Shown here: in pieces, positions 1 through 64,000 of the stretch | Position numbering within the stretch: position 1 is the first letter of the stretch | How the letters are laid out: each line of letters begins with the position of its first letter | Source: Sphaerimonospora thailandensis | GTDB lineage: Bacteria > Actinomycetota > Actinomycetes > Streptosporangiales > Streptosporangiaceae | DNA length: 64,000 nt | Reading direction: 5' to 3' | Assembly: GCF_016863115.1 (NCBI RefSeq) | Contig: NZ_BOOG01000016.1 | Coordinates: forward strand, 1-64,000 | Notes under the pieces: generated by a model | Database searches by the model: none | What the model was told of the DNA's origin: nothing | Seen by the model: only the letters and a program-made list of their open reading frames with translations | Translations under genes and position numbers: made by a program

Positions 1-520
1 CGCCGCACAACTCCAGCCGCAGCGTCTCGGTCATCGACGTCTGGGCGTGCTTGGCGGCGCAGTAGCCGCCGCCCCCCTCGTAGGAGACGAGCCCGGCGAC
101 CGACGTCAGCATCACCAGCACGCCGTCGCCCGAGGCGATCAGCTTCGGCAGCAGGGCCCTGGTCATCCGCAGCGAGCCGAGCACGTTCACGTCGTACATG
201 CGCTGCCAGTCGGCCACCCGTCCGGCGGCGACCGGTTCCAGGCCGATCGCGCCGCCGGCGTTGTTCACCAGCACGTCGCAGCGCTCGAGCGAGGCGGCCA
301 GGGCGTCCACGGACTCCTGCGAGGTCACGTCCAGCGTCGCGGCCCGGACCCCGGGGACCTCGTCGGCCAGTTTGTCCAGCCGGTCGCGTCGCCGCGCCGC
401 CGCCACCACCTCGAACCCCTCGGCGGCGAGCCGCCGGGCGGTCGCCTCGCCGATCCCGCCGCTCGCGCCGGTCACCACCGCGGTCCTGCGCTTCGTCACC
501 GCAAACCGTCCTTCTCGCAT
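1..520 (-). CDS. SDR family oxidoreductase, C-terminal end outside window
   Basis: This is the N-terminal ~170 residues of a classical short-chain dehydrogenase read on the minus strand; its 3' end lies beyond position 1. The Rossmann cofactor motif TGASGGIG follows the start, NNAG lies in the middle, and the catalytic YCAAK (Y-x3-K) is near the window edge. The ATG at 520 is used here; a GTG at 499 would also leave the TG-x3-G-x-G motif intact. The gene diverges from mshA. Substrate cannot be told from the sequence. Confidence 0.85.
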
Positions 521-680
521 CGCTCGGCACCTCGCTTCGGTCCCCGCGCGGGCGGCGTCGCGGGACACGTCCAGAGCGGGGACACCATCCTCTCAGGAGA
601 TGCATGTGGTCGGACGCACACGCACCCCCGGGAAGTTTGTGAAGAACTTTTCGGTTATAAGCGTCTCGGAGGTGGTTCGG

Positions 681-1964
681 GTGACGCTCAGACGGCGTCG
701 GATCAACCGGGTCGCGACGATCAGCGTGCATACGTCCCCGCTGGACCAACCGGGCACGGGGGACGCGGGAGGGATGAACGTCTACATCGTCGAGGTGGCC
801 AAACGCCTGGCGGCCCTTGGCATCGAAGTGGAGATCTTCACCCGGCGCACCGCACGCGATCTGCCGCCGGTCGCCGAGATCGTCCCCGGCGTCCTGGTCC
901 GTCACGTCACGGCCGGGCCGTACGAGGAACTGGACCGCGCCGACCTGCCCGGCCAGCTGTGCGGCTTCCTGTCCGGCGTGCTGCGCACCGAGGCGATGTA
1001 CGACCCGGGCCGCTACGACGTCATCCACTCGCACTACTGGCTGTCCGGTCAGGTCGGCTGGCTCGCCAAGGAGCGCTGGGGAGTGCCGCTCGTGCACACC
1101 ATGCACACGATGGCCAAGGTGAAGAACCTGCTGCTGGCCGAGGGCGACCGGCCCGAGCCGAAGATGCGGGTGCTCGGAGAGGAGCAGGTCGTCGAGGTCG
1201 CCGACCGGCTGGTGGCCAACACCGAGGCCGAAGCGGGGGAGCTGATCGACCTCTACGGGGCCGTCCGCGAGCGGGTGGCCGTCGTGAACCCGGGCGTCAA
1301 CCTCACCGTCTTCCGGCCGGGTTCCAAGAGCGAGGCGCGTCGCCGCCTCGGCCTGGCGCGGGACGCGCACGTGCTGCTGTTCGTCGGCCGCATCCAGCCG
1401 CTGAAGGCTCCGGACGTCCTGCTCAGGGCCGCGGCGCGCATGCTCGTCGAGAACCCGGCGCTGCGGTCGAGGCTGGTCGTCGCCTGCGTGGGCGGCCCCA
1501 GCGGCAACGGCCTGGCCCATCCGTCGCTGCTCGCCGACCTCGCCGCCGAGCTGGGCGTCTCCGATGTCGTACGGCTCGCGCCGCCAGCCCCGCAGGAGGA
1601 GCTGGCCGACTGGTACCGGGCGGCCGACCTGACCGTGGTGCCCTCCCACAACGAGTCCTTCGGCCTCGTCGCGCTGGAGTCCCAGGCGTGCGGTACGCCG
1701 GTGGCCGCCGCATCCGTGGGCGGGCTGCGCACGGCCGTCCAGGACGGCGTCTCCGGAGTGCTCGTCGGCACGCACGACCCCGGCGACTGGGCCCGGGCCC
1801 TCGGCCGCCTCGTCGAGCGCCCGTCGCTGCTCGACGAGCTGTCCGCGAACGCCGTACGGCACGCGACGGGTTTCGGCTGGTCGGCGACGGCCGCGCGGCT
1901 GGTGGACGTCTACGCCGGCGCGATCGCCCAACTCCATCGGATGCCCGTCGCGGTCAACTCGTAG
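681..1964 (+). CDS. mshA: D-inositol-3-phosphate glycosyltransferase (mycothiol biosynthesis)
   Basis: This 427-aa GT4-family, GT-B fold enzyme transfers GlcNAc from UDP-GlcNAc to inositol 3-phosphate, the first step of mycothiol synthesis in the cytoplasm. The N-terminal domain shows the loop [12 protein letters not shown], and the C-terminal nucleotide-sugar domain has [12 protein letters not shown] and the E-x7-E motif in [19 protein letters not shown]. An open frame extends far upstream, but the GTG at 681 is chosen because GGAGG lies 8 nt before it and homologues start just before the SVHTSPL strand. A YbjN-family gene and gpmA follow, a common actinobacterial order. Confidence 0.93.
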
Positions 1965-1973
1965 TCTGGATGT

Positions 1974-2489
1974 ATGAAACCGGACCAGGAAGGCCGCCGT
2001 CGCGCGGGTGCGGACCCGGAGGGCGTGATCGAGGCCGCGCTGAAGTCGGCGGAGCTGTCGTACGAACGGCCCAGGCCCGGGGCGTTCCTGGTCAAGCTGC
2101 CGGGCCAGCACAAGCTCACCACCATGACCTGGCTCATCGTCGGTGACCAGGCGCTCAACATCGAGGCGTTCTTCTGCCGGCAGCCGGACGAGAACCACGC
2201 CGAGTTCTACCGGTGGCTGCTGCTCAAGAACGGCTCGATGTACGGCGTGCACTTCGCCGTCGACTCCATCGGGGATGTGCATCTGGTCGGCAGGCTGCCG
2301 CTCGACTCGGTGACCGAGGCGGAGATCGACCGGGTCCTCGGCTGCGTGCTCACCTACTCCGACGAGTCGTTCGACCGTGCCCTGGAGCTCGGTTTCGCCT
2401 CGTCCATCCGGCGTGAGTGGGCGTGGCGGGTCAAGCGCGGCGAGTCGCTGGCCAACCTCGAACCCTTCGCCCGGGTGATCGACTCCTGA
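1974..2489 (+). CDS. YbjN domain-containing protein
   Basis: A 171-aa soluble protein of the YbjN family, whose members resemble type III secretion chaperones in fold but have no settled function in actinobacteria. Visible features are the opening helix (IEAALKSAELSYERP), the central strands around TMTWLIVGDQALNIEAFF, and a C-terminal arm ending WAWRVKRGESLANLEPF. The start lies 9 nt after the mshA stop. It has no Shine-Dalgarno, but the hexamer TAGTCT (1962-1967, overlapping the mshA stop) ends 6 nt before the ATG, so a leaderless transcript is plausible. Confidence 0.85.
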   Translation: MKPDQEGRRRAGADPEGVIEAALKSAELSYERPRPGAFLVKLPGQHKLTTMTWLIVGDQALNIEAFFCRQPDENHAEFYRWLLLKNGSMYGVHFAVDSIGDVHLVGRLPLDSVTEAEIDRVLGCVLTYSDESFDRALELGFASSIRREWAWRVKRGESLANLEPFARVIDS

Positions 2490-2537
2490 TGCCGCTCGCC
2501 GACGGAGTGAAAACCGTACGTCGATAAGATTGGCCGC

Positions 2538-3281
2538 ATGGCGACTTTGGTGCTGCTGCGGCACGGCGAGAGCGAATGGAATGTCAAGGGCCTGTTCACC
2601 GGATGGGTGGACGTCACACTCTCGCCGACCGGCGAGGAGGAGGCACGACGGGGTGGTCGGCTCCTCGCCGAGGCGGGTATCCACCCCGACGTGGTGCACA
2701 CCTCCGTGCTCACCCGGGCGATCAAGACCGCCGACCTCGCCCTCGAGGCGGCCGACCTGCTGTGGTTGCCGGTCCGCCGCTCCTGGCGGCTGAACGAGCG
2801 CCACTACGGCGCGCTGCAGGGTAAGGACAAGGCCCAGACCCGCGCCGAGTTCGGCGACGAGCAGTTCATGCTGTGGCGCCGGTCCTATGACGTCCCGCCG
2901 CCGCCGATCGCGGACGACGACGAATACTCCCAGCTCGGTGACCGCCGGTACGGCACGCTGCCGCCGGAGCTGCTGCCCAGGACCGAGTGCCTGAAGGACG
3001 TCGTGGAGCGGATGCTGCCGTACTGGTACGACGAGATCGTGCCGGACCTGGCCGTCGGCCGTACCGTGCTCGTGGTGGCCCACGGCAACTCGCTGCGCGC
3101 GCTCGTCAAGCATCTGGAGGGCATCGGCGACGCGGAGATCGCGGGGCTGAACATTCCGACCGGCATTCCGCTGCGCTACGAGCTGGACGCCGACTTCCGC
3201 CCGGTCGGCAAGGGCGAGTACCTCGACCCCGAGGCCGCCGCCGCCGCCATCGAGGCGGTCGCCAACCAGGGCAAGAAGTAA
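2538..3281 (+). CDS. gpmA: 2,3-bisphosphoglycerate-dependent phosphoglycerate mutase
   Basis: A 247-aa glycolytic enzyme interconverting 3- and 2-phosphoglycerate through a phosphohistidine. The phosphorylated His is in [10 protein letters not shown] (about residue 9), the second catalytic His is in [14 protein letters not shown] (about 178), and the acid is in [14 protein letters not shown]. Length matches the dimeric bacterial type. No Shine-Dalgarno precedes the ATG; TAAGAT at 2525-2530 with a 7-nt spacer suggests a leaderless mRNA. The order mshA-ybjN-gpmA-senX3 is conserved in many actinomycetes. Confidence 0.95.
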
Positions 3282-3440
3282 CCGGTCCGGCCGGCGCCCC
3301 GAACGTGGGCGCCGCGTATGCGACCAGCTGAGCGGCGTCCATGAACGAATATTGACCGCTGGGTGAAATTTGCCGGAAAGTCCTGGTCATGCCCAGTACG
3401 GCAGGGCAGGCGGATGGAATCGCCGCCTAGCATTCTTACC

Positions 3441-4619
3441 GTGAACGAGTTGTTGGCGAGCCTCGCGGCGATGGGCGGATTCGTCGCCGGCTCAGTCGTG
3501 ATGCTCGCGATCCGCCGGCAGGCGAACACCGAGGCGCACGTGACGACGGCACGGCCAGCCGAAACCCTGCCGCCCGGCGTCGCGTCGGTCCTCGCAGTGC
3601 TGCCGTCCTCGGCCGTCGTCCTGGACCGGGAGGACCGCGTGCTGCGCGCGAGCTCGGCCGCCCGGGCCTTCGGCCTGGTCCGCGGGGACTCTCTCATGGC
3701 GGCCGAACTGCTCGCGCTGGCCAGGAAGGTACGCAGGGACGGCGAGATCCGCGAGAGCGAGATAGAGACGGCCGGTCGCGAGTTCGGGCAGGAGACGACC
3801 ACGTTCGCCGTCCGGGTGGCCCCGCTGGGCGCGCACGGCCAGGTGCTCGTCCTCGCCGAGGACCAGACCGAGCGGCAGCGGGTCGAGGCCGTACGCAGAG
3901 ACTTCGTGGCCAACGTGAGTCACGAGTTGAAGACCCCGGTCGGCGCGCTGAGCCTGCTCGCCGAGACCGTACAGGGCGCGGCCGACGAACCCGACGCGGT
4001 GAAGCGCTTCGCCGGACGAATGCAGCATGAGGCGTCCCGTCTGACCTACCTCGTACAGGACCTGATCACGCTCTCGCGCATACAGGGCGGCGAGCCCATC
4101 CCGGCTCCCGGGCCGGTACGGATCGACGAGGCCGTCCATGACGCCATCGACCGCTGCAACACCAAGGCCTCGGCGAAGGACATCACGCTGGCGGCGGGCG
4201 GCGCGGAGGACCTGGTGGCCTGGGGAGACGACGAGCTTCTGGTCACGGCCCTGCGCAACCTGATCGACAACGCGATCGCCTACAGCCCGGAGCACACGCG
4301 CGTGGTGGTGAGCGCGCGGGTGACGCGGGGCTCGATCGAGGTGAGCGTGAGCGATCAGGGCATCGGCATCCCGGAGTCGGCCCAGGAACGGATCTTCGAA
4401 CGGTTCTTCCGGGTCGACCCCGCCCGGTCCCGGGCCACCGGCGGCACCGGGCTCGGGCTCGCGATCGTCAAGCACGTGGCCGTCGCCCACGGCGGCGAGG
4501 TCAGCGTGTGGAGCAAGGAAGGCTCCGGATCGACCTTCACCCTCCGCCTGCCCGCGTTCGAGGACGGTCAGGCGGTCGACGCATCGAGTACGACCAACCC
4601 CCTGGAGGCCGCCAAGTGA
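3441..4619 (+). CDS. senX3: Sensor histidine kinase SenX3 (phosphate sensing)
   Basis: Membrane histidine kinase that works with RegX3 in the phosphate-starvation response. It has one N-terminal membrane helix (LLASLAAMGGFVAGSVVMLAI), a PAS-like domain (about residues 35-130), the dimerisation/phosphoacceptor helix with His in FVANVSHELKTPVGALS, and an ATPase domain with N box (NLIDNAIAYSP), DQGIGIP and GGTGLGLAIVK. The start is uncertain. GTG 3441 is preferred because TAGCAT (3428-3433) is 7 nt upstream, suggesting leaderless expression; an in-frame ATG at 3414 has only a weak ribosome site. The stop overlaps the regX3 start by 4 bp. Confidence 0.9.
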   Translation: MNELLASLAAMGGFVAGSVVMLAIRRQANTEAHVTTARPAETLPPGVASVLAVLPSSAVVLDREDRVLRASSAARAFGLVRGDSLMAAELLALARKVRRDGEIRESEIETAGREFGQETTTFAVRVAPLGAHGQVLVLAEDQTERQRVEAVRRDFVANVSHELKTPVGALSLLAETVQGAADEPDAVKRFAGRMQHEASRLTYLVQDLITLSRIQGGEPIPAPGPVRIDEAVHDAIDRCNTKASAKDITLAAGGAEDLVAWGDDELLVTALRNLIDNAIAYSPEHTRVVVSARVTRGSIEVSVSDQGIGIPESAQERIFERFFRVDPARSRATGGTGLGLAIVKHVAVAHGGEVSVWSKEGSGSTFTLRLPAFEDGQAVDASSTTNPLEAAK

Positions 4620-5305
4620 CGCGGGTTCTCGTTGTGGAGGACGAGGAGTCCTTCTCCGACGCCTTGTCGTACATGCTCCGCAAGGAAGGGTTCGAGGTCG
4701 CCGTGGCGGCGACCGGACCGGACGCGCTGGACGCCTTCGACCGCGACGGCGCGGACATCGTCCTGCTCGATCTGATGCTTCCGGGACTTCCCGGGACAGA
4801 GGTGTGCCGAACGCTCCGGCAGCGGTCGAACGTTCCCGTGATCATGTTGACCGCGAAGGACAGCGAGATCGACAAGGTCGTCGGCCTGGAGCTCGGGGCC
4901 GACGACTACGTGACCAAGCCGTTCTCGTCAAGAGAGCTGGTGGCCCGCATCCGTGCGGTGCTGCGGCGGCGTGGCGACGTCGAGGAGCCGGAGTCGGCGG
5001 TGCTCACGGCCGGGCCGGTCCGGATGGACGTGGACCGGCACGTCGTGGCCGTACGCGGCCGGCAGGTGCAACTCCCGCTCAAGGAGTTCGAACTGCTCGA
5101 GGTGCTGCTGCGCAACGTCGGGCGGGTGCTGACCCGCGGCCAGCTCATCGACCGGGTATGGGGAGCCGACTACGTGGGCGACACCAAGACCCTGGACGTC
5201 CACGTCAAGCGCCTGCGCGCCAAGGTCGAGGCGGATCCCGCGAACCCGCGCTGCATCCTCACTGTCCGCGGCCTCGGCTACAAGTTCGACCCGATCGAGG
5301 ACTGA
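4616..5305 (+). CDS. regX3: Response regulator RegX3 (OmpR/PhoB type)
   Basis: A 229-aa response regulator. The receiver domain has the acidic pair in VVEDEES, phosphoacceptor Asp in IVLLDLMLPG, Thr in IMLTAKD and Lys in YVTKPFSSREL. The C-terminal winged helix has the recognition region RVLTRGQLIDRVWG followed by TKTLDVHVKRLRAK and RGLGYKF. The GTG start overlaps the senX3 stop (GTGA), so the pair is translationally coupled. By family knowledge it controls phosphate-uptake genes when phosphorylated by SenX3. Confidence 0.95.
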   Translation: MTRVLVVEDEESFSDALSYMLRKEGFEVAVAATGPDALDAFDRDGADIVLLDLMLPGLPGTEVCRTLRQRSNVPVIMLTAKDSEIDKVVGLELGADDYVTKPFSSRELVARIRAVLRRRGDVEEPESAVLTAGPVRMDVDRHVVAVRGRQVQLPLKEFELLEVLLRNVGRVLTRGQLIDRVWGADYVGDTKTLDVHVKRLRAKVEADPANPRCILTVRGLGYKFDPIED

Positions 5306-5320
5306 CAGCGATCCCAGGTT

Positions 5321-5355
5321 CCGGTTCCGGTACGGCTGTGGCGTACCGGAACCGG
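5321..5355. terminator. Bidirectional hairpin between regX3 and the lipoprotein gene
   Basis: A perfect 14-bp stem (CCGGTTCCGGTACG at 5321-5334 pairing with 5342-5355) with a 7-nt loop lies between two convergent genes. There is no U-tract, which is usual in GC-rich actinomycetes. Confidence 0.7.
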
Positions 5356-5367
5356 ACGTCGGGTGTC

Positions 5368-5991
5368 TCAGGTCTGCTCGTTGAGATCCGGGGCCGGGGA
5401 CCCGGACGGCGTGGGGCTCGCGGTCGGGGACTCCGACGGCATCGGGGTGGCGGACGGCGGGGCGGCCGGCGGAAGCGAGGCGAACTCGCGGCTCCTGGTG
5501 ATCACCGGCACGTCGAGCGGGATGGCTCCGGCGTTCTTGAACTGCAGAGTGAGCCGCAGGGTCTCGCCGCCGCGCAGCGGCCGCTTGAGCCCCTCGACGG
5601 TGACGCCGGGCGTCTTGACGAGTGTGGCCGGCTGCACCTCGATCGGGCTGGGCACGTTGACGCGGACGGCCTGCTGGTCGTCCGTCGCGATGGAGGTGAG
5701 GGTGTCGGCGCCCTCGTTGTTGCTCACGAGCGTGAGGTAGACCGGTGCCGAGCCTCCGGCGGCGATCTGCTGACCCGAGTCCGGGCCGAGGACGAACGCC
5801 TGGCTGATCATGACGCCGTTCTTGCCGTAGCTCATGCCCGAGCCGGTGTTCTCCATGAGGACTCCCGCCTCCGTCGGGGAGTAGGGCATGTTGGTGTTGG
5901 CGTCGAAACCGGCGCCACACGCGGCCAGTGCAGGGATGGCGGTGAGGAGCGCGGCAATGGCGATCACCCTGCGGCGGCTGCTGCTGGTCAC
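5368..5991 (-). CDS. Putative lipoprotein
   Basis: A 207-aa exported protein with a basic N-terminus, hydrophobic segment and lipobox (ALAAC), so it should be lipid-anchored outside the cytoplasmic membrane. The middle part is a beta-rich domain containing GVMISQAFVLGPDSG and LTLQFKNAG. The pattern resembles the copper-chaperone (PCuAC)-like lipoproteins often found beside senX3-regX3, but the methionine/histidine copper ligands are not obvious. The C-terminus is a Pro/Ser-rich tail. The GTG at 5991 is chosen because AAGGAG lies about 10 nt upstream; an in-frame start at 6036 is less likely. Confidence 0.8.
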   Translation of the reverse strand: MTSSSRRRVIAIAALLTAIPALAACGAGFDANTNMPYSPTEAGVLMENTGSGMSYGKNGVMISQAFVLGPDSGQQIAAGGSAPVYLTLVSNNEGADTLTSIATDDQQAVRVNVPSPIEVQPATLVKTPGVTVEGLKRPLRGGETLRLTLQFKNAGAIPLDVPVITRSREFASLPPAAPPSATPMPSESPTASPTPSGSPAPDLNEQT

Positions 5992-6254
5992 GGTTCGAGG
6001 TCTCCTTGGTACGGACGTGTATGGGGCAGCAATCACCTTATCCGCGCGGCTGACCGGTTCGACGGCCGCTCCCGGCGGTGTCGGAAAGGCCTGGCAGTGC
6101 AGGTCACCCTGTATGCCAGAAATGCCGATTCATAGAGTCGACGGCTTGTCAAGTCCCAAAACGAGGCTTTGACCTGCAGTTATGTTCCTTTCACTGTTCC
6201 GAGAGGCGGTGGCCACGTGGTACCCTGGAGTACAGCGGAAGGGGTACTCGTCAC

Positions 6255-6737
6255 ATGACTTTCCAGGTCGGCGACACTGTCGTCTACCCCCACCATGGGG
6301 CTGCTCGGATCGAGGCCATCACGACCCGAACCATCAAGGGTGAGGAAAAGACCTATTTGGTGCTGAAGGTCGACAAGGGCGACCTTACCGTACAGGTGCC
6401 AGCGGAAAACGCCGAACTCGTCGGGGTACGCGACGTCGTCGGCCAAGAGGGACTCGAGCGCGTTTTCGACGTGCTGCGCATGCCGCACACGGAGGAGCCC
6501 ACCAACTGGTCCCGCCGCTACAAGGCCAACCTTGAGAAGCTCGCGTCGGGTGACGTCAACAAGGTGGCCGAGGTCGTACGCGACCTTTGGCGCCGGGACA
6601 AGGAACGCGGCCTGTCCGCGGGTGAGAAGCGAATGCTGGCGAAGGCACGGCAGATTCTCGTGAGCGAACTCGCCCTGGCCGAGAAGACCAACGAGGACAA
6701 GGCCGAAGCTCTGCTCGACGAGGTGCTGAACTCCTGA
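6255..6737 (+). CDS. carD: CarD family transcriptional regulator
   Basis: A 160-aa RNA-polymerase-binding regulator that stabilises open complexes, mainly at rRNA and housekeeping promoters. The N-terminal Tudor-like RNAP-interaction domain ([26 protein letters not shown]) is followed by the helical DNA-binding domain with the conserved Trp in [16 protein letters not shown] and [22 protein letters not shown]. The ATG is preceded by GGAAGGGG. The ispF start is only 2 nt after the stop, so the two are probably cotranscribed. Confidence 0.95.
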
Positions 6738-6739
6738 AT

Positions 6740-7210
6740 ATGACATCGCCAAGGGTGGGCGTCGGAGTCGATGTCCACCCTTTCGCGTTCGGTAGGGATC
6801 TCCACCTCGCAGGGCTGTACTGGCCCGGGGAGACCGGCCTCGCCGGGCACTCGGACGGCGACGCCGCCGCCCACGCGTGCTGCGACGCGCTGTTGTCGGC
6901 CGCCGGACTCGGAGACGTCGGCGGCCTGTTCGGCACCGCCGACGCGAGATGGGCCGGGGCCTCCGGTGTCGCACTCCTCGAGGAGACCGTACGGCAGGTG
7001 CGGGCGGCCGGTTTCGAGATCGGCAACGTGGCGGTGCAGATCATCGGCAACCGCCCGAAGGTCGCACCGCGACGTGCGGAGGCGGAGAAGACACTGGGGG
7101 CGGCGATCGGCGCGCCGGTCAGCGTCAGCGCCACCACCACCGACGGTCTCGGTCTCACCGGCCGGGGCGAGGGCATCGCGGCCATCGCGACCGCCGTCAT
7201 TCTCCGTTGA
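6740..7210 (+). CDS. ispF: 2-C-methyl-D-erythritol 2,4-cyclodiphosphate synthase
   Basis: A 156-aa enzyme of the MEP isoprenoid pathway that cyclises CDP-ME-2-phosphate. Metal ligands are seen in GVDVHPF and in [16 protein letters not shown], and the C-terminal [17 protein letters not shown] completes the active site. It sits immediately after carD and before cysS/rlmB, as in other actinomycetes. The partner ispD, usually between carD and ispF, is absent here. Confidence 0.95.
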
Positions 7211-7341
7211 CGTCGACCGGGACCACGCGGTGAGAACGTCCGGGACCGCCACTCTTTTTCGTTTGCTGGACGCATATTTCCCGGACGTGGGGTATCCCTC
7301 CCCCCTGAGAGTGAAAGGGTCACCCTCAAGGGGAGGTCGAT

Positions 7342-7611
7342 ATGACAATCGGGACGATTTTCGGCGCCATCATCATCGGTGCGATCATCGGTGCTCTCGG
7401 GCGCCTCTTCCTGCCGGGCCGGCAGCCGATCGGCTGGATTCTGACGATCGTGGTCGGCATCGTCGCCGCGCTGATCGGAACCGCTCTCGCCCAGGTCATG
7501 GGAGTGTCGACCACGCCGGGTGTCGACTGGATCGAACTCGTCATGCAGGTGGTGCTGGCGGTCGTCGGCGTCTCGATCGTGGCCGGCATCCGCGGCCGAT
7601 CCCGCGTCTAG
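7342..7611 (+). CDS. GlsB/YeaQ/YmgE family membrane protein
   Basis: An 89-aa protein of three hydrophobic helices rich in Gly and Ile (IIIGAIIGALGRLFLPGRQPIGW, then TIVVGIVAALIGTAL and VVLAVVGVSIVAGI). This is the pattern of the transglycosylase-associated YeaQ/GlsB stress-response family, whose molecular role is not defined. GGGGAGG lies just before the ATG. Confidence 0.85.
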   Translation: MTIGTIFGAIIIGAIIGALGRLFLPGRQPIGWILTIVVGIVAALIGTALAQVMGVSTTPGVDWIELVMQVVLAVVGVSIVAGIRGRSRV

Positions 7612-7675
7612 GCAATGGGTAGCCCGCAAGCCGGCATGCGAGGCGGAACCGGCAAGCCGTGTCATGACCAGTGAG

Positions 7676-7709
7676 GGCCCGCCAGGCCGTTGAAGCGACC
7701 TGGCGGGCC
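7676..7709. terminator. Hairpin between convergent genes
   Basis: An 11-bp perfect stem (GGCCCGCCAGG at 7676-7686 with its complement at 7699-7709) with a 12-nt loop sits between the YeaQ-like gene and the convergent DUF2637 gene. It could terminate both. Confidence 0.6.
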
Positions 7710-7884
7710 GTAGCACGTTGTACGGGTGTCACGGGTGGTCCCCCGGTCACATCCGTCCGGATTCTCTCTGCTCCTCCGGGTCTGATTCCGCTGCCACGGA
7801 TGGCGGCGTGATTCGTGGCGTGATTCAAACGGTTCACGCGGAATCGGCGATTATTGGCCGATCTGGTCCTTTCGGGGAGCTTCG

Positions 7885-9438
7885 TTATTTGGGCGGGAGC
7901 GGGGTGCTCCGCATGCGCCCGGACGGCGGGGCGAGCGGCACGTCGTCGCGTTCGTCGCCGTGGTCGGGGCGGGCGCCGCTGGGGGCGTGTTGTTCCTCCG
8001 GGTCGGCGGCCTCCATGTCATGGGCCGGGTCAGAGGCACCTGGGATGTCAGAGGCGCCGGGGATGTGGCGGAGCGGTTGCGTGTCGACGCCCGACTCGTC
8101 CATCGTCGCGGGTTCCATCGCCCGATCCGGCGCGGACGCGGGATCGGACACGACATCGGGCACCGGAGCGGGCAGTGGGCCGGGCGCCGGCGTGGACCCG
8201 GCGGTCGAGGCGTCATCGGGAGCCTCGGACGCCGCGGAGGCGTGTGCCGACTCGGGCTCGTCGGGAGGTTCGCCGGCGGCCCGGCGCCTGGGATGGACGA
8301 GCACGTCACCCGTACGGGGACGGACCAGGTCACCCCAGCGGAGGGGACGGTCGCGCGGCGGCTCCGATGACCCCGGGGACTCTGATGACTCCGGTGACTC
8401 CGATGACCCCGGGGATTCGGGTGGCTCTGGCGACTCGGGTCGCTCTGCCGACGGGGATGGCTCTGGGGACTCCGAGGGCTGTTGAGCCTTGGCCGGTTCA
8501 GCGGCCGAGGCTTCGGCGGCAGAGTTCCGGGTGTCGGGGCCTTGGGTGTCGGAGGACTGGGCGTCGGAGGACTGGGCGTCGGGGGACTGGTCGGTGGGCG
8601 GCTGCCCTGCCGTGGACCGGAGACCGGAGACCGCATCCGTCTCGCCGGGGTCGGCGGGAGCGGGTGGCGTAGCCGACGCGGCAGCCGTACCGACCGGGCC
8701 TGCCGGGGCGGTACGTGGAGGAACGGCAGGACTGGGTCCGACGCCGGGTGTGGGTTCGTCGCCGGGAGTGGACTCGAGGGGGAGGGCCCTCCGTTCTCGG
8801 TCGAACGGCACGAAATCCTCGTCCTCCCCGGCATCCTCCCCGGCATCCTCCCCGGCATCCTCGTCGTCGAGGTCGGCCCGGTTCGTACGTGCGTGTTTGA
8901 GAAGGAGCAGCAGGAGCCAGAGCCCGAGAACGAGCATCACCCAGGGAAGCATCGCCACGACGACGGCCGCCTGCCTCGGGTCGAAGGTCGTCTCGGTGGC
9001 GGTCGACACGGCGGCCGCGGCAGCGGCCGCCAGCAGGAGGATCAGGATGAAGCCGGCCTGTGACCGCACCAGCGGTCGCACGCCGCGCAGCAGGGGAACG
9101 CACACCAGGGCGACGATCAGCAGAACGTCGAACGCCGCGGGGTAGAGGTAGGCGAGCTGCGGATCAGCGCGTCCGGCGAGGGCCAGTTGACGCAGATCCT
9201 CGAAGGAAAGCGCGCAGGCCGCCCCAGCCAGCAGGGCAAGGGCGACGGCCGCCAGGCCGACGGCCGTACGGCGCAGCGCGAGGGGGGTCTCGGCGGCGGT
9301 GGATCGAGAGGAGCGGGAAGTGGACCGCACGACGGCGCGGGTTCCGGCGGCCGTGGTACGGCGTTCCGAGGTGCTGGCGACACCGTGTCCTCGAGAGTCG
9401 GCGCCACGGTGTCCTTGAGCGGGGGGAGTCGCGTTCAT
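7885..9438 (-). CDS. DUF2637-type membrane protein with long disordered C-terminus
   Basis: A 517-aa protein. After about 55 disordered residues there are four transmembrane helices (roughly residues 55-190; SFEDLRQLALAG and PAAFDVLLIVALVCVPLL lie in the first half). This matches the DUF2637 layout, which includes actinomycete plasmid-spread (SpdB-like) proteins. The remaining ~320 residues are Pro/Glu/Ser-rich low complexity with short repeats (AGED x3, then PES/SSES runs). Base composition is that of the neighbours. Function is unknown; a cytoplasmic disordered tail is inferred. Confidence 0.75.
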   Translation of the reverse strand: MNATPPAQGHRGADSRGHGVASTSERRTTAAGTRAVVRSTSRSSRSTAAETPLALRRTAVGLAAVALALLAGAACALSFEDLRQLALAGRADPQLAYLYPAAFDVLLIVALVCVPLLRGVRPLVRSQAGFILILLLAAAAAAAVSTATETTFDPRQAAVVVAMLPWVMLVLGLWLLLLLLKHARTNRADLDDEDAGEDAGEDAGEDEDFVPFDRERRALPLESTPGDEPTPGVGPSPAVPPRTAPAGPVGTAAASATPPAPADPGETDAVSGLRSTAGQPPTDQSPDAQSSDAQSSDTQGPDTRNSAAEASAAEPAKAQQPSESPEPSPSAERPESPEPPESPGSSESPESSESPGSSEPPRDRPLRWGDLVRPRTGDVLVHPRRRAAGEPPDEPESAHASAASEAPDDASTAGSTPAPGPLPAPVPDVVSDPASAPDRAMEPATMDESGVDTQPLRHIPGASDIPGASDPAHDMEAADPEEQHAPSGARPDHGDERDDVPLAPPSGRMRSTPLPPK

Positions 9439-9515
9439 GGCTTTTCGAGCCTACAGAATGGGCCCGGTAGGTAGATCGGTACCGCAGGATCCAGTGGTGA
9501 AGTGGCGCTACGGGG

Positions 9516-9555
9516 CCGTCAAGAGCCGTCAAGAACCGTCAAGAGCCGTCAAGAG
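9516..9555. repeat. Four tandem 10-bp repeats (CCGTCAAGAG)
   Basis: Four head-to-tail copies of CCGTCAAGAG (the second ends AA) occupy 9516-9555 in the divergent intergenic region between the DUF2637 gene and the oxidoreductase gene. The period is about one helical turn, so the copies would face the same side of the DNA. Confidence 0.9.
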
Positions 9556-9652
9556 GCAGAGCCGGGCGGGAACGGAGTGGAATCATCTGCGATGGAAGAG
9601 CGTTAGGCGCTCTTCGTACAGCTGCTCTTCACATGAACGAAGGAGGATCCCG

Positions 9653-10033
9653 ATGCTGCCGGACGGCGCCCGTGATCTGTTCGATGGAACCAACTTCGCC
9701 ACCATCGCGAGCCTCAACCCCGACGGAAGCCCCCAGGCGTCGGTGGTCTGGGTCAAGGCCGACGGCGACGACGTCCTGTTCTCGACCGTGAAGGGCCGCC
9801 GCAAGCACCAGAACATCGTCCGCGACCCGCGGGTGTCGATCGTGGTCGTCGACGCGGCCAACCCCTATCGCTACGCCGAGGTCCGCGGTACGGCCGAGTT
9901 CGTCGATGACAAGACGGGCGAGCTGATCCAGGAGCTGTCCCGCAAGTACACCGGCCAGGACTGGGCGGAGGCCGACCCGAACGCCGAGCGAGTCATCGTG
10001 CGCATCACCCCGAACAAGACAATCGTCCGCTAG
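9653..10033 (+). CDS. PPOX-class F420/FMN-dependent oxidoreductase
   Basis: A 126-aa split-barrel flavin/deazaflavin-binding protein of the pyridoxamine-oxidase-like superfamily. Recognisable segments are NFATIASLNPDGSPQASVVWVK, VLFSTVKGRRKHQNIVRDPRVSI and YAEVRGTAEFV. Many actinobacterial members use F420; the cofactor here is inferred from size and family. The ATG at 9653 has an excellent site (AGGAGG), so longer upstream frames are not used. Confidence 0.85.
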   Translation: MLPDGARDLFDGTNFATIASLNPDGSPQASVVWVKADGDDVLFSTVKGRRKHQNIVRDPRVSIVVVDAANPYRYAEVRGTAEFVDDKTGELIQELSRKYTGQDWAEADPNAERVIVRITPNKTIVR

Positions 10034-10163
10034 GTGATTTTTCCCTATTGACGGGACTTATGGGGCACGAGTGCTGGCCGTACGGTGGGAAATGCGCCCG
10101 CGAACGCGTCCAGGGGCTCACAAGTAGGCCAGGAGCGCGGCGTCAGGCGTTAGCCTTGCGTGT

Positions 10164-11558
<1,395 letters not shown>

Positions 11559-11604
11559 GTCGTGTCTGACAAAGCTCCCCGGCGTGGGCCGTACGCTAGA
11601 GACC

Positions 11605-12570
11605 ATGGCTGGACGGGCTTCAGGGAAGCCATCAAAGAAGCAGGGTCCGACTAGGGGTACGGGCGGGAAGGGCCGGCGTTCCCTGGAGGGCAAGGGAGCG
11701 ACTCCGCCCGCGCACATGCGGCACTGGTACAAGGACAAGGCACGCGCCGAGCGGCTCGAGCGCGAGGCCGCCGGGCGTGCGTCCGGCGAGCGTACGGCTC
11801 GCACGCCGAGCCGCCAGCGCCGGGACGACGCTCCGGAGATCATCGGCGGGCGCAACCCCGTCCTGGAGGCGCTGCGCGCCGCTATCCCGGCGAACGCGCT
11901 CTACATCGCGCAGCGGATCGACAGCGACGACCGGGTCCGGGAGTCGATCAAGCTCGCGGCCGATCGCGGCATCGCGCTGCTGGAGGTCACCCGCGACAAA
12001 CTCGACCGGCTGACGGAGAGCACCGTCCACCAGGGCATCGGCCTGCAGATCCCGCCCTACGAGTACGCTCACCCCGAGCAACTCGTCGAGCGGGCGCAGG
12101 ACGCCGCGGAGGTGCCGTTGATCGTGGCCCTCGACGGGGTGACCGACCCGCGCAACCTCGGCGCCATCGCGCGTTCGGCGACCGCGTTCGGAGCGCACGG
12201 ACTCGTCGTCCCGTCGCGTCGGTCGGCCGGCGTTACGGCGGGCGCGTGGAAGACCTCGGCCGGCACACTCGCCACCCTCCCGGTCGCCCGCGCGTCGAAC
12301 CTGACCCAGACGCTCACCGCGTACCGCGAGGCCGGCCTGTTCGTGATCGGCCTCGACGGCAACGCGACCGTGGATGTCGCCGACGCCGAGTTGGCCACTG
12401 AGCCGCTCGTCGTGGTCGTCGGCTCCGAGGGCAAGGGCCTGTCCCGGCTGGTGCGGGAGGCGTGTGACCTGGTCGTACGCATCCCCATGAACGCCGCGGC
12501 CGAGTCGCTCAACGCGGGCGTCGCCGCCGGGATCGCCCTCTACGAGGTCGCACGTCGCCGTCGCCGGTGA
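11605..12570 (+). CDS. rlmB: 23S rRNA (guanosine-2'-O-)-methyltransferase RlmB
   Basis: A 321-aa SpoU/TrmH-family knotted methyltransferase. The three SpoU motifs are LDGVTDPRNLGAIARSATAFG, VVVGSEGKGLSRLVREACD and ESLNAGVAAGIALYE. A basic, disordered ~70-residue N-terminal extension precedes the substrate-binding domain (EIIGGRNPVLEALRA). TACGCT (11592-11597) is 7 nt before the ATG, again suggesting a leaderless mRNA. It follows cysS, as is usual in actinobacteria. Confidence 0.93.
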   Translation: MAGRASGKPSKKQGPTRGTGGKGRRSLEGKGATPPAHMRHWYKDKARAERLEREAAGRASGERTARTPSRQRRDDAPEIIGGRNPVLEALRAAIPANALYIAQRIDSDDRVRESIKLAADRGIALLEVTRDKLDRLTESTVHQGIGLQIPPYEYAHPEQLVERAQDAAEVPLIVALDGVTDPRNLGAIARSATAFGAHGLVVPSRRSAGVTAGAWKTSAGTLATLPVARASNLTQTLTAYREAGLFVIGLDGNATVDVADAELATEPLVVVVGSEGKGLSRLVREACDLVVRIPMNAAAESLNAGVAAGIALYEVARRRRR

Positions 12571-12618
12571 TTTCACCGTGACGATCGGGCCTCCGGCCCA
12601 CTAAACTCGTCCCGGTAG

Positions 12619-12691
12619 GCCGCCTTAGCTCAATCGGCAGAGCATCTGTCTTGTAAACAGAAGGTCTGGGGTTCGATTCCCCAAGGCGGCT
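12619..12691 (+). tRNA. tRNA-Thr (anticodon TGT)
   Basis: A 73-nt cloverleaf. The acceptor arms GCCGCCT (12619-12625) and AGGCGGC (12684-12690) pair perfectly. The anticodon arm TCTGT/ACAGA encloses loop CTTGTAA with anticodon TGT at 12652-12654, and the T arm contains GGTTCGATTCC. CCA is not encoded. Decayed foreign genes lie immediately downstream. Confidence 0.97.
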
Positions 12692-12700
12692 CTCACGTAC

Positions 12701-12737
12701 AAGGCCCCTGACCAGCGGTTTCGCGGTCAGGGGCCTT
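12701..12737 (+). terminator. Hairpin downstream of tRNA-Thr
   Basis: A perfect 13-bp stem (AAGGCCCCTGACC at 12701-12713 with 12725-12737) encloses an 11-nt loop 10 nt after the tRNA. The 3' arm ends in TT but a long U-tract is missing. Confidence 0.8.
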
Positions 12738-12932
12738 TGTCTGTCCGGTGCATTCCGACGATCTTGCTGATCTTTCGCGCTCCCCGCGACAGCAGGGCCT
12801 GGAGTTGGGCGCGGCTGTCAGTCGACACCAGGCCAGGCACGTCGGACGCGTGGAACGTCCCGGTGATCTGAGTGTCGAGGTCGATCCGGTCGGTGAACGC
12901 GCGGTATGCATTCAGAAGGGAGTCGGGAAGGC

Positions 12933-13053
12933 GAAACGGTTTACGACCCCGCTTGTGGGACCGGAGGCATGCTGATTGAGGTGATCGAGCACGTGAAGGC
13001 CAATGGTGGACGACCTCAGACGTTGTGGGGCAAGTTGTACGGCCAGGAGAAGG
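12933..13053 (+). pseudogene. Fragment of a type I restriction DNA methylase (HsdM-like)
   Basis: About 40 codons read ETVYDPACGTGGMLIEVIEH and continue through GGRPQTLWGKLYGQEK. This combines the N6-adenine methylase SAM-binding motif I (DPACGTGG) with the downstream YGQE found in HsdM subunits. The catalytic NPPF motif and everything else are missing, and the frame soon runs into unrelated sequence. It is a remnant of a lost type I restriction-modification system close to tRNA-Thr. Confidence 0.75.
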
Positions 13054-13160
13054 TACTCGCAACCTCCGGCCTCGGCTGTACACAACTCCGCCCGAACGCA
13101 CTCCGGACTGTATGGCGGCACGTACGATCAGCTGGCGCGCCATGATCAGGAGGATTCCGG

Positions 13161-13876
13161 TTGACGAGCATAAGGGTACGTCCGCATGTCGCCCGTGTCC
13201 TGGAGCGGACCCACGCCGTGCTGCTCCCCTTCGACGGCACGCTGCGATCTCTTCATCGACGTGGACACCGCGGCGATCACCGAGAAGATCTACAACATGC
13301 TCTTCTCCGCGGGACACAGGATGTCGATCCTGACCGCCGTCGTGGACGATCCCCTGTGGAAGATGGGACTACGCCCACCACGTCGGCCGGGACTACGGCG
13401 CGGAAGCCGAGAAGATGGTGCGGGAGGCCGAGATGGGTGCGGCCATAACGGCCGCACCCACACCTGGGGCGCTTGAGGTGTTGCAGGCCTGCCAGGCTAG
13501 CGGCAGGCCGGTCGCGGTAGTGGGTGACACCTGTTCCGCGGCCATGGAGACCTACCTCGATGCGCACCGCCTACGTCACCTGGTGGGACCGGTCATCGGG
13601 CGTGAGCGACGGCCGATCTCGTCGGAGATGCCGGGTGTCGACCTCGTACGGCAGGCGGTGAAGGTCCTGGGGGTGGAGCCGTCCAACTGCACGCTGGTCG
13701 GCAGGTCCTTCATGGGAATGTACGTAGCTGCGCAGGCCGGCATTCAGGCGATCGGTGTTGTGAGCAAAAACGGCAGCCGCAAGCATCTCGCGGGTGTCCA
13801 TGGGTCGGTCGTCGTCTCTACGCTTCCTCAACTGGCCGATGCACTCACGACCGTCTCGGTGACCACTCCGCCTTGA
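13161..13876 (+). pseudogene. HAD-superfamily hydrolase broken by two frameshifts
   Basis: Three overlapping frames together spell one HAD phosphatase-like protein. Frame 1 from TTG 13161 (AGGAGG 7 nt upstream) gives VLERTHAVLLPFDGTL. The reading shifts near 13240-13250 to CDLFIDVDTAAITEKIYNM, then near 13360-13375 to the third frame, which carries VREAEMGAAITAAPTPGALE, VAVVGDTC (motif II-like), VKVLGVEPSNCTLVG and a QAGIQAIGV segment (motif IV region lacking the usual Asp-rich GDs). Motif I is degenerate (PFDGTL). The ribosome site is intact, so the gene died recently; sequencing error is the alternative. Confidence 0.7.
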
Positions 13877-13997
13877 GCGTTACCCGCAAGGTGTGGCAGT
13901 TGACCGCTGACCCGAGGGTTGGATCCCAGTTGATGTCGTACCGGGTGAGTAGGCTGTGCGCCACGTGTAGCGCCGTGCCGTTTCCCAGGAGAACCTC

Positions 13998-14783
13998 GTG
14001 CGACTGTTAGCCTCCACCGCTATTCTCATTCTCATCGCGACTGGTCCGACCGCCGCGCCGGCGCAAGCCTCCTCTCCCAGGATCGCGTACGGCTGGGCCT
14101 GGCCGGACGGAGCGGGAAAACTCCGTATCGTGCCGCGCGCAGCCAAGCTGGTCACAATGCACTACGGAATCAAGAGTTACCGTCTGAAGCCTCTGGCCGG
14201 AGCTAAAGAGATCCGGCTCGACTACTCCTCGGCCTCCTTTTACCGGACGTCGGTCACATGCGACGCCAGGGACAACGGAGGCAAGTACGCTGTGAGCGCC
14301 AAGGGCCTCGGCAAGACCGCGTGTGCTCCTGGCGACCTCGCTTTCATTTTCACTCTCGGACCCACGCTGGTCCGCATCGCCTATGACGGCACCAAGGCCA
14401 CCACGATCCATCAGTTCTGGCCCGGCGTCGCGACTGAGAGACTCAAGACCGCGTTTGGCGCCCTTCGGTACCTCGGAGACGGAACTCCGGGCCCCAGCAT
14501 CAGCGGCATAGTGAGTTTCACTCCGGAGGGCGGCCAGCCGATGAAACTCGGGTACGACGAAATGGCTGGCTTCACTCGGATCACTGAAGTATGTAGCGCC
14601 GACTGGCTCACCGGTGGTGATCCGCGCAACGCGGACGGGGAGGGCGTAGGGTCAATTGCCTGCAACGCCCGTCAGATGACCGCGGTTCTTAAGCGCCTGA
14701 AGCACCCCGTTCTCGTCAAAGTTAGCTACTCCCCTTTGGCAGGGGGCATCAGCCGGCTATGGGAAGTCAGCCGCGAAGCCTGA
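13998..14783 (+). CDS. Secreted protein of unknown function
   Basis: A 261-aa protein with a signal peptide (RLLASTAILILIATGPTAAPAQAS, likely cut after AQA). The mature part is beta-rich with two cysteine pairs (VTCDARDNGG...TACAPGD and VCSADW...IACNARQ), suggesting two related disulfide-bearing halves. Start GTG 13998 follows AGGAG by 8 nt. I do not recognise the family. It is alone between the HAD remnant and an acetyltransferase. Confidence 0.75.
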   Translation: MRLLASTAILILIATGPTAAPAQASSPRIAYGWAWPDGAGKLRIVPRAAKLVTMHYGIKSYRLKPLAGAKEIRLDYSSASFYRTSVTCDARDNGGKYAVSAKGLGKTACAPGDLAFIFTLGPTLVRIAYDGTKATTIHQFWPGVATERLKTAFGALRYLGDGTPGPSISGIVSFTPEGGQPMKLGYDEMAGFTRITEVCSADWLTGGDPRNADGEGVGSIACNARQMTAVLKRLKHPVLVKVSYSPLAGGISRLWEVSREA

Positions 14784-14948
14784 CGGTCTAGTGGAAGCCG
14801 ATATATCGCCCGCTAGTCTAAGTCCTGAGCGTCGGCAGCTCCGTGACGGCAACGTTGACGGCAACGTCCACCACCAACCGTTGAGCAGCTCAACGGCCGC
14901 CTTTTGCAGTCATCTCCAGTCTTGGTCAGCACGGGTTAGGTTGGTCGG

Positions 14949-15554
14949 GTGGGGACCTATGAGGATCTACCGGCGGAGCTGGTGACCGAGCGGCTGCGGT
15001 TGCGGCGGTGGGTACCGTCGGATGCCGAGGGGTACCGCGGGTTATGGCTTGAGCGGGATTCACGAGCGATACGTCGGATCGACGCCGAGGGACGCCCGAC
15101 GGTCGAGGACATGCGCGGCTGGCTCCTCAACAATCCGCTGATGGCGGATCCGGGGCTCGGGTTGCTGCCGATCGAACTGCGAGACACCGGTGAGTTCATT
15201 GGGTACTGCGGATTGACTGTCGGCCAGGGGTCTTTCGACGAACCTGAGATCGCGTACGAGTTGGCACAACGAGCTCACGGCCATGGTTATGCGACAGAAG
15301 CCGCCCGTGCGGTCATCGAAGCCGCGACGCGAACAGGACGTCGACGACTCTGGGCGACCGTGCGGGAGTGGAACGCACCCTCGTTCCGCGTCCTCGAGAA
15401 GCTCGATTTCTATCGAAGCGACCGCATCACCGAGGACGCCGAACGGGGCAACACGATCTGGATGACGCGCGTACTCGATCCATCAGATCTAGCGAGGGGA
15501 CTGTCGGATTCATCCGGCGGGGAATCGCTTGCCGCTGCCAGCCGCGCCCGATGA
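14949..15554 (+). CDS. GNAT family N-acetyltransferase (RimJ/RimL-like)
   Basis: A 201-aa acetyltransferase. The N-terminal TERLRLRRWVPSDAEGYRGL is typical of the RimJ/RimL group; the acetyl-CoA site is in IAYELAQRAHGHGYATEAARAVI, followed by LWATVREWNAPSFRVLEKLDF. It lacks a Shine-Dalgarno; TAGGTT (14937-14942) ends 6 nt before GTG 14949. The 14784-14948 gap has a short repeat (two copies of TGACGGCAACGT around 14841-14863) and nothing else I can name. Confidence 0.85.
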   Translation: MGTYEDLPAELVTERLRLRRWVPSDAEGYRGLWLERDSRAIRRIDAEGRPTVEDMRGWLLNNPLMADPGLGLLPIELRDTGEFIGYCGLTVGQGSFDEPEIAYELAQRAHGHGYATEAARAVIEAATRTGRRRLWATVREWNAPSFRVLEKLDFYRSDRITEDAERGNTIWMTRVLDPSDLARGLSDSSGGESLAAASRAR

Positions 15555-15853
15555 GCAGGGACTGACCACACCGTAGGCGGCTGCGGTCCTTCGCTGTGGG
15601 CCGGGGCCTGCTCAATCGTTAACGGAGCCGGATCGACGGGGACCCCTCGAAGATCACGATGGGGGCATGGCGGGAGGGAGAGACGCGGTGAGGGACACTG
15701 CCCATCCCCGATTGGCAGGCCATTGTATCGCCCCCCATCATGATCTTCCCTCGCCGATCCAGCACCACCGTAATGATTGCTCCGGCACCTCCTGGCCGTC
15801 GTCGGACAGCCGGAGCGCAGACAAAGAAGATGCGCCAGCCGTACAGTTCGACC
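15555..15853. other. Gene-free stretch (299 bp)
   Basis: No convincing gene or RNA is seen. The only signal is at its right end, where TACAGT (15842-15847) could be a promoter for the following membrane protein. Antisense frames here have no family motif. Confidence 0.4.
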
Positions 15854-16249
15854 ATGACCCGCGACATGCACCCAAAACGCCTGTCCCTCACTCGTACACA
15901 ATTAGCCTTGGTCACAGTCGTCGCCGCCCTCGTGGGCGGTTTCGTCGCGACATACCTTCCATTCGGGACGGTCCCTCTGCGCGTGGCGGAGGGGCAAGCA
16001 TGGCTGATGGCTGATGGCAGGGTGGGGTCCTTCCAGGCGGACAACGGGGTCACGACGGCCTTCAGCGCAGACCTGGTGTGGACAAATGCCAACGGCCAGA
16101 CCACAGCAGGCGTTCGCCCATCCTGTCTCTGGGAAACTCAGGCCCACGCACCACTCAGTAGAGGGGCCAAGGTCGAAGCCGGGTACCGCTGGGTCAAGAC
16201 GCCGGATGGGGTCAGTTCCCCCATCGTTGCCTGGCTGAAGTGCCTTTAG
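15854..16249 (+). CDS. Small membrane-anchored hypothetical protein
   Basis: A 131-aa protein with one N-terminal transmembrane helix (LALVTVVAALVGGFVATYL) after a basic segment. A ~90-residue extracytoplasmic domain with two cysteines (PSCLWET and the C-terminal WLKCL) may be disulfide-bonded. The domain contains WLMADGRVGSFQADN and AGYRWVKTPDG. TACAGT is 6 nt before the ATG, suggesting a leaderless mRNA. The family is unrecognised. Confidence 0.65.
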   Translation: MTRDMHPKRLSLTRTQLALVTVVAALVGGFVATYLPFGTVPLRVAEGQAWLMADGRVGSFQADNGVTTAFSADLVWTNANGQTTAGVRPSCLWETQAHAPLSRGAKVEAGYRWVKTPDGVSSPIVAWLKCL

Positions 16250-16595
16250 CTACCTCATCGGAGCATCCGGAATATGCCCGGAATGAGCGGGGTGTGGTGC
16301 GTGACGCCGTACGGCGGGAGCGAGGGAAACCCGCAGGTCAGCCAAAATTTGCGGCAGGGCACGGCGATGTGTGATTCAGGGGCCCGTGAGCAGCTCAGAG
16401 GACGAGGTTTGGCCAGCCTATCTCGAGATCTTGAGCATACCCGCGATCTCGCGGGGCAGCTCCTCCGGCGGTCGGCCCTTACAATGTCGGCCTGCAATTC
16501 ATGGGCGACGCGATACTCGTCCGAAAACGCAGCCTCTGATCAGGGAATCTCTTGATCGCTGCATGTGAGTTTCGCCGCAGCCCTACGATCAGTTC
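16250..16595. other. Gene-free stretch (346 bp)
   Basis: No supported gene. On the minus strand a short frame ending near 16420 reads PPEELPREIAGMLKISR before a stop and may be the tail of a lost gene, but it is too short to name. The right end carries TACGAT (16584-16589), a possible promoter for the next gene. Confidence 0.4.
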
Positions 16596-16874
16596 ATGCG
16601 AGCTGCGTATAACGAGGCGTTGGTGATGCTCGGGTACGTGCTGGGCACGGTCATCACGCCCGTCGTCGGCGGTTGGGCGAGTGAGTGGGTTGGCGGGAAG
16701 CTGCTCAACGAGACCATGCTCATGTGTGCCCTGTTGTTCGAGGTTGCGTTCCTCTTCAGCCTTGCTCGGCTCCTCTTTCGAGGGTCGCGCTGGCTCGTCC
16801 GCACATCTGTACGGCGTTGGCGGACGCCGAAAGCGCAGGAACCCTCATCATCAGCCCTTAATCGCGTGCCATAA
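16596..16874 (+). CDS. Small two-helix membrane protein
   Basis: A 92-aa hypothetical protein with two predicted membrane helices (LVMLGYVLGTVITPVVGGW and MLMCALLFEVAFLFSLARLL) and a basic, Ser-rich cytoplasmic tail. TACGAT (16584-16589) ends 6 nt before the ATG, supporting this start as leaderless. No family or functional context is recognised. Confidence 0.55.
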   Translation: MRAAYNEALVMLGYVLGTVITPVVGGWASEWVGGKLLNETMLMCALLFEVAFLFSLARLLFRGSRWLVRTSVRRWRTPKAQEPSSSALNRVP

Positions 16875-17014
16875 GCGTGCCAGTCACAGCGGGGAATCGA
16901 AGGTATGGTCGGGCAGGCCTTGAGCGCCTGCGACCAGCTCCGAAGCAGGTTGAGCGATAGTGACCGAACTCTTCCGAACTGGTGAACCAGCGTCGGGGTT
17001 GGTACCGTACGCCG

Positions 17015-17563
17015 GTGTTCACTATCCGTATGAACGAGGCGGCGGCATCTGCGCTTCAACCGCTGGCACCTGCCGATCCGACATCCGCCGTCCCAGTTGT
17101 CAGTCAGGCTCTACGTGACAAGTTCGCCCAGGGGCTCACGTACAACGAAGGCGCTCTGACCTTCGCTGAGCACGATGGCCAATGGGTGGCTGCGCCGGCT
17201 TCTGCGTCGGCAGCGATCGTCAAGATGGGCTGGCAGGATCTGACCGGCTATGAGTGCAACGTCAACGCTTTTCATTTGGAGGACTACGCGCCGGTACATG
17301 TGGCGATCAGCGATGACAGGCGACCTCAGATCAGGTACGAGGATCAGGTCATGTTGCTGCGGCTCGGCCTGGTTGTAGCGGACAGCCTGTTTGGTCTTAT
17401 CCAAGCCCTGCCAGAGCCAGTTCCCGTCCGATGCGTTATCAACGCGAACGACACCGCCGCTACGTTTCGCTTTCACCAGATCCGCTCAGGGGAAGACTGG
17501 GTCAATCTTGAGTTGGATGAGTACCGGATGGACATGATGGTCGTCGTTGACCGCCATCCCTGA
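17015..17563 (+). CDS. Hypothetical soluble protein
   Basis: A 182-aa protein without signal peptide or membrane helix. The N-terminal third is Ala/Pro-rich. The rest is predicted alpha/beta with ECNVNAFHLEDY, MLLRLGLVVADSLFGLIQAL and VRCVINANDTAATFRFHQIR, and ends in an acidic strand. The layout is reminiscent of small actinobacterial proteins of unknown function (possibly immunity-like), but no family is recognised. GTG 17015 is chosen because TACCGT (17003-17008) ends 6 nt upstream; an earlier in-frame ATG at 16982 is possible. Confidence 0.6.
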   Translation: MFTIRMNEAAASALQPLAPADPTSAVPVVSQALRDKFAQGLTYNEGALTFAEHDGQWVAAPASASAAIVKMGWQDLTGYECNVNAFHLEDYAPVHVAISDDRRPQIRYEDQVMLLRLGLVVADSLFGLIQALPEPVPVRCVINANDTAATFRFHQIRSGEDWVNLELDEYRMDMMVVVDRHP

Positions 17564-17633
17564 TCAGAGATCAACTCCTGTAAGCGTGCCCGCTGGGAGT
17601 CGTTGTACGACCCGCGGATGAAGAGGCTCCGCG

Positions 17634-17760
17634 TCAGAGCGGGGTGAGGACGCAGAACTCGTTGCCTCCCGAAGCCTTCGGGATCGAGGTTGGTCACCCG
17701 GGCTCCTCGCTGGAGATACCCCAGCCGAGCGCAGAGCGGGCCAGAGGGGGCCATAGACCA
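17634..17760 (-). pseudogene. C-terminal remnant of a VOC (glyoxalase-like) protein
   Basis: On the minus strand one frame reads ARVTNLDPEG and the next frame continues GNEFCVLTPL followed by a stop. Joined, they form the strand-turn DPEGNEFCVL that ends many VOC-fold proteins. A frameshift at about 17665-17672 separates the parts and nothing recognisable lies further upstream, so this is a decayed 3' end. Intact VOC genes occur at 17993, 28218 and 29651. Confidence 0.55.
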
Positions 17761-17992
17761 CTCCTGTGACGCCAACGATTGAGGCCGGGCCTTGCCCCGG
17801 CCATGGCTGGGCGCTAGGGTCAGCCGGGTGACTGCCGGGTCGGCCATGGGCCATTCACGAGTGAGGCACCCGGTCTCAGCGTGAGCATGAGGCGGGCAAG
17901 AGCCCCGCCGCTCTCTCCGTGTCTTCCCTTCCGGCGCCCCCGCACGCGGCGCCTCATCCCAGCGGAACCCAAGACCCGGAGAGGCACCACAG

Positions 17993-18415
17993 ATGCCAGA
18001 TGACCAGCAGCATCAGCACAAGCTCCCCATCATGACCGTCCAACTCGATCACACCGTTGTTCACGCCACGGATCGGCAACTGTCAGCCGAGTTCATCGCC
18101 GCGATCCTTGGACTGAAGGTCGGCACCCCTGTCGGGCCGTTCCTGCCCGTGGACCTCGGCAACGGCGTGACGCTCGACTACTACGAAAAGCGTGACGAGC
18201 CGATCCAGTCGCAGCACTACGCCTTCCTCGTGCCCGACGATCAGTTCGACGCCATGATCGACCGCCTGGAAGCGATCGCGGTCACCTACTACGCCGACCC
18301 CGACCACATCGAACCTGGCCAGATCAACCGCCTGTTCGGCGGCCGTGGAACGTACTTCGCCGACCCGGACGGCCACAACATGGAGATCATGACCCGGCCC
18401 TACGCCCGGCCCTGA
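17993..18415 (+). CDS. VOC family (glyoxalase-like) protein
   Basis: A 140-aa vicinal-oxygen-chelate protein with paired beta-alpha-beta3 units: VQLDHTVVHATDRQLSAEF in the first and HYAFLVPDDQFDAM to GRGTYFADPDGHNMEIMTRP in the second. Likely metal ligands are His in LDHTVVH and HYAF and Glu in NMEIM. The ATG at 17993 has GGAGAGG about 8 nt upstream; an internal ATG at 18032 gives the minimal domain. Substrate unknown. Confidence 0.8.
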   Translation: MPDDQQHQHKLPIMTVQLDHTVVHATDRQLSAEFIAAILGLKVGTPVGPFLPVDLGNGVTLDYYEKRDEPIQSQHYAFLVPDDQFDAMIDRLEAIAVTYYADPDHIEPGQINRLFGGRGTYFADPDGHNMEIMTRPYARP

Positions 18416-18463
18416 AGCCTCGGGGGCCGTTAATGCCTGTTCAAGGGGCGCGCTGAGGATCAG

Positions 18464-18985
18464 TCATATGACGACGCCGACGACGTCCGACAGGGGGATT
18501 GTTCCGTGGTGGGGATCGGTCCGGTAGGCGCGCGAGTCCAACGCCTGGTCCCGGTTGTCGCCCATCACCCAGAGACGGCCCTGGGGTACGGTCACATCGA
18601 ACTTGAGCAGGTAGATCGGAGGAGCGCCCAGGTAGGGCTCGTCCAGGGGTTCCCCGTCGAGGAGCACTTTGCCCGCGGGGTCACAGCAGGCCACTCTGCT
18701 CCCCGGAACACCGATCACGCGTGCGATATGCTCTCTCGCCCCTGATCGGCCGTCGCTCCACGAGCGGGGGGCGTGGAAGATGATGATGTCGCCGACTTTC
18801 GGCGTGTAGTCGCCATGGGTCAGGCGGGCGTCCACCCGGCTGCCGTGCTTGATCGTCGGTTCCATGGAGCGGCCCGGGACCGTGAACGCCTTCTGCCGTC
18901 CGGTGATCCTGTCGGCGACGGCACAACTGGCGGAAGCCGCTGTGAGCAGGATGGCGAGCAGTACGTGGAGCGCCCGGTTGGTCAT
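18464..18985 (-). CDS. Signal peptidase I-like protein (S26), catalytic Lys apparently replaced
   Basis: A ~173-aa membrane-anchored protein with one N-terminal helix (ALHVLLAILLTAASAS). It has the S26 boxes: nucleophile Ser in VPGRSMEPTI, box C-like KVGDIIIFHAP, box D ARVIGVPGSRV, and box E WVMGDNRDQALDSRAYR. In bacterial SPase I the general base is the Lys immediately before the Arg of box D (KRVIG); here that residue is Ala. ATG 18985 has GACAAT 6 nt upstream; GTG 19003 is an alternative start. It diverges from a small lipoprotein gene. Proteolytic activity is therefore uncertain. Confidence 0.8.
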   Translation of the reverse strand: MTNRALHVLLAILLTAASASCAVADRITGRQKAFTVPGRSMEPTIKHGSRVDARLTHGDYTPKVGDIIIFHAPRSWSDGRSGAREHIARVIGVPGSRVACCDPAGKVLLDGEPLDEPYLGAPPIYLLKFDVTVPQGRLWVMGDNRDQALDSRAYRTDPHHGTIPLSDVVGVVI

Positions 18986-19141
18986 CCCCGCATTGTCGAG
19001 CACGGACGGACAAGTGATCTTTCCGTTCGATCACGATCGCGTTGCGGGGTTACGCGGCATGCCGAACGCATCGAAGCCATGGGAACGCTCCTCCGGTTTC
19101 ACGAAGGTCACGTACCCCGAAGTACCCATATGATCGTGATT

Positions 19142-19633
19142 ATGCGTCGAGGCGTGGTGACGGTTGTGGCCGCACTGGTGGTGGCGGGCTGCACAGCCGA
19201 GTCGGAGCGGCCCGTGCCACCTCCTGCGGTCGCGTTCACGCGGGGGATGGCGGAGGCGGTCCTCGCCGAGGTCGTCGCCGGAGTCGGCAGGAACGGCGTC
19301 GCCGATTTCTGCGCCACGTTCGCGCGGAGCAAGGAGACATGCGACATTCTCCTGAGAGATGCCCTTCGAGGGTGTCTCCTGCCCGGAGACAAGCCGACCG
19401 TGAAGAGCGCGGTACGTCTGCCGGCCACAGGCAAGTCCGAAGAGACCTGGCGGTTGGTGGTTCAGGGGAGAACGCTCGACGGCCAGAAGTACGTTTCGGA
19501 TTTTCCGGTCATCCGATCGGCGGGTGTGCCGAAGGCGGCATTAGCCATCTACTGGATCGGCTTGGGCTACGGCGAGGATATGGATGACCCGCCGGACTAC
19601 ACGGTCATCCCACAGAACGCCTGCCCCAAATAA
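19142..19633 (+). CDS. Putative lipoprotein, hypothetical
   Basis: A 163-aa exported protein. A short basic start, hydrophobic core and lipobox LVVAGC (about residues 11-16) predict lipid anchoring. The mature domain begins with FTRGMAEAVLAEVVAGVG and has four further cysteines (FCATF, ETCDI, RGCLL, NACPK). TATGAT (19129-19134) ends 7 nt before ATG 19142, favouring that start over the ATG at 19130, which lies inside the hexamer. It diverges from the signal-peptidase-like gene; whether they work together is unknown. Confidence 0.7.
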   Translation: MRRGVVTVVAALVVAGCTAESERPVPPPAVAFTRGMAEAVLAEVVAGVGRNGVADFCATFARSKETCDILLRDALRGCLLPGDKPTVKSAVRLPATGKSEETWRLVVQGRTLDGQKYVSDFPVIRSAGVPKAALAIYWIGLGYGEDMDDPPDYTVIPQNACPK

Positions 19634-19651
19634 CAGTGTCACGCCGCCTCT

Positions 19652-19780
19652 CTACAGTTCGGCGGCGCGGTCGAGCAGCGCGCGGCGTTCGGCCTCCTGC
19701 GCGCAGTCCTCGGCCAAGGTCCAATCACCTGTGACACGGATCAGCGTCGCGACGATGCGGGGGTACGCGTCGACCGCCAC
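19652..19780 (-). pseudogene. Internally deleted ECF sigma factor remnant
   Basis: A 42-codon frame on the minus strand (from GTG 19780) reads VATLIRVTGDWTLAEDCAQEA, matching region 2 of the SigJ/DUF6596-type ECF sigma factors (RLVATLIRVTGDFDLAEDAVQ...). It then jumps to ERRALLDRAAEL and a stop, which resembles the C-terminal end of the same family. The ~350 residues between are missing, so a precise internal deletion is inferred. Confidence 0.55.
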
Positions 19781-19849
19781 GATCGACGGACCCTCGTCCG
19801 GACGACTATCCGGAAATGAATTGCTGCGGCGGCTGACCGAGCCCGATCG

Positions 19850-21289
19850 TCAGGAGACGGCCACCGCTTCGGTCGCGACGGCGTCGTCGTCCGAGGATCT
19901 GGCCGGGTGTGCGGGAATGGCCGAGGCGGTGGCGGCCGCGAGGAGCGCGATGCCACAGCCGATCAGCATGCAGGTGCGGAAGCCGCTTTCGGACGGCAGG
20001 GTGTGACCGCCCAGCCGCACGGTCATCTGGGCCAGGACGACGCCGACCAACGCGGCCGACACCGAGGTGCCGATGGAGCGCATCAGGGAGTTGAAGCTGT
20101 TGGCCGCGGCGGTGTCCGACGGGGGAACCGCCCCCATGATCAGTGCCGGCATCGCCCCGTAGGCCACCCCGATGCCCATGTTGCAGACGCAGGCGACGAT
20201 GAGCAGGCCCCACGTCGACCCGAGCAAGGCCATCGAGGATCCGTACCCGAGCGCGATGACCAGGCTGCCGACGATCAGGGTGACCTTGGGCCCGCGGGCG
20301 GCCGACAGGCGTCCGCCGAGCGGTGAGACCGCCGTCATCACCAGGCCGGAGGGGGCCATCCACAGGCCGGCGGCCAGCATCGACTGGCCCAGGCCGTACC
20401 CGGTGGCCTCGGGCAACTGCAGGACCTGCATCACCACCAGCGACTGGGCGTACATCGCGAAACCGACCAGGATCGAGGCCAGGTTGGTCAGCAGCACCTG
20501 CTTGCGTGCGGTTACGCGCAGGTCGACCAGCGGGTCGCTCCGCCGCAGCTCCCACCAGCCCCACACCACCAGGATGATCGGCGATGCGGCGAGCAGCCCG
20601 ATGGTGGTGCCGCTCGCCCAGCCCCAGTCGGCCCCGTTGGAGACCCCCAGCAGCAGGCACACCAGACCGGCGCCCAGGCCGAGCACGCCGACCACGTCGA
20701 GACGGCCGGTGGCCCGCGTGGGCGTGGCAGGCACGAGCAGCCAGATCAGTACGGCGACCAGCGCGCTCAGTGCGGCCGAGCCCCAGAACAGGGCCCGCCA
20801 GCTCGCGTACTCGGCGACCGTCGAGGCGATCGGCATGGCGACCGCTCCGCCGATGCCCATGGACGAGCTCATCAGCGCGATGGCGGAGTGCAGCCGCTCG
20901 GGCGGGAGCAGATCGCGCATGGCGCTGATGCCCAGGGGGATCACGCCCATGCCCATCCCCTGCAGGCCCCGACCGATGATCATCGGGGCCGCGGTGTCGG
21001 CCAGCGCACTGATCACCGACCCGGCGATGAGTGGAAATGTGCTGATCAGCAGCATGCGGCGTTTGCCGTACAGGTCGCCGAGCCGGCCGATCACCGGCGT
21101 GGTGACCGCTCCCGCCAGCAGCGTGACGGTGATCACCCAGGCGGCGCCGGAGGGCGTGGTGTGCAGCATGCTCGGTAGTTGACCGATCAGCGGCACCACC
21201 AGGGTGTGCATGAACGCGGCGACGACGCCGGTCACCGCCAGCACGCTGACGATCCCGCCGGAGCGTGTGGTGGGCGTGGAGTCGGCCAC
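19850..21289 (-). CDS. MFS transporter (DHA2-type multidrug exporter)
   Basis: A ~479-aa integral membrane protein with about 14 hydrophobic helices, the DHA2/EmrB-QacA layout of proton-driven drug exporters. The loop 2-3 motif GRLGDLYGKRRMLL and the RGLQGMGMGVIPLGISAMRD segment are clear. The C-terminus is short and acidic. GTG 21289 is preferred, with GAGAG a few bases upstream; TTG 21322 would add 11 residues. A LysR-type gene beside it, normally a candidate regulator, is truncated. Confidence 0.88.
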   Translation of the reverse strand: MADSTPTTRSGGIVSVLAVTGVVAAFMHTLVVPLIGQLPSMLHTTPSGAAWVITVTLLAGAVTTPVIGRLGDLYGKRRMLLISTFPLIAGSVISALADTAAPMIIGRGLQGMGMGVIPLGISAMRDLLPPERLHSAIALMSSSMGIGGAVAMPIASTVAEYASWRALFWGSAALSALVAVLIWLLVPATPTRATGRLDVVGVLGLGAGLVCLLLGVSNGADWGWASGTTIGLLAASPIILVVWGWWELRRSDPLVDLRVTARKQVLLTNLASILVGFAMYAQSLVVMQVLQLPEATGYGLGQSMLAAGLWMAPSGLVMTAVSPLGGRLSAARGPKVTLIVGSLVIALGYGSSMALLGSTWGLLIVACVCNMGIGVAYGAMPALIMGAVPPSDTAAANSFNSLMRSIGTSVSAALVGVVLAQMTVRLGGHTLPSESGFRTCMLIGCGIALLAAATASAIPAHPARSSDDDAVATEAVAVS

Positions 21290-21355
21290 GTGTATCTCTC
21301 TTTTCAGGACAAATCTGAGCAAAACGCATGATACATAACTGTGATTTAGGCATTC

Positions 21356-22048
21356 CTAAGTGGTCGCGGACATGAGGAGGCAGCGGAGCGCGTCGAGGTA
21401 CGGCTGTGCCGGACCACGTCGGCGGCGGGAGGTGGCGATGCCGATGAAACGGCAAGGGCTGGGCGGCTCGAGCGGGATCGCGACCAGGTCGTCGGCCTGC
21501 GTCAGGGCGATCGACGGAATGAGGGCGATGCCCACGCCCGCGCCGACCAGGGACTGGGCGAAGAGATAGTCAGTCGCGCCGCACGAGATCCGCAGTTCGA
21601 ATCCGGCGAGATCCGCGTAGTGCCGGAGGAGATCGAGGGTCTTCATACAGCCGAGGACCCATCGCTCCCCGGCGAGCTCGGCCAGATGGATGCTCCTCCG
21701 GCGGGCGTGGGGGTTGGCGTGAGGAAGGACGACGCGGAGCGGGTCGCTGATCAGCGGCGCCCAGTCCAGGCCCGAACGGTCGCCGGGCCGCGCGGGCGGC
21801 GGACCGTCGAAGTGGTAGGCGAGGGCCAGATCGGCGCGTCCCTCGCGGACGAGCGGGAGGCTGTCTTCCGGTTCGCGTTCGAGGATCGTCAGCTCGACAC
21901 CGGGATGGTCGGCGACGAAGCGGGAGAGCGCCGGAGGCAGGAGGGCACGGCCTCCGCTGGCGAAGGTCGCGATGGTGAGCCGGTCGCGGTCCGCGGCCAA
22001 CACGCCCAGGCAGGCGGCCGTCGCGCGGCGGGTGTTCGAGGGGCGCAC
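21356..22048 (-). pseudogene. LysR-family regulator lacking its DNA-binding domain
   Basis: About 230 codons encode only the linker and the periplasmic-binding-like effector domain of a LysR regulator: LTIATFASGGRALLPPALSRF, DLALAYHF, LVGAGVGIALIPSIAL. The ~65-residue winged HTH that should precede this is absent. The frame begins in sequence that on the other strand belongs to a similarly beheaded epimerase. Without HTH or promoter it is unlikely to function. It lies tail-to-head upstream of the MFS gene, its probable former target. Confidence 0.8.
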
Positions 22049-22688
22049 CCGACGCTACGTCATGACCTCGACGATCGAGGTGTACGCCGACCTCGATGGG
22101 CCGCCGTTCGCCGAGGACGCGATCGATCCGACCACATGGCCGGTGCGCATCGATGCGCCCTGGGACGATCCGGAGTATCTCGACCGCAACTACGGCGAGG
22201 GGAAGCGCCAGGCGGAGGCGGTCTTCACCCGGGACGCCGCGTTCGGCTTCGTCAGTGTGCGGTCCGCGCACGTGCTCGGCGGTGCGGACTTCACCGGTCG
22301 CCTCGACCACTACGTGCGGAGGATCCGTATGGGCCTTCCGGTGATCGTGCACGAGGATCCCCGGCCGTCGTCGTTCATCCACGAGCGGGAGATCGCGGAG
22401 TTTCTGGCCTGGGTCGCGGGAACAGGCTTCATCGGGCCGGTCAACGCCTGTTCGCACGGGACGCTGGACGTCCGGCAGCTGTGCCGGGCGATCGGGGAAG
22501 CCGTGTACGCGGTCGGCACGGACACCTCGCCGTTCTCCTTCGGCCGCTCCTATGCCATGGACAACGGACGGGCGGTCGGTCTCGGCTTCGCCTTCTCGCA
22601 TATCGACGAGTGGCTGCCGCAGGTCGTACGGGACGTCCTCAAGAAGGACACCCTGAAGCAGGAGGACAGGACATGCGCATCCGCATGA
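22035..22688 (+). pseudogene. NAD-dependent epimerase/dehydratase lacking its N-terminus
   Basis: The frame starts abruptly with RRYVMTSTIEVY, which corresponds to residue ~100 of extended SDR/epimerase proteins. It retains the catalytic Y-x3-K (NYGEGK), the substrate loop SVRSAHVLGG and HEDPRPSSFIHEREIAEFL. The N-terminal Rossmann fold with G-x2-G-x2-G is missing, so NAD binding is lost. The 3' end is intact and overlaps the following aldo/keto reductase by 16 bp, implying a former operon. Confidence 0.8.
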
Positions 22689-23569
22689 TCGGAGACGTAC
22701 CCGTGTTCGCCGTCGGACTCGGGGCGATGCCGCTGTCCATCGAAGGCCGCCCCGACGAAGCCCAGGCGATCGCCACCATCCATGCCGCCCTCGACGCGGG
22801 CGTCACACTGCTCGACACCGCGGACTCCTATCACTGGCACCACGATGAGGTCGGCCACAACGAACGGCTCATCGCACGAGCACTGGCCAGGTATGGCGGG
22901 GATGCCGGCGGTGTCCTCATCGCGACGAAGGGTGGGCGTGGCCGCCTCGGAGACGGCTCCTGGACGGTGAACGGCGATCCACGCCACCTCAGACGGGCGT
23001 GCGAGGCGTCGCTCAAGCGCCTCGGCGTCGAGGTGATCGGGCTCTACCAGCTCCACAAACCCGACCCCGGCGTTCCCTTCGCCGAGTCGGTCGGCGCGCT
23101 TCGCGACCTGCTCGACGAAGGGAAGATCCGAATGGCCGGGATATCGAACGTCGACAGCGAGCAGATCCGCCAGGCGCGGCGGGAACTCGGCGGCGGCCTG
23201 GTCTCCGTACAGAACCGCTGCTCGCCGGCCGTACGGGACGGTGACGCCGAGCTCCGCCTGTGTTCCGAGCTCGGCATCGCCTTCCTGCCGTGGAGCCCCC
23301 TCGGCGGGATCTCCCGCAGTGCGCTGGATTCCGAAGGCCCCACCGGACGGACCGCGTTCCACGAGATCGCCGATGAACACGGGGTGAGCCCCCAGCAGGT
23401 CTGCCTCGCCTGGCATCTGGCCGCATCACCCCGGGTCATCCCGATCCCTGGCGCAAGCCGTCCCGCGTCGATCCGGGATTCGGCCCGGGCCGTGGAGCTG
23501 ACGCTGACCGCCGAGGAACTCGCCAGGTTGCACTCGGCCGCGGATGGTTTCGCCGCGTCGGCCGGGTAG
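22673..23569 (+). CDS. Aldo/keto reductase
   Basis: A 298-aa NADPH-dependent TIM-barrel oxidoreductase. The catalytic tetrad is visible: Asp and Tyr in LLDTADSYHW, Lys in VLIATKGG and His in LYQLHKPDP. The cofactor segment IPIPGASRPASI is near the C-terminus. The start ATG 22673 has GGAGGAC 6 nt upstream. It overlaps the 3' end of the truncated epimerase gene and so may depend on whatever transcription survives through that scar. Confidence 0.9.
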   Translation: MRIRMIGDVPVFAVGLGAMPLSIEGRPDEAQAIATIHAALDAGVTLLDTADSYHWHHDEVGHNERLIARALARYGGDAGGVLIATKGGRGRLGDGSWTVNGDPRHLRRACEASLKRLGVEVIGLYQLHKPDPGVPFAESVGALRDLLDEGKIRMAGISNVDSEQIRQARRELGGGLVSVQNRCSPAVRDGDAELRLCSELGIAFLPWSPLGGISRSALDSEGPTGRTAFHEIADEHGVSPQQVCLAWHLAASPRVIPIPGASRPASIRDSARAVELTLTAEELARLHSAADGFAASAG

Positions 23570-23762
23570 CACATCTCAGTCGGGAGGCCCGACCAGAGGG
23601 TCGCGAGGCGAATTGCTGGACGGAGCATTGACCGGCACAAGGTTGTACGGACGTTGGTCCGCCATAACGTTGGACGTGAAGCTCATCGATCCAATGGACT
23701 GCCCACGCTCTCATGGGGACCGGAACACCTCCGCGAGCGGCGGCAGGGAACAGGGGACTCCC

Positions 23763-24197
23763 GTGATCGAGATGGCACGGCCGATCGCGCTGCTGCTCGC
23801 CCGCGTCGCTCTCGGCTTCATCTTCTTCGCGCATGGTTGGGAGAAGTTCGTGGTGTCGGGCATCGACGCCACGGCCGCCTACCTTCGGTCGGAGAGTGTG
23901 CCGCTTCCCTGGGTCGCCGCTCTGGGAACGGCCATCCTCGAGCTGGTCGGAGGCGCGGCCTTGGTGCTCGGGCTGCTGCTTCCGGTGTTCGGCATGCTGT
24001 TCACGCTCGACATGCTGGGAGCGTTCATCTTCGTCCATGCCGACAAGGGCATTTTCGTGAGCACCGACGGCTTCGAGCTCGTCCTGGGGCTGGCCGCGGC
24101 CAGCCTAGCGATCGCCTTCAGCGGCGGTGGGATGCTGGCCGCCGACAGCCGGCTGCGGAGGCACCGGGCGAAGGCCGCCGAACACGCCGTGCGGTGA
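23763..24197 (+). CDS. DoxX family membrane protein
   Basis: A ~144-aa four-helix membrane protein. The first helix (ALLLARVALGFIFFAHGWEKF) and TAILELVGGAALVLGLLLPVFGMLFTLDML are diagnostic of the DoxX family, small subunits linked with redox enzymes and thiol stress. GTG 23763 follows AGGGGA; ATG 23772 is an alternative. It precedes a ferredoxin-reductase-type flavoprotein by 94 bp, and the two could form a membrane redox unit, though that is only inferred from position. Confidence 0.85.
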   Translation: MIEMARPIALLLARVALGFIFFAHGWEKFVVSGIDATAAYLRSESVPLPWVAALGTAILELVGGAALVLGLLLPVFGMLFTLDMLGAFIFVHADKGIFVSTDGFELVLGLAAASLAIAFSGGGMLAADSRLRRHRAKAAEHAVR

Positions 24198-24291
24198 AGC
24201 GCGCCGGCCGTACTGGCCGTACCACCCAGGTCGCGAGAGACTGGCGACATCACTTCCGTCGCACCACTCACGGCAGCAGGGAGCACGCCTG

Positions 24292-25545
24292 ATGGCACAG
24301 CCACAGCCTACGTTCGTGATCGTCGGAGCAAGCCTGGCCGGGGCGAAGGCGGCCGAGGCGCTGCGCGGGCACGGGTTCGACGGCCGGATCGTGCTGCTGG
24401 GGGACGAGCAGGAGCGTCCGTACGAGCGTCCGCCGCTGTCCAAGGGATTTCTGCAGGGCAAACAGGAGCGGGAGAAGATCTTCGTGCACCCGCCGGAGTG
24501 GTACGCCGACCAGCGCGTCGATCTGCGGCTGGGCAGCACGGTCGGCGCCATCGACCGGGACCGGCGGGTGGTGACCGTCTCCGGCGGCGACCGGGCCGGT
24601 GGGGAAGAGATCGGCTACGACAAACTGCTGCTGACCACCGGCGCATCCCCGCGCCGCCTTCCCGTCCCCGGCGCCGACCTCGACGACGTCCTCTACCTGC
24701 GCGGCGTCGGCGACTCCGAACGTATCCGGCAGGTCTTCCAGACCGCCTCCCGCGTCGTCTTCGTCGGGGGAGGCTGGATCGGCCTGGAGGTGGCCGCCGC
24801 CGCCCGGGAGGCCGGCGTCGACGCGACCGTTCTGGAGGCGGACGAGCTGCCGCTGCTGCGCGTCCTGGGCCCGCGGATCGCATCCGTCTTCGCCGATCTG
24901 CACCGCGAGCACGGCGTGGACCTGCGGCTCGGGGCGCAGGTCACCGAGATCGTGAACGATGGCGGTCGCGCCACCGGGGTGCGGCTCGCTGACGGCACCC
25001 GGATCGACGGCGACGCTGTCGTGGTCGGCATCGGCGTCACTCCCAACACCCGGCTCGCCGCCGAGGCCGGTCTGGAGGTCGACAACGGCATCGTTGTCGA
25101 CGCCTCCCTGCGGACCAGTGACCCGGACATATACGCGGCCGGTGACGTGGCCAACGCCTTCCACCCCCTGCTCGGCAGGCACATCCGCGTGGAGCACTGG
25201 GCCAATGCCCTGAACCAGCCCCAGGCGGCCGCGCGTTCGATGCTGGGCGAGCCCGTGGCGTACGACCGTGTCCCGTACTTCTTCACCGACCAGTACGACC
25301 TCGGCATGGAGTACGCCGGCTACACCGAGCCTGGTCGCAACGACGACGTGGTCGTACGCGGCGACCTCGCCCGGCGGGAGTTCATCGCGTTCTGGCTGGC
25401 GGACGGCCGGGTGCTGGCCGGGATGAACGTGAACATCTGGGACGTCGTAGAGCAGATCCAGGGCCTGATCCACTCGGGCGTCCAGGTAGACCGGGACCGG
25501 CTCGCCGACCCCGACGTCCCCCTGGACCAGTTGACCGCCGGTTGA
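24292..25545 (+). CDS. FAD-dependent NAD(P)H-ferredoxin reductase-type oxidoreductase
   Basis: A 417-aa two-dinucleotide-domain flavoprotein. The FAD site is FVIVGASLAGAKAAEAL with ERPYERPPLSKGFL after it. The NAD(P)H site is VVFVGGGWIGLEVAAAAREAG, and the second FAD contact is DPDIYAAGDVANAF. The C-terminal domain (FFTDQYDLGMEYAG, VLAGMNVNIWDV) matches rubredoxin/ferredoxin reductases of the BphA4 type. ATG 24292 follows CAGGGAG. No ferredoxin or oxygenase gene is adjacent. Confidence 0.92.
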   Translation: MAQPQPTFVIVGASLAGAKAAEALRGHGFDGRIVLLGDEQERPYERPPLSKGFLQGKQEREKIFVHPPEWYADQRVDLRLGSTVGAIDRDRRVVTVSGGDRAGGEEIGYDKLLLTTGASPRRLPVPGADLDDVLYLRGVGDSERIRQVFQTASRVVFVGGGWIGLEVAAAAREAGVDATVLEADELPLLRVLGPRIASVFADLHREHGVDLRLGAQVTEIVNDGGRATGVRLADGTRIDGDAVVVGIGVTPNTRLAAEAGLEVDNGIVVDASLRTSDPDIYAAGDVANAFHPLLGRHIRVEHWANALNQPQAAARSMLGEPVAYDRVPYFFTDQYDLGMEYAGYTEPGRNDDVVVRGDLARREFIAFWLADGRVLAGMNVNIWDVVEQIQGLIHSGVQVDRDRLADPDVPLDQLTAG

Positions 25546-25584
25546 CCGCCGGCCGGGCCGCCAGGTTGTCGTGGCCCGCGCAGC

Positions 25585-25671
25585 GTGCCGGTCAAGGGCA
25601 TCAGCTTTCGTGCGCTGACCGACCTACAGGATGATCTCGAGCATGTCTTCGGGAAGGACTGGTTGCAGTGA
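25585..25671 (+). CDS. 28-codon frame coupled to the next gene (possible gene tail)
   Basis: A short frame reads VPVKGISFRALTDLQDDLEH and then VFGKDWLQ, and its stop overlaps the next start in a GTGA arrangement. That tight coupling suggests it is a real coding end, perhaps the surviving 3' tail of a longer gene lost between 25546 and 25585. It is too short to identify. Confidence 0.3.
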   Translation: MPVKGISFRALTDLQDDLEHVFGKDWLQ

Positions 25672-25997
25672 CCTCGATCTCCCACAAGGTGACCTTCCGC
25701 GTTAGCCGCGAACGCGCTCTCGATCTGGACGCTGAAATCTGGTACGCCGGTCCCGTAGACGCTCCGATCCGCTCGGGGGTGTCCGCGGAGACCCTTGTGG
25801 AACTGCGAGCGGCGGTCGAGTCGGTCAAGCACTTCGTGCTGGGTGTTCCAGAGGACGTGAACGTCACCGTCGAGTACCTCTACGATCTTCCTGGGGTCTC
25901 TGCCGAAGTTTGGCGGGCACACCGGGAGTTACGGGCTCGACTGTGCGATGCGGGTCTCTCCGAGGGTGATCGAGTCGAGTTGTTGCTGTCCGCTTGA
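25668..25997 (+). CDS. Hypothetical protein
   Basis: A 109-aa acidic soluble protein starting at GTG 25668. It begins with a beta strand (SHKVTFRVSRERALDLDAEIWYAG), continues with helix ETLVELRAAVESVKHFVLG and ends with EVWRAHRELRARLCDAGLSEGDRVELLLSA. I recognise no family. The 4-bp overlap with the preceding short frame implies coupled translation. Confidence 0.55.
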   Translation: MTSISHKVTFRVSRERALDLDAEIWYAGPVDAPIRSGVSAETLVELRAAVESVKHFVLGVPEDVNVTVEYLYDLPGVSAEVWRAHRELRARLCDAGLSEGDRVELLLSA

Positions 25998-26053
25998 GAG
26001 CTTCTGTCCATGGGCTCTCGATGGGTTCTCGTGACCCAATTCCTCTGACTCCT

Positions 26054-26077
26054 CCTATGCCTATGCCTATGCCTAGG
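26054..26077. repeat. Four tandem 6-bp units (CCTATG x3, CCTAGG)
   Basis: Three perfect CCTATG copies and one CCTAGG copy run head to tail just upstream of the acetyltransferase gene. It is a small slippage-type repeat in the leader region. Confidence 0.85.
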
Positions 26078-26093
26078 CCGAGGATGCGGATTG

Positions 26094-26597
26094 ATGAACG
26101 ACTTCGTGATACGACGGGCCAGGGCTGCTGACCTTGAGCAGATCGTACGAGTGCTCGCCGACTCGTGGGGGAGTACGAGCGTCGTGGTCCACGGCCAGGT
26201 CTACAACGCGTCGACCCTGCCCGCGCTGCTGGCCGAACGAGACGGCGAACTCGCGGGCCTGCTCACGTACACGATCGTGGACGACGGCCTGGAGATCGTC
26301 ACGCTGGACGCGCTCACGCGTCACGGTGGGGTGGGTACGGCGCTGCTGGAGGTGGTGACCGGGATCGCGGAGGAGGCGGGGCTTCGGCGGGTCTGGCTGG
26401 TCACGACCAACGACAACCTTGACGCGCTCCGCTTCTATCAGCGTCGGGGGTTGCGCATCGTGAAGGTGGATCCGGGTGCGGTCGATGTGGCGAGGAGGCA
26501 CAAGCCGTCGATTCCGGCGATCGGTGACCACGGCATCGAGATCCACGATGAGTTGACCTTGGAGCTGCTCCTTCCGGCCGGATCCGCTCGACCCTGA
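26094..26597 (+). CDS. GNAT family N-acetyltransferase
   Basis: A 167-aa acetyltransferase. FVIRRARAADLEQIVRVLADSW is the N-terminal unit, TLDALTRHGGVGTALLEVVTGIAEEAGLRRVWL carries the R/Q-x2-G-x-G/A acetyl-CoA loop (RHGGVGTA), and NDNLDALRFYQRRGLRIV closes the fold. Start ATG 26094 (TTG 26091 is one codon earlier), with GGATGCGGA upstream as a weak ribosome site. Substrate unknown. Confidence 0.87.
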   Translation: MNDFVIRRARAADLEQIVRVLADSWGSTSVVVHGQVYNASTLPALLAERDGELAGLLTYTIVDDGLEIVTLDALTRHGGVGTALLEVVTGIAEEAGLRRVWLVTTNDNLDALRFYQRRGLRIVKVDPGAVDVARRHKPSIPAIGDHGIEIHDELTLELLLPAGSARP

Positions 26598-26718
26598 CCA
26601 ACGATCTTTAATGTCGGCCTGGCCATTCATGTGCCGCTCGTGCGCGAAGCCTGCGCGGTGGACCCGGCTGCGGTACGGATGACCGACCATTGCCGACAGT
26701 GACCGGCGTGTTACTGAA

Positions 26719-27672
26719 ATGGCACTACGGGCTGCGTTCGGTGTGTGTAAAGCTGACGAGGTGGAGACCCTGATCCGAGCGATATTGACGGGCGAAAAGG
26801 ACCAGCTTGGCCAGATACCCGCGGCTGATGTGGCCAAGCTGATTCTGGGGCTGCAGCAGGCACTGGCGGCAGCCGCATCGACTGTGGTGCGTCAGCGTCG
26901 CAAGGGAGTAACCGGTAGGCATCCGGCAGCGATCGAGGCCGCCTCTCGACTTGCCTTCCGGGGGGTCGAGCCGGGGAGCGTTCAGACCCTGTTCGCTCTC
27001 CCGGACCTCGGCGCTGACGCCGACGGCGACTCATTCGAGTTCGGGGATATTCCGGATCTTGCTCAGCTGGCTTTCGACCGACTGGTGCGTTCATTCTCCT
27101 CCAGCGACCCTGACCCCACGCTCGCCAGGGCTATCGCCAAACTGGGCGATGAACTCAACGTGGGCTCGGGCGGCCGTACTCTGCGGCTTGTCTCCGGAAA
27201 CGGCATGTCCTCCGGAATCCTCGACCATTCGGTACGGGTCCGCATGAATCGCTATATTCGCAAGCAACCCGTCCAGCGTGACGACGTCCTCGTCGGCAGT
27301 CTCGTCGAAGCCGACTTCGAGAGGCACACCGCTCGACTTCAACCCGCGGCGGGGCCACCCGTCCAGGTCACCTTCCCTGAAGAGATGGCGGACGCTGTTC
27401 AAGAATGTCTTCGGCGTATTACCGAATTTACCGGAAATGTCACATTTGATCCTGGGTCGCTGGTGGCCTTGAAGATCGAGCTTGACAGGCTGTCCGCAGC
27501 CGATCCTCTCGAGTTGGAGATCGAGAGTGATTCCTTCTGGCATCATCAGACGGTCGACCAGTTGGCGCGAGAGCAAGGGGTTCGCGGCCCGCAAAGGATC
27601 GAAGACTTGCATACTGATCTGAAGCTCACCTCGGAGGAGATCGAAGCGTTCTTCGCTGTGGTCGACGAATGA
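26719..27672 (+). CDS. 317-aa protein paired with a PIN-domain toxin; putative antitoxin-like partner
   Basis: A soluble protein whose stop overlaps the start of a PIN-domain gene (ATGA). Three parts are visible. An N-terminal helical region (~1-110) contains LILGLQQALAAAASTVVRQRRKG. A middle beta-rich segment (~190-265) is patterned as a small barrel: VLVGSLVEADFERHTARLQP, then GPPVQVTFPEEMADAV and ITEFTGNVTFDPGS. The C-terminal tail QTVDQLAREQGVRGPQRIED resembles toxin-binding tails of PIN-partner antitoxins (inference). It is much longer than usual VapB antitoxins (70-100 aa). No ribbon-helix-helix or AbrB domain is recognised, so DNA binding and autoregulation are uncertain. Confidence 0.65.
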   Translation: MALRAAFGVCKADEVETLIRAILTGEKDQLGQIPAADVAKLILGLQQALAAAASTVVRQRRKGVTGRHPAAIEAASRLAFRGVEPGSVQTLFALPDLGADADGDSFEFGDIPDLAQLAFDRLVRSFSSSDPDPTLARAIAKLGDELNVGSGGRTLRLVSGNGMSSGILDHSVRVRMNRYIRKQPVQRDDVLVGSLVEADFERHTARLQPAAGPPVQVTFPEEMADAVQECLRRITEFTGNVTFDPGSLVALKIELDRLSAADPLELEIESDSFWHHQTVDQLAREQGVRGPQRIEDLHTDLKLTSEEIEAFFAVVDE

Positions 27673-28112
27673 CACCCGCAGACGTGCCAGGCGGTCCCCT
27701 CCTGGTGGACACCAATGTCGCCTCCTTCGTGTACCTTCAGAAGCCGAACAGCGGATGGGAGAATTTCGCGGCGCTGATGCAAGGCCACGTGCTGTGCATG
27801 AGTTTCGCCTCGGTCGCCGAGATGTTGGTCATGGCCCACCGGAATTCATGGGGTCCTGCGAGAAGGCGCGACCTGATCAACCACGTGCGCCTGTATACCG
27901 TGCTCAAGTTCGATATCGAAGTATGCAAGACATGGGCACCCATGTACGCGAAGCTGCGTGGGCAGCTAAAGGGCGAGGGCGTCAATGATCTGTGGACAGC
28001 TGCATGTGCCATGGCGCAGAACCCGCCGCTCCCGATCATCACCGACGATCTCACAGATTTTGGAACGATCGGAAAGCATTTCGAGCTTACGCTTGTCCAC
28101 CCCACCCTTTGA
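27669..28112 (+). CDS. PIN-domain ribonuclease (VapC-like toxin)
   Basis: A 147-aa PIN-domain protein with the complete acidic metal site: Asp in LLVDTNVASFVY, Glu in SFASVAEMLVMAH, Asp in GVNDLWTAACAMA and Asp in IITDDLTDFGTI. Members cleave RNA, often tRNA or rRNA, when released from an antitoxin. The start overlaps the stop of the 317-aa partner gene by 4 bp, so the two are translationally coupled. No other toxin/antitoxin gene is nearby. Confidence 0.85.
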   Translation: MTPADVPGGPLLVDTNVASFVYLQKPNSGWENFAALMQGHVLCMSFASVAEMLVMAHRNSWGPARRRDLINHVRLYTVLKFDIEVCKTWAPMYAKLRGQLKGEGVNDLWTAACAMAQNPPLPIITDDLTDFGTIGKHFELTLVHPTL

Positions 28113-28217
28113 GGTCGTGTTCCGACCCAGGGCTGATAATTAGACGAGCTGGAGTCGGCCTTCCCCCTGCGGCGATGTCCTCATCTTTTACCGGCCCTCC
28201 GATCGGGGAGGTAGCAC

Positions 28218-28595
28218 ATGATCGGCAGACTGCAGTGTGTGGTGGTGGACTGTCCTGACGCCTTGGAGCTCGCGCGCTTCTACCAGTCGGTCCTCGGAGG
28301 CGAGCTCAACCGGCCGGATCCCCGGTGGGCGCTCAGCGATGACTGGGCGACGCTGCACACCGACTCCGGCCTCGTGCTCGCCTTCCAGGGCGTGGATGAG
28401 TACGTGCCGCCCCGCTGGCCGGATCCGGCCCGTCCCCAGCATTTCCATCTGGACGTCGACGTGCCGGATCTCGACCGAGCCCAACGGCAGGTCCTCCGGC
28501 TCGGTGCCACGCTGCTCGACGACGGCGGCGGGACCCGTGGATGGCGGGTCTACGCCGACCCCGCGGGGCACCCCTTCTGTCTCGTACGCGGCTGA
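28218..28595 (+). CDS. VOC family protein, copy 1 of a duplicated pair
   Basis: A 125-aa glyoxalase-like protein: CVVVDCPDALELARFYQSVL opens it, WATLHTDSGLVLAFQ and HFHLDVDVPDLDRAQRQVLRLGA form the second half, and it ends [19 protein letters not shown] precedes the ATG. About 103 of 125 residues match the VOC protein encoded at 29651, with no gaps. The pair flanks the Clp_N and HTH genes. Activity unknown; the family includes metal-dependent lyases, dioxygenases and resistance proteins. Confidence 0.87.
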   Translation: MIGRLQCVVVDCPDALELARFYQSVLGGELNRPDPRWALSDDWATLHTDSGLVLAFQGVDEYVPPRWPDPARPQHFHLDVDVPDLDRAQRQVLRLGATLLDDGGGTRGWRVYADPAGHPFCLVRG

Positions 28596-28669
28596 ATGGG
28601 CGATGTGTATCACACCGCCGCAGTCCGAGGCGGTGTGCGCCACCCATCTGTTCTCACGGAGGCCCATCG

Positions 28670-29227
28670 TCAGGTCAGCCGGGTCCGGAGCATCGTGCGG
28701 AGAGATCGCGGGTCGATGCCGGCGTCGGTCATGACTCTCACCCCCAGGCCCTCGCCATCCCTGAGGATGCCGAGCAGGATGTGGCCATCGCGGATTTCCT
28801 TGCTCTTCATCGCGAGCGCCTCGCGCAGCGAAAGCTCCAGGGTTTTCTTCGCTCGGGAGGTGATGGGAATGTGGCGGCCGCTGCGCAGCGTCCCGCGATG
28901 ATTCAGGCTGGGCGGGCGGTCGAGGGAGCCAGGACCGAAGGCGGCCTCGACCTTCTCCCGGACGGCTGACAGGTCGATGCCGATCATCTCCAGGGCGTCG
29001 GCGTCGAGGTCTTCGGCCGGACTGCCCAGAAGCCGGGTGATCGAGTTGAGTGCCCGTTCGTGGTCGAGCCCGTGGTCGTTCAGCAGCTGCGCCGACAGGC
29101 TCTCGGGCTGCCGCAGGAGGCCCAGGAGCAGGTGTTCGGTGCCGATGTGGGTGTGACGCAGCCCTCGCGCCTCTTCTTGGGCACGCTTGACCACCTGCCG
29201 GGCATCCTCGGTGAAACGCTCGAACAT
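28670..29227 (-). CDS. Clp N-terminal-domain protein without ATPase
   Basis: A 185-aa protein with two Clp_N repeats and nothing else: MFERFTEDARQVVKRAQEEA to HTHIGTEHLLLGLLRQ, then RAKKTLELSLREALAMKSKE to GHILLGILRDGEGLGVRVM. Such stand-alone modules resemble ClpC/ClpA substrate-adaptor domains and may act as adaptors or decoys for Clp. ATG 29227 is 2 nt after the stop of the HTH gene (29230-29463), whose last codons carry the ribosome site, so expression is coupled. Confidence 0.87.
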   Translation of the reverse strand: MFERFTEDARQVVKRAQEEARGLRHTHIGTEHLLLGLLRQPESLSAQLLNDHGLDHERALNSITRLLGSPAEDLDADALEMIGIDLSAVREKVEAAFGPGSLDRPPSLNHRGTLRSGRHIPITSRAKKTLELSLREALAMKSKEIRDGHILLGILRDGEGLGVRVMTDAGIDPRSLRTMLRTRLT

Positions 29228-29229
29228 CG

Positions 29230-29463
29230 CTACTTCTCCCGCCTTATCAGTCCTCGTCCACCCGCGTACTTCTTGTGCACCGCCTGGCGCGAGACGCCCA
29301 GCAGCAGCGCGATGTCCTGCCAGGACCACCCCGCTTCACGTGCGTTCTCCACCTGGAGCGCCTCGAGCCGCTCGACCAGTAGTCGCAGTGCCCGTACGGC
29401 ACGCAGGCCGATGGCCGGGTCCCGGTTGCTCGCGTCGGCGGCCAACTTCGCCGTGTCGTTCAT
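29230..29463 (-). CDS. Small HTH protein coupled to Clp_N gene
   Basis: A 77-aa protein with N-terminal helices (AVRALRLLVERLEALQVENAR) and a C-terminal helix-turn-helix (GWSWQDIALLLGVSRQAVHKKY). It is the first gene of a two-gene operon with the Clp_N protein. Two identical palindromes lie directly upstream (29467-29509), the expected place for autoregulation. By family habit it is likely a repressor or activator of this operon and perhaps other stress genes. Confidence 0.85.
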   Translation of the reverse strand: MNDTAKLAADASNRDPAIGLRAVRALRLLVERLEALQVENAREAGWSWQDIALLLGVSRQAVHKKYAGGRGLIRREK

Positions 29464-29466
29464 GAT

Positions 29467-29509
29467 GTCAACCTACGTTGACGCGACTCGGCTGTCAACC
29501 TACGTTGAC
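29467..29509. promoter_or_regulatory. Two identical palindromic operators GTCAAC-N4-GTTGAC
   Basis: Two copies of GTCAACCTACGTTGAC at 29467-29482 and 29494-29509, 27 bp between equivalent positions, lie immediately upstream of the HTH gene start (29463). Arms are perfect and the central CTAC is identical in both. They probably bind the HTH protein. Confidence 0.8.
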
Positions 29510-29650
29510 GCCACTTTCTGCAGGGCTCGTGGGCGTCAGAGTTCGCCGAGGCCGAGGCAAGATCGACGAACTGACCGCCGGCTACCGGACAGGCCTCTAA
29601 GATCACGAGAATTCCGGCTTTTCCGGTCCAACTGATCAAGGGGGGAAGAC

Positions 29651-30028
29651 GTGGTCGGCAACGTGCAGTGTGTGGTGCTGGACTGCTCCGATGCGGTGGC
29701 TCTCGCCCGCTTCTACCAGTCGATTCTCGGCGGCGAGGTCAACCGGCCCGATCCTCGCTGGAGGGTCAGAGACACCTGGGCGACACTGCACACCGCTTCC
29801 GGTCTGGTGCTCGCGTTCCAGGGCGTGGACGAGTACGTGCCGCCCTGCTGGCCGGATCCGGCCCGCCCGCAGCATTTCCATCTGGACGTCGACGTGCCGG
29901 ACCTCGACCAGGCCCAGCGGCAGGTCCTCCGACTCGGTGCCGCGTTGCTGGACGACGGCGACGGGACACGCGACTGGCGGGTCTTCGCCGACCCCGCCGG
30001 CCATCCCTTCTGCCTGATTCGCAACTGA
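29651..30028 (+). CDS. VOC family protein, copy 2 of a duplicated pair
   Basis: A 125-aa protein from GTG 29651 (AAGGGGGGAAG upstream), colinear with the gene at 28218 (about 82% identical by eye). CVVLDCSDAVALARFYQSIL, HFHLDVDVPDLDQAQRQVL and DPAGHPFCLIRN correspond. Differences are mostly conservative, so both copies are probably still under selection. It lies on the far side of the Clp_N/HTH operon, whose operators are about 140 bp upstream. Confidence 0.87.
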   Translation: MVGNVQCVVLDCSDAVALARFYQSILGGEVNRPDPRWRVRDTWATLHTASGLVLAFQGVDEYVPPCWPDPARPQHFHLDVDVPDLDQAQRQVLRLGAALLDDGDGTRDWRVFADPAGHPFCLIRN

Positions 30029-30147
30029 GCGCGTGATCTCGTACGGCCCCGCCGTTCAGGCGATCGCGCGGGCGGCGCCGAACGACTCCGCCAGGGCCGT
30101 ACGGAAATGCGTGGTACGCGAATTTTTCGCAGCCGTATCCTTCGGAG

Positions 30148-30849
30148 ATGGCTGATCACCAGAGGGTCGTCGTCAACGGCATCCGGCTTGCCTACCGCGT
30201 CTACGGCCGCGCCGACGCCCCGCCGCTGGTGCTGCTCCACGCGCTGGGCGAGGACTCGACGGACTGGAACGGCGTGATCGACGCCTTCGCCGCGCATCGA
30301 CGGGTGTACGCCCTCGACCTGCGTGGCCACGGCCGGAGCGACTGGCCGGGGGAGTACGGCCTCGAACTCATGCGGGACGACGTCCTCGGGTTCCTGGACA
30401 CGCTGTCGCTCGCTCGGGTGGACGTGATCGGACATTCGATGGGCGGGATGGTGGCCTACCTGCTGGCCGAGGAGCACCCGGGGCGGGTGGGCCGGCTGGC
30501 ACTGGAGGACATCGGGGCCCCGATGCCGCGCGAGCGGCGCGTTCCCGCCAGACCGGACGGGCCGCTGCCGTACGACTGGGCGATGGTGACGGCCATTAGG
30601 GCCCAGATCGACGACCCCGACCCGGTCTGGCTGGAGCGGCTGCAGGAGATCACCGCGCCCACGCTCGTCGTGGGCGGCGGACCGGCCAGCCCCATGCCGC
30701 AGGAGCGGGTCGCCGAGTTGGCCCGCCGCATCCGCGACAGCCGGCACGTCACCATCCCCGCCGGCCACCTCGTCCATCAGGCCGACCCCGAGGCGTTCAC
30801 GAGAGCCGTGCTGGCGTTCCTGCTGGGTACGGAAGATCCGCCGCGGTGA
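30148..30849 (+). CDS. Alpha/beta hydrolase
   Basis: A 233-aa alpha/beta-hydrolase-fold protein. The oxyanion segment is LVLLHALGEDSTDW, the nucleophile elbow is VIGHSMGGMVAYLLAE (Ser in G-H-S-M-G), and the catalytic His is in IPAGHLVHQADPEAF. The cap domain is short, so small substrates are likely. No Shine-Dalgarno; TATCCT (30136-30141) ends 6 nt before the ATG, consistent with a leaderless mRNA. Confidence 0.9.
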   Translation: MADHQRVVVNGIRLAYRVYGRADAPPLVLLHALGEDSTDWNGVIDAFAAHRRVYALDLRGHGRSDWPGEYGLELMRDDVLGFLDTLSLARVDVIGHSMGGMVAYLLAEEHPGRVGRLALEDIGAPMPRERRVPARPDGPLPYDWAMVTAIRAQIDDPDPVWLERLQEITAPTLVVGGGPASPMPQERVAELARRIRDSRHVTIPAGHLVHQADPEAFTRAVLAFLLGTEDPPR

Positions 30850-30869
30850 CGGGTCCCGCCGGCTCCGGG

Positions 30870-32096
30870 CTACCCGCCGTTGACGTCGCCGTGGCGCGGC
30901 AGATCGTCGAGCGCCTCGAGGAGCCGGTCGACGTCGGACCGGTCGTTGTAGTGGACGAGCCCGGCCCGTACGGCGGAGCCCTCGTCGCGGATGCCGAGCG
31001 CCCGCGTCAGCTCCCAGGCGTAGCAGTGTCCGTCCCACACGTTGATCCTTCGGGCCGCGAGGTGCTCGGCGACCCGCTGCGGCGAGTGTCCGGCGACGTT
31101 GAAATACACGGTGGCGGTGCGACGGGCGGGCGAGCCGACCAGCCGTACGTATGACAGCGATGACAGCCCCTTGAGCAGGTGGGCCAGCTCGGCCTGCTCG
31201 TAGGCCTCGACCGCCGCCATCGAGGCGAGCAGCCGTTCCCGGCGGGTTCCGGTGGCGTCCGGGTCCAGATCGGCGAGGTGATCGACCGCTGCCGCGACCC
31301 CGGCCAGGTCGGCGAAGGGCAGGGTGCCGGTCTCGAACCGGTCGGGCACCTCCGACGGCGAGGAGGCCAGCTTGTCGGGCTGGAGCCGTTCCAGCAGTTC
31401 CGGCCGGGCGATGACCGATCCGATGTGCGGGCCGGACCACTTGTAGGAGCTGGTCGCGTAGAAGTCGGCGCCGAGCGCGGCCACGTCGATCGGCAGGTGC
31501 GGGGTGGCGTGGACGCCGTCCACGTAGGTCAGCGCGCCCACCGCGTGGGCCCGCTCGGTGATCCGCGGGATGTCGGGCATGGTCCCGAGGATGTTGCTCG
31601 CCGCGGTGACCGCGACCAGTCTGGTGCGTTCCGTCACGAGCTCGTCGTACTGCTCGGCGGGCAGTTCACCGCTCGGCACGTCGACGGACGCCCAGCGGAC
31701 GCGCGCGCCGGCGCGGGTCGCCGCCTGCACCCAGGGGCGTACGTTGGCGTCGTGGTCGAGCCGGGACAGCACGATCTCGTCGTCGGGTCCCCACTCCTTG
31801 GACAGCGCGTACGCGAACCGATAGGTCAGGGTGGTCATGTTGGGACCGAAGACCACGCCCCGGGGATCGCCGCCGACGAGGTCGGCGACGGCCTGCCGGG
31901 CCTGCCCGACGATGGCGTCGGACCGGGCGCTGGCCGGGAACGCCCCGTGCGAGTTGCCGATGCCCGCGGTGTAGGCGGCGGCGATGGCGTCGATCACCGG
32001 CTGGGGCACCTGGGTGCCGGCCGCGGCGTCCAGCCAGGCGTAGCCGTCGGACAGCGCGGGATAAAGGGCGCGGACGCGTTCGATGTCGAAGCTCAT
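30870..32096 (-). CDS. Cysteine desulfurase-like class V aminotransferase
   Basis: A 408-aa PLP enzyme. The PLP-binding Lys is in YATSSYKWSGPHIG; VTAASNILGTMPDI and TYVDGVHATPHLPIDVAALGADF contribute the cofactor Asp and His. It belongs to the group annotated as cysteine desulfurase-like (SufS/CsdA-related). The usual Cys-containing loop is not evident and no Suf/Isc genes are nearby, so sulfur transfer is not assured. It diverges from an SDR gene. Confidence 0.85.
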   Translation of the reverse strand: MSFDIERVRALYPALSDGYAWLDAAAGTQVPQPVIDAIAAAYTAGIGNSHGAFPASARSDAIVGQARQAVADLVGGDPRGVVFGPNMTTLTYRFAYALSKEWGPDDEIVLSRLDHDANVRPWVQAATRAGARVRWASVDVPSGELPAEQYDELVTERTRLVAVTAASNILGTMPDIPRITERAHAVGALTYVDGVHATPHLPIDVAALGADFYATSSYKWSGPHIGSVIARPELLERLQPDKLASSPSEVPDRFETGTLPFADLAGVAAAVDHLADLDPDATGTRRERLLASMAAVEAYEQAELAHLLKGLSSLSYVRLVGSPARRTATVYFNVAGHSPQRVAEHLAARRINVWDGHCYAWELTRALGIRDEGSAVRAGLVHYNDRSDVDRLLEALDDLPRHGDVNGG

Positions 32097-32189
32097 GGCT
32101 CACCAGTGTCGTGAGATATCAGGCCGGTGGGAAGAGGGAATTTCCGTACGATATCGGGAGGAATATCACTAAACTGGTAACCTCTGCCG

Positions 32190-32936
32190 ATGAGCGGAAG
32201 AGCAGTGCTGGTGACGGGGGCATCCCGCGGCATCGGACGGGCGATCGCGCTGGCCTTCGCCGCCCAGGGCGACCGGGTCGCCGTCCACCATCGAAACTCC
32301 CCCGACCTGGCCGAACGGCTCCGGGCCGAGCTACCCGGAGACGGCCACGTCGTCGTACGGGCCGACGTCGCCGATCCCGCCCAGGCGCGGCGGATGACCG
32401 AGGAGGTCGCGACCGCCCTCGGCGGCATCGACGTGCTGGTCAACAACGCGGGGATCTTCGTCCACCACCCGATCACCGAGGTGACGTACGAGGAGTGGCA
32501 GGCCGTGTGGCGGGAGACGCTGGACGTCAACCTCATCGGTCCCGCCAACGTCACCTGGAACGCCGTACGGCACATGGGCCGCGGCGGCAGGATCGTCAAC
32601 GTCTCGTCACGCGGCGCCTTCCGCGGTGAGCCCGACAGTCCCGCCTACGGCGCCAGCAAGGCCGGCATGAACGCCATGGGCCAGTCGCTCGCCATCGCCC
32701 TCGCCCCGCTGGGCATCGCCGTGGCCACCGTGGCGCCCGGTTTCGTGGAGACCGACATGGTGACCGAGCACCTCAAGGGGGAGCGGGGCGACGCGATCCG
32801 GACGCAGAGCCCGTTCGGGAGGGTGGCCAGGCCCGAGGAGATCGCGGCAGCCGTGCTGTATCTCGCCTCCCCGGCCGCCGAGTGGGCCAGCGGCACGATC
32901 GTCGACCTCAACGGCGCCTCCTACCTCCGCAGCTGA
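32190..32936 (+). CDS. SDR family oxidoreductase (FabG-like)
   Basis: A 248-aa classical SDR. The cofactor loop is VTGASRGIGRAIALAF, followed by NNAGIFVH, the catalytic Ser in IVNVSSRGAFRG and Y-x3-K in AYGASKAGM, and the family ending YLASPAAEWASGTIVDLNG. TAACCT (32178-32183) ends 6 nt before the ATG, so transcription is probably leaderless. The 93-bp gap to the divergent class V aminotransferase contains an AT-rich stretch with GATATC repeats that may hold shared regulatory sites. Confidence 0.9.
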   Translation: MSGRAVLVTGASRGIGRAIALAFAAQGDRVAVHHRNSPDLAERLRAELPGDGHVVVRADVADPAQARRMTEEVATALGGIDVLVNNAGIFVHHPITEVTYEEWQAVWRETLDVNLIGPANVTWNAVRHMGRGGRIVNVSSRGAFRGEPDSPAYGASKAGMNAMGQSLAIALAPLGIAVATVAPGFVETDMVTEHLKGERGDAIRTQSPFGRVARPEEIAAAVLYLASPAAEWASGTIVDLNGASYLRS

Positions 32937-32938
32937 AC

Positions 32939-33466
32939 TCAGAGCGGGTTTTCGACACCTCGGGAGTATCTGAGCTCCGGAACGGAGGTCCCGCCGACGG
33001 GCCATTCGGCCTGCGAACCGTCGAAACGGAATCCGGCGCGCTCGTAGAAGCGTCGGGCACGGTGGTTCTCCGCCAGCACCCACAGCGTGAGAGCGGTGAA
33101 CCCCGACTTTTCTGCCCGGGTGACCAGTTCTGCCATGAGGGCGCGGCCGACGCCTGTGCCGATCCGTGCCTGGGCCACGTACAACGCGTATATCTCGCCG
33201 TCGGTGTCGGCGGCGTCGTCGTCACGGCAGGGGCCCAGAGCTCCCCAGCCTGTCACGCCCTGATCGTCTTCAACGACGAGGTTCTGGATGCGGGAGTCCT
33301 GTAGAAACAGCCTCCCGCGCCGTTCCGCGTCGGCCTCGACGCTGAGCCCGTCCAGGTAGTCGTCGGGAATGATCCCGCGGTACGCCGTCTGCCAGCCGGT
33401 GACGCGGAGCGTCGACACCGCCCGGATATCGTGCTCGGTCATGTCCCGGACGTGGACACCGCTCAC
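32939..33466 (-). CDS. GNAT family N-acetyltransferase
   Basis: A 175-aa acetyltransferase starting at GTG 33466 with GGGGAG upstream. VRDMTEHDIRAVSTLRVTGWQTAYRGIIPDDYL is the characteristic opening. The acetyl-CoA loop is in LYVAQARIGTGVGRALMAEL and LWVLAENHRARRFYERAGFRFDG closes the fold. It converges on the SDR gene with only 2 bp between stops. Confidence 0.9.
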   Translation of the reverse strand: MSGVHVRDMTEHDIRAVSTLRVTGWQTAYRGIIPDDYLDGLSVEADAERRGRLFLQDSRIQNLVVEDDQGVTGWGALGPCRDDDAADTDGEIYALYVAQARIGTGVGRALMAELVTRAEKSGFTALTLWVLAENHRARRFYERAGFRFDGSQAEWPVGGTSVPELRYSRGVENPL

Positions 33467-33598
33467 GAGGTGCTCCCCCTGTCAGGTGAATCCGATGCGG
33501 TGATCCTACGGTCGGGACGACATTTCGGTCGATCGGATACTCTCGTGGCCCTGATCGTCGCCTGACAGCGTGTTTACCGACGTGGGAAGAGGCAATTC

Positions 33599-34549
33599 GT
33601 GGCTCCCCGACATTTTCCGGCCCTTGCGATCGGCGTCCTGGTGGCGGGCGTGCTGACCGCGGGTGTGGCCACTGTTTTCAGCAGCGGGAGCGCCGAGACG
33701 GGCGGGCCCCCGGTGCCGGTGCCCACGTCCGCCGAGGACTTCGTCCTCCCGATGGACGCCTACGACCTGTCGCCCGCGCAGCATCTGGAGGTAGCGCGGG
33801 TTCACGCCAAGCTGGCTGAAGAGTGTATGCGGGCGTTCGGGCACCACTTACGGATCCCTGTGGCCGACTCGACCCCTTATCCGGGAAATATGGGCTATAT
33901 CCTCTGGCTCGGTGACAATCAGATCGAAAGATACGGTTACGGCACACCACCGGGTCGAGTGGACGATCCATACGAGTCCTACGGGGTTTCGGACGCGGAG
34001 TTCCGCGTTCTGGAGGGCAAGACCACCCGCGTGGGCGGCAAGAAGGTTCCCGTCGGAGGGTGCAACGGCGCGGTCGAAGGAATCCTCAACGCCGGCGCGC
34101 CGGGTCTCGACGGCAGGGGGAGGCCGGGGAAAGCGGACGCCTCCCGCCTTGCCGTCTTCATGGACGACGCGTCGTTGTCCGCGTACAAGGACCCAGGACT
34201 CCGCGTTGCCGATGCGGCCTGGGCCGAGTGCATGCACCGGGTCGGTTACGCCTATGAGCACCCGATGGACGCCGTAGGCGACCGGCGCTGGGCCATCACC
34301 GCCAAGAACGACCACGATCCTCCCCCGCAGGGGACCCCGGCGGAGATCCGAACCGCGGTGGACGACCATCGGTGCCGCCTGGAGACCAACTACTACGGGA
34401 AGCGCCAAGCGATCTACGTCGCGCACCAGCAGAAGATCATAGATGCGGATCCTCATCTGTTCGCCAACCTGCGGATCCTGATGGACACGCGACTGCGTAA
34501 CGCCCGGCAGGTCAACAGCGGCGCGCCGGTCGTACGCCCCTGGGGCTGA
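33599..34549 (+). CDS. Exported hypothetical protein
   Basis: A 316-aa protein with an N-terminal signal/anchor helix (FPALAIGVLVAGVLTAGVATVF). The mature part has paired cysteines in ECMRAFGHH, GGCNGAV, ECMHRVGY and HRCRLETNY. It matches the pattern of a large actinomycete family of secreted proteins with repeated AxxECMxxxG(Y/H) helices and unknown role. GTG 33599 follows GGAAGAGG. It stands alone. Confidence 0.75.
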   Translation: MAPRHFPALAIGVLVAGVLTAGVATVFSSGSAETGGPPVPVPTSAEDFVLPMDAYDLSPAQHLEVARVHAKLAEECMRAFGHHLRIPVADSTPYPGNMGYILWLGDNQIERYGYGTPPGRVDDPYESYGVSDAEFRVLEGKTTRVGGKKVPVGGCNGAVEGILNAGAPGLDGRGRPGKADASRLAVFMDDASLSAYKDPGLRVADAAWAECMHRVGYAYEHPMDAVGDRRWAITAKNDHDPPPQGTPAEIRTAVDDHRCRLETNYYGKRQAIYVAHQQKIIDADPHLFANLRILMDTRLRNARQVNSGAPVVRPWG

Positions 34550-34642
34550 TCGGCCGGCGGCGCCCCGCGTCAGAGGGAGCATCCGGCGGGTCGTGGCGGA
34601 TGGTCGATGGTTTGCCGTGTCCACGTCACATAATGGTTGACG

Positions 34643-36703
34643 ATGGATGCGGAGCGTGATGGAGCGGTCGACGTCAGCATTGTGGTGGCGGCGTACGACT
34701 GCCGTGCGCACCTCGACGACTGCCTGACCGCCCTCCTCGTGCAGCGCGTGAGCACAGAGATCATCGTGGTGGACGACGGCTCCCGCGACGGCACGCGCCG
34801 ACTCCTCGAGCTCTACGCGACCCACCACCCCCGCGTGATCACCGTGATCCGTCAGCGGCATACGGGCCTGCGCGGCAGGGCACGCAACGTGGGGCTGGCG
34901 GCGGCGACCGGACGCTACGTCTTCTTCTGCGACCCGGCCGACCGCCTCGGCGTGGAGGCGCTGCGGCGGATGGTCGCCATGGGCGACCGGAACGGTTCCG
35001 ACATCGTGCTCGGGAAGGTCGTCCGCCATGGCCGGGCGGTTCCCCGCCCGCCCGCCGCCCTCTACCGCGAGAACGCCGAGCGCGTGGCCTTACGCGGCAG
35101 CGCCGTCTACGACGATCTGTCCTGCGCCAAGCTGTTCCGGCGCAGCCTGCTCGAACGGCACGGCATCCGCTTCGACGAGGCGCTCCGCCTGGACGCGGAC
35201 ATGGACACGGGCGCGGACACGGGCGCGGACATGGACGCGGATGCCGGTGGGGACGTAGGGACGGGCTCGGCGGCGGATGCCGACACGGACGCCGCCTCGG
35301 ACCTGGTCTTCTCGGTCCACGCGTACTGTCATGCCCAAGTGATCTCCGTGGTGGCCGATCACGACTGTTATCACCGGCTTTCTCATGCCGCCGGTCCCGA
35401 CCCCGACGCCGCCGAGGCGGAACACGACGACCTCGATGCCGACGACTCCGATTCAGACGACTCCGATTCAGACGGCCAGGACTCCGGCAACGTGGAGTCC
35501 GGGCGGCAGGGGCCGATGGCCGGCCCCGACCCGCTCACCTGGCTGCGGGTGATCCGTACCCCCATCGCGTTGATGGCACGGCACATTCCGCCGGGGCCGC
35601 TGCGCGATCATCTGCTCCTGCGCCACTTCCGCCTGGACGTCTTCGCCCAGCTCGGCGCGCCGTTCCTGGCCGCGGGTGAGGCCGAGCGCGAGAAGATCGC
35701 GCACGAGGTGGCGGGCATCTGCGCGGACTGGCTGACCAGGGGCGTGCGGGACCGGCTGGACGGCGCCGACCGCGCCCGGGCCGGCTCGCTGCACGATCTC
35801 GACCGGCTCGTACGGCTCGCGCGCGTGGAGACGGCACGCCTCCGGCACCGCCTGACCGGTGTGGAGTGGCAGGGCGGACGGTTGACGATCTCCGGACGCG
35901 TCTCGCTCGGCGGCCTCGACGGACGGCCGGGTGTCGTGCTGCGCGAGCGGACCTCGCTGGAGGAGCGTCGGCCCCCGGTCACGCGGGTGGCCGACGTGTT
36001 CAGCGCCGTGATCGAGGCGGCCTCGCTCCCCGCGGGCGTGTGGGACGTGTACGCGGCGGTCGAGTGCGAGGGTGCGCGCAGGCTGGCCAGGCTCGGGCGG
36101 AGGCGGGCCACCGGCGTGTGCGTCCCCGGCCCCCGGTTCGCCGACGGCGTCGTGGTCGTGCCGTTTCTCACCCGGGCTCACGGTCATCTCACCCTCGACG
36201 TCGGCGGCCACGTCGTCCGGGTCCCCGGCTCGGTACGGCTCACGCGCAGCCAATGGGTGGGCAGACGTCTGCGGGTCGCGGGCCGCGTGCACGTGGGCAA
36301 GACGCCGGGGGCGGCAGCCGTACGGCACCTGATCTGGCGTGAGCGGTCCTCGGGCCTGGAACGGCGCGTGGCGGCGCGGGCGACCGGGCCGCAGACGTTC
36401 ACGGCGGAGACGGGCCGCCTGCGCCCCGGGACGTGGGACGCGCATCTCGAGCTCGACGTCGGCGGGCCGCCCGCCAGGTTCCCGGTGAAGGTCGGCAGGC
36501 CGGAGGCACTGGAGCGGCCGCTGCGCTGGTGGCACGGCCCGGTGCGGTGGACGGCCAGGCCGTACGCGACGGCGGTCAACCGCCGCCTCAGCCTCGCGGT
36601 GCGCGCGGCCACGCCGCTCACGCTGCTCCGGCGGTCGCTTCGCCGTCTCCGTGCCCTTCGTGTCGGCCTCGGCCTCGCCATGCCCCGTCTCCGGCGTCAC
36701 TAA
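34643..36703 (+). CDS. Family 2 glycosyltransferase with Asp-rich insertions
   Basis: A ~686-aa protein. The GT-A catalytic domain starts with DVSIVVAAYDCRAHLDDCLTALL and has EIIVVDDGSRDGT, GLRGRARNVGLAAATGRYVFFCDPADRL and ALYRENAERVALRGSAVYDDLSCAKLF, as in teichoic acid or capsule glycosyltransferases. The region before FSVHAYCHAQVISV, where an acidic ED is expected, is interrupted by low-complexity Asp/Ala/Gly runs (~183-219), and a second Asp/Ser-rich run occupies ~251-292. The C-terminal half has beta-sandwich-like repeats (LPAGVWDVYAAVEC, LRPGTWDAHLELDV), as in TagF-like polymerases. A wall-polymer role is inferred. Confidence 0.8.
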   Translation: MDAERDGAVDVSIVVAAYDCRAHLDDCLTALLVQRVSTEIIVVDDGSRDGTRRLLELYATHHPRVITVIRQRHTGLRGRARNVGLAAATGRYVFFCDPADRLGVEALRRMVAMGDRNGSDIVLGKVVRHGRAVPRPPAALYRENAERVALRGSAVYDDLSCAKLFRRSLLERHGIRFDEALRLDADMDTGADTGADMDADAGGDVGTGSAADADTDAASDLVFSVHAYCHAQVISVVADHDCYHRLSHAAGPDPDAAEAEHDDLDADDSDSDDSDSDGQDSGNVESGRQGPMAGPDPLTWLRVIRTPIALMARHIPPGPLRDHLLLRHFRLDVFAQLGAPFLAAGEAEREKIAHEVAGICADWLTRGVRDRLDGADRARAGSLHDLDRLVRLARVETARLRHRLTGVEWQGGRLTISGRVSLGGLDGRPGVVLRERTSLEERRPPVTRVADVFSAVIEAASLPAGVWDVYAAVECEGARRLARLGRRRATGVCVPGPRFADGVVVVPFLTRAHGHLTLDVGGHVVRVPGSVRLTRSQWVGRRLRVAGRVHVGKTPGAAAVRHLIWRERSSGLERRVAARATGPQTFTAETGRLRPGTWDAHLELDVGGPPARFPVKVGRPEALERPLRWWHGPVRWTARPYATAVNRRLSLAVRAATPLTLLRRSLRRLRALRVGLGLAMPRLRRH

Positions 36704-36716
36704 TGGGCCACATCAC

Positions 36717-36739
36717 TAGTTGCAAGTAGTTTGCAACTA
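36717..36739. promoter_or_regulatory. Nur-box-like operator (nickel uptake regulator site)
   Basis: A perfect inverted repeat with 9-bp arms (TAGTTGCAA at 36717-36725 and TTGCAACTA at 36731-36739) and a 5-bp spacer. Its core TTGCAA-N5-TTGCAA is identical to the published Streptomyces coelicolor Nur box. The right-hand TTGCAA (36731-36736), with a 16-bp gap to TAGAGT (36753-36758), could also be the -35/-10 pair, so Nur would block the promoter of the transporter operon. Confidence 0.8.
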
Positions 36740-36791
36740 CACTCTCTTGTCTTAGAGTTGAAGTAATTGCCCGTTTTTGAAGGGGTTTGGC

Positions 36792-37844
36792 ATGCACGTG
36801 CCCGATGGGTTCTTCAACCTCCCCGTGTCCGTCGGCGCCGGTGCCGTCGCCGTGACCGGGGTGGGGGTCTGCCTCCGCGGCGCCCGGCGTGAGCTGGACG
36901 ATCGGACCGCGCCGATGGCCGGTCTGGTCGCCGCGTTCATCTTCGCGGTGCAGATGCTCAACTTCCCCGTGGCGGCCGGGACCAGCGGGCACCTGTTGGG
37001 CGGGGCGCTGGCGGCGATACTCGTCGGGCCGTACACCGCGGTCCTGTGCGTGTCCGTGGTCCTGCTCGTCCAGGGGTTCTTCTTCGCCGACGGCGGCCTG
37101 ACCGCGCTGGGGATCAACATCACGCTCATGGCGATCGTGACGACGATCGTCGGCTGGGCGGTCTTCCGGCTGATCACGCGTAGTGTGCCGGGCGGCCGTG
37201 CCGCCATCGTGGCCGCATCGTTCGTGGCCGCGCTGGTGTCCGTGCCGGCCTCGGCGCTCGCGTTCACGTTGCTGTTCTGGATCGGCGGCACCGCGCCCAT
37301 CGACATCGCCTCGGTGGCCGCCGCGATGGGCGGGGTGCACGTACTGATCGGGATCGGGGAGGGGCTGATCACCGCGCTCACCGTGAGCAGCGTGCTGGCG
37401 GTCCGGCCCGACCTGGTGTACGGCGCGCGCGGCCTGGCCCGGCGCCTGGTGCTGCGCACGGCTGAGGGCGCCGAGGTTCCGGTCACCGAGGTCCCCGCAA
37501 CCGAGGCCCCCGAGCCGACCGCCACCCCCTCCGCCGGTCGCCTCCGTCCGCTGTTCATCGGTGGTGGCCTCGTGGCCATCCTGCTCGCCGGTGTGGTGTC
37601 CTTCTACGCCTCCAGCTCCCCTGACGGCCTGGAGAAGGTGGCCGCAGACAAGGGGCTGAACGCGCACGAGCAGGATCACGGCCTGAGCGACGCGCCGCTG
37701 GCCGACTACGGCGTCAAGGGAATCGACGACGAACGCCTGTCCGTCGGTCTGGCCGGGGTGGCCGGTGTCGGCATCACCGTTCTCGCCGGCGGCGCCGTCT
37801 TCTACACGGTACGGCGCCGGCAGCGGCACAAGGCCGCGGTGTGA
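36792..37844 (+). CDS. nikMN: Nickel (or cobalt) ECF transporter, fused M and N components
   Basis: A 350-aa membrane protein, the substrate-specific component of a group I ECF importer. The start is fixed by MHVPDGF: in CbiM/NikM proteins the second-position His is a metal ligand, so ATG 36792 is used although an in-frame TTG exists at 36777. The M domain (residues ~1-215) includes AAGTSGHLLGGALAAILVGPY and FFADGGLTALGINI. The C-terminal part (~255-350) is the N component, with two helices bracketing SSSPDGLEKVAADKGL. The upstream Nur-like site favours nickel. Confidence 0.88.
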   Translation: MHVPDGFFNLPVSVGAGAVAVTGVGVCLRGARRELDDRTAPMAGLVAAFIFAVQMLNFPVAAGTSGHLLGGALAAILVGPYTAVLCVSVVLLVQGFFFADGGLTALGINITLMAIVTTIVGWAVFRLITRSVPGGRAAIVAASFVAALVSVPASALAFTLLFWIGGTAPIDIASVAAAMGGVHVLIGIGEGLITALTVSSVLAVRPDLVYGARGLARRLVLRTAEGAEVPVTEVPATEAPEPTATPSAGRLRPLFIGGGLVAILLAGVVSFYASSSPDGLEKVAADKGLNAHEQDHGLSDAPLADYGVKGIDDERLSVGLAGVAGVGITVLAGGAVFYTVRRRQRHKAAV

Positions 37845-37857
37845 TTGTGGGACGCCC

Positions 37858-38622
37858 GTGAGCGCCGGGCATCACCACCAGCTCTACCGGGCGGGCGACA
37901 CGCCCGTCCACCGGCTGCCGCCGCAGTGCAAGCTGGTGGCGGTGGCGGCCTTCGCGGTGGCCGTGGTGGCGACGCCGCGTGAGCGCTTCTGGGCCTTCGG
38001 GGTCTACGCGCTGCTGCTGGCGGCCGTGGCGGTGGCGGCGCGGGTGCCCGCTGGGTTCATCCTGCGCCGGATGGTCATCGAGGTGCCGTTCGTGCTGTTC
38101 GCCGTGGCGATCCCGATCATCGGCACGGGTGAGCGGGCCGAGGTGCTGGGGATGTCGCTCAGCGTTCCGGGTATGTGGGCGGCGTGGAACATCCTGGCCA
38201 AGGCGAGCCTCGGAGTGGTCGCCTCGATCCTGCTCGCGGCGACCACGGAGCCCCGGATGATGCTCCTGGGCGCGGAGCGGCTCCGCCTGCCGCGGCTGCT
38301 CGTGCAGATCGCGGCGTTCATGCTGCGCTACATGGACGTGATCCTCGACCAGATGCGCCGGATGCGGATCGCCAGGGAGTCGCGGGCGTTCGTGGCCAGG
38401 GACATCCGCCAGGCCCCGGTGCTGGCCAGATCGGCGGGTGCGCTGTTCATCAGGTCGTACGAGCGCGGGGAGCGGGTGCATCTCGCCATGCTGAGCCGGG
38501 GCTACGCCGGAGAAATGCCAGCAATTCGGGATTTGTCGGCGTCTGGGCGAGACTGGGGTATGGCCGTCATCCTGCCCTGCCTCGCCGCCGCGACAGCCGT
38601 ACTCGCCTGGAGCATCGCATGA
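37858..38622 (+). CDS. nikQ: ECF transporter transmembrane (T) component
   Basis: A 254-aa integral membrane protein of the CbiQ/EcfT family. It has about five helices and the coupling-helix Ala-Arg-Gly-type motif in RMRIARESRAFVARDIRQ with LSRGYAGEMP near the end. It transmits ATP hydrolysis from NikO to the NikMN substrate component. GTG 37858 begins 13 nt after nikMN. Its stop overlaps the first of five ATG codons of the next gene. Confidence 0.88.
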   Translation: MSAGHHHQLYRAGDTPVHRLPPQCKLVAVAAFAVAVVATPRERFWAFGVYALLLAAVAVAARVPAGFILRRMVIEVPFVLFAVAIPIIGTGERAEVLGMSLSVPGMWAAWNILAKASLGVVASILLAATTEPRMMLLGAERLRLPRLLVQIAAFMLRYMDVILDQMRRMRIARESRAFVARDIRQAPVLARSAGALFIRSYERGERVHLAMLSRGYAGEMPAIRDLSASGRDWGMAVILPCLAAATAVLAWSIA

Positions 38623-38690
38623 CGGAACCTCGCATGACGGAACCTCGCATGACGGAACCTCGCATGACGGGCCCTCGCATGACGGGCGCG
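38616..38690. repeat. 15-bp tandem repeat carrying start codons
   Basis: Units of CGCATGACGGAACCT: three perfect copies from 38616, then one with GGCCCT and a partial fifth. Each unit is five codons and contains an ATG in the nikO frame. Confidence 0.92.
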
Positions 38691-39437
38691 GACTCGCCGC
38701 CGTCGCTGACGGTCAGCCGGCTGGCGTACGCGTACCCGGACGGGACGCAGGCGCTGTTCGGCGTGGACCTGACGATCCGGCGGGGGGAGCGGGTCGCGCT
38801 GCTCGGCCCGAACGGCGCGGGGAAGACCACGCTCGTCATGCACCTCAACGGCATCCTGACCGCGGGGCACGGCACGGTCGAGGTGGCCGGGCTGCCGGTG
38901 CGCAAGGACACGCTCCTGGAGATCCGCCGCCGCGTCGGCCTGGTGTTCCAGGATCCCGATGATCAGCTTTTCATGCCGACGGTCCGGGACGACGTCGCGT
39001 TCGGCCCCGCCAATCTCGGCCTGCGGGGCGACGAACTCGATCGGCGGGTGTGCGACGCGCTGACGCGGGTCGGCATGCTGGACGCGATCGACCGGCCGCC
39101 GCACCACCTGTCCTTCGGGCAGCGGCGGCGGGTGGCGGTCGCGACCGTGCTGGCGATGGAGCCGGAGATCCTCGTGCTGGACGAGCCGTCGTCCAACCTC
39201 GACCCCGCTTCGCGCCGCGAGCTGGCCGACATCCTGAAAAGCCTGGACGTGACCGTGCTGATGGTCACGCATGATCTTCCGTACGCACTGGAGTTGTGCG
39301 AGCGCTCGCTGATCCTCTCCGGCGGCGTGATCGCGGCGGACGGCGCGACGCACTCGCTGCTCGCCGACGCCGGCCTGCTCGCCGCCCATCGCCTCGAACT
39401 GCCGTACGGCTTCGCCGTCCCCGCTCTTCAGGAGTGA
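38619..39437 (+). CDS. nikO: ECF transporter ATP-binding protein
   Basis: A 272-aa ABC ATPase, the energising subunit of the MN-Q-O transporter. Walker A is GPNGAGKTT, the Q loop is VFQDPDDQLF, the signature is LSFGQRRRVAVA (the CbiO/EcfA form), Walker B is ILVLDEPSSNLD and the switch His is in VTHDLPYAL. The N-terminus is odd: a 15-bp tandem repeat encodes MTEPR repeats with in-frame ATGs at 38619, 38634, 38649, 38664 and 38679. The first ATG overlaps the nikQ stop (ATGA), but any of the five could initiate. Confidence 0.9.
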   Translation: MTEPRMTEPRMTEPRMTGPRMTGADSPPSLTVSRLAYAYPDGTQALFGVDLTIRRGERVALLGPNGAGKTTLVMHLNGILTAGHGTVEVAGLPVRKDTLLEIRRRVGLVFQDPDDQLFMPTVRDDVAFGPANLGLRGDELDRRVCDALTRVGMLDAIDRPPHHLSFGQRRRVAVATVLAMEPEILVLDEPSSNLDPASRRELADILKSLDVTVLMVTHDLPYALELCERSLILSGGVIAADGATHSLLADAGLLAAHRLELPYGFAVPALQE

Positions 39438-39445
39438 TCCCCCAG

Positions 39446-39451
39446 TAAAGT
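39446..39451 (+). promoter_or_regulatory. Possible -10 element for the STAS gene
   Basis: TAAAGT lies 26 bp before the ATG of the STAS gene, giving a short leader that includes the GAGGAGG ribosome site. No clear -35 is visible. Confidence 0.35.
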
Positions 39452-39477
39452 GGGCCTCGTTGAGGAGGTACACGACG

Positions 39478-39825
39478 ATGAAGCTGCGGCTCGCACGCCG
39501 TCCGCTCTCCGATGCCGTCGTCGTCGTGGCGGTGGAGGGGGAGCTGGATCTTTTTACCGCCCCGTTCCTGCGCGACGAGGTACGCGACGCCATCATGAAT
39601 GACGGTCCGACGCTCGTTCTCGACCTCACGGATCTGTCGTTCATGGACTCGAGCGGGCTCAGCGTGCTGATCGAGGCGTGGCGGCTGGCCACCAGCGAGG
39701 GCGGCGTCGTCACCCTCGCCGCGCCGCAGCCACCCGTGGCCCGCATCCTCCGGACGACCGGGCTCGACCGGCGGATCAAGGTGTATCCGGACGTCGAGAC
39801 CGCGATTTTGCCCGACCCCGAGTAG
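39478..39825 (+). CDS. STAS-domain anti-sigma factor antagonist
   Basis: A 115-aa SpoIIAA/RsbV-like protein. The key sequence is LDLTDLSFMDSSGLSVLIEAW, with the phosphorylatable Ser in DSSGL, and VVVVAVEGELDLFTAPFLRDEV forms the first strands. Such proteins bind anti-sigma kinases when unphosphorylated and are reactivated by SpoIIE/RsbU phosphatases; one such phosphatase is encoded at 46666. Start ATG 39478 with GAGGAGG 9 nt upstream. Confidence 0.92.
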   Translation: MKLRLARRPLSDAVVVVAVEGELDLFTAPFLRDEVRDAIMNDGPTLVLDLTDLSFMDSSGLSVLIEAWRLATSEGGVVTLAAPQPPVARILRTTGLDRRIKVYPDVETAILPDPE

Positions 39826-39858
39826 AACTTCATTCGGTTGTCGGGTTAGGGTCCGGCT

Positions 39859-40638
39859 ATGGATCTGAACGGAGCATCAGCAATCGTCTCGGGTGGTGCC
39901 AGCGGCCTCGGCGAGGCCACGGCACGTGAACTGGCTCGGGTCGGCGCGACCGTGGTCATCGCGGACCTGAACGCCGAACGCGGCAAGGCGATCGCCGACG
40001 AGATCGGCGGCGTGTTCGCGCAGACCGACGTGTCCGACGAGGCGTCCGTACAGGCCGCCGTGGAGGCGGCCGTCGCCACCGGCCAGCCGCTGCGCGCCGT
40101 GGTCAACAGCGCGGGCATCGGCTGGGCGCAGCGGACCGTCAACCGCGACGGTTCGCCGCACGACCTCGCGTCGTACCGCAAGGTGATCGACGTCAACCTC
40201 ATCGGCACCTTCAACCTCATGCGCGTCGGCGCCGCCGCCATGGCGAAGACCGAGCCGGCCGACGCCGACGGCGCGCGTGGCGTGGTCGTCAACACCGCCT
40301 CGGTCGCCGGCATCGAGGGTCAGACCGGCCAGGTGGCGTACTCGGCCTCCAAGGGCGGCATCATCGGCATGACCGTGCCGGCCGCACGCGACCTCGCGGC
40401 CATCGGGGTCCGCGTGCTGACCATCGCGCCCGGCATCATCGACACCCCGATCTACGGCAAGATCGGCGACAAGAACGCCGATGAGTTCAAGGCCAAGCTC
40501 GCCGCCCCCGTGGTGTTCCCCAAGCGGATGGGCAGCGCCGCGGAGTTCGCCCACCTGGTCCGCTCGCTGATCGAGAACGACTACATGAACGGCGAGGTCA
40601 TCCGCTTCGACGGCGGCATCCGCTTCCAGCCGAAGTGA
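39859..40638 (+). CDS. SDR, 3-hydroxyacyl-CoA dehydrogenase type II-like
   Basis: A 259-aa SDR close to the HSD17B10/type II 3-hydroxyacyl-CoA dehydrogenases: VSGGASGLGEATAREL, NSAGIGWAQRTVNRDGSPHDL, catalytic NTASVAGIEGQTGQVAYSASKGG and LTIAPGIIDTPIYGKI. The insertion between NSAG and the catalytic Ser is typical of that group. TAGGGT (39847-39852) ends 6 nt before the ATG. The crotonase gene 36 bp downstream supports a role in fatty-acid or branched-chain acyl-CoA degradation. Confidence 0.9.
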   Translation: MDLNGASAIVSGGASGLGEATARELARVGATVVIADLNAERGKAIADEIGGVFAQTDVSDEASVQAAVEAAVATGQPLRAVVNSAGIGWAQRTVNRDGSPHDLASYRKVIDVNLIGTFNLMRVGAAAMAKTEPADADGARGVVVNTASVAGIEGQTGQVAYSASKGGIIGMTVPAARDLAAIGVRVLTIAPGIIDTPIYGKIGDKNADEFKAKLAAPVVFPKRMGSAAEFAHLVRSLIENDYMNGEVIRFDGGIRFQPK

Positions 40639-40674
40639 GCCCACACGACTCGAGTCCGATCGGCGGAGGTGTTC

Positions 40675-41439
40675 ATGTCTGACGAGGTTCTTGTAGAAGC
40701 CGATGGCGGCGTGGCCGTCGTCACCATCAACCGGCCGCAGGCCAAGAACGCGGTCAACGGTGCGGTGGCGCGCGGAATCGCCGCCGCCCTCGACGAACTG
40801 GACGAGCGCCGGGATGTCTCCGCGATCGTCATCACCGGTGCGGGCGGGACGTTCTGCGCCGGTATGGACCTGAAAGCCTTCCTCGGCGGCGACTTCCCGG
40901 TCGTCGAGGGGCGCGGTTTCGGCGGGATCACCGAGAGGTCGGCGCGCAAGCCGATGGTCGCGGCGGTCGAGGGGTACGCCCTGGCGGGCGGTTTCGAGAT
41001 CGCCCTGTCCTGCGACGTCATCGTCGCGTCGGAGGAGGCGAAGTTCGGCCTGCCCGAGCCCAAGCGCGGTCTGGTCGCCGCCGCGGGCGGGGTCATGCGG
41101 CTGCCGCGCCGGATTCCGTACCACGTCGCGATGGAGATCGCGCTGACCGGCGACTTCTATCCCGCGTCCCGGCTCTACGAGTTGGGGCTGGTCAACCGCG
41201 TGACACCCGCGGGCGAGGCGCTGGCCGGGGCGCTGGAGCTGGCCCGCAAGATCGCGGCGAACGCGCCGCTGGCCCTCGCCGCGACCAAGCGGGTCGTCAC
41301 CGAGTCGGCCGACTGGTCACGGGAGGAGATGTTCGCGAAGCAGAACGAGATCACCAGTCCGATCTTCGCTTCGAAGGACGCGATGGAGGGCGCGGCGGCC
41401 TTCGCCGAGAAGCGCGCCCCCAACTGGTCGGGGGAGTAG
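40675..41439 (+). CDS. Enoyl-CoA hydratase/isomerase (crotonase) family protein
   Basis: A 254-aa crotonase-fold enzyme. The oxyanion-hole segments are ITGAGGTFCAGMDLKAF and AVEGYALAGGFEIALSCDVI, and the catalytic-Glu region is KFGLPEPKRGLVAAAGGVMRLPRR. It ends with the trimerisation helix. ATG 40675 is 5 nt after GGAGG; an in-frame GTG at 40669 overlaps that site and is rejected. It probably acts with the preceding SDR in beta-oxidation (hydration, then dehydrogenation). Confidence 0.9.
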   Translation: MSDEVLVEADGGVAVVTINRPQAKNAVNGAVARGIAAALDELDERRDVSAIVITGAGGTFCAGMDLKAFLGGDFPVVEGRGFGGITERSARKPMVAAVEGYALAGGFEIALSCDVIVASEEAKFGLPEPKRGLVAAAGGVMRLPRRIPYHVAMEIALTGDFYPASRLYELGLVNRVTPAGEALAGALELARKIAANAPLALAATKRVVTESADWSREEMFAKQNEITSPIFASKDAMEGAAAFAEKRAPNWSGE

Positions 41440-41538
41440 CCCTTCCGGACCCTTCCCCGGCGATTCCGGCGCGGTTTCCGACGGCCCGCGCCGGGATCGT
41501 CGCGCCCGTCCGGCCACGCGGCTGCGTACGGTGAAGGC

Positions 41539-42162
41539 ATGAGTGATTCCGGGCCGGGCCTTCCCCCGGCGGGCCGGCCGACGGGTGGTCGCCTCGTCGG
41601 CCTTGTGAGCGGGGCGCTGGGCAGCGCGGTCATGATGATCGCCATTGTGTCGGCCATGTGGCTGATCGAGTTCGTCGACTACTTCGGCCACCTCGGGCTG
41701 GACGACTACGGCATCCTCGCCCATGAGGTGGACGGCCTGCCGGGCATCCTGTTCGCCCCGTTCCTGCACGACGGGTTCGACCATCTCACGGCGAACACGC
41801 TGCCGCTGCTCATCCTGGGATTCCTGAGCGCCCTCCGGGGGCTCGGCAGGTTCCTCGCGGCCAGTCTCGTCATCGTCCTGGTCAGCGGGCTGGGCGTCTG
41901 GTTCACCAGCGCGCCGAACTCGTTGACGGTGGGCGCGAGCGGCCTGGTTTTCGGATATTTCGGATATGTCGTGGCGCGAGGGTTCTTCGACCGCCGGGTC
42001 CTCGACATCGTCCTCGGTGTGTTCGTCGCCGTGCTGTACTACTCGATCCTGTGGGGGGTCCTGCCCACCCAGCCGGGTGTCTCCTGGCAGGGCCACCTCT
42101 TCGGCCTCATCGGCGGCGTCCTCGCCGCCTGGCTGCTGCGCCGCCGCCCGACGCCTGTCTGA
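41539..42162 (+). CDS. Rhomboid family intramembrane serine protease
   Basis: A 207-aa membrane protein with six helices. The His-rich APFLHDGFDHLTANTLPLLILG, the nucleophile in VGASGLVFGYFGY (G-x-S-G) and the catalytic His in SWQGHLFGLIGGVLAAWLL form the rhomboid signature. The N-terminus is Pro/Gly-rich and cytoplasmic. TACGGT (41527-41532) ends 6 nt before the ATG. Substrates unknown. Confidence 0.93.
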   Translation: MSDSGPGLPPAGRPTGGRLVGLVSGALGSAVMMIAIVSAMWLIEFVDYFGHLGLDDYGILAHEVDGLPGILFAPFLHDGFDHLTANTLPLLILGFLSALRGLGRFLAASLVIVLVSGLGVWFTSAPNSLTVGASGLVFGYFGYVVARGFFDRRVLDIVLGVFVAVLYYSILWGVLPTQPGVSWQGHLFGLIGGVLAAWLLRRRPTPV

Positions 42163-42174
42163 AGAGTTACGCCA

Positions 42175-42214
42175 AGCCGTACGGCACGGGCACGTGAGGC
42201 CGTGCCGTACGGCT
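42175..42214. terminator. Bidirectional hairpin between rhomboid and serC
   Basis: A perfect 15-bp stem (AGCCGTACGGCACGG at 42175-42189 with 42200-42214) and a 10-nt loop separate the convergent rhomboid and serC genes. No U-tract. Confidence 0.8.
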
Positions 42215-42233
42215 CGAGCGGCGGAGGGGGAGG

Positions 42234-43511
<1,278 letters not shown>

Positions 43512-44618
43512 TCAGGGCTTGCCGATGACCTCGGAGGCGCCGGGGACGTCGCTGATCGAGCGCTGCGGCGGGCCCACATAGTTGGCGCTGGGGCGGACGA
43601 GCCTGCCCGTGCGCTTCTGCTCCAGGATGTGGGCGGCCCAGCCGGCGGTGCGGGCGCAGGTGAACATCGAGGTGAACATGTTGGACGGGACCTCCGCGAA
43701 GTCCAGGACGACCGCCGCCCAGTACTCCACGTTCGTCGCGAGCACCCGGTCCGGCTTGCGGGCGTGCAGCTCTTCGAGCGCGGCCGTCTCCAGAGCCGCC
43801 GCGACCTCGTAGCGCGGCGCACCCAGCTCCTTGGCGGTACGGCGCAGCACCCGGGCGCGGGGGTCCTCGGCCCGGTAGACCCGGTGGCCGAAGCCCATGA
43901 GCCGCTGGCCCTTGTCCAGCTCGCTCTGGACGTACTTGCGGGCGTCACCCACCTTCTCGACGCCCTCGATCATGTGCAGCACGCGGGCGGGGGCGCCACC
44001 GTGCAGCGGGCCGGACATCGCGCCGACCGCGCCGGACAGGGCGGCGGCCACGTCGGCACCGGTGGAGGCGATCACCCGGGCGGTGAACGTCGAGGCGTTC
44101 ATGCCGTGCTCGGCCGCGGAGGTCCAGTACGCGTCGATGGCCTTGACGTGCTTGGGGTCGGGCTCGCCGCGCCAGCGGATCATGAAGCGCTCGACGATGC
44201 TCTCCGCCTCGTCGACGCGCTTCTGCGGCACCATCGGCAGGCCGAGACCGCGCGACGACTGCGCCACGAACGACAGCGCGGTCACCGAGGCACGGGCGAG
44301 ATCTTCGCGCGCCTGGGCGTCGTCGATGTCGAGCAATGGCCGGAAGCCGTAGGTGGGCGCCAGCATCGCCAGCGCGCTCTGTACGTCGACGCGGATGTCA
44401 CCGGAATGGACGGGAACGGGGTACGGCTCCGCCGGGGGCAGCCCCGGCAGGAACTCGTTGTCGACGAGCAGGCCCCAGACGTTGCCAAAGGGTACGTTGC
44501 CCACGAGATCTTCGATGTCGACGCCCCGATAACGCAGGGCGCCCCCTTCTTTGTCCGGTTCCGCGATCTCGGTCTCGAACGCCACCACGCCTTCGAGCCC
44601 GGGTTTGAAGTCGGACAT
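43512..44618 (-). CDS. gltA2: Citrate synthase (type II-like, citrate synthase 2)
   Basis: A 368-aa enzyme of the citrate synthase family, shorter than the main actinobacterial GltA. It has GVVAFETEIAEPDKEGGALRYRGVDIEDLV, the catalytic His in AEHGMNASTFTARVI, GPLHGGAPARVLHMI with the second active-site His, and GFGHRVYRAEDPRARVLR with oxaloacetate-binding residues. Actinomycete genomes often encode this citrate synthase 2 beside pdxH, as here (divergent, 169 bp apart). It makes citrate from acetyl-CoA and oxaloacetate. Confidence 0.93.
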   Translation of the reverse strand: MSDFKPGLEGVVAFETEIAEPDKEGGALRYRGVDIEDLVGNVPFGNVWGLLVDNEFLPGLPPAEPYPVPVHSGDIRVDVQSALAMLAPTYGFRPLLDIDDAQAREDLARASVTALSFVAQSSRGLGLPMVPQKRVDEAESIVERFMIRWRGEPDPKHVKAIDAYWTSAAEHGMNASTFTARVIASTGADVAAALSGAVGAMSGPLHGGAPARVLHMIEGVEKVGDARKYVQSELDKGQRLMGFGHRVYRAEDPRARVLRRTAKELGAPRYEVAAALETAALEELHARKPDRVLATNVEYWAAVVLDFAEVPSNMFTSMFTCARTAGWAAHILEQKRTGRLVRPSANYVGPPQRSISDVPGASEVIGKP

Positions 44619-44787
44619 TCTCGGCCGCCTCCCTCTCTTGTGAAGTCCAGAGCCTTGATGTCGAGATACCGGCGCGTCAATTTAACCCTCATGGTCACGT
44701 TGCCGTGCCGCCGCCCCTCCCGAACGCAGTTCTCCCTGGTAGGGGCGATGCGCCGGGCATGCGTTGAGCGCGCAACAATACCGTTCC

Positions 44788-45444
44788 GTGGACAGCGCGC
44801 ATCTGCCGGGGCTCCGGCACAGCTACGAGGGCGAGCCCCTGCTCGAATCGGACATGGCCGACGACCCGGTGACGCAGTTCACGCTGTGGTTCGCCGACGC
44901 CGTCGCCGCGGGACTGCCCGAGCCCAACGCCATGATCCTCGCGACCGGCTCGGCCGGGGGGCGTCCCTCCGCCCGCACCGTCCTTCTCAAAGGTTTCGAC
45001 GAGCGCGGTTTCGTCTTCTTCACAAACTACGAGTCCCGCAAGGGGCGCGATCTCGCCGAGAACCCGCTCGCCTGCCTGCTGTTCCCCTGGCATCCGATCA
45101 GGCGGCAGGTCCGCGTCGAGGGCCACGCCGTACGGCTCCCGCGCGAGGACAGCGCGGCCTATTTCCATTCTCGCCCGTACGGCTCCCGCATCGGCGCCTG
45201 GGCTTCGCGCCAGTCAGCGGTGGTGGAGTCGCGTGAGGCGCTGGACGTGCGCTACCGGGAGCTCGCCGGACGGTGGCCGGAGGATCCGCCGGTGCCGGAC
45301 TTCTGGGGAGGTTTCCGGGTGGTGCCCTCGGAGGTCGAGTTCTGGCAGGGGCAGACCGACCGCATGCACGACCGCATCCGTTACCGGTTGACCGGTGGCG
45401 TCGGCGCGCGAGACGGCTGGACCCGCGAACGCCTCGCCCCCTGA
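44788..45444 (+). CDS. pdxH: Pyridoxamine 5'-phosphate oxidase
   Basis: A 218-aa FMN enzyme that makes pyridoxal phosphate. ARTVLLKGFDERGFVFFTNY, SRKGRDLAENPLACLLFPWH and RQVRVEGHAVRLP form the FMN site, YFHSRPYGSRIGAWASRQS binds substrate, and FWGGFRVVPSEVEFWQG is the conserved C-terminal part. GTG 44788 is preferred; TTG 44764 would add eight residues. The stop codon is inside the first unit of a 12-bp tandem repeat, so the last residues and the 3' UTR are shaped by it. Confidence 0.94.
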   Translation: MDSAHLPGLRHSYEGEPLLESDMADDPVTQFTLWFADAVAAGLPEPNAMILATGSAGGRPSARTVLLKGFDERGFVFFTNYESRKGRDLAENPLACLLFPWHPIRRQVRVEGHAVRLPREDSAAYFHSRPYGSRIGAWASRQSAVVESREALDVRYRELAGRWPEDPPVPDFWGGFRVVPSEVEFWQGQTDRMHDRIRYRLTGGVGARDGWTRERLAP

Positions 45445-45536
45445 GAGCGGCACTGAGAGCGGCCCTGAGAGCGGCCCTGAGAGCGGCACTGAGAGCGGCA
45501 CTGAGAGCGGCCTTGGGAGCCGCTTTGGGAGCCGTC
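45441..45536. repeat. 12-bp tandem repeat (CTGAGAGCGGCM) at the pdxH 3' end
   Basis: Eight head-to-tail 12-bp units start at 45441. Six are near-perfect CTGAGAGCGGCA/C; the last two are TTGGGAGCCGCT and TTGGGAGCCGTC. The pdxH stop TGA (45442-45444) is in unit 1. The unit length is a multiple of three. Confidence 0.93.
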
Positions 45537-45573
45537 CCGCTCTTCGGCAACGAGGTAGAGACCCGGGCTGAGA

Positions 45574-45735
45574 TCACGAGATCGCGGCGGCGGCCCGCAG
45601 ATCGGCGAGGAACCCGGCGTAGGCCGCGTCCCGGTCGGGCGCGAGATCGCACCCCTGGCAGGATCGTGCCGCGCCGGCGAGCGCGGGCAGGCTCAGCTCG
45701 GCCGGAAGGAATCGTTCCGCACCGATGTTTCCCAT
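45574..45735 (-). CDS. Short CxxC-containing frame, possible gene remnant
   Basis: A 53-aa frame from ATG 45735 reads MGNIGAERFLPAELSLPALA and continues GAARSCQGCDLAPD. The ALAGAARSCQGCDL part resembles the first helix and iron-sulfur-type Cys pair of UdgX/uracil-DNA glycosylase family 4 proteins, but the rest of such a protein (~180 aa) is missing. It may be a remnant or a short protein of its own. It is read toward the tandem repeat and diverges from the DtxR-family gene. Confidence 0.4.
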   Translation of the reverse strand: MGNIGAERFLPAELSLPALAGAARSCQGCDLAPDRDAAYAGFLADLRAAAAIS

Positions 45736-45813
45736 CCTGACACGCTTCCCCAATAAGGTCGGCTGCGAACGCGCGGGAGGTCGTAGCATCGATTTACAAG
45801 GACTGGAGGAGCC

Positions 45814-46518
45814 TTGACCGCACACGGCCTGATCGATACGACGGAGATGTATCTTCGTACGATCTTCGAGCTCGAAGAAGAGGGCATCGTGCCGCTGCGC
45901 GCCCGGATCGCCGAACGGCTGCAGCAGAGTGGGCCTACGGTCAGCCAGACGGTCGCGAGGATGGAGCGTGACGGTCTCGTGAAGGTGCAGGGGGATCGGC
46001 ACCTCACGATGACCGAGCTCGGGCGGCGGCTCGCCATCAGGGTCATGCGCAAGCACCGGCTGGCCGAATGCCTGCTGACCCAGGTGATCGGCCTGCCCTG
46101 GGAAGAGGTCCACGTCGAGGCGTGCCGCTGGGAGCACGTGATGTCGGAGGCGGTGGAAAGCAGGATCGTCGACCTTCTCGGCAACCCTCAGCTCTGCCCG
46201 CACGGCAACCCCATCCCGGGGCTCGCCGAACTGGGCGTGTCGCAGTCCGCTATGAGCGGAGATGAGGCGGTCTCGTCCATGGCGACCGTCGCCGGGGCGG
46301 GCTCGATCCCCGTTGTAGTGCGGCGAATCAGCGAACAAGTGCAAAGCGACCCCGCCGTGATGCTTAAACTCAAGCAAGTTGGGATACAACCCGGACGCGA
46401 GGTGACGCTCGCGGCTAGCGACGACGGTGTGCGGGTGACGGGTGATGGTGAAGCGGGCGGCACGGCCGTGGACCTACCGCGGGACGTCGCCGCGCACGTT
46501 TTCGTCACCAGACGATGA
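45814..46518 (+). CDS. DtxR/IdeR family iron-dependent repressor
   Basis: A 234-aa metalloregulator. The winged HTH is LRARIAERLQQSGPTVSQTVARMERDGLVKV. Metal ligands are all present: His in RKHRLAECLL, His in EVHVEACRWEHVMSE and the Cys, Glu and His of ACRWEHV, then the LCPHGNPIPG dimer region. A C-terminal SH3-like domain runs VMLKLKQVGIQPGREVTLAAS to AAHVFVTRR. It probably represses iron uptake and siderophore genes when Fe(II) is plentiful. The TTG start (45814) has GGAGGA 4 nt upstream, the best signal available. Confidence 0.93.
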   Translation: MTAHGLIDTTEMYLRTIFELEEEGIVPLRARIAERLQQSGPTVSQTVARMERDGLVKVQGDRHLTMTELGRRLAIRVMRKHRLAECLLTQVIGLPWEEVHVEACRWEHVMSEAVESRIVDLLGNPQLCPHGNPIPGLAELGVSQSAMSGDEAVSSMATVAGAGSIPVVVRRISEQVQSDPAVMLKLKQVGIQPGREVTLAASDDGVRVTGDGEAGGTAVDLPRDVAAHVFVTRR

Positions 46519-46665
46519 CGGAAAGAGTTGTGCCTGGTTGAATCTGGACAGGAAGTCTCTCCTCCTCCTCTCCCAGACCCAGCGGTCCCTCATGACATCA
46601 GCGACCCCTGCAGGAGCGCACGTGGCAGGCATGGCGAACACGCGTCCCCGGGGGGTGGTCGCGGG

Positions 46666-48900
46666 ATGAAACGTTGGGGAGACCTGTCTCAGGAGGCGGC
46701 CGACCATCTGACGGCCGGATCGGTGCTCGACCAGGCTGAGATGGCGGTGGTCGTCACCGACCGTTTCAGCAACGTCCTCTACTGGAATCCGTTCGCGGAA
46801 CGACTGTTCGGCAGGGCAGGGGCGCCGTCGGGCAAGGAACCCCTGGTGTCCCTCGGCATCATGGAGAAGGACCACCCGCACGCCGTCGACCTGGCCAGGC
46901 ACGTGCTGCGCGGCGGTGTGTGGGAGGGCACGTTCGACGTCGTCCGCGCCGACGGCACGATGGTCTACGTACGGGCCCAGGCCGTACCGCTGCGGCACCC
47001 GTCCGGACCGATCAGCGGCATCGTGATCATCGCACGCGAGGCGATGCGCGGCAACGAGCGGGAGAAGGACCGGTTCGGCCTGCTGGAGCGCATCGGCGAG
47101 CGGCTCGCCGGTTCCCTGTACGTCGAGGAGACGCTCAACCGGGTCGCCGACATGCTGGTCCCCCAGTTCGCCGACCATTGCTTCATCGAGTTGGTCCAGG
47201 GCGAGCGGCTCGTACGCAAGGTGTCCACGCACGTGCACGGCTGGACGCCGCCGCCCGGCACGTGGTTGCCGGTCGGCTCGGAGATCAAATATCCGCTCGG
47301 CCACTACGCCGACACCGCGCTGCGACGTCAGGAGACCATCCTCGTCGAGGACTTCTCCCAGGTGAGCTATCCGATGCCGAGTGAGGGCTCGGCCCGGCTC
47401 TTCGCGCAGGTCGGGATGACCTCGGCGATCGTCGCACCGCTGTGCGTGCGCGGCGAGACGCTGGGCCTGATGTACCTCGGGCTGTCCAACCTCACCGAGC
47501 GGCACTCCCCGCACTACGACACCTTCGATCGGGACTTCATGGGCGCGGTCGCCACCCGGGTCGCGCTCGCCGTGGACAACGCGCTGCTGTTCGAGGCGGA
47601 ACGGCACACGGCGGAGTCCTTCCAGAAGCATCTGCTGCCGCGTGATCTCCCCACGTTCGACGGGCTGGAGATAGCCCACCGCTACTTCCCGGCCGCCCCG
47701 CTCGCCTCGCACGGCCAGGGCATCCAGACCCAGGTGGGCGGCGACTGGTACGACGTGATCCCGCTGTCGGCCGGCCGGGTCGGCATCGTGATCGGAGACG
47801 TGGAGGGGCGGGGGGCCAAGGCGGCGGCCGTCATGGGCCAGCTCAGGGCCGCGTTGCGGGCCTTCGCCCAGGACGACAAACCGCCCGCCGACATCCTCGC
47901 CCGGCTCGACGAGTGGACCCGCGTAGTGGCCGCGCCGGAGCGCGACGACTTCGGCGCCGACATCACCAATCCGCCGATCGTCACCTGTCAGTACCTTGTG
48001 TACGACGCGTGGTCGCGGCAGCTCTCCTTCGCCAACGCCGGTCACGCGCCGCCGCTGCTCATCGTCGACGGCAAGGTGACGGAGTTGGACATCACCGAGG
48101 TGGGGCAGCCGCTCGGCGTCCGGGCCAAGGGCGTGCACGCCGATCTCGTCTACAAGGAGGAGACGCTGACTCTGCCCCCCGGCGCGACCCTGCTCCTCTA
48201 CACCGACGGCCTCGTCGACCGCCGGCCCCTCCGTGACTTCACGGGGCCCGCGTCGGAGGAGCCCGAGGAGGACGAGGCGCTGCGGATGCTCCGGGAGGCG
48301 CTCGCCAAGGTCTCCATCGAGTCGGTCGAGCGCATCGCGGACGCGGCGATCGTCGCCGTGCCCGGTGAGATCGACGACGACATGGCGATCCTCGTGGTCA
48401 GATCGGTCGGAGCGGAGCTGGAGCTACAGGAGCACACGTTCCCCGCGCAGCCGATCATGGTGGGGGAGGCCAGGCGGATGGCGTCCGAGGCGTTCGAGCG
48501 CTGGCGAGTGCCCGAAGAACGGGCCGACCTGGCCTGCCTGCTGGTCTCCGAGGTCGTGACCAATGTCGTGCTGCACGCCGCCGGCGCCGGCGTGCCACGC
48601 CGTGAGCTGGCGCTCGAAGGCCCGCCGCTGCCGTTCGACGAGTCCTGGGACGTGCCGGGCTTCGAGGAGGAAATCGCCGGCGAGAAGGAGTTCACGCTCC
48701 GGCTGCGCTGCGGCCGGGACTCGATCTGGGTCGAGGTGTTCGACCAGGATCTGCGCCTGCCCCGCATCCGCAGCGCCGCCGAGACGGACGAGGGCGGCCG
48801 CGGCCTCTACCTCGTCGATCAGCTCGCCCGGCGCTGGGGTTCCCGGCCCACCAGGGAGGGTAAGGCCGTCTGGTTCGAGATCCCCATGGGTGGTCGCTGA
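46666..48900 (+). CDS. PAS-GAF-SpoIIE phosphatase with C-terminal HATPase domain
   Basis: A ~744-aa multidomain regulator. A PAS domain (~15-135: AEMAVVVTDRFSNVLYWNPFAERLFG) is followed by a GAF domain (~150-310: ADHCFIELVQGERLVRKV, SAIVAPLCVRGETLGLMYLG). The PP2C/SpoIIE phosphatase domain (~325-565) has GGDWYDVIPLSAGRVGIVIGDVEGRG and LLLYTDGLVDRR, and the C-terminal domain is a HATPase_c anti-sigma kinase type (~590-740: LACLLVSEVVTNVVLHAAG, DEGGRGLYLVDQLARRWG). It likely senses a signal, dephosphorylates STAS antagonists such as that at 39478, and may also phosphorylate them. ATG 46666 follows a G-rich ribosome site. Confidence 0.9.
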   Translation: MKRWGDLSQEAADHLTAGSVLDQAEMAVVVTDRFSNVLYWNPFAERLFGRAGAPSGKEPLVSLGIMEKDHPHAVDLARHVLRGGVWEGTFDVVRADGTMVYVRAQAVPLRHPSGPISGIVIIAREAMRGNEREKDRFGLLERIGERLAGSLYVEETLNRVADMLVPQFADHCFIELVQGERLVRKVSTHVHGWTPPPGTWLPVGSEIKYPLGHYADTALRRQETILVEDFSQVSYPMPSEGSARLFAQVGMTSAIVAPLCVRGETLGLMYLGLSNLTERHSPHYDTFDRDFMGAVATRVALAVDNALLFEAERHTAESFQKHLLPRDLPTFDGLEIAHRYFPAAPLASHGQGIQTQVGGDWYDVIPLSAGRVGIVIGDVEGRGAKAAAVMGQLRAALRAFAQDDKPPADILARLDEWTRVVAAPERDDFGADITNPPIVTCQYLVYDAWSRQLSFANAGHAPPLLIVDGKVTELDITEVGQPLGVRAKGVHADLVYKEETLTLPPGATLLLYTDGLVDRRPLRDFTGPASEEPEEDEALRMLREALAKVSIESVERIADAAIVAVPGEIDDDMAILVVRSVGAELELQEHTFPAQPIMVGEARRMASEAFERWRVPEERADLACLLVSEVVTNVVLHAAGAGVPRRELALEGPPLPFDESWDVPGFEEEIAGEKEFTLRLRCGRDSIWVEVFDQDLRLPRIRSAAETDEGGRGLYLVDQLARRWGSRPTREGKAVWFEIPMGGR

Positions 48901-48954
48901 GCGTCCCGCCGCGATACCCGCGCGCGCCGCGGGAAACGGCCGCATACTGATCAC

Positions 48955-49116
48955 ATGGACCCCGGACTCATCCTTCTGGTCTTCCTGGCGTTCCTGTTCG
49001 CGTGGCTGCTGAACCGGGTCCGCAGGTTCTTCCGGCTGGGCCCCATGGGCTACGCGGGCGTGATGATCGTGTTCGTCATCGTCATGCTCGCCATCTGGAG
49101 CCGGCACATCACCTAA
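48955..49116 (+). CDS. Small hydrophobic membrane protein
   Basis: A 53-aa protein with two membrane helices (GLILLVFLAFLFAWLLN and GYAGVMIVFVIVMLAIW) separated by a basic loop (RVRRFFRLGP). CATACT (48943-48948) ends 6 nt before the ATG, the spacing seen at leaderless genes here. It lies 54 bp after the SpoIIE phosphatase gene. Function unknown. Confidence 0.6.
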   Translation: MDPGLILLVFLAFLFAWLLNRVRRFFRLGPMGYAGVMIVFVIVMLAIWSRHIT

Positions 49117-49142
49117 CCCCACCCCCCCCCATTCCCCGTGAC

Positions 49143-49163
49143 CTTGCAGAAGCTCGCACACGG
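49143..49163. repeat. Intergenic repeat copy A (CTTGCAGAARCTCGCACRC)
   Basis: This copy reads CTTGCAGAAGCTCGCACAC. A near-identical 19-mer lies at about 56183-56201. Both intergenic regions also contain TGATCTTGCA (here about 49190-49199). Confidence 0.6.
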
Positions 49164-49293
49164 AGCTTGTGACCATGGATGCCGTTCGTGATCTTGCAGT
49201 GCGAGATAACGTACGAGCAGCCGCAGGCGCGCGGCCTTCCGGCGAATTCCCGCGAGTTCAAAGAGCTGACACAAGTGGGGCCGGGCGCATCCA

Positions 49294-50439
49294 CTAGAGG
49301 TCGAAGGAGCGTCCGATGATCTCCTTCATGATCTCGGTCGTGCCGCCGTAGATGGTCTGGACCCGGCTGTCCAGCCAGGCCCTGGCCACCGGATATTCGA
49401 GCATGTAGCCGTACCCTCCGTGGAGTTGGAGACAGCGGTCGACCACCCTGTTCTGCAGCTCGGTCGTCCACCACTTGGCCTTGGCGGCGTCCACGACCGT
49501 GAGCTCACGCGCGTTGAGGGCGAGCACGCACCTGTCCACATAGTGCCGCGCGATCTCCACCTCGGTGGCCAGCTCGGCCAGCAGGAACCGGGTGTTCTGG
49601 AACTGACCGATGCTCCTGCCGAACGCCTTGCGGTTCCGGCAGTATTCGATGGTCGCCTCCAGCACGCTCTCGGCGGCCGCCACCGCCGCGACCGCGATCG
49701 ACAGCCGCTCCTGCGGCAGATTGTTCATCAACTGGACGAAGCCCCGGCCGTCCTCGTCGCCGAGGCGGTTGGCGACCGGGACGCGGACGTTCTCGAAGAA
49801 CAACTCGGCGGTGTCCTGGGCGTGCATGCCGATCTTTTCGAGGTTGCGCCCGCGGGTGAAGCCCGCCATCCCGCGCTCGACCACCAACAGCGTGATGCCG
49901 CGGGCGCCCGCCGCGGGGTCGGTCCTGGCGACGACCACGACCAGGTCGGAGTTGATGCCGTTGGTGATGAACGTCTTCTGCCCGTTGACGACGTAGTGGT
50001 CGCCCTCGCGTACAGCTGTCGTACGGATGCCCTGCAGGTCGCTGCCGGCCCCCGGCTCGGTCATCGCGACCGCCGTGATCAGCTCGCCGGAGGCGAACCC
50101 GGGCAGCCAGCGCCCCTTCTGCTCCTCGTTCGTCAGGTCCACGAAGTAGGGAGCCATCACGTCGTTGTGCAGCGAGAAGCCGAGGCCCGTCGCGCCGGCC
50201 CGGATGATCTCTTCGACGATGACCGCGTTGTAGCGGAAGTCCGTGATGCCGGCCCCGCCGTACTCCTCCGGGACGGAGAAGCCGAACACGCCCAGCTCGC
50301 CGGCCTTCTTCCACACCTCGCGGGGGACGATGCCGTCCTTCTCCCACTGACCGTGACGCGGGGTCACCTCGCGGGCGATGAAATCGCGAACGGTCTCGCG
50401 GAAGAGCAGGTGCTCCTCGTCGAAGAGGTCTCGCCGCAT
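49294..50439 (-). CDS. Acyl-CoA dehydrogenase
   Basis: A 381-aa FAD enzyme catalysing the first oxidation in acyl-CoA degradation. AVAMTEPGAGSDLQGIRTTAV and YVVNGQKTFITNGINSDLVVV form the flavin site. FGRSIGQFQNTRFLLAELATEVE, LQLHGGYGYMLEYPVARAWLD and QTIYGGTTEIMKEIIGRS are typical of the short/long-chain FadE group. ATG 50439 has GGAGG 8 nt upstream. An inverted repeat at 50493-50507 upstream is a likely operator. Confidence 0.93.
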   Translation of the reverse strand: MRRDLFDEEHLLFRETVRDFIAREVTPRHGQWEKDGIVPREVWKKAGELGVFGFSVPEEYGGAGITDFRYNAVIVEEIIRAGATGLGFSLHNDVMAPYFVDLTNEEQKGRWLPGFASGELITAVAMTEPGAGSDLQGIRTTAVREGDHYVVNGQKTFITNGINSDLVVVVARTDPAAGARGITLLVVERGMAGFTRGRNLEKIGMHAQDTAELFFENVRVPVANRLGDEDGRGFVQLMNNLPQERLSIAVAAVAAAESVLEATIEYCRNRKAFGRSIGQFQNTRFLLAELATEVEIARHYVDRCVLALNARELTVVDAAKAKWWTTELQNRVVDRCLQLHGGYGYMLEYPVARAWLDSRVQTIYGGTTEIMKEIIGRSFDL

Positions 50440-50492
50440 CTGGTACGCCTCCGGCTCGGGGACTGTGCTGCACGGGGATCGGACGACCTGAC

Positions 50493-50507
50493 CAGAATAC
50501 AATTCTG
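50493..50507. promoter_or_regulatory. Inverted repeat CAGAAT-N3-ATTCTG upstream of acyl-CoA dehydrogenase
   Basis: A perfect 15-bp palindrome 54 bp before the dehydrogenase start. Read on the minus strand it overlaps a possible -10 (TATTCT), the position expected for a repressor site, for example of a TetR/FadR-type fatty-acid regulator. The regulator is not in the window. Confidence 0.55.
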
Positions 50508-50677
50508 TTACCCATCGGTCGATCGAGGCGGGCCTCTCGCTCCAAATCGGGCCAGGTGATTACAAATCCGCCACCATCGACGCATTCACCCGTACGGGCC
50601 TTGACCCAGCCCGTAAGATCTACCTTCGATTTACTTGCTTTCGCCTGTCTGGGCGGCCCTCGCGATCGGAGTGTGCG

Positions 50678-52114
50678 GTGGTTCGGTGGAAAGCGGGGCG
50701 GCGTGGTGTGCTCGCCGCCGCGGTCGTGAGCGTGATCGGAGGCGGGCTCCTCGCACTTCCGCTGACCTCAGCCCAGGCGGAGATGGCCCAGGTCGACCTC
50801 ATTTACCGATGCAGGGATACACCCGGCCAGCCCAACCTTCCCAACCCTCTCGTGTCCAACCCGGTCGACCTGAAGATCACCCTCACGGTGCAGACCGCGC
50901 TGTCCGTCGGCCAGCCGCTGGACGTCAAGTGGAACATCGCCTACGAGAACGGCACCAGGTTTCTGTCCCCCGGCCTGTTCCAGCCCGGCGCCCGTCTCTC
51001 GGCGACGGGTAAGGTCGGCGTCCTGGGCGAGAAGTGGCAGGGCGAGCTGCACTCGCTCGGTGCGAAGGACCAGGAGCTTCTGCAGGCCGGCGGTCCTCTG
51101 ACCCTGCCCGAGCTGATCTCCGGCGCGGTGAGCACGACGGACAAGGGCGTGTTCGAGATCGAGCCTCGCGATCTCCTGATCGACTTCACCCCGCCGCCTT
51201 CAGAGAAGGTCGTCAACGACGACGACCTCTCGAAGATCAGTTACGACGCGAACTGGATCGACTTCAACGACCGTGACCCCAAGTTCCACGACATCCACGA
51301 GGACGTACACGCGACCGAAGTGGGGGGCGCGAAGGCGACGTTCCAGTTCACGGGGACGGGCGTCGACTTCATCACCGAGCAGGACCACCGCGCCGGCGAG
51401 GTGGACTTCAAGATCGACGGGAAGCCGGGCATTCCGGCGACCGCCGACGCGTCGAAGGACGCCGACGGCAACCCGGTCGTGGTCGTCAACCAGGGAAACC
51501 ACACGCTGTGGGGCATGCGCGGCCTGCCGTACGGCCCGCATACGCTCGAGGTGACGAACCTTGAGAACAAGTGGATGATGGTGGACGGCTTCAGGGCGGT
51601 CACGGAGCAGCTCCTCGGCCCGCCGAAGCAGTTCCAGGCGACGTGCAAGCCGGTGAAGAAGCCGACAGCCATCAGGGTCGTCATCGGCGGCGGGAATTCG
51701 ACCTCTGGCCCGTCGACCAGTCCTTCGGGTCCGGACGGTCCCCCGGCCAGCCCCGACCAGAGCCCGAGCGGCACCCCCGGGGAACACAGCCCCGGTCAGA
51801 GCACCCCGATGAGGACGCCCTCGTTCAGTCCGCGTCCCACCGTGACCGTCACCGCCACCGCCACCGCCGCCGCCGGCGCCTCGCCCAGTCCGACCGCGAC
51901 GACCACGGTGACGATGACCGCGACGCCCACCGTCGCCCAGGTGGAGGTCACGCCCAAGGGTGGGGCGCAGACCGGTGAGGCCCCGGAGCAGACCTCCTCC
52001 GGGGGACTGCTCCTCGGCTCGGGTGGTCTGATGCTGCTCGTCGGCGTGTGGGGTGGCGTGGCGATGCTCAGGCGCAGGGCCGCCCATTCGGGTGACTCGT
52101 CGGCGACGCGCTGA
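50678..52114 (+). CDS. Cell-surface protein with beta-sandwich domain and atypical sorting signal
   Basis: A 478-aa exported protein. The signal peptide (RRGVLAAAVVSVIGGGLLALPLTSAQA) is followed by a first domain (~36-180) beginning VDLIYRCRDTPGQ. A jelly-roll-like domain (~195-315) has FTGTGVDFITEQDHRAGEVD and GMRGLPYGPHTLEVTN, patterned like carbohydrate-binding sandwiches. A Pro/Ser/Thr-rich stalk (~335-430) leads to PKGGAQTGE, a membrane helix (LLLGSGGLMLLVGVWGGVAML) and RRRAAHS. That layout is a cell-wall sorting signal without LPXTG. A class F sortase gene follows 13 bp later, its probable attaching enzyme. Confidence 0.85.
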   Translation: MVRWKAGRRGVLAAAVVSVIGGGLLALPLTSAQAEMAQVDLIYRCRDTPGQPNLPNPLVSNPVDLKITLTVQTALSVGQPLDVKWNIAYENGTRFLSPGLFQPGARLSATGKVGVLGEKWQGELHSLGAKDQELLQAGGPLTLPELISGAVSTTDKGVFEIEPRDLLIDFTPPPSEKVVNDDDLSKISYDANWIDFNDRDPKFHDIHEDVHATEVGGAKATFQFTGTGVDFITEQDHRAGEVDFKIDGKPGIPATADASKDADGNPVVVVNQGNHTLWGMRGLPYGPHTLEVTNLENKWMMVDGFRAVTEQLLGPPKQFQATCKPVKKPTAIRVVIGGGNSTSGPSTSPSGPDGPPASPDQSPSGTPGEHSPGQSTPMRTPSFSPRPTVTVTATATAAAGASPSPTATTTVTMTATPTVAQVEVTPKGGAQTGEAPEQTSSGGLLLGSGGLMLLVGVWGGVAMLRRRAAHSGDSSATR

Positions 52115-52127
52115 GGGGATCGCGACG

Positions 52128-53006
52128 ATGACGTCCACTCCAGACGGCGCCCCCGCCGCGGGGGAGAGCTCCGTACCCGCTGAAGGTGCTCCGGTCGCGG
52201 AAGCCGCCAAGCCGACGCGCAGGGCGCTGCCGCAGCCCGTCCTCGCGGCGCTGCTGGTGGTCGGCTCCTTCGGCGGGATCATCGCGGTCATGATCGGGAT
52301 GCTGGCCGTGCTGTCCCCGGCTGAGCCGGAGTCGCCCGGCGGTCGGGTGGACATCCAGGGCGCGGGCAACATCGCATATCTTCCGGCGACCGTCGGACCT
52401 GGTGGGCCGGACGCGCCGCTGACCGCGGCCGACCCGGCGGCGCCCCCGCCGGATCCCGCGCTTCAGCCGTTTCCTCCGCTCACGCTGACCCCGAAGACGG
52501 CCTCGGCGGCGACGTCGCGGCTGTCCGCGCTCAAGAGGGCGAAGGGCAGGCCGACCAGGATCAGGATCCCGTCGATCGGGGTGTCCGCCCCGATCGGTTC
52601 GATCGGCGTGGACAAGAAGGGTGAGATCGAGGCTCCGCCGCTGAGCAAGCCCAACCTCACCGGTTGGTACCGTTTCGGGCCCGCCCCCGGCGACCAGGGG
52701 CCGGCGGTCATCCTCGGTCACGTGAACACGCGACAAGGCGCCGCGGTGTTCAGCCGGCTGCGCGAGATCAAGCGCGGCAACAAGATCGCCGTATACCGCG
52801 CGGACGGCAAAACCGCCATTTTCACCGTGGACGGGGTCGAACAGGTCAGCAAGCTGAAATTTCCGACCAAGCGGGTGTACAGCAACACCGCCACGGCGTC
52901 ACTCCGCCTGGTCACGTGTGGCGGAGTGTTCAACGCCAAGGCGCATCACTACACCGACAACATCATCGTGTACGCCACGCTGACCTCGACCCGCGGCAAG
53001 AAGTGA
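52128..53006 (+). CDS. Class F sortase 1
   Basis: A 292-aa membrane-anchored transpeptidase. An N-terminal cytoplasmic segment, one helix (VLAALLVVGSFGGIIAVMIGMLAVL) and a Pro-rich linker lead to the sortase barrel (~150-292). Catalytic His is in VILGHVNTRQG, Cys in LRLVTCGGVF, and DNIIVYATL follows. The TCGG motif is typical of class F. ATG 52128 is chosen, 13 bp after its putative substrate gene. It would cleave the PKGGAQTG-type signal and link the protein to the wall or to another acceptor. Confidence 0.92.
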   Translation: MTSTPDGAPAAGESSVPAEGAPVAEAAKPTRRALPQPVLAALLVVGSFGGIIAVMIGMLAVLSPAEPESPGGRVDIQGAGNIAYLPATVGPGGPDAPLTAADPAAPPPDPALQPFPPLTLTPKTASAATSRLSALKRAKGRPTRIRIPSIGVSAPIGSIGVDKKGEIEAPPLSKPNLTGWYRFGPAPGDQGPAVILGHVNTRQGAAVFSRLREIKRGNKIAVYRADGKTAIFTVDGVEQVSKLKFPTKRVYSNTATASLRLVTCGGVFNAKAHHYTDNIIVYATLTSTRGKK

Positions 53007-53232
53007 CCCCGCGGTTCGAGAGGTCTTTCCGAGCACCATCGCCACGAACGCTGGACAAGATCAGGCCGGAGGGAAGTTGACTGGTAGATTACCCTCCTGT
53101 GGGGAGATCGTGACAATTTTACGACTTGTGCGGGCCCCGGCGCGGGTCCTGCGCGTGCCCGATTGAGGATTCTCTCTCCAAGAGAGTCCGAATCCTGAGA
53201 TCCTGGTGCGCCGGTTATTGGGGTGATTTGGG
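53007..53232. other. Intergenic region before the second surface-protein gene
   Basis: No gene is seen. It contains an interrupted hairpin: AGGATTC (53166-53172) can pair with GAATCCT about 20 nt later, and CTCTC with GAGAG inside it, just before the second substrate gene. It may be a terminator or leader structure. Confidence 0.45.
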
Positions 53233-54153
53233 ATGGGAGACAAGCCAGTGTTGAGGTCAGGGGCGCGGGGTCCTGTCGTCAGGAAGGCGGCCCTGGCCGG
53301 AGCGGTCGGCGCCGGCATCATCTTCTTCGGGCTGCCCGCCCTGGGCGCGCTGGCGCCGGCTCCCAAGACCGTGTCGTACGTATGCGTCCCCACGCCGTCG
53401 ATGGAGGTCCCGCCCTCGCCCGATCTGTCGGTCACGCTGGGCGGCCCCGCGAGCGCGACACCCTCCCAGGCGGTCACGCTGTCGTGGTCGAACTCCCAGT
53501 CAAACGATACGAACAAACAAATCAAGGCCGTTGCCGAGATTCCCACCACCGATCGCATCGTCATGATCGGTGAACTCGTCATCACGGGCCCCGCGGCCAA
53601 CGTGACGGCCACGGTCACGGCCACCAGCACCTACACGCCCCCGACGAAGATCGTCGCCGGTGCTCCCCTCCCGTTTCCGACGATCAGCGCGACGGTGACG
53701 CCCACGGTGGCCGGGACGCTCGTCGCGAAGGCCGAGAAGTTCACGCTTCAGGTCGTTTCGGCTGCCGCCGGCGGCGGTGGTGGTGTCATGTACATCTGCA
53801 CGATCGGGACCGCGGGGGCGAACATCGCCCCGGCGGAGGCCTCCGTCACCGTCACGCCCGCCGCGTCGAGTTCGTCCAGCCCGTCGCCCAGCCCATCTCC
53901 GAGCGCCACACCGAGCGCGACCCCGACACCCCGGCACACGAAAACCGTGTACGAGACGGTGACACTCGGCGCGTCACCGAAGCCGAAGAAGAAGGGCCAG
54001 GTGAATACGCCCGACGGCGGCGTGTCCACGGGCGGGGGTGGTGAGGCCGGCCCGGACGCGAGGGTCCTCATCCTCACCGGGGCGGGACTGATGCTGGCGG
54101 CGGCCGCCGGAGGACTCGTGCTGCGCACCCGCCGCCGGGCCGTACGGCAGTAG
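53233..54153 (+). CDS. Cell-surface protein 2 with atypical sorting signal
   Basis: A 306-aa exported protein. After a basic start and a hydrophobic helix (ALAGAVGAGIIFFGLPALGALA) comes an Ala/Thr/Val-rich beta domain beginning VSYVCVPTPS, echoing the VDLIYRCRDTP opening of surface protein 1. A second Cys in VMYICTIGTAG may form a disulfide. A Ser/Pro stalk (~215-240) leads to TPDGGVSTGGGG, a membrane helix (ILTGAGLMLAAAAGGLVL) and RTRRRAVRQ. The P-x-G-G-x-x-T-G motif matches that of surface protein 1. Sortase 2 begins 8 bp downstream. Confidence 0.82.
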   Translation: MGDKPVLRSGARGPVVRKAALAGAVGAGIIFFGLPALGALAPAPKTVSYVCVPTPSMEVPPSPDLSVTLGGPASATPSQAVTLSWSNSQSNDTNKQIKAVAEIPTTDRIVMIGELVITGPAANVTATVTATSTYTPPTKIVAGAPLPFPTISATVTPTVAGTLVAKAEKFTLQVVSAAAGGGGGVMYICTIGTAGANIAPAEASVTVTPAASSSSSPSPSPSPSATPSATPTPRHTKTVYETVTLGASPKPKKKGQVNTPDGGVSTGGGGEAGPDARVLILTGAGLMLAAAAGGLVLRTRRRAVRQ

Positions 54154-54161
54154 GGCAGCCC

Positions 54162-55121
54162 ATGGGCACGCCACCGCCTGGGCGCTATCCGCCGGATGGG
54201 TCCGGCGGGCCGTTCGGGCCGCACACAGGGGACGCCGGCGCCCAGGGCGTTCCCGGTGCTTTCGTGCCGCAGGGTTATCCCCAGCCGGTGTACGGTCAGC
54301 CGATCTTCCAGCCGGTCGTGTTGCACCAGCAGGTCCAGCCGCAGACTCGGCAGGATGCCGAGGCGCGGGCCGGGAGCGGCGTGGAGGGGATCGGCACCCA
54401 GGCGATCAGGGGTGTGCTCATCCTGGCCGCCGTCGTGGGCCTGGTGATCGTTCTCATCGGGGCCGGATTCATGATCATGTCGCCGGACCAGTACACCACG
54501 CCGGACCGTACGTCGCTGCAACGGCCGGGCGGCGTGAACCAGATGGCGGCCACCGTCGGCCCCGGGGGCCCCGGGAACCCACTGACGCAGGCCGATCCGA
54601 CCGCACCTCCGCCGCTCCCGTCCCTGCCCGCGGCTCCGCCGATGCAGCCCTCCTCGCCCAAGCGGCTGATCATTCCCAAGCTGGGCGTCAACGCGCCGAT
54701 CAGATCGGTCGGTACAGACAAGTCCGGCGCCATCGAAACTCCGCCGATCAACAATCACAACCTCGTCGGCTGGTATCGGGGCGGCCCGACGCCGGGCGAG
54801 GTCGGTCCGGCCATCATGCTCGGCCACAAGGACACCCGGACCCGCGGCGCGGTCTTCAGCAGGCTGCACGAGATGCAGTACGGCGACCAGATCGAGGTCG
54901 TTCGCATGGACGGCACCATCGCGGTCTTCACCGTGGGCGGCATCGAGCAGGCGGCCAAGCAGACGTTCCCGACCAGCCGGGTGTACGGCGATGCCAAGAA
55001 CGCGGAGCTCCGGCTGATCACCTGCGGGGGCACGTACAGCCATGCGACCGGCCATTACGTCGACAATGTCATCGTTTATGCCGTCATGACCGGAACCCGG
55101 CTCGCCAAGGCGGACTCCTGA
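54162..55121 (+). CDS. Class F sortase 2
   Basis: A 319-aa membrane-anchored sortase. A long Pro/Gly/Gln-rich cytoplasmic N-terminus (~1-75) precedes one helix (VLILAAVVGLVIVLIGAGFMI), then a linker sharing the motif ATVGPGGPGNPLTQADPTAP with sortase 1, and the barrel with His in IMLGHKDTRTRG, Cys in LRLITCGGTYS and YVDNVIVYAVM. It lies 8 bp after the second substrate gene. The shared linker and paired arrangement suggest the two modules arose by duplication. Confidence 0.92.
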   Translation: MGTPPPGRYPPDGSGGPFGPHTGDAGAQGVPGAFVPQGYPQPVYGQPIFQPVVLHQQVQPQTRQDAEARAGSGVEGIGTQAIRGVLILAAVVGLVIVLIGAGFMIMSPDQYTTPDRTSLQRPGGVNQMAATVGPGGPGNPLTQADPTAPPPLPSLPAAPPMQPSSPKRLIIPKLGVNAPIRSVGTDKSGAIETPPINNHNLVGWYRGGPTPGEVGPAIMLGHKDTRTRGAVFSRLHEMQYGDQIEVVRMDGTIAVFTVGGIEQAAKQTFPTSRVYGDAKNAELRLITCGGTYSHATGHYVDNVIVYAVMTGTRLAKADS

Positions 55122-55210
55122 ACGTCGTGAGTGCGCGCAGGTCCGCGGAACGGCTCGTGTATCGCGCCGGGTGAGGCTATCGTCTCAACAAGCGATCAAG
55201 AGGAGGGGCT

Positions 55211-56092
55211 GTGGGCTGGTTCTCCGATCTCCTGCTGCCCGGCCGGCTGCGCACCGGACCGACGGTGCTGCTGTCCACCCGGCCGGACCCGAAGGCGCTG
55301 CTGGCCATCGCGCGACTCGCCGACCCCGAGGCGGTCTTCGACGGCGACGACATCCTCGCGGGCAGTTCCCGGATTCTCGCGGCCATCGAGTTGACCGGCG
55401 CGATCCTGGCCAAGCTCGGCCTGCAGGGCGAGGAGCGCCTCTGGGCATGCCGGGTCACCGCGGAGGGGCCGCTGCCGGTGGACTTCTTCGACAAGAGCCT
55501 CGCCGAGGGCATCGCGTTCCGCCTGGGCGGCTGGTCCCTGTGCCAGGGGGAGCCGACCGATCCGACAGAGAGCGAGCGGCGCGACCCCGTCGTCTACCTG
55601 CCCGCCGCGCCCTCACCCGAGGAGACCATCGAGATCCTCCGCGAGCTCGTCAGCCCGGTCGAGTCGCTGGACGTCGACCGGTGGCCGGACGGCGAGCTGG
55701 TCGACGGCATCGTCCGCGTGCCGATGGGGCAGGGTGCGATCACGGACGTCTACGTGGGAGCCGACACGGTTGTCACCATCGAGGAAGGCCGTGGGATCCC
55801 CCCGGCCGCCCGGGTCCGCTGGCCGTACCTCACCGAGATCGTGATCGCGAAGATCTCCCCGCTCGCTTCCCCGGACGCGAACGAGCCCACGGGCGCCGTG
55901 GACGATGGGTCCGACGCCGAAACACGGGACGACGGTGAGGTCCAAGGCGGGATTCCAGCCGACGAACAGGCGTTGGCGACCCGAGCGGAGGTGGCGCTGG
56001 CACTGGCGCAGCGGCTGCGGGGCATCGCCGCCGACGAGGGCGGTTTCCAACTCGTCGAGCCGGCGGACATCCTCCCCGGCCGCCACACCTGA
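55211..56092 (+). CDS. Hypothetical protein
   Basis: A 293-aa cytosolic acidic protein from GTG 55211 with GAGGAGGGG immediately upstream. It starts GWFSDLLLPGRLRTGPTVLL and contains LELTGAILAKLGLQ-like and LGGWSLCQGEPTDPTESERRD segments, the VDRWPDGELVDGIVRVPMGQ stretch, and a C-terminal helix ATRAEVALALAQRLRGIAAD. I recognise no domain. It is conserved-looking in structure but has no informative neighbours. Confidence 0.6.
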   Translation: MGWFSDLLLPGRLRTGPTVLLSTRPDPKALLAIARLADPEAVFDGDDILAGSSRILAAIELTGAILAKLGLQGEERLWACRVTAEGPLPVDFFDKSLAEGIAFRLGGWSLCQGEPTDPTESERRDPVVYLPAAPSPEETIEILRELVSPVESLDVDRWPDGELVDGIVRVPMGQGAITDVYVGADTVVTIEEGRGIPPAARVRWPYLTEIVIAKISPLASPDANEPTGAVDDGSDAETRDDGEVQGGIPADEQALATRAEVALALAQRLRGIAADEGGFQLVEPADILPGRHT

Positions 56093-56182
56093 ACTTCCGG
56101 CGGTGATCCCCCCACCCCCAGATTGTGATCTTGCAAAAACTGTCAGACATGCCCCCTGACCTGCGCAAACTCCTGCAATGTT

Positions 56183-56201
56183 CTTGCAGAAACTCGCACG
56201 C
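56183..56201. repeat. Intergenic repeat copy B (CTTGCAGAARCTCGCACRC)
   Basis: Reads CTTGCAGAAACTCGCACGC; compare copy A near 49143-49163. The same intergenic region has TGATCTTGCA twice (about 56125 and 56230). Confidence 0.6.
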
Positions 56202-56296
56202 ATACCTCCTGACCTCGCATTATGTCGCCTATGATCTTGCATTGGATCATCGGGGTGTGGTCCATGTGCCGGACAAGCGTTCTGATGTAGCCTCTC

Positions 56297-56323
56297 AAGT
56301 AACCGAACATTGCTCGGTTGCTT
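56297..56323. promoter_or_regulatory. Inverted repeat AACCGA-N7-TCGGTT upstream of thiolase
   Basis: AACCGA (56301-56306) and TCGGTT (56314-56319) form a palindrome that extends imperfectly outward (AAGT / GCTTT). It is 17 bp before the thiolase start, downstream of a possible -10 TAGCCT (56288-56293), so a repressor there would block transcription. Confidence 0.55.
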
Positions 56324-56335
56324 TGGAGGACTTCT

Positions 56336-57481
56336 GTGGCAGAGGCGTACATCGTCGGCGCGGTCCGCAGCCCCGTCGGCAAGAAGAAGGGCGGGCTGTC
56401 CACGGTCCACCCGACCGACCTGGCCGCGCACACTCTCGCGGCCCTCGTCGAACGCACCGGCGTGGATCCCGCTGCGGTCGATGACGTGATCATGGGCTGT
56501 GTCATGCAGTTCGGCCCGCAGTCGATGGACATCGCACGCAACGCCTGGCTCAGCGCGGGCCTCCCGGAGAGCGTGGCGGGCGTCACGATCGACCGGCAGT
56601 GCGGGTCCTCGCAGCAGGCCGTCCACTTCGCCGCCCAGGGCGTGATGTCCGGCACGCAGGACCTGGTGGTGGCCGCCGGCGTCGAGTCGATGTCCATCGT
56701 CCCCATGGGGTCGAGCATCACGGCCGCGCTGGAGAAGGGCATGCCCTTCCCGTTCGGCGAGAAGTGGGTCGAGCGGTACGGCAACCAGGAGATCTCCCAG
56801 TTTCGCGGTGCGGAGCTGATGTGCGAGAAGTGGGATCTGCGGCGCGACGAGTTGGAGCGCTACGCCTACGAGAGCCACCAGCGGGCCGCCAAGGCCGTCG
56901 CCAACGGCTACTTCAGGGACCAGATCGCGCCGGTGGGCGGCGTAGAGGACGACGAGGGTCCCCGGCCGGACACCACGCTGGAGAAGATGGCCGCCCTCAA
57001 GACCCTGCGTGAGGGCGGGCGGATCACGGCGGCCACCTCGTCGCAGATCTCGGACGGCTCGGGCGCGGTGCTCGTCGCCTCCGAGCGGGCGGTACGCGAG
57101 CACGGCCTGACGCCACGCGCCCGGATCGTCACGTTGTCGCTCGTCGGAGGCGATCCCGTCTACATGCTGACCGCGCCCATTCCTGCGACGCGCAGGGCGC
57201 TGGAGCGGGCCGGTCTCGGCATCGAGGACATCGACGTCATCGAGATCAACGAGGCGTTCGCGCCGGTGCCGCTCGCCTGGCTGCGCGAGATCGGCGCCGA
57301 CCCCGCGAAGACCAACCCGAACGGCGGCGCGATCGCCCTGGGCCACCCCCTCGGGGGCACGGGCGCGATCCTGATGACCAAGCTGCTGCACGAGCTGGAG
57401 CGCACCGGCGGGCGGTACGGCCTGCAGACCATGTGCGAGGGCGGCGGCCAGGCCAACGTCACGATCATCGAACGACTCTGA
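56336..57481 (+). CDS. Acetyl-CoA acetyltransferase (thiolase)
   Basis: A 381-aa thiolase. The acyl-accepting Cys is in TIDRQCGSSQQAVHFAAQGV, the catalytic His in GGAIALGHPLGGTGAI, the proton-shuttle Cys in TMCEGGGQANVTIIERL, and NEAFAPVPLAWLREIG is the conserved loop. It cleaves 3-ketoacyl-CoA or makes acetoacetyl-CoA. GTG 56336 has TTGGAGGA 6-9 nt upstream. Together with the acyl-CoA dehydrogenases in the window it supports beta-oxidation, with separate control from the inverted repeat upstream. Confidence 0.95.
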   Translation: MAEAYIVGAVRSPVGKKKGGLSTVHPTDLAAHTLAALVERTGVDPAAVDDVIMGCVMQFGPQSMDIARNAWLSAGLPESVAGVTIDRQCGSSQQAVHFAAQGVMSGTQDLVVAAGVESMSIVPMGSSITAALEKGMPFPFGEKWVERYGNQEISQFRGAELMCEKWDLRRDELERYAYESHQRAAKAVANGYFRDQIAPVGGVEDDEGPRPDTTLEKMAALKTLREGGRITAATSSQISDGSGAVLVASERAVREHGLTPRARIVTLSLVGGDPVYMLTAPIPATRRALERAGLGIEDIDVIEINEAFAPVPLAWLREIGADPAKTNPNGGAIALGHPLGGTGAILMTKLLHELERTGGRYGLQTMCEGGGQANVTIIERL

Positions 57482-57497
57482 TCTCCGTACGGCTCCG

Positions 57498-57522
57498 AGG
57501 GCACCCCGCGCCGGGGTGCCCT
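57498..57522 (+). terminator. Hairpin downstream of thiolase
   Basis: An 11-bp stem (AGGGCACCCCG with CGGGGTGCCCT) and a 3-nt loop lie 17 bp after the thiolase stop, ending in TTC. Confidence 0.8.
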
Positions 57523-57586
57523 TCGCCCCGGGCTCCGCTGGGTTACGCTGAACCGTGACTCGTGGAATCCGGGTGAAGGAGGCGGG

Positions 57587-58186
57587 ATGAGCGTCGCTTA
57601 CGACGATCGTGAGCACTCCTATAATCACGGACCGTACATGATCGCCGACCTGGATCGAATGCCCAGGGATGCTCGGTATGAGCTCGTCAACGGATGGATC
57701 GTCATGTCGCCCTGGCCCAGCATTCGCCACGACCACGCGGTTCGGAACCTGCGGATGCAGCTGGAAGCGGCGGTCACACGAGCCGGCGCGGATCTCTACG
57801 TGAATGGTCCTGTCGACGTGTTCACGTCCACCGGGATACGCGTGCCCGATGTCGCGGTGATCGACGGCAAGGCGGCTCGGCGGGCCATCGAGCGAGACGA
57901 TCGGGCCTATCAGGGAGCGGACCTGCTCCTTGTGGTCGAGGTCGTATCCCGAGAGAGCGGCAGCGAGCGCACCGACAGATACGAGAAGCCCAGCGAGTAC
58001 GCCGCAGCGGGGATCGGCCAGTACTGGGTGGTGGACCTGGAGCCTAAGCCGAACATCACGGTCTGGACGCTGGTGCCCGGTCATGGCGTCTATCGGCGGG
58101 CCGAGCGAGTCTTCGCCGGGGACCTGCTGGAGGTCCGCGCTCCGGTCGAGCTCACGATCGATCCGGCGGTGCTCGTCTCGGTCTGA
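57587..58186 (+). CDS. Uma2 family endonuclease-like protein
   Basis: A 199-aa PD-(D/E)XK-fold protein of the Uma2/DUF820 family, abundant in actinomycetes and cyanobacteria. The core reads ARYELVNGWIVMSPWPSIRH, then VDVFTSTGIRVPDVAVIDGK, LLLVVEVVSRESGSERTDRYEK and YAAAGIGQYWVVDLEP. The acidic residues of RVPDVAV and VVEVVS and the Lys in RYEK form the nuclease site. AGGAGG precedes the ATG. The cellular role is unknown; nuclease activity is inferred from fold. Confidence 0.9.
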   Translation: MSVAYDDREHSYNHGPYMIADLDRMPRDARYELVNGWIVMSPWPSIRHDHAVRNLRMQLEAAVTRAGADLYVNGPVDVFTSTGIRVPDVAVIDGKAARRAIERDDRAYQGADLLLVVEVVSRESGSERTDRYEKPSEYAAAGIGQYWVVDLEPKPNITVWTLVPGHGVYRRAERVFAGDLLEVRAPVELTIDPAVLVSV

Positions 58187-58219
58187 GGTCGGCTCCTCGG
58201 CCCCTGGCGGGAACGGCCG

Positions 58220-58254
58220 GTCCGGGCCTCTCTCGATCGACAAGAGGCCCGGAC
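58220..58254. terminator. Bidirectional hairpin between Uma2 and acyl-CoA dehydrogenase genes
   Basis: A perfect 12-bp stem (GTCCGGGCCTCT at 58220-58231 with 58243-58254) and an 11-nt loop lie between convergent genes. Confidence 0.8.
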
Positions 58255-58273
58255 AGGCCAGGGATCGATCGAA

Positions 58274-60151
58274 CTACCTGACGTGCCGATGCACGTCCTC
58301 GAAATCCGACGGCCCGGGTCGCGACTGGGCGATCCAGGGACCGTCCAGTGAGGGGTCGAGGACGCCCTCCTCCAGGAACGCGTACCGGCCGTCGAGGACC
58401 AGGCGGGCCAGCCGTACGTCACGGGAGTCGGTGTTCTCCCACAGCCGGTCGAACAGCGCCTCGGCACGCAGGCGCGCCTGATGACAGAAGGTGTCGGCCA
58501 GTTCGTACGGCCTGCGCCCGTACTCGACGGCGTCCTCCTGGGCCTGGACGCACACGGCGGTCATGGCGAACAACTCGGCGCCGATGTCCACGATCCGGGA
58601 GAGGAAGCCCTGCTTGTGCTCCAGCCGTCCCTGCCAGCGTGACATGCCGTAAAACGTGGACCTGGCGAGCCTGCGGCTGGTGCGCTCGACGTAGCGCAGG
58701 TGATGGGCGAGCGCGCCGAACTCGGCGTAGGAATTCGGCAACTGCCCTGCCCCGGCGACCAGGCTCGGCAGCCATCTGGCGTAGAAGCCGCCCGCTTTGG
58801 CGGCCGCCCGCCCCTTCGCCTTGAGATCGGCCTTCGGGTTGATGAGTTCCCCGGCGACCGACAGGTGGGCGTCCACGGCCTCGCGGGCGATGAGCAGATG
58901 CATGATCTCGGTCGAGCCCTCGAAGATGCGGTTGATCCGCAGGTCGCGCAGCATCTGCTCGGCGGGCACGCCGCGCTCACCGCGAGCGCGCAGGGACTCG
59001 GCCGTCTCGTAGCCGCGCCCGCCCCTGATCTGGACGAGCTCGTCGGTGGCCTGCCAGGCCAGCTCCGATCCGTACAGCTTCGCCAGGGCCGCCTCGATGC
59101 GAATGTCGTTGCGCTCGTCGTCGGCGAGGCGGCTGACGAGGTTGACGACGGCTTCGAGGGCGTAGGCCGTGCCGGCGATGAAGGCGATCTTGCGAGCCAC
59201 CGCCTCGTGCTCGCCGAGGCGGCGCCCCCACTGGACCCGTTCCCCGCACCACTCGCGGGCGATCTTGGTGGCCCACTTGGCGGCGCCCGCGCAGGTGGCG
59301 GGCAGTGAGAGGCGCCCGGTGTTCAGCGTGGTCAGGGCGATCTTCAGGCCCTGGCCCTCGCGGCCGATGAGGTTCTCCGCCGGGACACGGACCTGATGGA
59401 AGCGGGTGACGCCGTTCTCGATGCCGCGCAGGCCCATGAACGAGTTGCGGCGCTCGACCGTGATCCCGGGGCTGTCGGCCTCCACCACGAACGCCGAGAT
59501 CCTGGCGCCGGTGCGGGCCATCACCACCAGCAGGTCGGCCACGACGCCGTTGGTGGTCCACAGCTTGACGCCGTCGATGACGTACGAGTCCCCGTCGCGG
59601 ACCGCGGTCGTGGCCAGTCGCGCGGGGTCGGACCCCACATCGGGCTCGGTCAGGAGAAACGCGGAAATTTCCCCACTCGCGCACCGGGGGAGGAAACGCT
59701 CCTTCTGCTCAGGCGTACCGAACAGCCGCAGCGGCTGGGGAACCCCGATGGACTGGTGCGCCGACAGCAGCGCGCTCAGCGCCGGGCAGTATGACGCGGT
59801 GAGCTGCAGAGCCCGGCAGTAGTAGAGGTGGGCCAGGCCGAGCCCGCCGTACTCCTCCTCGATGGTCATCCCGAACGCGCCGATCGAGGCCAGGCCCTTG
59901 ACCACCTCGTCGGGGATGACGGCCGTGCGCTCGATCTGCGGCGGATCGACCTTTTCCTGCAGAAACCGTCGCAGCGTCCGCAGGAAGGCGTCCCCCTTTT
60001 TGATCTCTTCTTCCGGCAGTTTCGGCGCGGGGTGCACGAGGTCGAGCCGGAAGTCCCCGAGGAACAGTTGCCTGCCGAAGCTCGGCCGGGTCCATTCCGT
60101 CTCACGTGCCTGCTCGGCGACTTCTCGTGCGGTGGCGTAGTCGGTGGTCAT
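58274..60151 (-). CDS. Acyl-CoA dehydrogenase with long C-terminal extension
   Basis: A 625-aa flavoenzyme. The usual dehydrogenase core (~1-420) includes GAFGMTIEEEYGGLGLAHLY, AFLLTEPDVGSDPARLATTA, YVIDGVKLWTTNGVVADLLVV and IRGGRGYETAESLR with the catalytic-loop region EGSTEIMHLLIAREAVD. About 180 extra helical residues follow (AEFGALAHHLRYVERTSRRLARSTFYGMS), an arrangement like VLCAD/ACAD9-type enzymes, which suits long-chain substrates. ATG 60151 has GAGGAGG upstream. It is convergent with the Uma2 gene. Confidence 0.92.
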   Translation of the reverse strand: MTTDYATAREVAEQARETEWTRPSFGRQLFLGDFRLDLVHPAPKLPEEEIKKGDAFLRTLRRFLQEKVDPPQIERTAVIPDEVVKGLASIGAFGMTIEEEYGGLGLAHLYYCRALQLTASYCPALSALLSAHQSIGVPQPLRLFGTPEQKERFLPRCASGEISAFLLTEPDVGSDPARLATTAVRDGDSYVIDGVKLWTTNGVVADLLVVMARTGARISAFVVEADSPGITVERRNSFMGLRGIENGVTRFHQVRVPAENLIGREGQGLKIALTTLNTGRLSLPATCAGAAKWATKIAREWCGERVQWGRRLGEHEAVARKIAFIAGTAYALEAVVNLVSRLADDERNDIRIEAALAKLYGSELAWQATDELVQIRGGRGYETAESLRARGERGVPAEQMLRDLRINRIFEGSTEIMHLLIAREAVDAHLSVAGELINPKADLKAKGRAAAKAGGFYARWLPSLVAGAGQLPNSYAEFGALAHHLRYVERTSRRLARSTFYGMSRWQGRLEHKQGFLSRIVDIGAELFAMTAVCVQAQEDAVEYGRRPYELADTFCHQARLRAEALFDRLWENTDSRDVRLARLVLDGRYAFLEEGVLDPSLDGPWIAQSRPGPSDFEDVHRHVR

Positions 60152-60308
60152 CGCGGCCTCCTCAGGCAGTGGACCTCCCGCCGCGTCCCGGGATCCGCGG
60201 GACGCGTCCCATAACGGGATACCTACCCACCAGTAGCCTGATAAGCGCTGTCGATGTGAATGCTCGCCCGATACCAACCGCGTGGACTGCGTTTATTGGG
60301 GATTGTGC

Positions 60309-61040
60309 CTATTGAGGGACGCGTGCCACGCAGAAGACGGTCTGGCCGAAGGGCGGCCGGATGATGCGCTCGATGAACCGCGTCATCGGCACGACGGTCC
60401 GGTCGTAGACCTTGACGAGTCGCGGATCGGGATAGCCGACGCCGCCTCGCCGTACCGCGGCCCACCACGCGATGCCGCCCAGGAAGTTGATCGGCTTGAG
60501 CACGTCGACGCCCAGCCCCGCGGCCGTGACCGCGGCGCGGAGCGTGGCGGGGGTGTACCGCCTGACATGCCCAACCTTGCGGTCAAAATCCCCATAAAGC
60601 TGCATGTATCCGGGAACCCAGATGATGATACGTCCGCCCGGCGCGGTCACCCTGGCGAGGGATCGCAGGGCCTCGGCGTCCTCTTCGATGTGCTCCAGGA
60701 CATTCATCATCACGACCGTGTCCACCGGATCGGCCAGGGGGATCTCGGCCGGCAGCCCGAACTGGAGCACGGAGACGTCGTCGCGATGAGCGAACCGCTT
60801 CTCGAGCTGCTCGACACAGTACGGATCGAAATCGCTCACGACCAGCCGATCGAGACGCGGGAGGAACTGTTCGGCGAAATGCCCCAGACCGGACCCGATC
60901 TCGAGCATTGAGCGTCCGACGTGCGGGGCGACCATGTCGAACTCGTACTGCCGGTAGTTCTTCGCCTCATCGCCACCGAGGTGGTTCTCCAGAGCATCGT
61001 CTCCGGCCGCGGGCTGGACTACACGGTCATACCCAGACAT
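60309..61040 (-). CDS. Class I SAM-dependent methyltransferase
   Basis: A 243-aa protein. SAM motif I is SMLEIGSGLGHFAEQFL, motif II is LVVSDFDPYC, motif III is DTVVMMNVLEHIEEDAEALRS, and GGRIIIWVPGYMQLYGDFDRKVGHVRRYT follows. The C-terminal hydrophobic part (LGGIAWWAAVRR, RFIERIIRPPFGQTVFCVARV) may contact the membrane, as in lipid- or polyprenyl-linked methyltransferases. Substrate unknown. Its stop is 157 bp from the acyl-CoA dehydrogenase start on the same strand. Confidence 0.88.
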   Translation of the reverse strand: MSGYDRVVQPAAGDDALENHLGGDEAKNYRQYEFDMVAPHVGRSMLEIGSGLGHFAEQFLPRLDRLVVSDFDPYCVEQLEKRFAHRDDVSVLQFGLPAEIPLADPVDTVVMMNVLEHIEEDAEALRSLARVTAPGGRIIIWVPGYMQLYGDFDRKVGHVRRYTPATLRAAVTAAGLGVDVLKPINFLGGIAWWAAVRRGGVGYPDPRLVKVYDRTVVPMTRFIERIIRPPFGQTVFCVARVPQ

Positions 61041-61140
61041 AAGATCCTCTTTACGCGCTGACGGACGTCGAAAGTGTAGTGGTCACCGGATTCCGGGGTG
61101 TCGCCTTCGGTGGCCTTCACCCGATGCCCTACCCCAAAGC

Positions 61141-61245
61141 CTCCTGGGATCGGGTGACGAGGCCGAGGACGTCGTTCAGGAAACCTTCGTCAAGGCGTTC
61201 CGACACCTGGGAAGCTTCCGTCGCGACGCGGCTTTCAAACCGTGG
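61141..61245 (+). pseudogene. ECF sigma factor region-2 fragment
   Basis: A ~34-codon frame reads GDEAEDVVQETFVKAFRHLG and continues SFRRDAAFKPW. This is the promoter -10 recognition helix of sigma-70 region 2 (DAEDVVQETFLRAWR...). No region 4 or start follows; the frame runs directly into the antisense 3' end of the adenosine deaminase gene at 61251. It is a truncated gene scar. Confidence 0.65.
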
Positions 61246-61250
61246 GGGGA

Positions 61251-62276
61251 TCACTCCGGGGTGGTCAGCCAGGTGTCGATCTCGGTGATGATCTCCTTCT
61301 TCACCGTCTCCGGCGCCGCCGACGACCTGATCGACTGCCTGGCCATCTCCGCGATCTCCGCGTCGGTGAAGCCGTACACGTCCCGGGCGAGCTGGTACTG
61401 CGGCAGCAGCCGGGCGCCGAACAGCAGCGGGTCGTCGGCGCCGAGCGCGATCGGGACACCCGCGTCGAACAGCCGTCGCAGCGGTACGTCCTCGGGCTGC
61501 TCCGCCACACCGAGCCCCACGTTGGACAGCGGGCACACCTCGCAGGTGATCTGCCGGTCGGCCAGCCGCTCCATGAGCCGCTGAGACTCGGCCGCGCGGA
61601 TGCCATGGCCCAGCCGGTCGGCGTCCAGATCGTCGACGCACTCCTCGACGCTGGCCGCGCCCAGCAGCTCACCTCCGTGCGGTACGGCGAGCAGCCCGGC
61701 CCGCTTGGCGATCCGGAAGGCGTGGTCGAAGTCCCTGGCACGTCCGCGCCGTTCGTCGTTGGACAGGCCGAAGCCCACGACCCCCTTCCCGGCGTACTGC
61801 GCGGCCAGCCGGGCGAGCGTCCGCGCGTCGAGGGGATGGCGGGTGCGGTTGGCCGCCACGACCACGGCCATGCCGATGCCCGCGGCCCGCGCCGCCTGCT
61901 CGGCCGCGTCGAGGACGAGCTCGAGCGTCGATGTCAGCCCGCCGAACCGCTGGGCGTACCCCGAGGGGTCCACCTGGATCTCCAGCCAGCGGGAACCCTC
62001 ACGCGCCTCGTCCGCCGCCGCCTCGTGCAGCAGCCGCCGGACGTCCTCCGGCCGCCGCAGCACCGACCGTGCGATGTCGTAGAGCCGCTGGAACCGGAAC
62101 CAGCCCCGCTCGTCGGTCGCCCGCAACCTGGGCGGCCAGTCCTGGACGAGCGCGTCGGGCAGATGGACGCCCCGCTCCCGGGCCAGCTCGATCAGCGTCG
62201 TGTGCCGCATCGAGCCGGTGAAGTGCAGGTGCAGATGTGCCTTGGGCAGCGTGTCGAGTGGACGTGCCATTTTCAT
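61251..62276 (-). CDS. add: Adenosine deaminase
   Basis: A ~341-aa zinc hydrolase converting adenosine to inosine. Zinc ligands are the HxH in PKAHLHLHFTGSM and His in LLAVPHGGELLG. The catalytic residues are in GELLGAAS, DRLGHGIRAAE and IALGADDPLLFG, and ITCEVCPLSNVGLGV is a family block. The start is not firm: ATG 62276 (MKMARPL) is used and ATG 62270 is two codons later. Placement between the ECF scar and aspC follows actinomycete synteny toward secE. Confidence 0.93.
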   Translation of the reverse strand: MKMARPLDTLPKAHLHLHFTGSMRHTTLIELARERGVHLPDALVQDWPPRLRATDERGWFRFQRLYDIARSVLRRPEDVRRLLHEAAADEAREGSRWLEIQVDPSGYAQRFGGLTSTLELVLDAAEQAARAAGIGMAVVVAANRTRHPLDARTLARLAAQYAGKGVVGFGLSNDERRGRARDFDHAFRIAKRAGLLAVPHGGELLGAASVEECVDDLDADRLGHGIRAAESQRLMERLADRQITCEVCPLSNVGLGVAEQPEDVPLRRLFDAGVPIALGADDPLLFGARLLPQYQLARDVYGFTDAEIAEMARQSIRSSAAPETVKKEIITEIDTWLTTPE

Positions 62277-62352
62277 ATGGTGCCGCATCCCCCGAGCGCG
62301 CGTGCTGCGCTCCTGGACTCGGCGGCCATCTCGGCCGGCTAGGACATGCGAA

Positions 62353-62380
62353 AAGGCCCGGATGTCGCCATCCGGGCCTT
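62353..62380 (-). terminator. Rho-independent terminator of the aminotransferase gene
   Basis: A perfect 12-bp stem (AAGGCCCGGATG at 62353-62364 with 62369-62380) and TCGC tetraloop lie 11 bp beyond the aminotransferase stop. On the minus strand it is followed by a TTTT run, so it terminates that gene. Confidence 0.88.
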
Positions 62381-62391
62381 CGCCGGCAGAG

Positions 62392-63597
62392 CTAGTGTGC
62401 TTCGTCGAGGAACTTGGCCAGACGGCTGACGCCCTCGACCAGGTCGTCATCGCCCAGTGCGTACGAGAGCCGGAAATAACCAGGAGTGCCGAACGCCTCG
62501 CCGGGGACCAGCGCGACCTCGGCCTCCTCGAGGATGATCTCAGCCAACTCGGCCGACGACCGCGGCCGCCTGCCGCGGATCTCCTTGCCGAGCAGCGCCT
62601 TCACCGAGGGGTAGGCGTAGAACGCGCCCAGCGGCTCGGGGCAGACCACGCCGGGGATCTCGTTGAGCATCCTGACCATGGTCTGGCGGCGGCGGTCGAA
62701 GGCCGCGCGCATGGCGGAGACGGCCGACAGGTCACCGGAGACGGCGGCGAGGGCGGCGGCCTGCGCGACGTTCGAGACGTTGGACGTCGCGTGCGACTGC
62801 AGGTTGGTCGCCGCCTTCACGACGTCGGCGGGGCCGATGAGCCAGCCCACCCGCCACCCGGTCATCGCATAGGTCTTCGCCACGCCGTTCAGCACGACGA
62901 CGCGGTCCCGCAACTCGGGTACGGCGGTGGCCACGCTGGAAAACGCGGCGTCGCCGTACACGAGGTGCTCGTAGATCTCGTCGGTGACGATCCACAGGCC
63001 CTTGTCGAGCGCCCAGCGGCCGATCTCCGCCACCTGCTCGGGGGTGTAGACGGCGCCGGTCGGGTTGGAGGGGGAGACGAAGAGCAGCACCTTGGTGCGC
63101 TCGGTCAGCTTCTCATCGAGCTGCTCGACCGAGGCGAGGTAGCCGGTCGTCTCGTCGGTCACGACGTCGACCTGGACACCGCCCGCCAGCTTGATCGCCT
63201 CGGGGTAGGTCGTCCAGTACGGAGCGACCACCAGGACCTCGTCGCCCGGGTCGAGCAGCGTGGCGAACGCCTCGTAGACCGCCTGCTTGCCACCGTTGGT
63301 CACGAGCACCTGGGCGGCGTCGACCTGGAACCCGCTGTCGCGCAGCGTCTTGTCGGCGATCGCCTGCTTGAGCTCGGGCAGGCCCCCGGCGGGCGTGTAC
63401 TTGTGGAATCTGGGGTTCCTGCACGCCTCGACGGCCGCCTCGACGATGTAGTCGGGTGTGGGGAAGTCGGGCTCGCCGGCGCCGAAGCCGATGACCGGGC
63501 GACCGGCGGCCTTCATCGCCTTGGCCTTGCTGTCCACGGCCAGCGTCGCGGACTCGGAGATCGCGGAGATACGCGCGGAGATGCGAGGTCGGGTCAT
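62392..63597 (-). CDS. aspC: Aspartate (class I) aminotransferase
   Basis: A 401-aa PLP enzyme. The PLP Lys is in [20 protein letters not shown], and [33 protein letters not shown] and the start [17 protein letters not shown] are typical of fold-type I aspartate aminotransferases. ATG 63597 begins MTRPRIS; longer upstream in-frame sequence is not homologous. It is followed downstream by a rho-independent terminator. Adenosine deaminase, aspC, tRNA-Trp and secE is the usual actinomycete order. Confidence 0.94.
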
Positions 63598-63843
63598 GCC
63601 TCCATCGTTCCAGATCGCCTGTGTGGTTTCCCCGCGATATCCGGCCCTGGGAGGCCGTGCTGCGGTACGGTCGAGGGGCACGGAGGCGATCTCCGGGCAA
63701 CGCTGTGAGCTGGGACGCGGTCGGTGTGGACAACGTCGGTTCGACGTAGCCGCCATTCCCCCGTACACTTCACCGTCTAGTGGGCCACGCGGGGAACGTG
63801 CGGACGCATCAGAGCGTTTCTCGGGTATCGTGGTGCACGGCCT

Positions 63844-63916
63844 AGGGCACTGGCGCAATTGGTAGCGCACCGGTCTCCAAAACCGGCGGTTGGGGGTTCG
63901 AGTCCCTCGTGCCCTG
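63844..63916 (+). tRNA. tRNA-Trp (anticodon CCA)
   Basis: A 73-nt cloverleaf. Acceptor arms AGGGCAC (63844-63850) and GTGCCCT (63909-63915) pair, with discriminator G. The anticodon arm CCGGT/ACCGG encloses CTCCAAA with CCA at 63877-63879, and the T arm contains GGTTCGAGTCC. A possible -10 (TATCGT, 63826-63831) lies upstream. CCA is not encoded. Confidence 0.97.
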
Positions 63917-63993
63917 CGGAGTGCGGTCCGCGCAACAATGGCGTGAAAAGCGCGCCGCAAGCTGCGACGGACACGACGGATCAGGTGAGGACT

Positions 63994-64000
63994 GTGGCGA
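63994..64000 (+). CDS. Start of the next gene, cut by the window edge (secE by synteny)
   Basis: A GTG at 63994 preceded by GGTGAGGACT begins a frame that leaves the window after seven bases. In actinomycetes secE follows tRNA-Trp, so this is inferred to be secE; the sequence itself cannot show it. Confidence 0.3.

Follow-up and report, generated by a model that had tools for sequence, protein, structure and literature searches.

A short operon in the DNA analysed here (a stretch of 64,000 nucleotides from Sphaerimonospora thailandensis, hereafter the window) couples a small helix-turn-helix (HTH) gene to a stand-alone double Clp_N gene and is a split relative of the ClpC2 kind of regulator. 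The operon is real, conserved and beyond chance. Sequence comparison gives firm support to its anatomy, its autoregulatory architecture, the spacer that differs from that of fused ClpC2 genes, and the covariation between recognition helix and operator. We think it probable that the operon is a two-gene counterpart of the ClpC2 autorepressor and sponge, that is, a self-repressed, ligand-induced Clp_N decoy.

Anatomy of the operon and its promoter

The features of the operon, in window coordinates, are as follows.

28670..29227, reverse strand: stand-alone double Clp_N gene without ATPase (185 aa, P0002; ATG at 29227, stop at 28670)
28910..29011, reverse strand: insert between the two Clp_N repeats (P0002 residues 73-106), conserved, not seen in ClpC or fused ClpC2
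29230..29463, reverse strand: HTH gene (77 aa, P0001; stop codon TAG), predicted DNA reader
29266..29289, reverse strand: predicted recognition helix of P0001 (modelled helix H59-66), whose residues 61 and 64 covary with the operator
29467..29482, no strand: proximal predicted operator, GTCAACCTACGTTGAC, identical to the distal one, spacer 4, edge 3 bp from the HTH start codon, conserved in relatives
29470..29475, reverse strand: -10-like TAGGTT in the proximal operator, by sequence match
29493..29498, reverse strand: -35-like TTGACA in the distal operator, by sequence match
29494..29509, no strand: distal predicted operator, GTCAAC-CTAC-GTTGAC (TGTCAACCTACGTTGACG), spacer 4, exact copy, conserved in relatives

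The P0002 start codon lies 2 nt past the P0001 stop codon. For P0002, Pfam reports two Clp_N hits (E 4e-27) and, along the 185 residues, not a single AAA module; lacking AAA+ modules, the protein is not a Clp ATPase of the ClpC, ClpA or ClpB type. P0001 reaches the curated cut-off of no Pfam HTH family, the best being HTH_23 with 24.1 against 24.6 bits. Two exact palindromes upstream of the pair had been pointed out in an earlier note on this DNA, and both are present at the positions listed. Their starts are 27 bp apart, which leaves a gap of 11 bp, and their arms are perfect inverted repeats around an asymmetric CTAC centre. Allowing up to three mismatches, the palindrome has five matches in the window, against 0.17 expected from shuffled sequence.

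Both operators appear to double as promoter. The -35-like and -10-like boxes are 17 bp apart, and the transcript is probably leaderless, since the HTH ATG lies only 7 nt beyond the -10-like box. The pattern TTGACn-16..18-TAnnnT is found upstream of 74 of the 90 related HTH genes described below (0/90 in reversed sequence and 8/90 on the opposite strand as controls) and of 26/30 fused loci.

The modelled P0002 structure (pLDDT 88.6) matches ClpC N-domains with TM scores of about 0.9 by target length, including 0.92 for 8ibp_A, the M. tuberculosis ClpC1 N-domain with lassomycin. The insert looks like the final portion of a Clp_N unit and stands out as an extra partial repeat in alignments to ClpC N-domains; its L79, G83 and D85 are invariant in 32/32 aligned proteins. 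P0002 retains the equivalents of F2, R10 and E89 (ClpC1 numbering), F2 being invariant in all 32; F2 and E89, like F80, are cyclomarin-contact residues. The position of the cyclomarin contact F80 is Ile122 in P0002 and Phe in 27/32, among them the same-genus relative L004; elsewhere it is Val (L008, L048), Trp (L009) or Leu (L070). In a quick tree of 77 Clp_N domains, the split (32), fused (30) and ClpC (15) domains each lie on one side of a branch (SH-aLRT 90, 99 and 97). With the clades separate in this tree, the split family did not arise by a recent splitting of ClpC2.

Two VOC (Glyoxalase_6) genes on the other strand flank the operon (28218-28595 and 29651-30028; 82% identical), and the operon seems to sit between duplicated copies. 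This neighbourhood is local, as the 89 other HTH loci (stretches of ~3 kb) gave no VOC match, and a function tied to the flanking VOC genes was rejected on the same ground. At 26719-28112, a 317-aa open reading frame overlaps by a few bases a 147-aa frame that looks PIN-like by eye; the pair is perhaps toxin-antitoxin-like.

Distribution of the operator pair

Across the whole assembly (6.18 Mb, 99.28% complete), GTCAAC-N2..8-GTTGAC has five occurrences: two with N4, the only N4 sites in the genome, both at the window operon; two with N5 on contig 15; and one with N7 on contig 41. With exact sites so few, the regulon is essentially the operon itself. The exact palindrome is absent from clpP, clpC and other VOC genes, and the wider regulon suggested earlier was thus rejected at the level of exact sites. 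Two-mismatch scans gave 74 (N4) and 381 (N5) forward hits, against 52 and 164 for a reversed-pattern control, and are too noisy to call.

Downstream of the contig-15 sites, a single gene encodes an HTH-like domain fused to Clp_N. The C-domain of its product matches ClpC2 structures (E 1e-40 to 1e-54), and the N-domain matches 8ADA (Rv2667 residues 1-72; E 5.7e-31). By homology, the genome carries a fused ClpC2 homologue besides the split relative in the window. When P0001 is searched against the proteins of the genome, the fused gene ranks as second-best match (E 0.009), and the P0001 profile aligns to this ClpC2 with 95.4% probability over 45 columns (hhalign). The profile also matches 8ADA (E 5.4e-5); the HTH domains are homologous.

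P0001 has matches (E<=1e-5) in 85/120 related genomes, and we examined 90 loci of the 144 matches (summed match counts). HTH-Clp_N fusions number 0/90, and the idea that the window pair arose from a frameshifted fused gene was rejected for this reason. Operators were scored on their core only, ignoring the two half-site bases under test. A tandem predicted operator pair with spacer 4 was found at 80 of the 90 loci, with centres 27 bp (33 loci), 28 bp (43) or 29 bp (4) apart. Of these 80 loci, 68 have a second (18-bp) site that stops 2-3 bp short of the start codon used, and 72 have a Clp_N match downstream. In 64 of all 90 loci, the distance between the HTH stop and the next start is -4 to +4 nt. 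The ten loci below the core-match cut-off were dropped: seven still agree with the operator code (L066, L088, L089, L092, L095, L098, L100), L070 and L091 have a single site, and L077 has none. With spacers 3-6 in competition, non-fused loci prefer 4 in 80/80 scorable cases and fused loci prefer 5 in 29/29; a further fused locus, L116, was left unscored and carries two n5 sites that lie nearer to each other. In at least 19 genomes, a spacer-4 HTH operon with Clp_N coexists with a fused gene from the spacer-5 set. The palindrome pair is therefore conserved upstream of orthologous pairs, on which the earlier proposal of autoregulation had been made to depend. Site conservation, helix covariation and a scan for the DNA pattern alone give good support to the predicted autoregulation, in which the HTH protein acts through the paired palindromes.

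Two groups of the dropped loci have features of their own. L092, L095, L098 and L100 form one paralogue group, whose operators are asymmetric and follow each other as mirror images (AAGCAAC..GTTGACT, then AGTCAAC..GTTGCTT or GTTGCTC); this suggests that the half-sites are unequal. In L088 and L089, the Clp_N-like partner runs in-frame into a domain that by eye looks SRPBCC-type.

The scan for the DNA pattern, which was blind to protein, returned at least 120 stretches with tandem GTCAAC sites in species genomes. An HTH of the P0001 family follows in 101/120 among the matches listed, and Clp_N too in 74. The other 27 of these 101 HTH loci among the matches listed have no detectable Clp_N downstream (L152 runs off the stretch). 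In L133, L154, L180, L198, L205 and L099, the HTH gene and operators precede an ABC-exporter-like gene with no Clp_N; several such loci are from Microbacteriaceae, and Pfam detects ABC_membrane in both partners scanned (L154, L099). The HTH with its tandem operator is thus a module able to drive other outputs, and Clp_N is dispensable for such operator control because the same HTH occurs with ABC exporters and other partners.

Among the sites listed, 19/120 have no such HTH nearby, and in L165, L167 and L193 one side ends within 62 bp. Six loci of Micromonosporaceae (L147, L177, L210, L186, L206, L188) have exact tandem GTCAAC-N4-GTTGAC sites with no HTH of the window type nearby and adjoin, by eye, Ada/AlkA-like repair genes, alpha/beta hydrolases, FAD monooxygenases or a serine hydrolase. 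These sites are perhaps trans targets, or belong to another regulator. Split pairs with tandem operators also occur in Alphaproteobacteria, in L140 (Devosia), L145 (Ensifer), L182 (Shinella) and a metagenome-assembled genome (L157), possibly by horizontal transfer.

The DNA-reading part

Paralogous pairs have the alternative half-sites GTCAGC, GTCAGG and GTCAAG. Of all alignment columns, HTH residue 61 shares the most mutual information with base 5 of the half-site, and residue 64 does so with base 6; both residues lie inside the modelled helix 59-66 (P0001 model pLDDT 88.9). Ala versus Ser/Thr at residue 61 tracks A versus G at base 5. Counted by half-site, Ala61 goes with A in 209/216, Ser61 with G in 34/52 and Thr61 with G in 38/48. 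Counted by locus, with one Gly61 locus excluded, two or more G half-sites are found in 0/54 Ala61 loci versus 24/25 Ser/Thr61 loci, and at least one in 4/54 versus 25/25 (Fisher 9.5e-17, ancestry not corrected for). At base 6, two or more non-C half-sites are found in 7/68 loci with Lys or Arg at residue 64 versus 12/12 with another residue.

A tree from which the helix columns were left out gives six changes each for residue 61 and base 5. Just three residue-61 changes fall on well-supported branches, so the Fisher values overstate independence; base 5 agrees in 2.9 of the three on average and is never opposite (p 0.25). Residue 64 changes twice on well-supported branches and base 6 changes 13 times, which makes this link the weaker one. 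In the GTCAAC matches listed, the 100 readable helices have Ala (90) or Gly (10) and no Ser/Thr at residue 61, and Lys (94) or Arg (6) at residue 64. Tandem GTCAGC occurs at five places in 394 genomes, 5/5 before an HTH-Clp_N pair with Thr61; four are new and one was already in the set of relatives. All share one helix sequence, so these loci are probably one clade.

In mycobacterial ClpC2, DNA binding has been assigned to the C-domain, to R185 and R189 (Taylor et al., PMC10030653). The N-domain crystal in that study comprises residues 4-72. The HTH profile aligns to 8ADA through the last residue of that structure, at profile position 57 and immediately ahead of the recognition helix, so the crystal fragment stops inside the HTH. 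The term helix-turn-helix is absent from the text of that paper (PMC10030653); an HTH region in ClpC2 was already remarked in the RelI paper (PMC13284704). A fold search with the HTH model gave generic HTH proteins only (best E 0.27; best Z 5.0, for E. coli Fis), and 8ADA and RelI were not among the matches listed. Covariation and homology favour the HTH over the Clp_N domain as the part that reads DNA in both split and fused forms. Covariation together with the DNA-only scan argues for the same reader, in tension with the C-domain proposal for ClpC2.

Mechanism and relation to known systems

We infer HTH DNA binding, HTH-Clp_N contact, a ligand, induction and decoy action as follows. The 77-aa HTH protein would bind both operators, presumably as a dimer on each palindrome, and, since these hold the -35 and -10 boxes, would shut off its own leaderless promoter. 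The Clp_N protein would be a copy of the ClpC N-domain that binds substrates and antibiotics. A ClpC-directed peptide antibiotic or an unfolded protein would occupy Clp_N and repression would be relieved, with HTH and Clp_N acting as one repressor complex or by another route. The operon would then be made in quantity, and Clp_N would soak up the ligand and spare ClpC. This explanation is supported by the ClpC2 precedent, in which autorepression is lifted by cyclomarin (PMC10030653). Ile122 at the position of ClpC Phe80, a cyclomarin contact, counts against it, though relatives mostly keep Phe there.

A less likely alternative is that the HTH protein represses alone and senses a signal itself or through its own turnover, with Clp_N as a regulated output, either decoy or ClpC modulator. 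The replacement of Clp_N by ABC exporters and other partners behind the same HTH and operators fits such a repressor, as does the confinement of the DNA-reading covariation to HTH residues. However, the tight gene linkage (64/90 loci, as above), the conserved insert found only in split-family Clp_N partners, and the control of fused ClpC2 DNA binding by ligand on its Clp_N-like domain (PMC10030653) all argue against it. It is rather unlikely, though compatible with the ligand-induced decoy, that Clp_N is a ClpC adaptor or anti-adaptor that tunes housekeeping proteolysis and is kept low by the HTH protein. P0002 has the full ClpC N-domain fold in its model and keeps the F2, R10 and E89 equivalents, and ClpC2 slows ClpC1-dependent casein degradation in vitro (PMC10030653); but the whole-genome scan places no exact operator at clpC or clpP, and the ClpC2 precedent favours ligand sequestration and self-control. 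The earlier note had Clp_N modulate ClpC/ClpP activity or detect its load. This is plausible in outline, but homology points more specifically to a ClpC2-like sensor or decoy for ClpC N-domain ligands.

We regard it as very improbable that the Clp_N domain reads the operator through the R185/R189 helix, as proposed for ClpC2 by Taylor et al., and that the HTH is a mere dimeriser. The R185A/R189A substitutions do weaken ClpC2 DNA binding, and their M. smegmatis equivalent raises clpC2 expression 2.0-fold (PMC10030653). On the other hand, operator bases covary with HTH residues, P0002 has Ala139 at the R189 position, which varies in relatives, and the R185 position is also Arg in ClpC. In the same study, C-domain-only and dimer-mutant proteins supported a need for the dimer in high-affinity binding, and R57A raised expression 4.6-fold (PMC10030653).

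A wider reading can be offered only tentatively: that a large actinobacterial family of split ClpC2-like sensor/decoy operons exists, absent from the literature searched; that its paralogues are insulated within a cell by an operator code (residues 61 and 64 reading half-site bases; spacing of 4 versus 5 for fused ClpC2); that the same HTH, not Clp_N, reads DNA in M. tuberculosis ClpC2; and that each paralogue may watch a different ClpC-directed antibiotic. ClpC1 is a target for antitubercular drugs, and ClpC2 provides rescue from cyclomarin. With the DNA-reading and ligand-binding parts placed on two proteins, the split family makes the ClpC2 reader and the route from ligand to DNA directly testable. 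The natural operator code predicts insulation of paralogues and offers small orthogonal repressors, and many actinobacterial operons are marked as candidate sensors of ClpC-directed natural products.

No description of the split form was found in the literature searched, judged by search entries and by parts of PMC12913811, PMC13284704 and PMC10030653. The earlier remark that isolated Clp_N proteins are poorly described holds for this form in that literature, but not for its fused relative ClpC2, which is well described (PMC10030653). The Streptomyces 'ClpC2' (PMC12607617) is a Clp-ATPase by its naming and hence a different protein of the same name.

RelI, the best PDB sequence match to the P0001 HTH profile (E 2e-7), is an actinobacterial short HTH related to ClpC2 and belongs to the RelS-RelI toxin-antitoxin system (PMC13284704). 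Its partner is a ribonuclease toxin whose gene comes first (PMC13284704), whereas the partner of the window HTH is Clp_N. With Clp_N, not a RelS (BrnT-like) toxin, as the linked partner, identity as a RelI-type antitoxin was rejected. P0002 shares with the ClpC (ClpC1) N-terminal domain its fold and the F2 and E89 positions, and differs in lacking the AAA ATPase, in its inter-repeat insert and in having Ile at the F80 position.

The closest known system is mycobacterial ClpC2 (Rv2667). ClpC2 is an autorepressor that cyclomarin releases from DNA and a sponge that protects ClpC1 (PMC10030653); it binds CGTCAAC-n5-GTTGACG sites beside the start codon, often in two copies (Taylor 2023, PMC10030653). 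It shares with the window operon the HTH and double Clp_N parts and the GTCAAC/GTTGAC half-sites, often doubled; in both, sites overlap the promoter, with autoregulation and leaderless transcripts, predicted for the split pair from its sequence. ClpC2 differs in being one polypeptide (the split form is two genes, fused in 0/90 related loci), in its operator spacer of 5 (29/29 scorable fused loci) rather than 4 (80/80 scorable split loci), in lacking the interdomain insert, and in having its Clp_N parts in a clade separate from those of the split form.

Follow-up and report, generated by a model that had tools for sequence, protein, structure and literature searches.

Two class F sortase/surface protein modules of Sphaerimonospora thailandensis and a candidate Thr-Gly/Ala-Gly sorting signal for class F sortases

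Which surface proteins do class F sortases act on, and what signal marks them? The roles of these enzymes have been called unknown or inconclusive in the literature, and searches for LPXTG-like pentapeptides fail to find their substrates. The stretch of DNA analysed here (the window; 64,000 nucleotides, NZ_BOOG01000016.1, positions 1 to 64,000), from the soil actinobacterium Sphaerimonospora thailandensis, poses this question twice over, as it holds two consecutive pairs of a surface protein gene and a class F sortase gene.

Two modules and an old duplication

A reading of the window's letters alone (hereafter the sequence-only reading) had described these two substrate/sortase pairs, and we found all four open reading frames where it had placed them, on the forward strand. 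Substrate A (50678..52114, +; 478 aa from a GTG start) consists of a signal peptide, two beta domains, a Thr/Pro/Ser stalk, the sorting signal PKGGAQTG (51953..51976, +), and a TM segment with basic RRR (52007..52078, +). Substrate B (53233..54153, +; 306 aa) is secreted and has one beta-sandwich domain, a Thr/Pro/Ser stalk, the signal PDGGVSTG (54010..54033, +; NF058571), and a TM segment with basic tail (54064..54150, +), both TM assignments being made from sequence. An N-terminal signal peptide (judged by inspection only) and the C-terminal order of signal, TM helix and basic tail are thus found in both substrates. The tails run PKGGAQTG-EAPEQTSSGG, TM, RRR in A and PDGGVSTG-GGGEAGPDAR, TM, RTRRR in B and, as had been reported, contain no LPXTG or LAXTG; the pentapeptides G-A-Q-T-G and G-V-S-T-G fail these motifs, which call for Leu at position 1 together with Pro/Ala at position 2. 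The sortases follow closely, with 13 bp between substrate stop and sortase ATG in module A and 8 bp in module B. Sortase A (52128..53006, +; 292 aa, N-terminal TM, PF04203 82.9 bits) and sortase B (54162..55121, +; 319 aa) both exceed the cut-off of 166 of the class F model NF033748 (201.5 and 204.1 bits, respectively), other classes scoring far under their cut-offs, and both contain the LGH, (V/I)TCGG and ATVGPGGP motifs that had been noted. A longer in-frame start for sortase A is also in the ORF list, and its residues His198 and Cys264 are numbered here from the ATG.

That one module is a duplicate of the other, as had been proposed, is borne out by the sortase tree and by the profile similarity of the ectodomains. 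In a tree built from 72 class F domains, the eight A-type and the nine B-type sortases group as sister clades (SH-aLRT 96; 86 for A and 100 for B), each spanning several genera, and within this 72-domain set the VGPGG linker is confined to the two clades, though not present in every member. Moreover, hhalign matched the N-terminal beta domain of substrate A (50780..51187, +, approximate limits) to the substrate B ectodomain over 121 columns (probability 95.6, E 1.2e-8; reversed control probability 1.4), a comparison that was weak at six versus five sequences and clear only at 17 versus 12. Because the sister sortase clades extend over several genera and the ectodomains are homologous, the duplication is old. 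A recent tandem duplication was rejected, considering that the two sortases are 44% identical over 252 residues, that the substrates barely align pairwise (E 0.049) and that both clades are multi-genus.

The second domain of substrate A (51290..51637, +, approximate limits) may be a jelly-roll-like, carbohydrate-binding or CE2_N domain, on the weak evidence of a Pfam CE2_N score of 18.6 bits, under the cut-off of 27.9, and of Foldseek matches to CE2, CBM6 and related domains, obtained with a low-confidence model. Naming the ectodomains by structure was abandoned, as the models have pLDDT values of 59 (low) and 77 (moderate) and the Foldseek matches are generic beta sandwiches, and for the same reasons we claim no function for them.

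A signal shared by the neighbours of class F sortases

We picked class F sortases by the enzyme alone and then examined their neighbours. The sample had 72 enzymes from the window genome and 40 relatives, and 88 enzymes from 80 loci in named genomes. A protein was counted as adjacent if it was a TM-tailed ORF on the same strand ending at most 700 bp upstream of the sortase, and its tail was searched for a loose motif, P-x-x-[GAHRPTSK]-[AVPIGTH]-x-[TAS]-G, and a strict one, P-x-G-[GA]-[AVP]-x-T-G. Adjacent TM-tailed proteins carried the loose motif in 97/106 cases, the strict motif in 44/106 and L[PA]xTG in 0/106; for TM-tailed proteins more than 1.5 kb away the corresponding counts were 4/136, 1/136 and 7/136, and three of the four distant loose-motif proteins are evident extra substrates. 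Shuffled tails, used as a control, gave the loose motif in 10.7% and the strict motif in 0.1%. Counted per sortase, the fixed pattern lies beside 119/160 enzymes, the rest comprising near variants, contig ends, divergent clades and sortases with no neighbour. In the reverse direction, 34 of the 48 motif-bearing matches to NF058571 in the 41 genomes fall within 1.5 kb of a class F sortase, where about 0.1% would be expected. The signal is found beside class F sortases in at least 19 named genera, including Streptomyces, Amycolatopsis, Rhodococcus, Micromonospora, Modestobacter, Actinomadura, Nonomuraea and Planctomonas, and in about 40 sampled genera if all sets, which may overlap, are counted.

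Co-localisation of motif and enzyme, the check that the sequence-only reading had suggested, is therefore strong in the 41 genomes and 80 named loci, and it is weaker but clear in a held-out set, in which a signal-bearing upstream neighbour was present at 78/127 sortases with room upstream. Another 31 held-out sortases lacked a TM-tailed neighbour, and over half of them belong to one family, so that pairing is common but not universal. In family f19 (L298-L326) the class F sortases mostly stand alone, without a TM-tailed neighbour, and their substrates must therefore lie elsewhere. Of 297 genomes sampled from the class, about half have class F sortases, with up to nine in a genome. In Streptomyces we also observed LARTG-like proteins (class E type) about 2 kb from a class F pair (L160:3087-4256, L191:2536-4038, L192, L196, L198, L202, L207).

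Among 119 aligned signals, in which the search pattern itself sets P1 and G8, position 3 is G in 84, position 4 is G/A/P, position 5 is V/A/P, position 7 is T in 81 or A in 35, and position 10 is G in 103. The last five residues of the signal align with LPXTG, with G/A/P in place of L, V/A/P in place of P and T/A in place of T, and are preceded by P-x-G; sequences like GAPETG and APHTG are intermediate forms. The earlier proposal that each sortase handles its neighbour through a PxGGxxTG-type signal is in large part supported by the pairing, the conservation and the clade matching, and we refine its signal to P-x-G followed by an LPXTG-like [G/A/P]-[A/V/P]-x-[T/A]-G. Loss of the motif among orthologues was looked for, and the motif was kept in all those inspected (12 A-type and 16 B-type substrates and one unlinked relative, window proteins included), while substrate B ectodomains fell to 21-35% identity. 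Signals and sortase clades also match: A-type signals run on as TGEAPE or something close to it (TGGRPG and TGEGHG once each), B-type signals as TG(G/A)GG-x-x-GPDxR, from which a single one departs at the third G, and APxAGGGG-type pairs form a separate sortase clade. These downstream flanks may differ by descent rather than by recognition.

A curated library already includes this type of signal, because the NCBIfam model NF058571, ‘GVDTG sorting domain-containing protein’, matches substrate B. This model describes the same layout of signal, TM and basic tail and matches many class F neighbours. Against its cut-off of 29, substrate B scores 26.8 bits as a protein and 31.3 in the genome scan, and substrate A 14.9 and 18.0, respectively. 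It catches part of the range, with Ala-Gly, GAP-x-TG and A-P-x-A-G variants mostly under the cut-off or missed, and a full-text search of the open literature for GVDTG returned no relevant paper describing the sorting domain.

The genome encodes four sortases, namely the two of the window, a third class F enzyme (C44, with IGH) whose partner protein ends in PTSAPHAG-GGGTAA, and a class E-type enzyme (C35). Class E sortases are known for LAXTG, and the one here is flanked by two LPFTG proteins (L080:1925-2872 and 3108-4259). A further surface protein (C62; L079:4302-5333) has a complete B-type signal, PSGGVATGGGGEVGPDGR, with no neighbouring sortase, and from this signal it is a candidate substrate in trans. 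In Microbispora an additional B-type substrate lies between the two modules (L143:3490-4875, L144:3664-4830), these loci having three substrates and two sortases.

Proposed anchoring by the neighbouring sortase and its alternatives

Taken together, we consider it likely that the two modules of the window are dedicated to anchoring and go back to a single ancestral one, and that each class F sortase attaches its neighbour to the wall through P-x-G-G-(A/V)-x-T-G. Judging from features visible in the sequence, the signal peptide would direct export of the surface protein, which its C-terminal helix and basic tail would retain in the membrane. By analogy with other sortases, the neighbouring enzyme would then recognise the eight-residue signal, its catalytic Cys would cleave between Thr and Gly with formation of a thioester, and the protein would be passed to the amino group of a cell-wall precursor; the cleavage site, the wall attachment and the one-to-one specificity are here what we infer. 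The five C-terminal signal residues would stand in for LPXTG, and the upstream P-x-G and the downstream clade flank (EAPE or GGGExGPDxR) probably help to separate the two modules from each other, from the third class F pair and from the class E/LPFTG system.

Considering that the stretch is rich in Gly, Ala and Thr and that the loose pattern arises in 10.7% of shuffled tails, P-x-G-G-x-x-T-G could instead be a mere flexible Gly-rich spacer, in proteins that stay in the membrane while the sortase serves other substrates. We regard this as very unlikely, since the spacing of P, T/A and G is fixed across at least 19 named genera, the strict form drops to 0.1% in shuffles, and the signal is near absent from other TM-tailed proteins of the same loci and is conserved while stalk and ectodomain diverge. 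It is also conceivable that class F enzymes link these proteins with one another or with some other acceptor (polymer, lipid or glycan) rather than to peptidoglycan, as the acceptor is not visible in sequence and Microbispora has three substrates for two sortases; however, the Pfam and NCBIfam scans returned no pilin-like family and the neighbours are mostly single proteins, and we think this unlikely.

Studies of Actinoplanes missouriensis bear on another alternative, in which anchoring of these proteins falls to the class E/LPFTG housekeeping sortase and the class F enzymes have some other task. A mutant of that organism lacking its four class F sortases had no phenotype, and SrtE accounted for the proteins tested (PMC13251363). 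However, class E substrates in the present genome carry LPFTG and adjoin the class E gene, while non-LPXTG proteins adjoin class F genes in about 40 sampled genera (sets may overlap), and the A. missouriensis authors themselves suggest the proteins beside SrtF1 and SrtF4 as possible class F substrates (PMC13251363), so that this explanation seems scarcely probable. They set those neighbours aside because no canonical pentapeptide was found (PMC13251363). Similar to the window substrates, the proteins in question, AMIS_11010 and AMIS_36440 (beside srtF1 and srtF4), have a signal peptide, a C-terminal TM, basic residues and a class F neighbour and lack a canonical pentapeptide (PMC13251363), and we predict that they bear a P-x-G-x-x-x-(T/A)-G signal.

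Dedicated anchoring by neighbouring class F sortases can also be set beside two characterised systems. For the only studied class F enzyme, SrtF of Cutibacterium acnes, LPXTG is the reported signal (PMC13257024, PMC7913060). Compared by description, this enzyme is like the window enzymes in its class F family (NF033748, conserved His, TCGG Cys), but it is a sole housekeeping enzyme, whereas each of them is paired with one substrate that has a different signal. The class E/LAXTG system of Streptomyces coelicolor (PMC5148588) is likewise a dedicated actinobacterial sortase with a signal departing from LPXTG, although the window signals differ from its own and the class E-type enzyme here has Arg where class F has Asn.

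On the strength of the sequence comparisons, the Thr-Gly/Ala-Gly tag is a concrete candidate substrate signal for class F sortases. A general signal of this kind makes class F substrates findable and suggests why earlier studies passed over adjacent proteins. It also supplies peptides (PKGGAQTGEAPE for sortase A and PDGGVSTGGGGEAG for sortase B) and point mutations for direct tests, and dedicated signals so unlike LPXTG could serve orthogonal sortase ligation.

Sortase residues: Thr/Ala covariation and the active site

A scan of sortase alignment columns against signal position 7 ranked residue 220, two before His222, first. In this first set, which includes a few manually corrected or added signals, residue 220 is L/A/T/E in 84/87 Thr pairs and V/I in 34/38 Ala pairs (118/125 overall). 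The Thr/Ala label changes nine times on the tree, with three pairs on well-supported branches, for which we found on average 2.6 concordant and 0 discordant (sign test p 0.25). With the rule fixed beforehand, 136 further loci, a few of whose genomes overlap the first set, gave five V+Ala and three V+Thr pairs against two pairs of other residues with Ala and 67 with Thr/Ser (Fisher p 5.5e-5; 4e-4 after collapsing identical pairs), and in the three V+Thr pairs the V evidently tolerates a Thr signal. The covariation is suggestive, relatedness not being fully removed from it. As proof of recognition it was discarded, as the independent changes are too few and it was found by a column scan.

His and Cys are conserved at 97% and 99%, respectively, in an alignment of 160 class F sortases, the window pairs being His198/Cys264 and His222/Cys288. 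A His-Cys-Arg active site has been ascribed to all sortases (PMC13257024), and the sequence-only reading had taken it as established for class F. The Arg did not hold up, for in the same alignment, where the active-site loop is aligned by sequence only, the usual Arg position is Asn in 97% (Asn302 of sortase B). In fact no Arg occurs within 15 residues after the Cys in 50/158 class F enzymes, both window sortases among them, whereas the class E-type enzyme of the same genome keeps one shortly after its Cys (TCHPKYSAQQR) where class F has Asn. Arg284 of sortase B, at Cys-4, is 93% conserved and mostly His in the remainder of the 160 sequences, and the held-out set has a similar active-site residue pattern. 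With Asn at the Arg position, the statement that all sortases are His-Cys-Arg needs checking for class F; the missing Arg is a property of the sampled class F sequences, which questions the general statement and not class membership. A search by sequence for a solved class F structure gave no convincing PDB match.

At present we can only tentatively suggest that class F forms a distinct branch, which might read the eight-residue P-x-G-[G/A/P]-[A/V/P]-x-[T/A]-G, in which the residue two before His might influence whether Thr or Ala is accepted, and which might work without the canonical Arg, possibly with a relocated Arg at Cys-4 (Arg284). Divergent sortase-like genes, some in tandem, were also observed (L139, L141 and L107, for example L139:1999-2709), in which the catalytic His is replaced by Tyr or Arg and the Cys by Ala or Ser.
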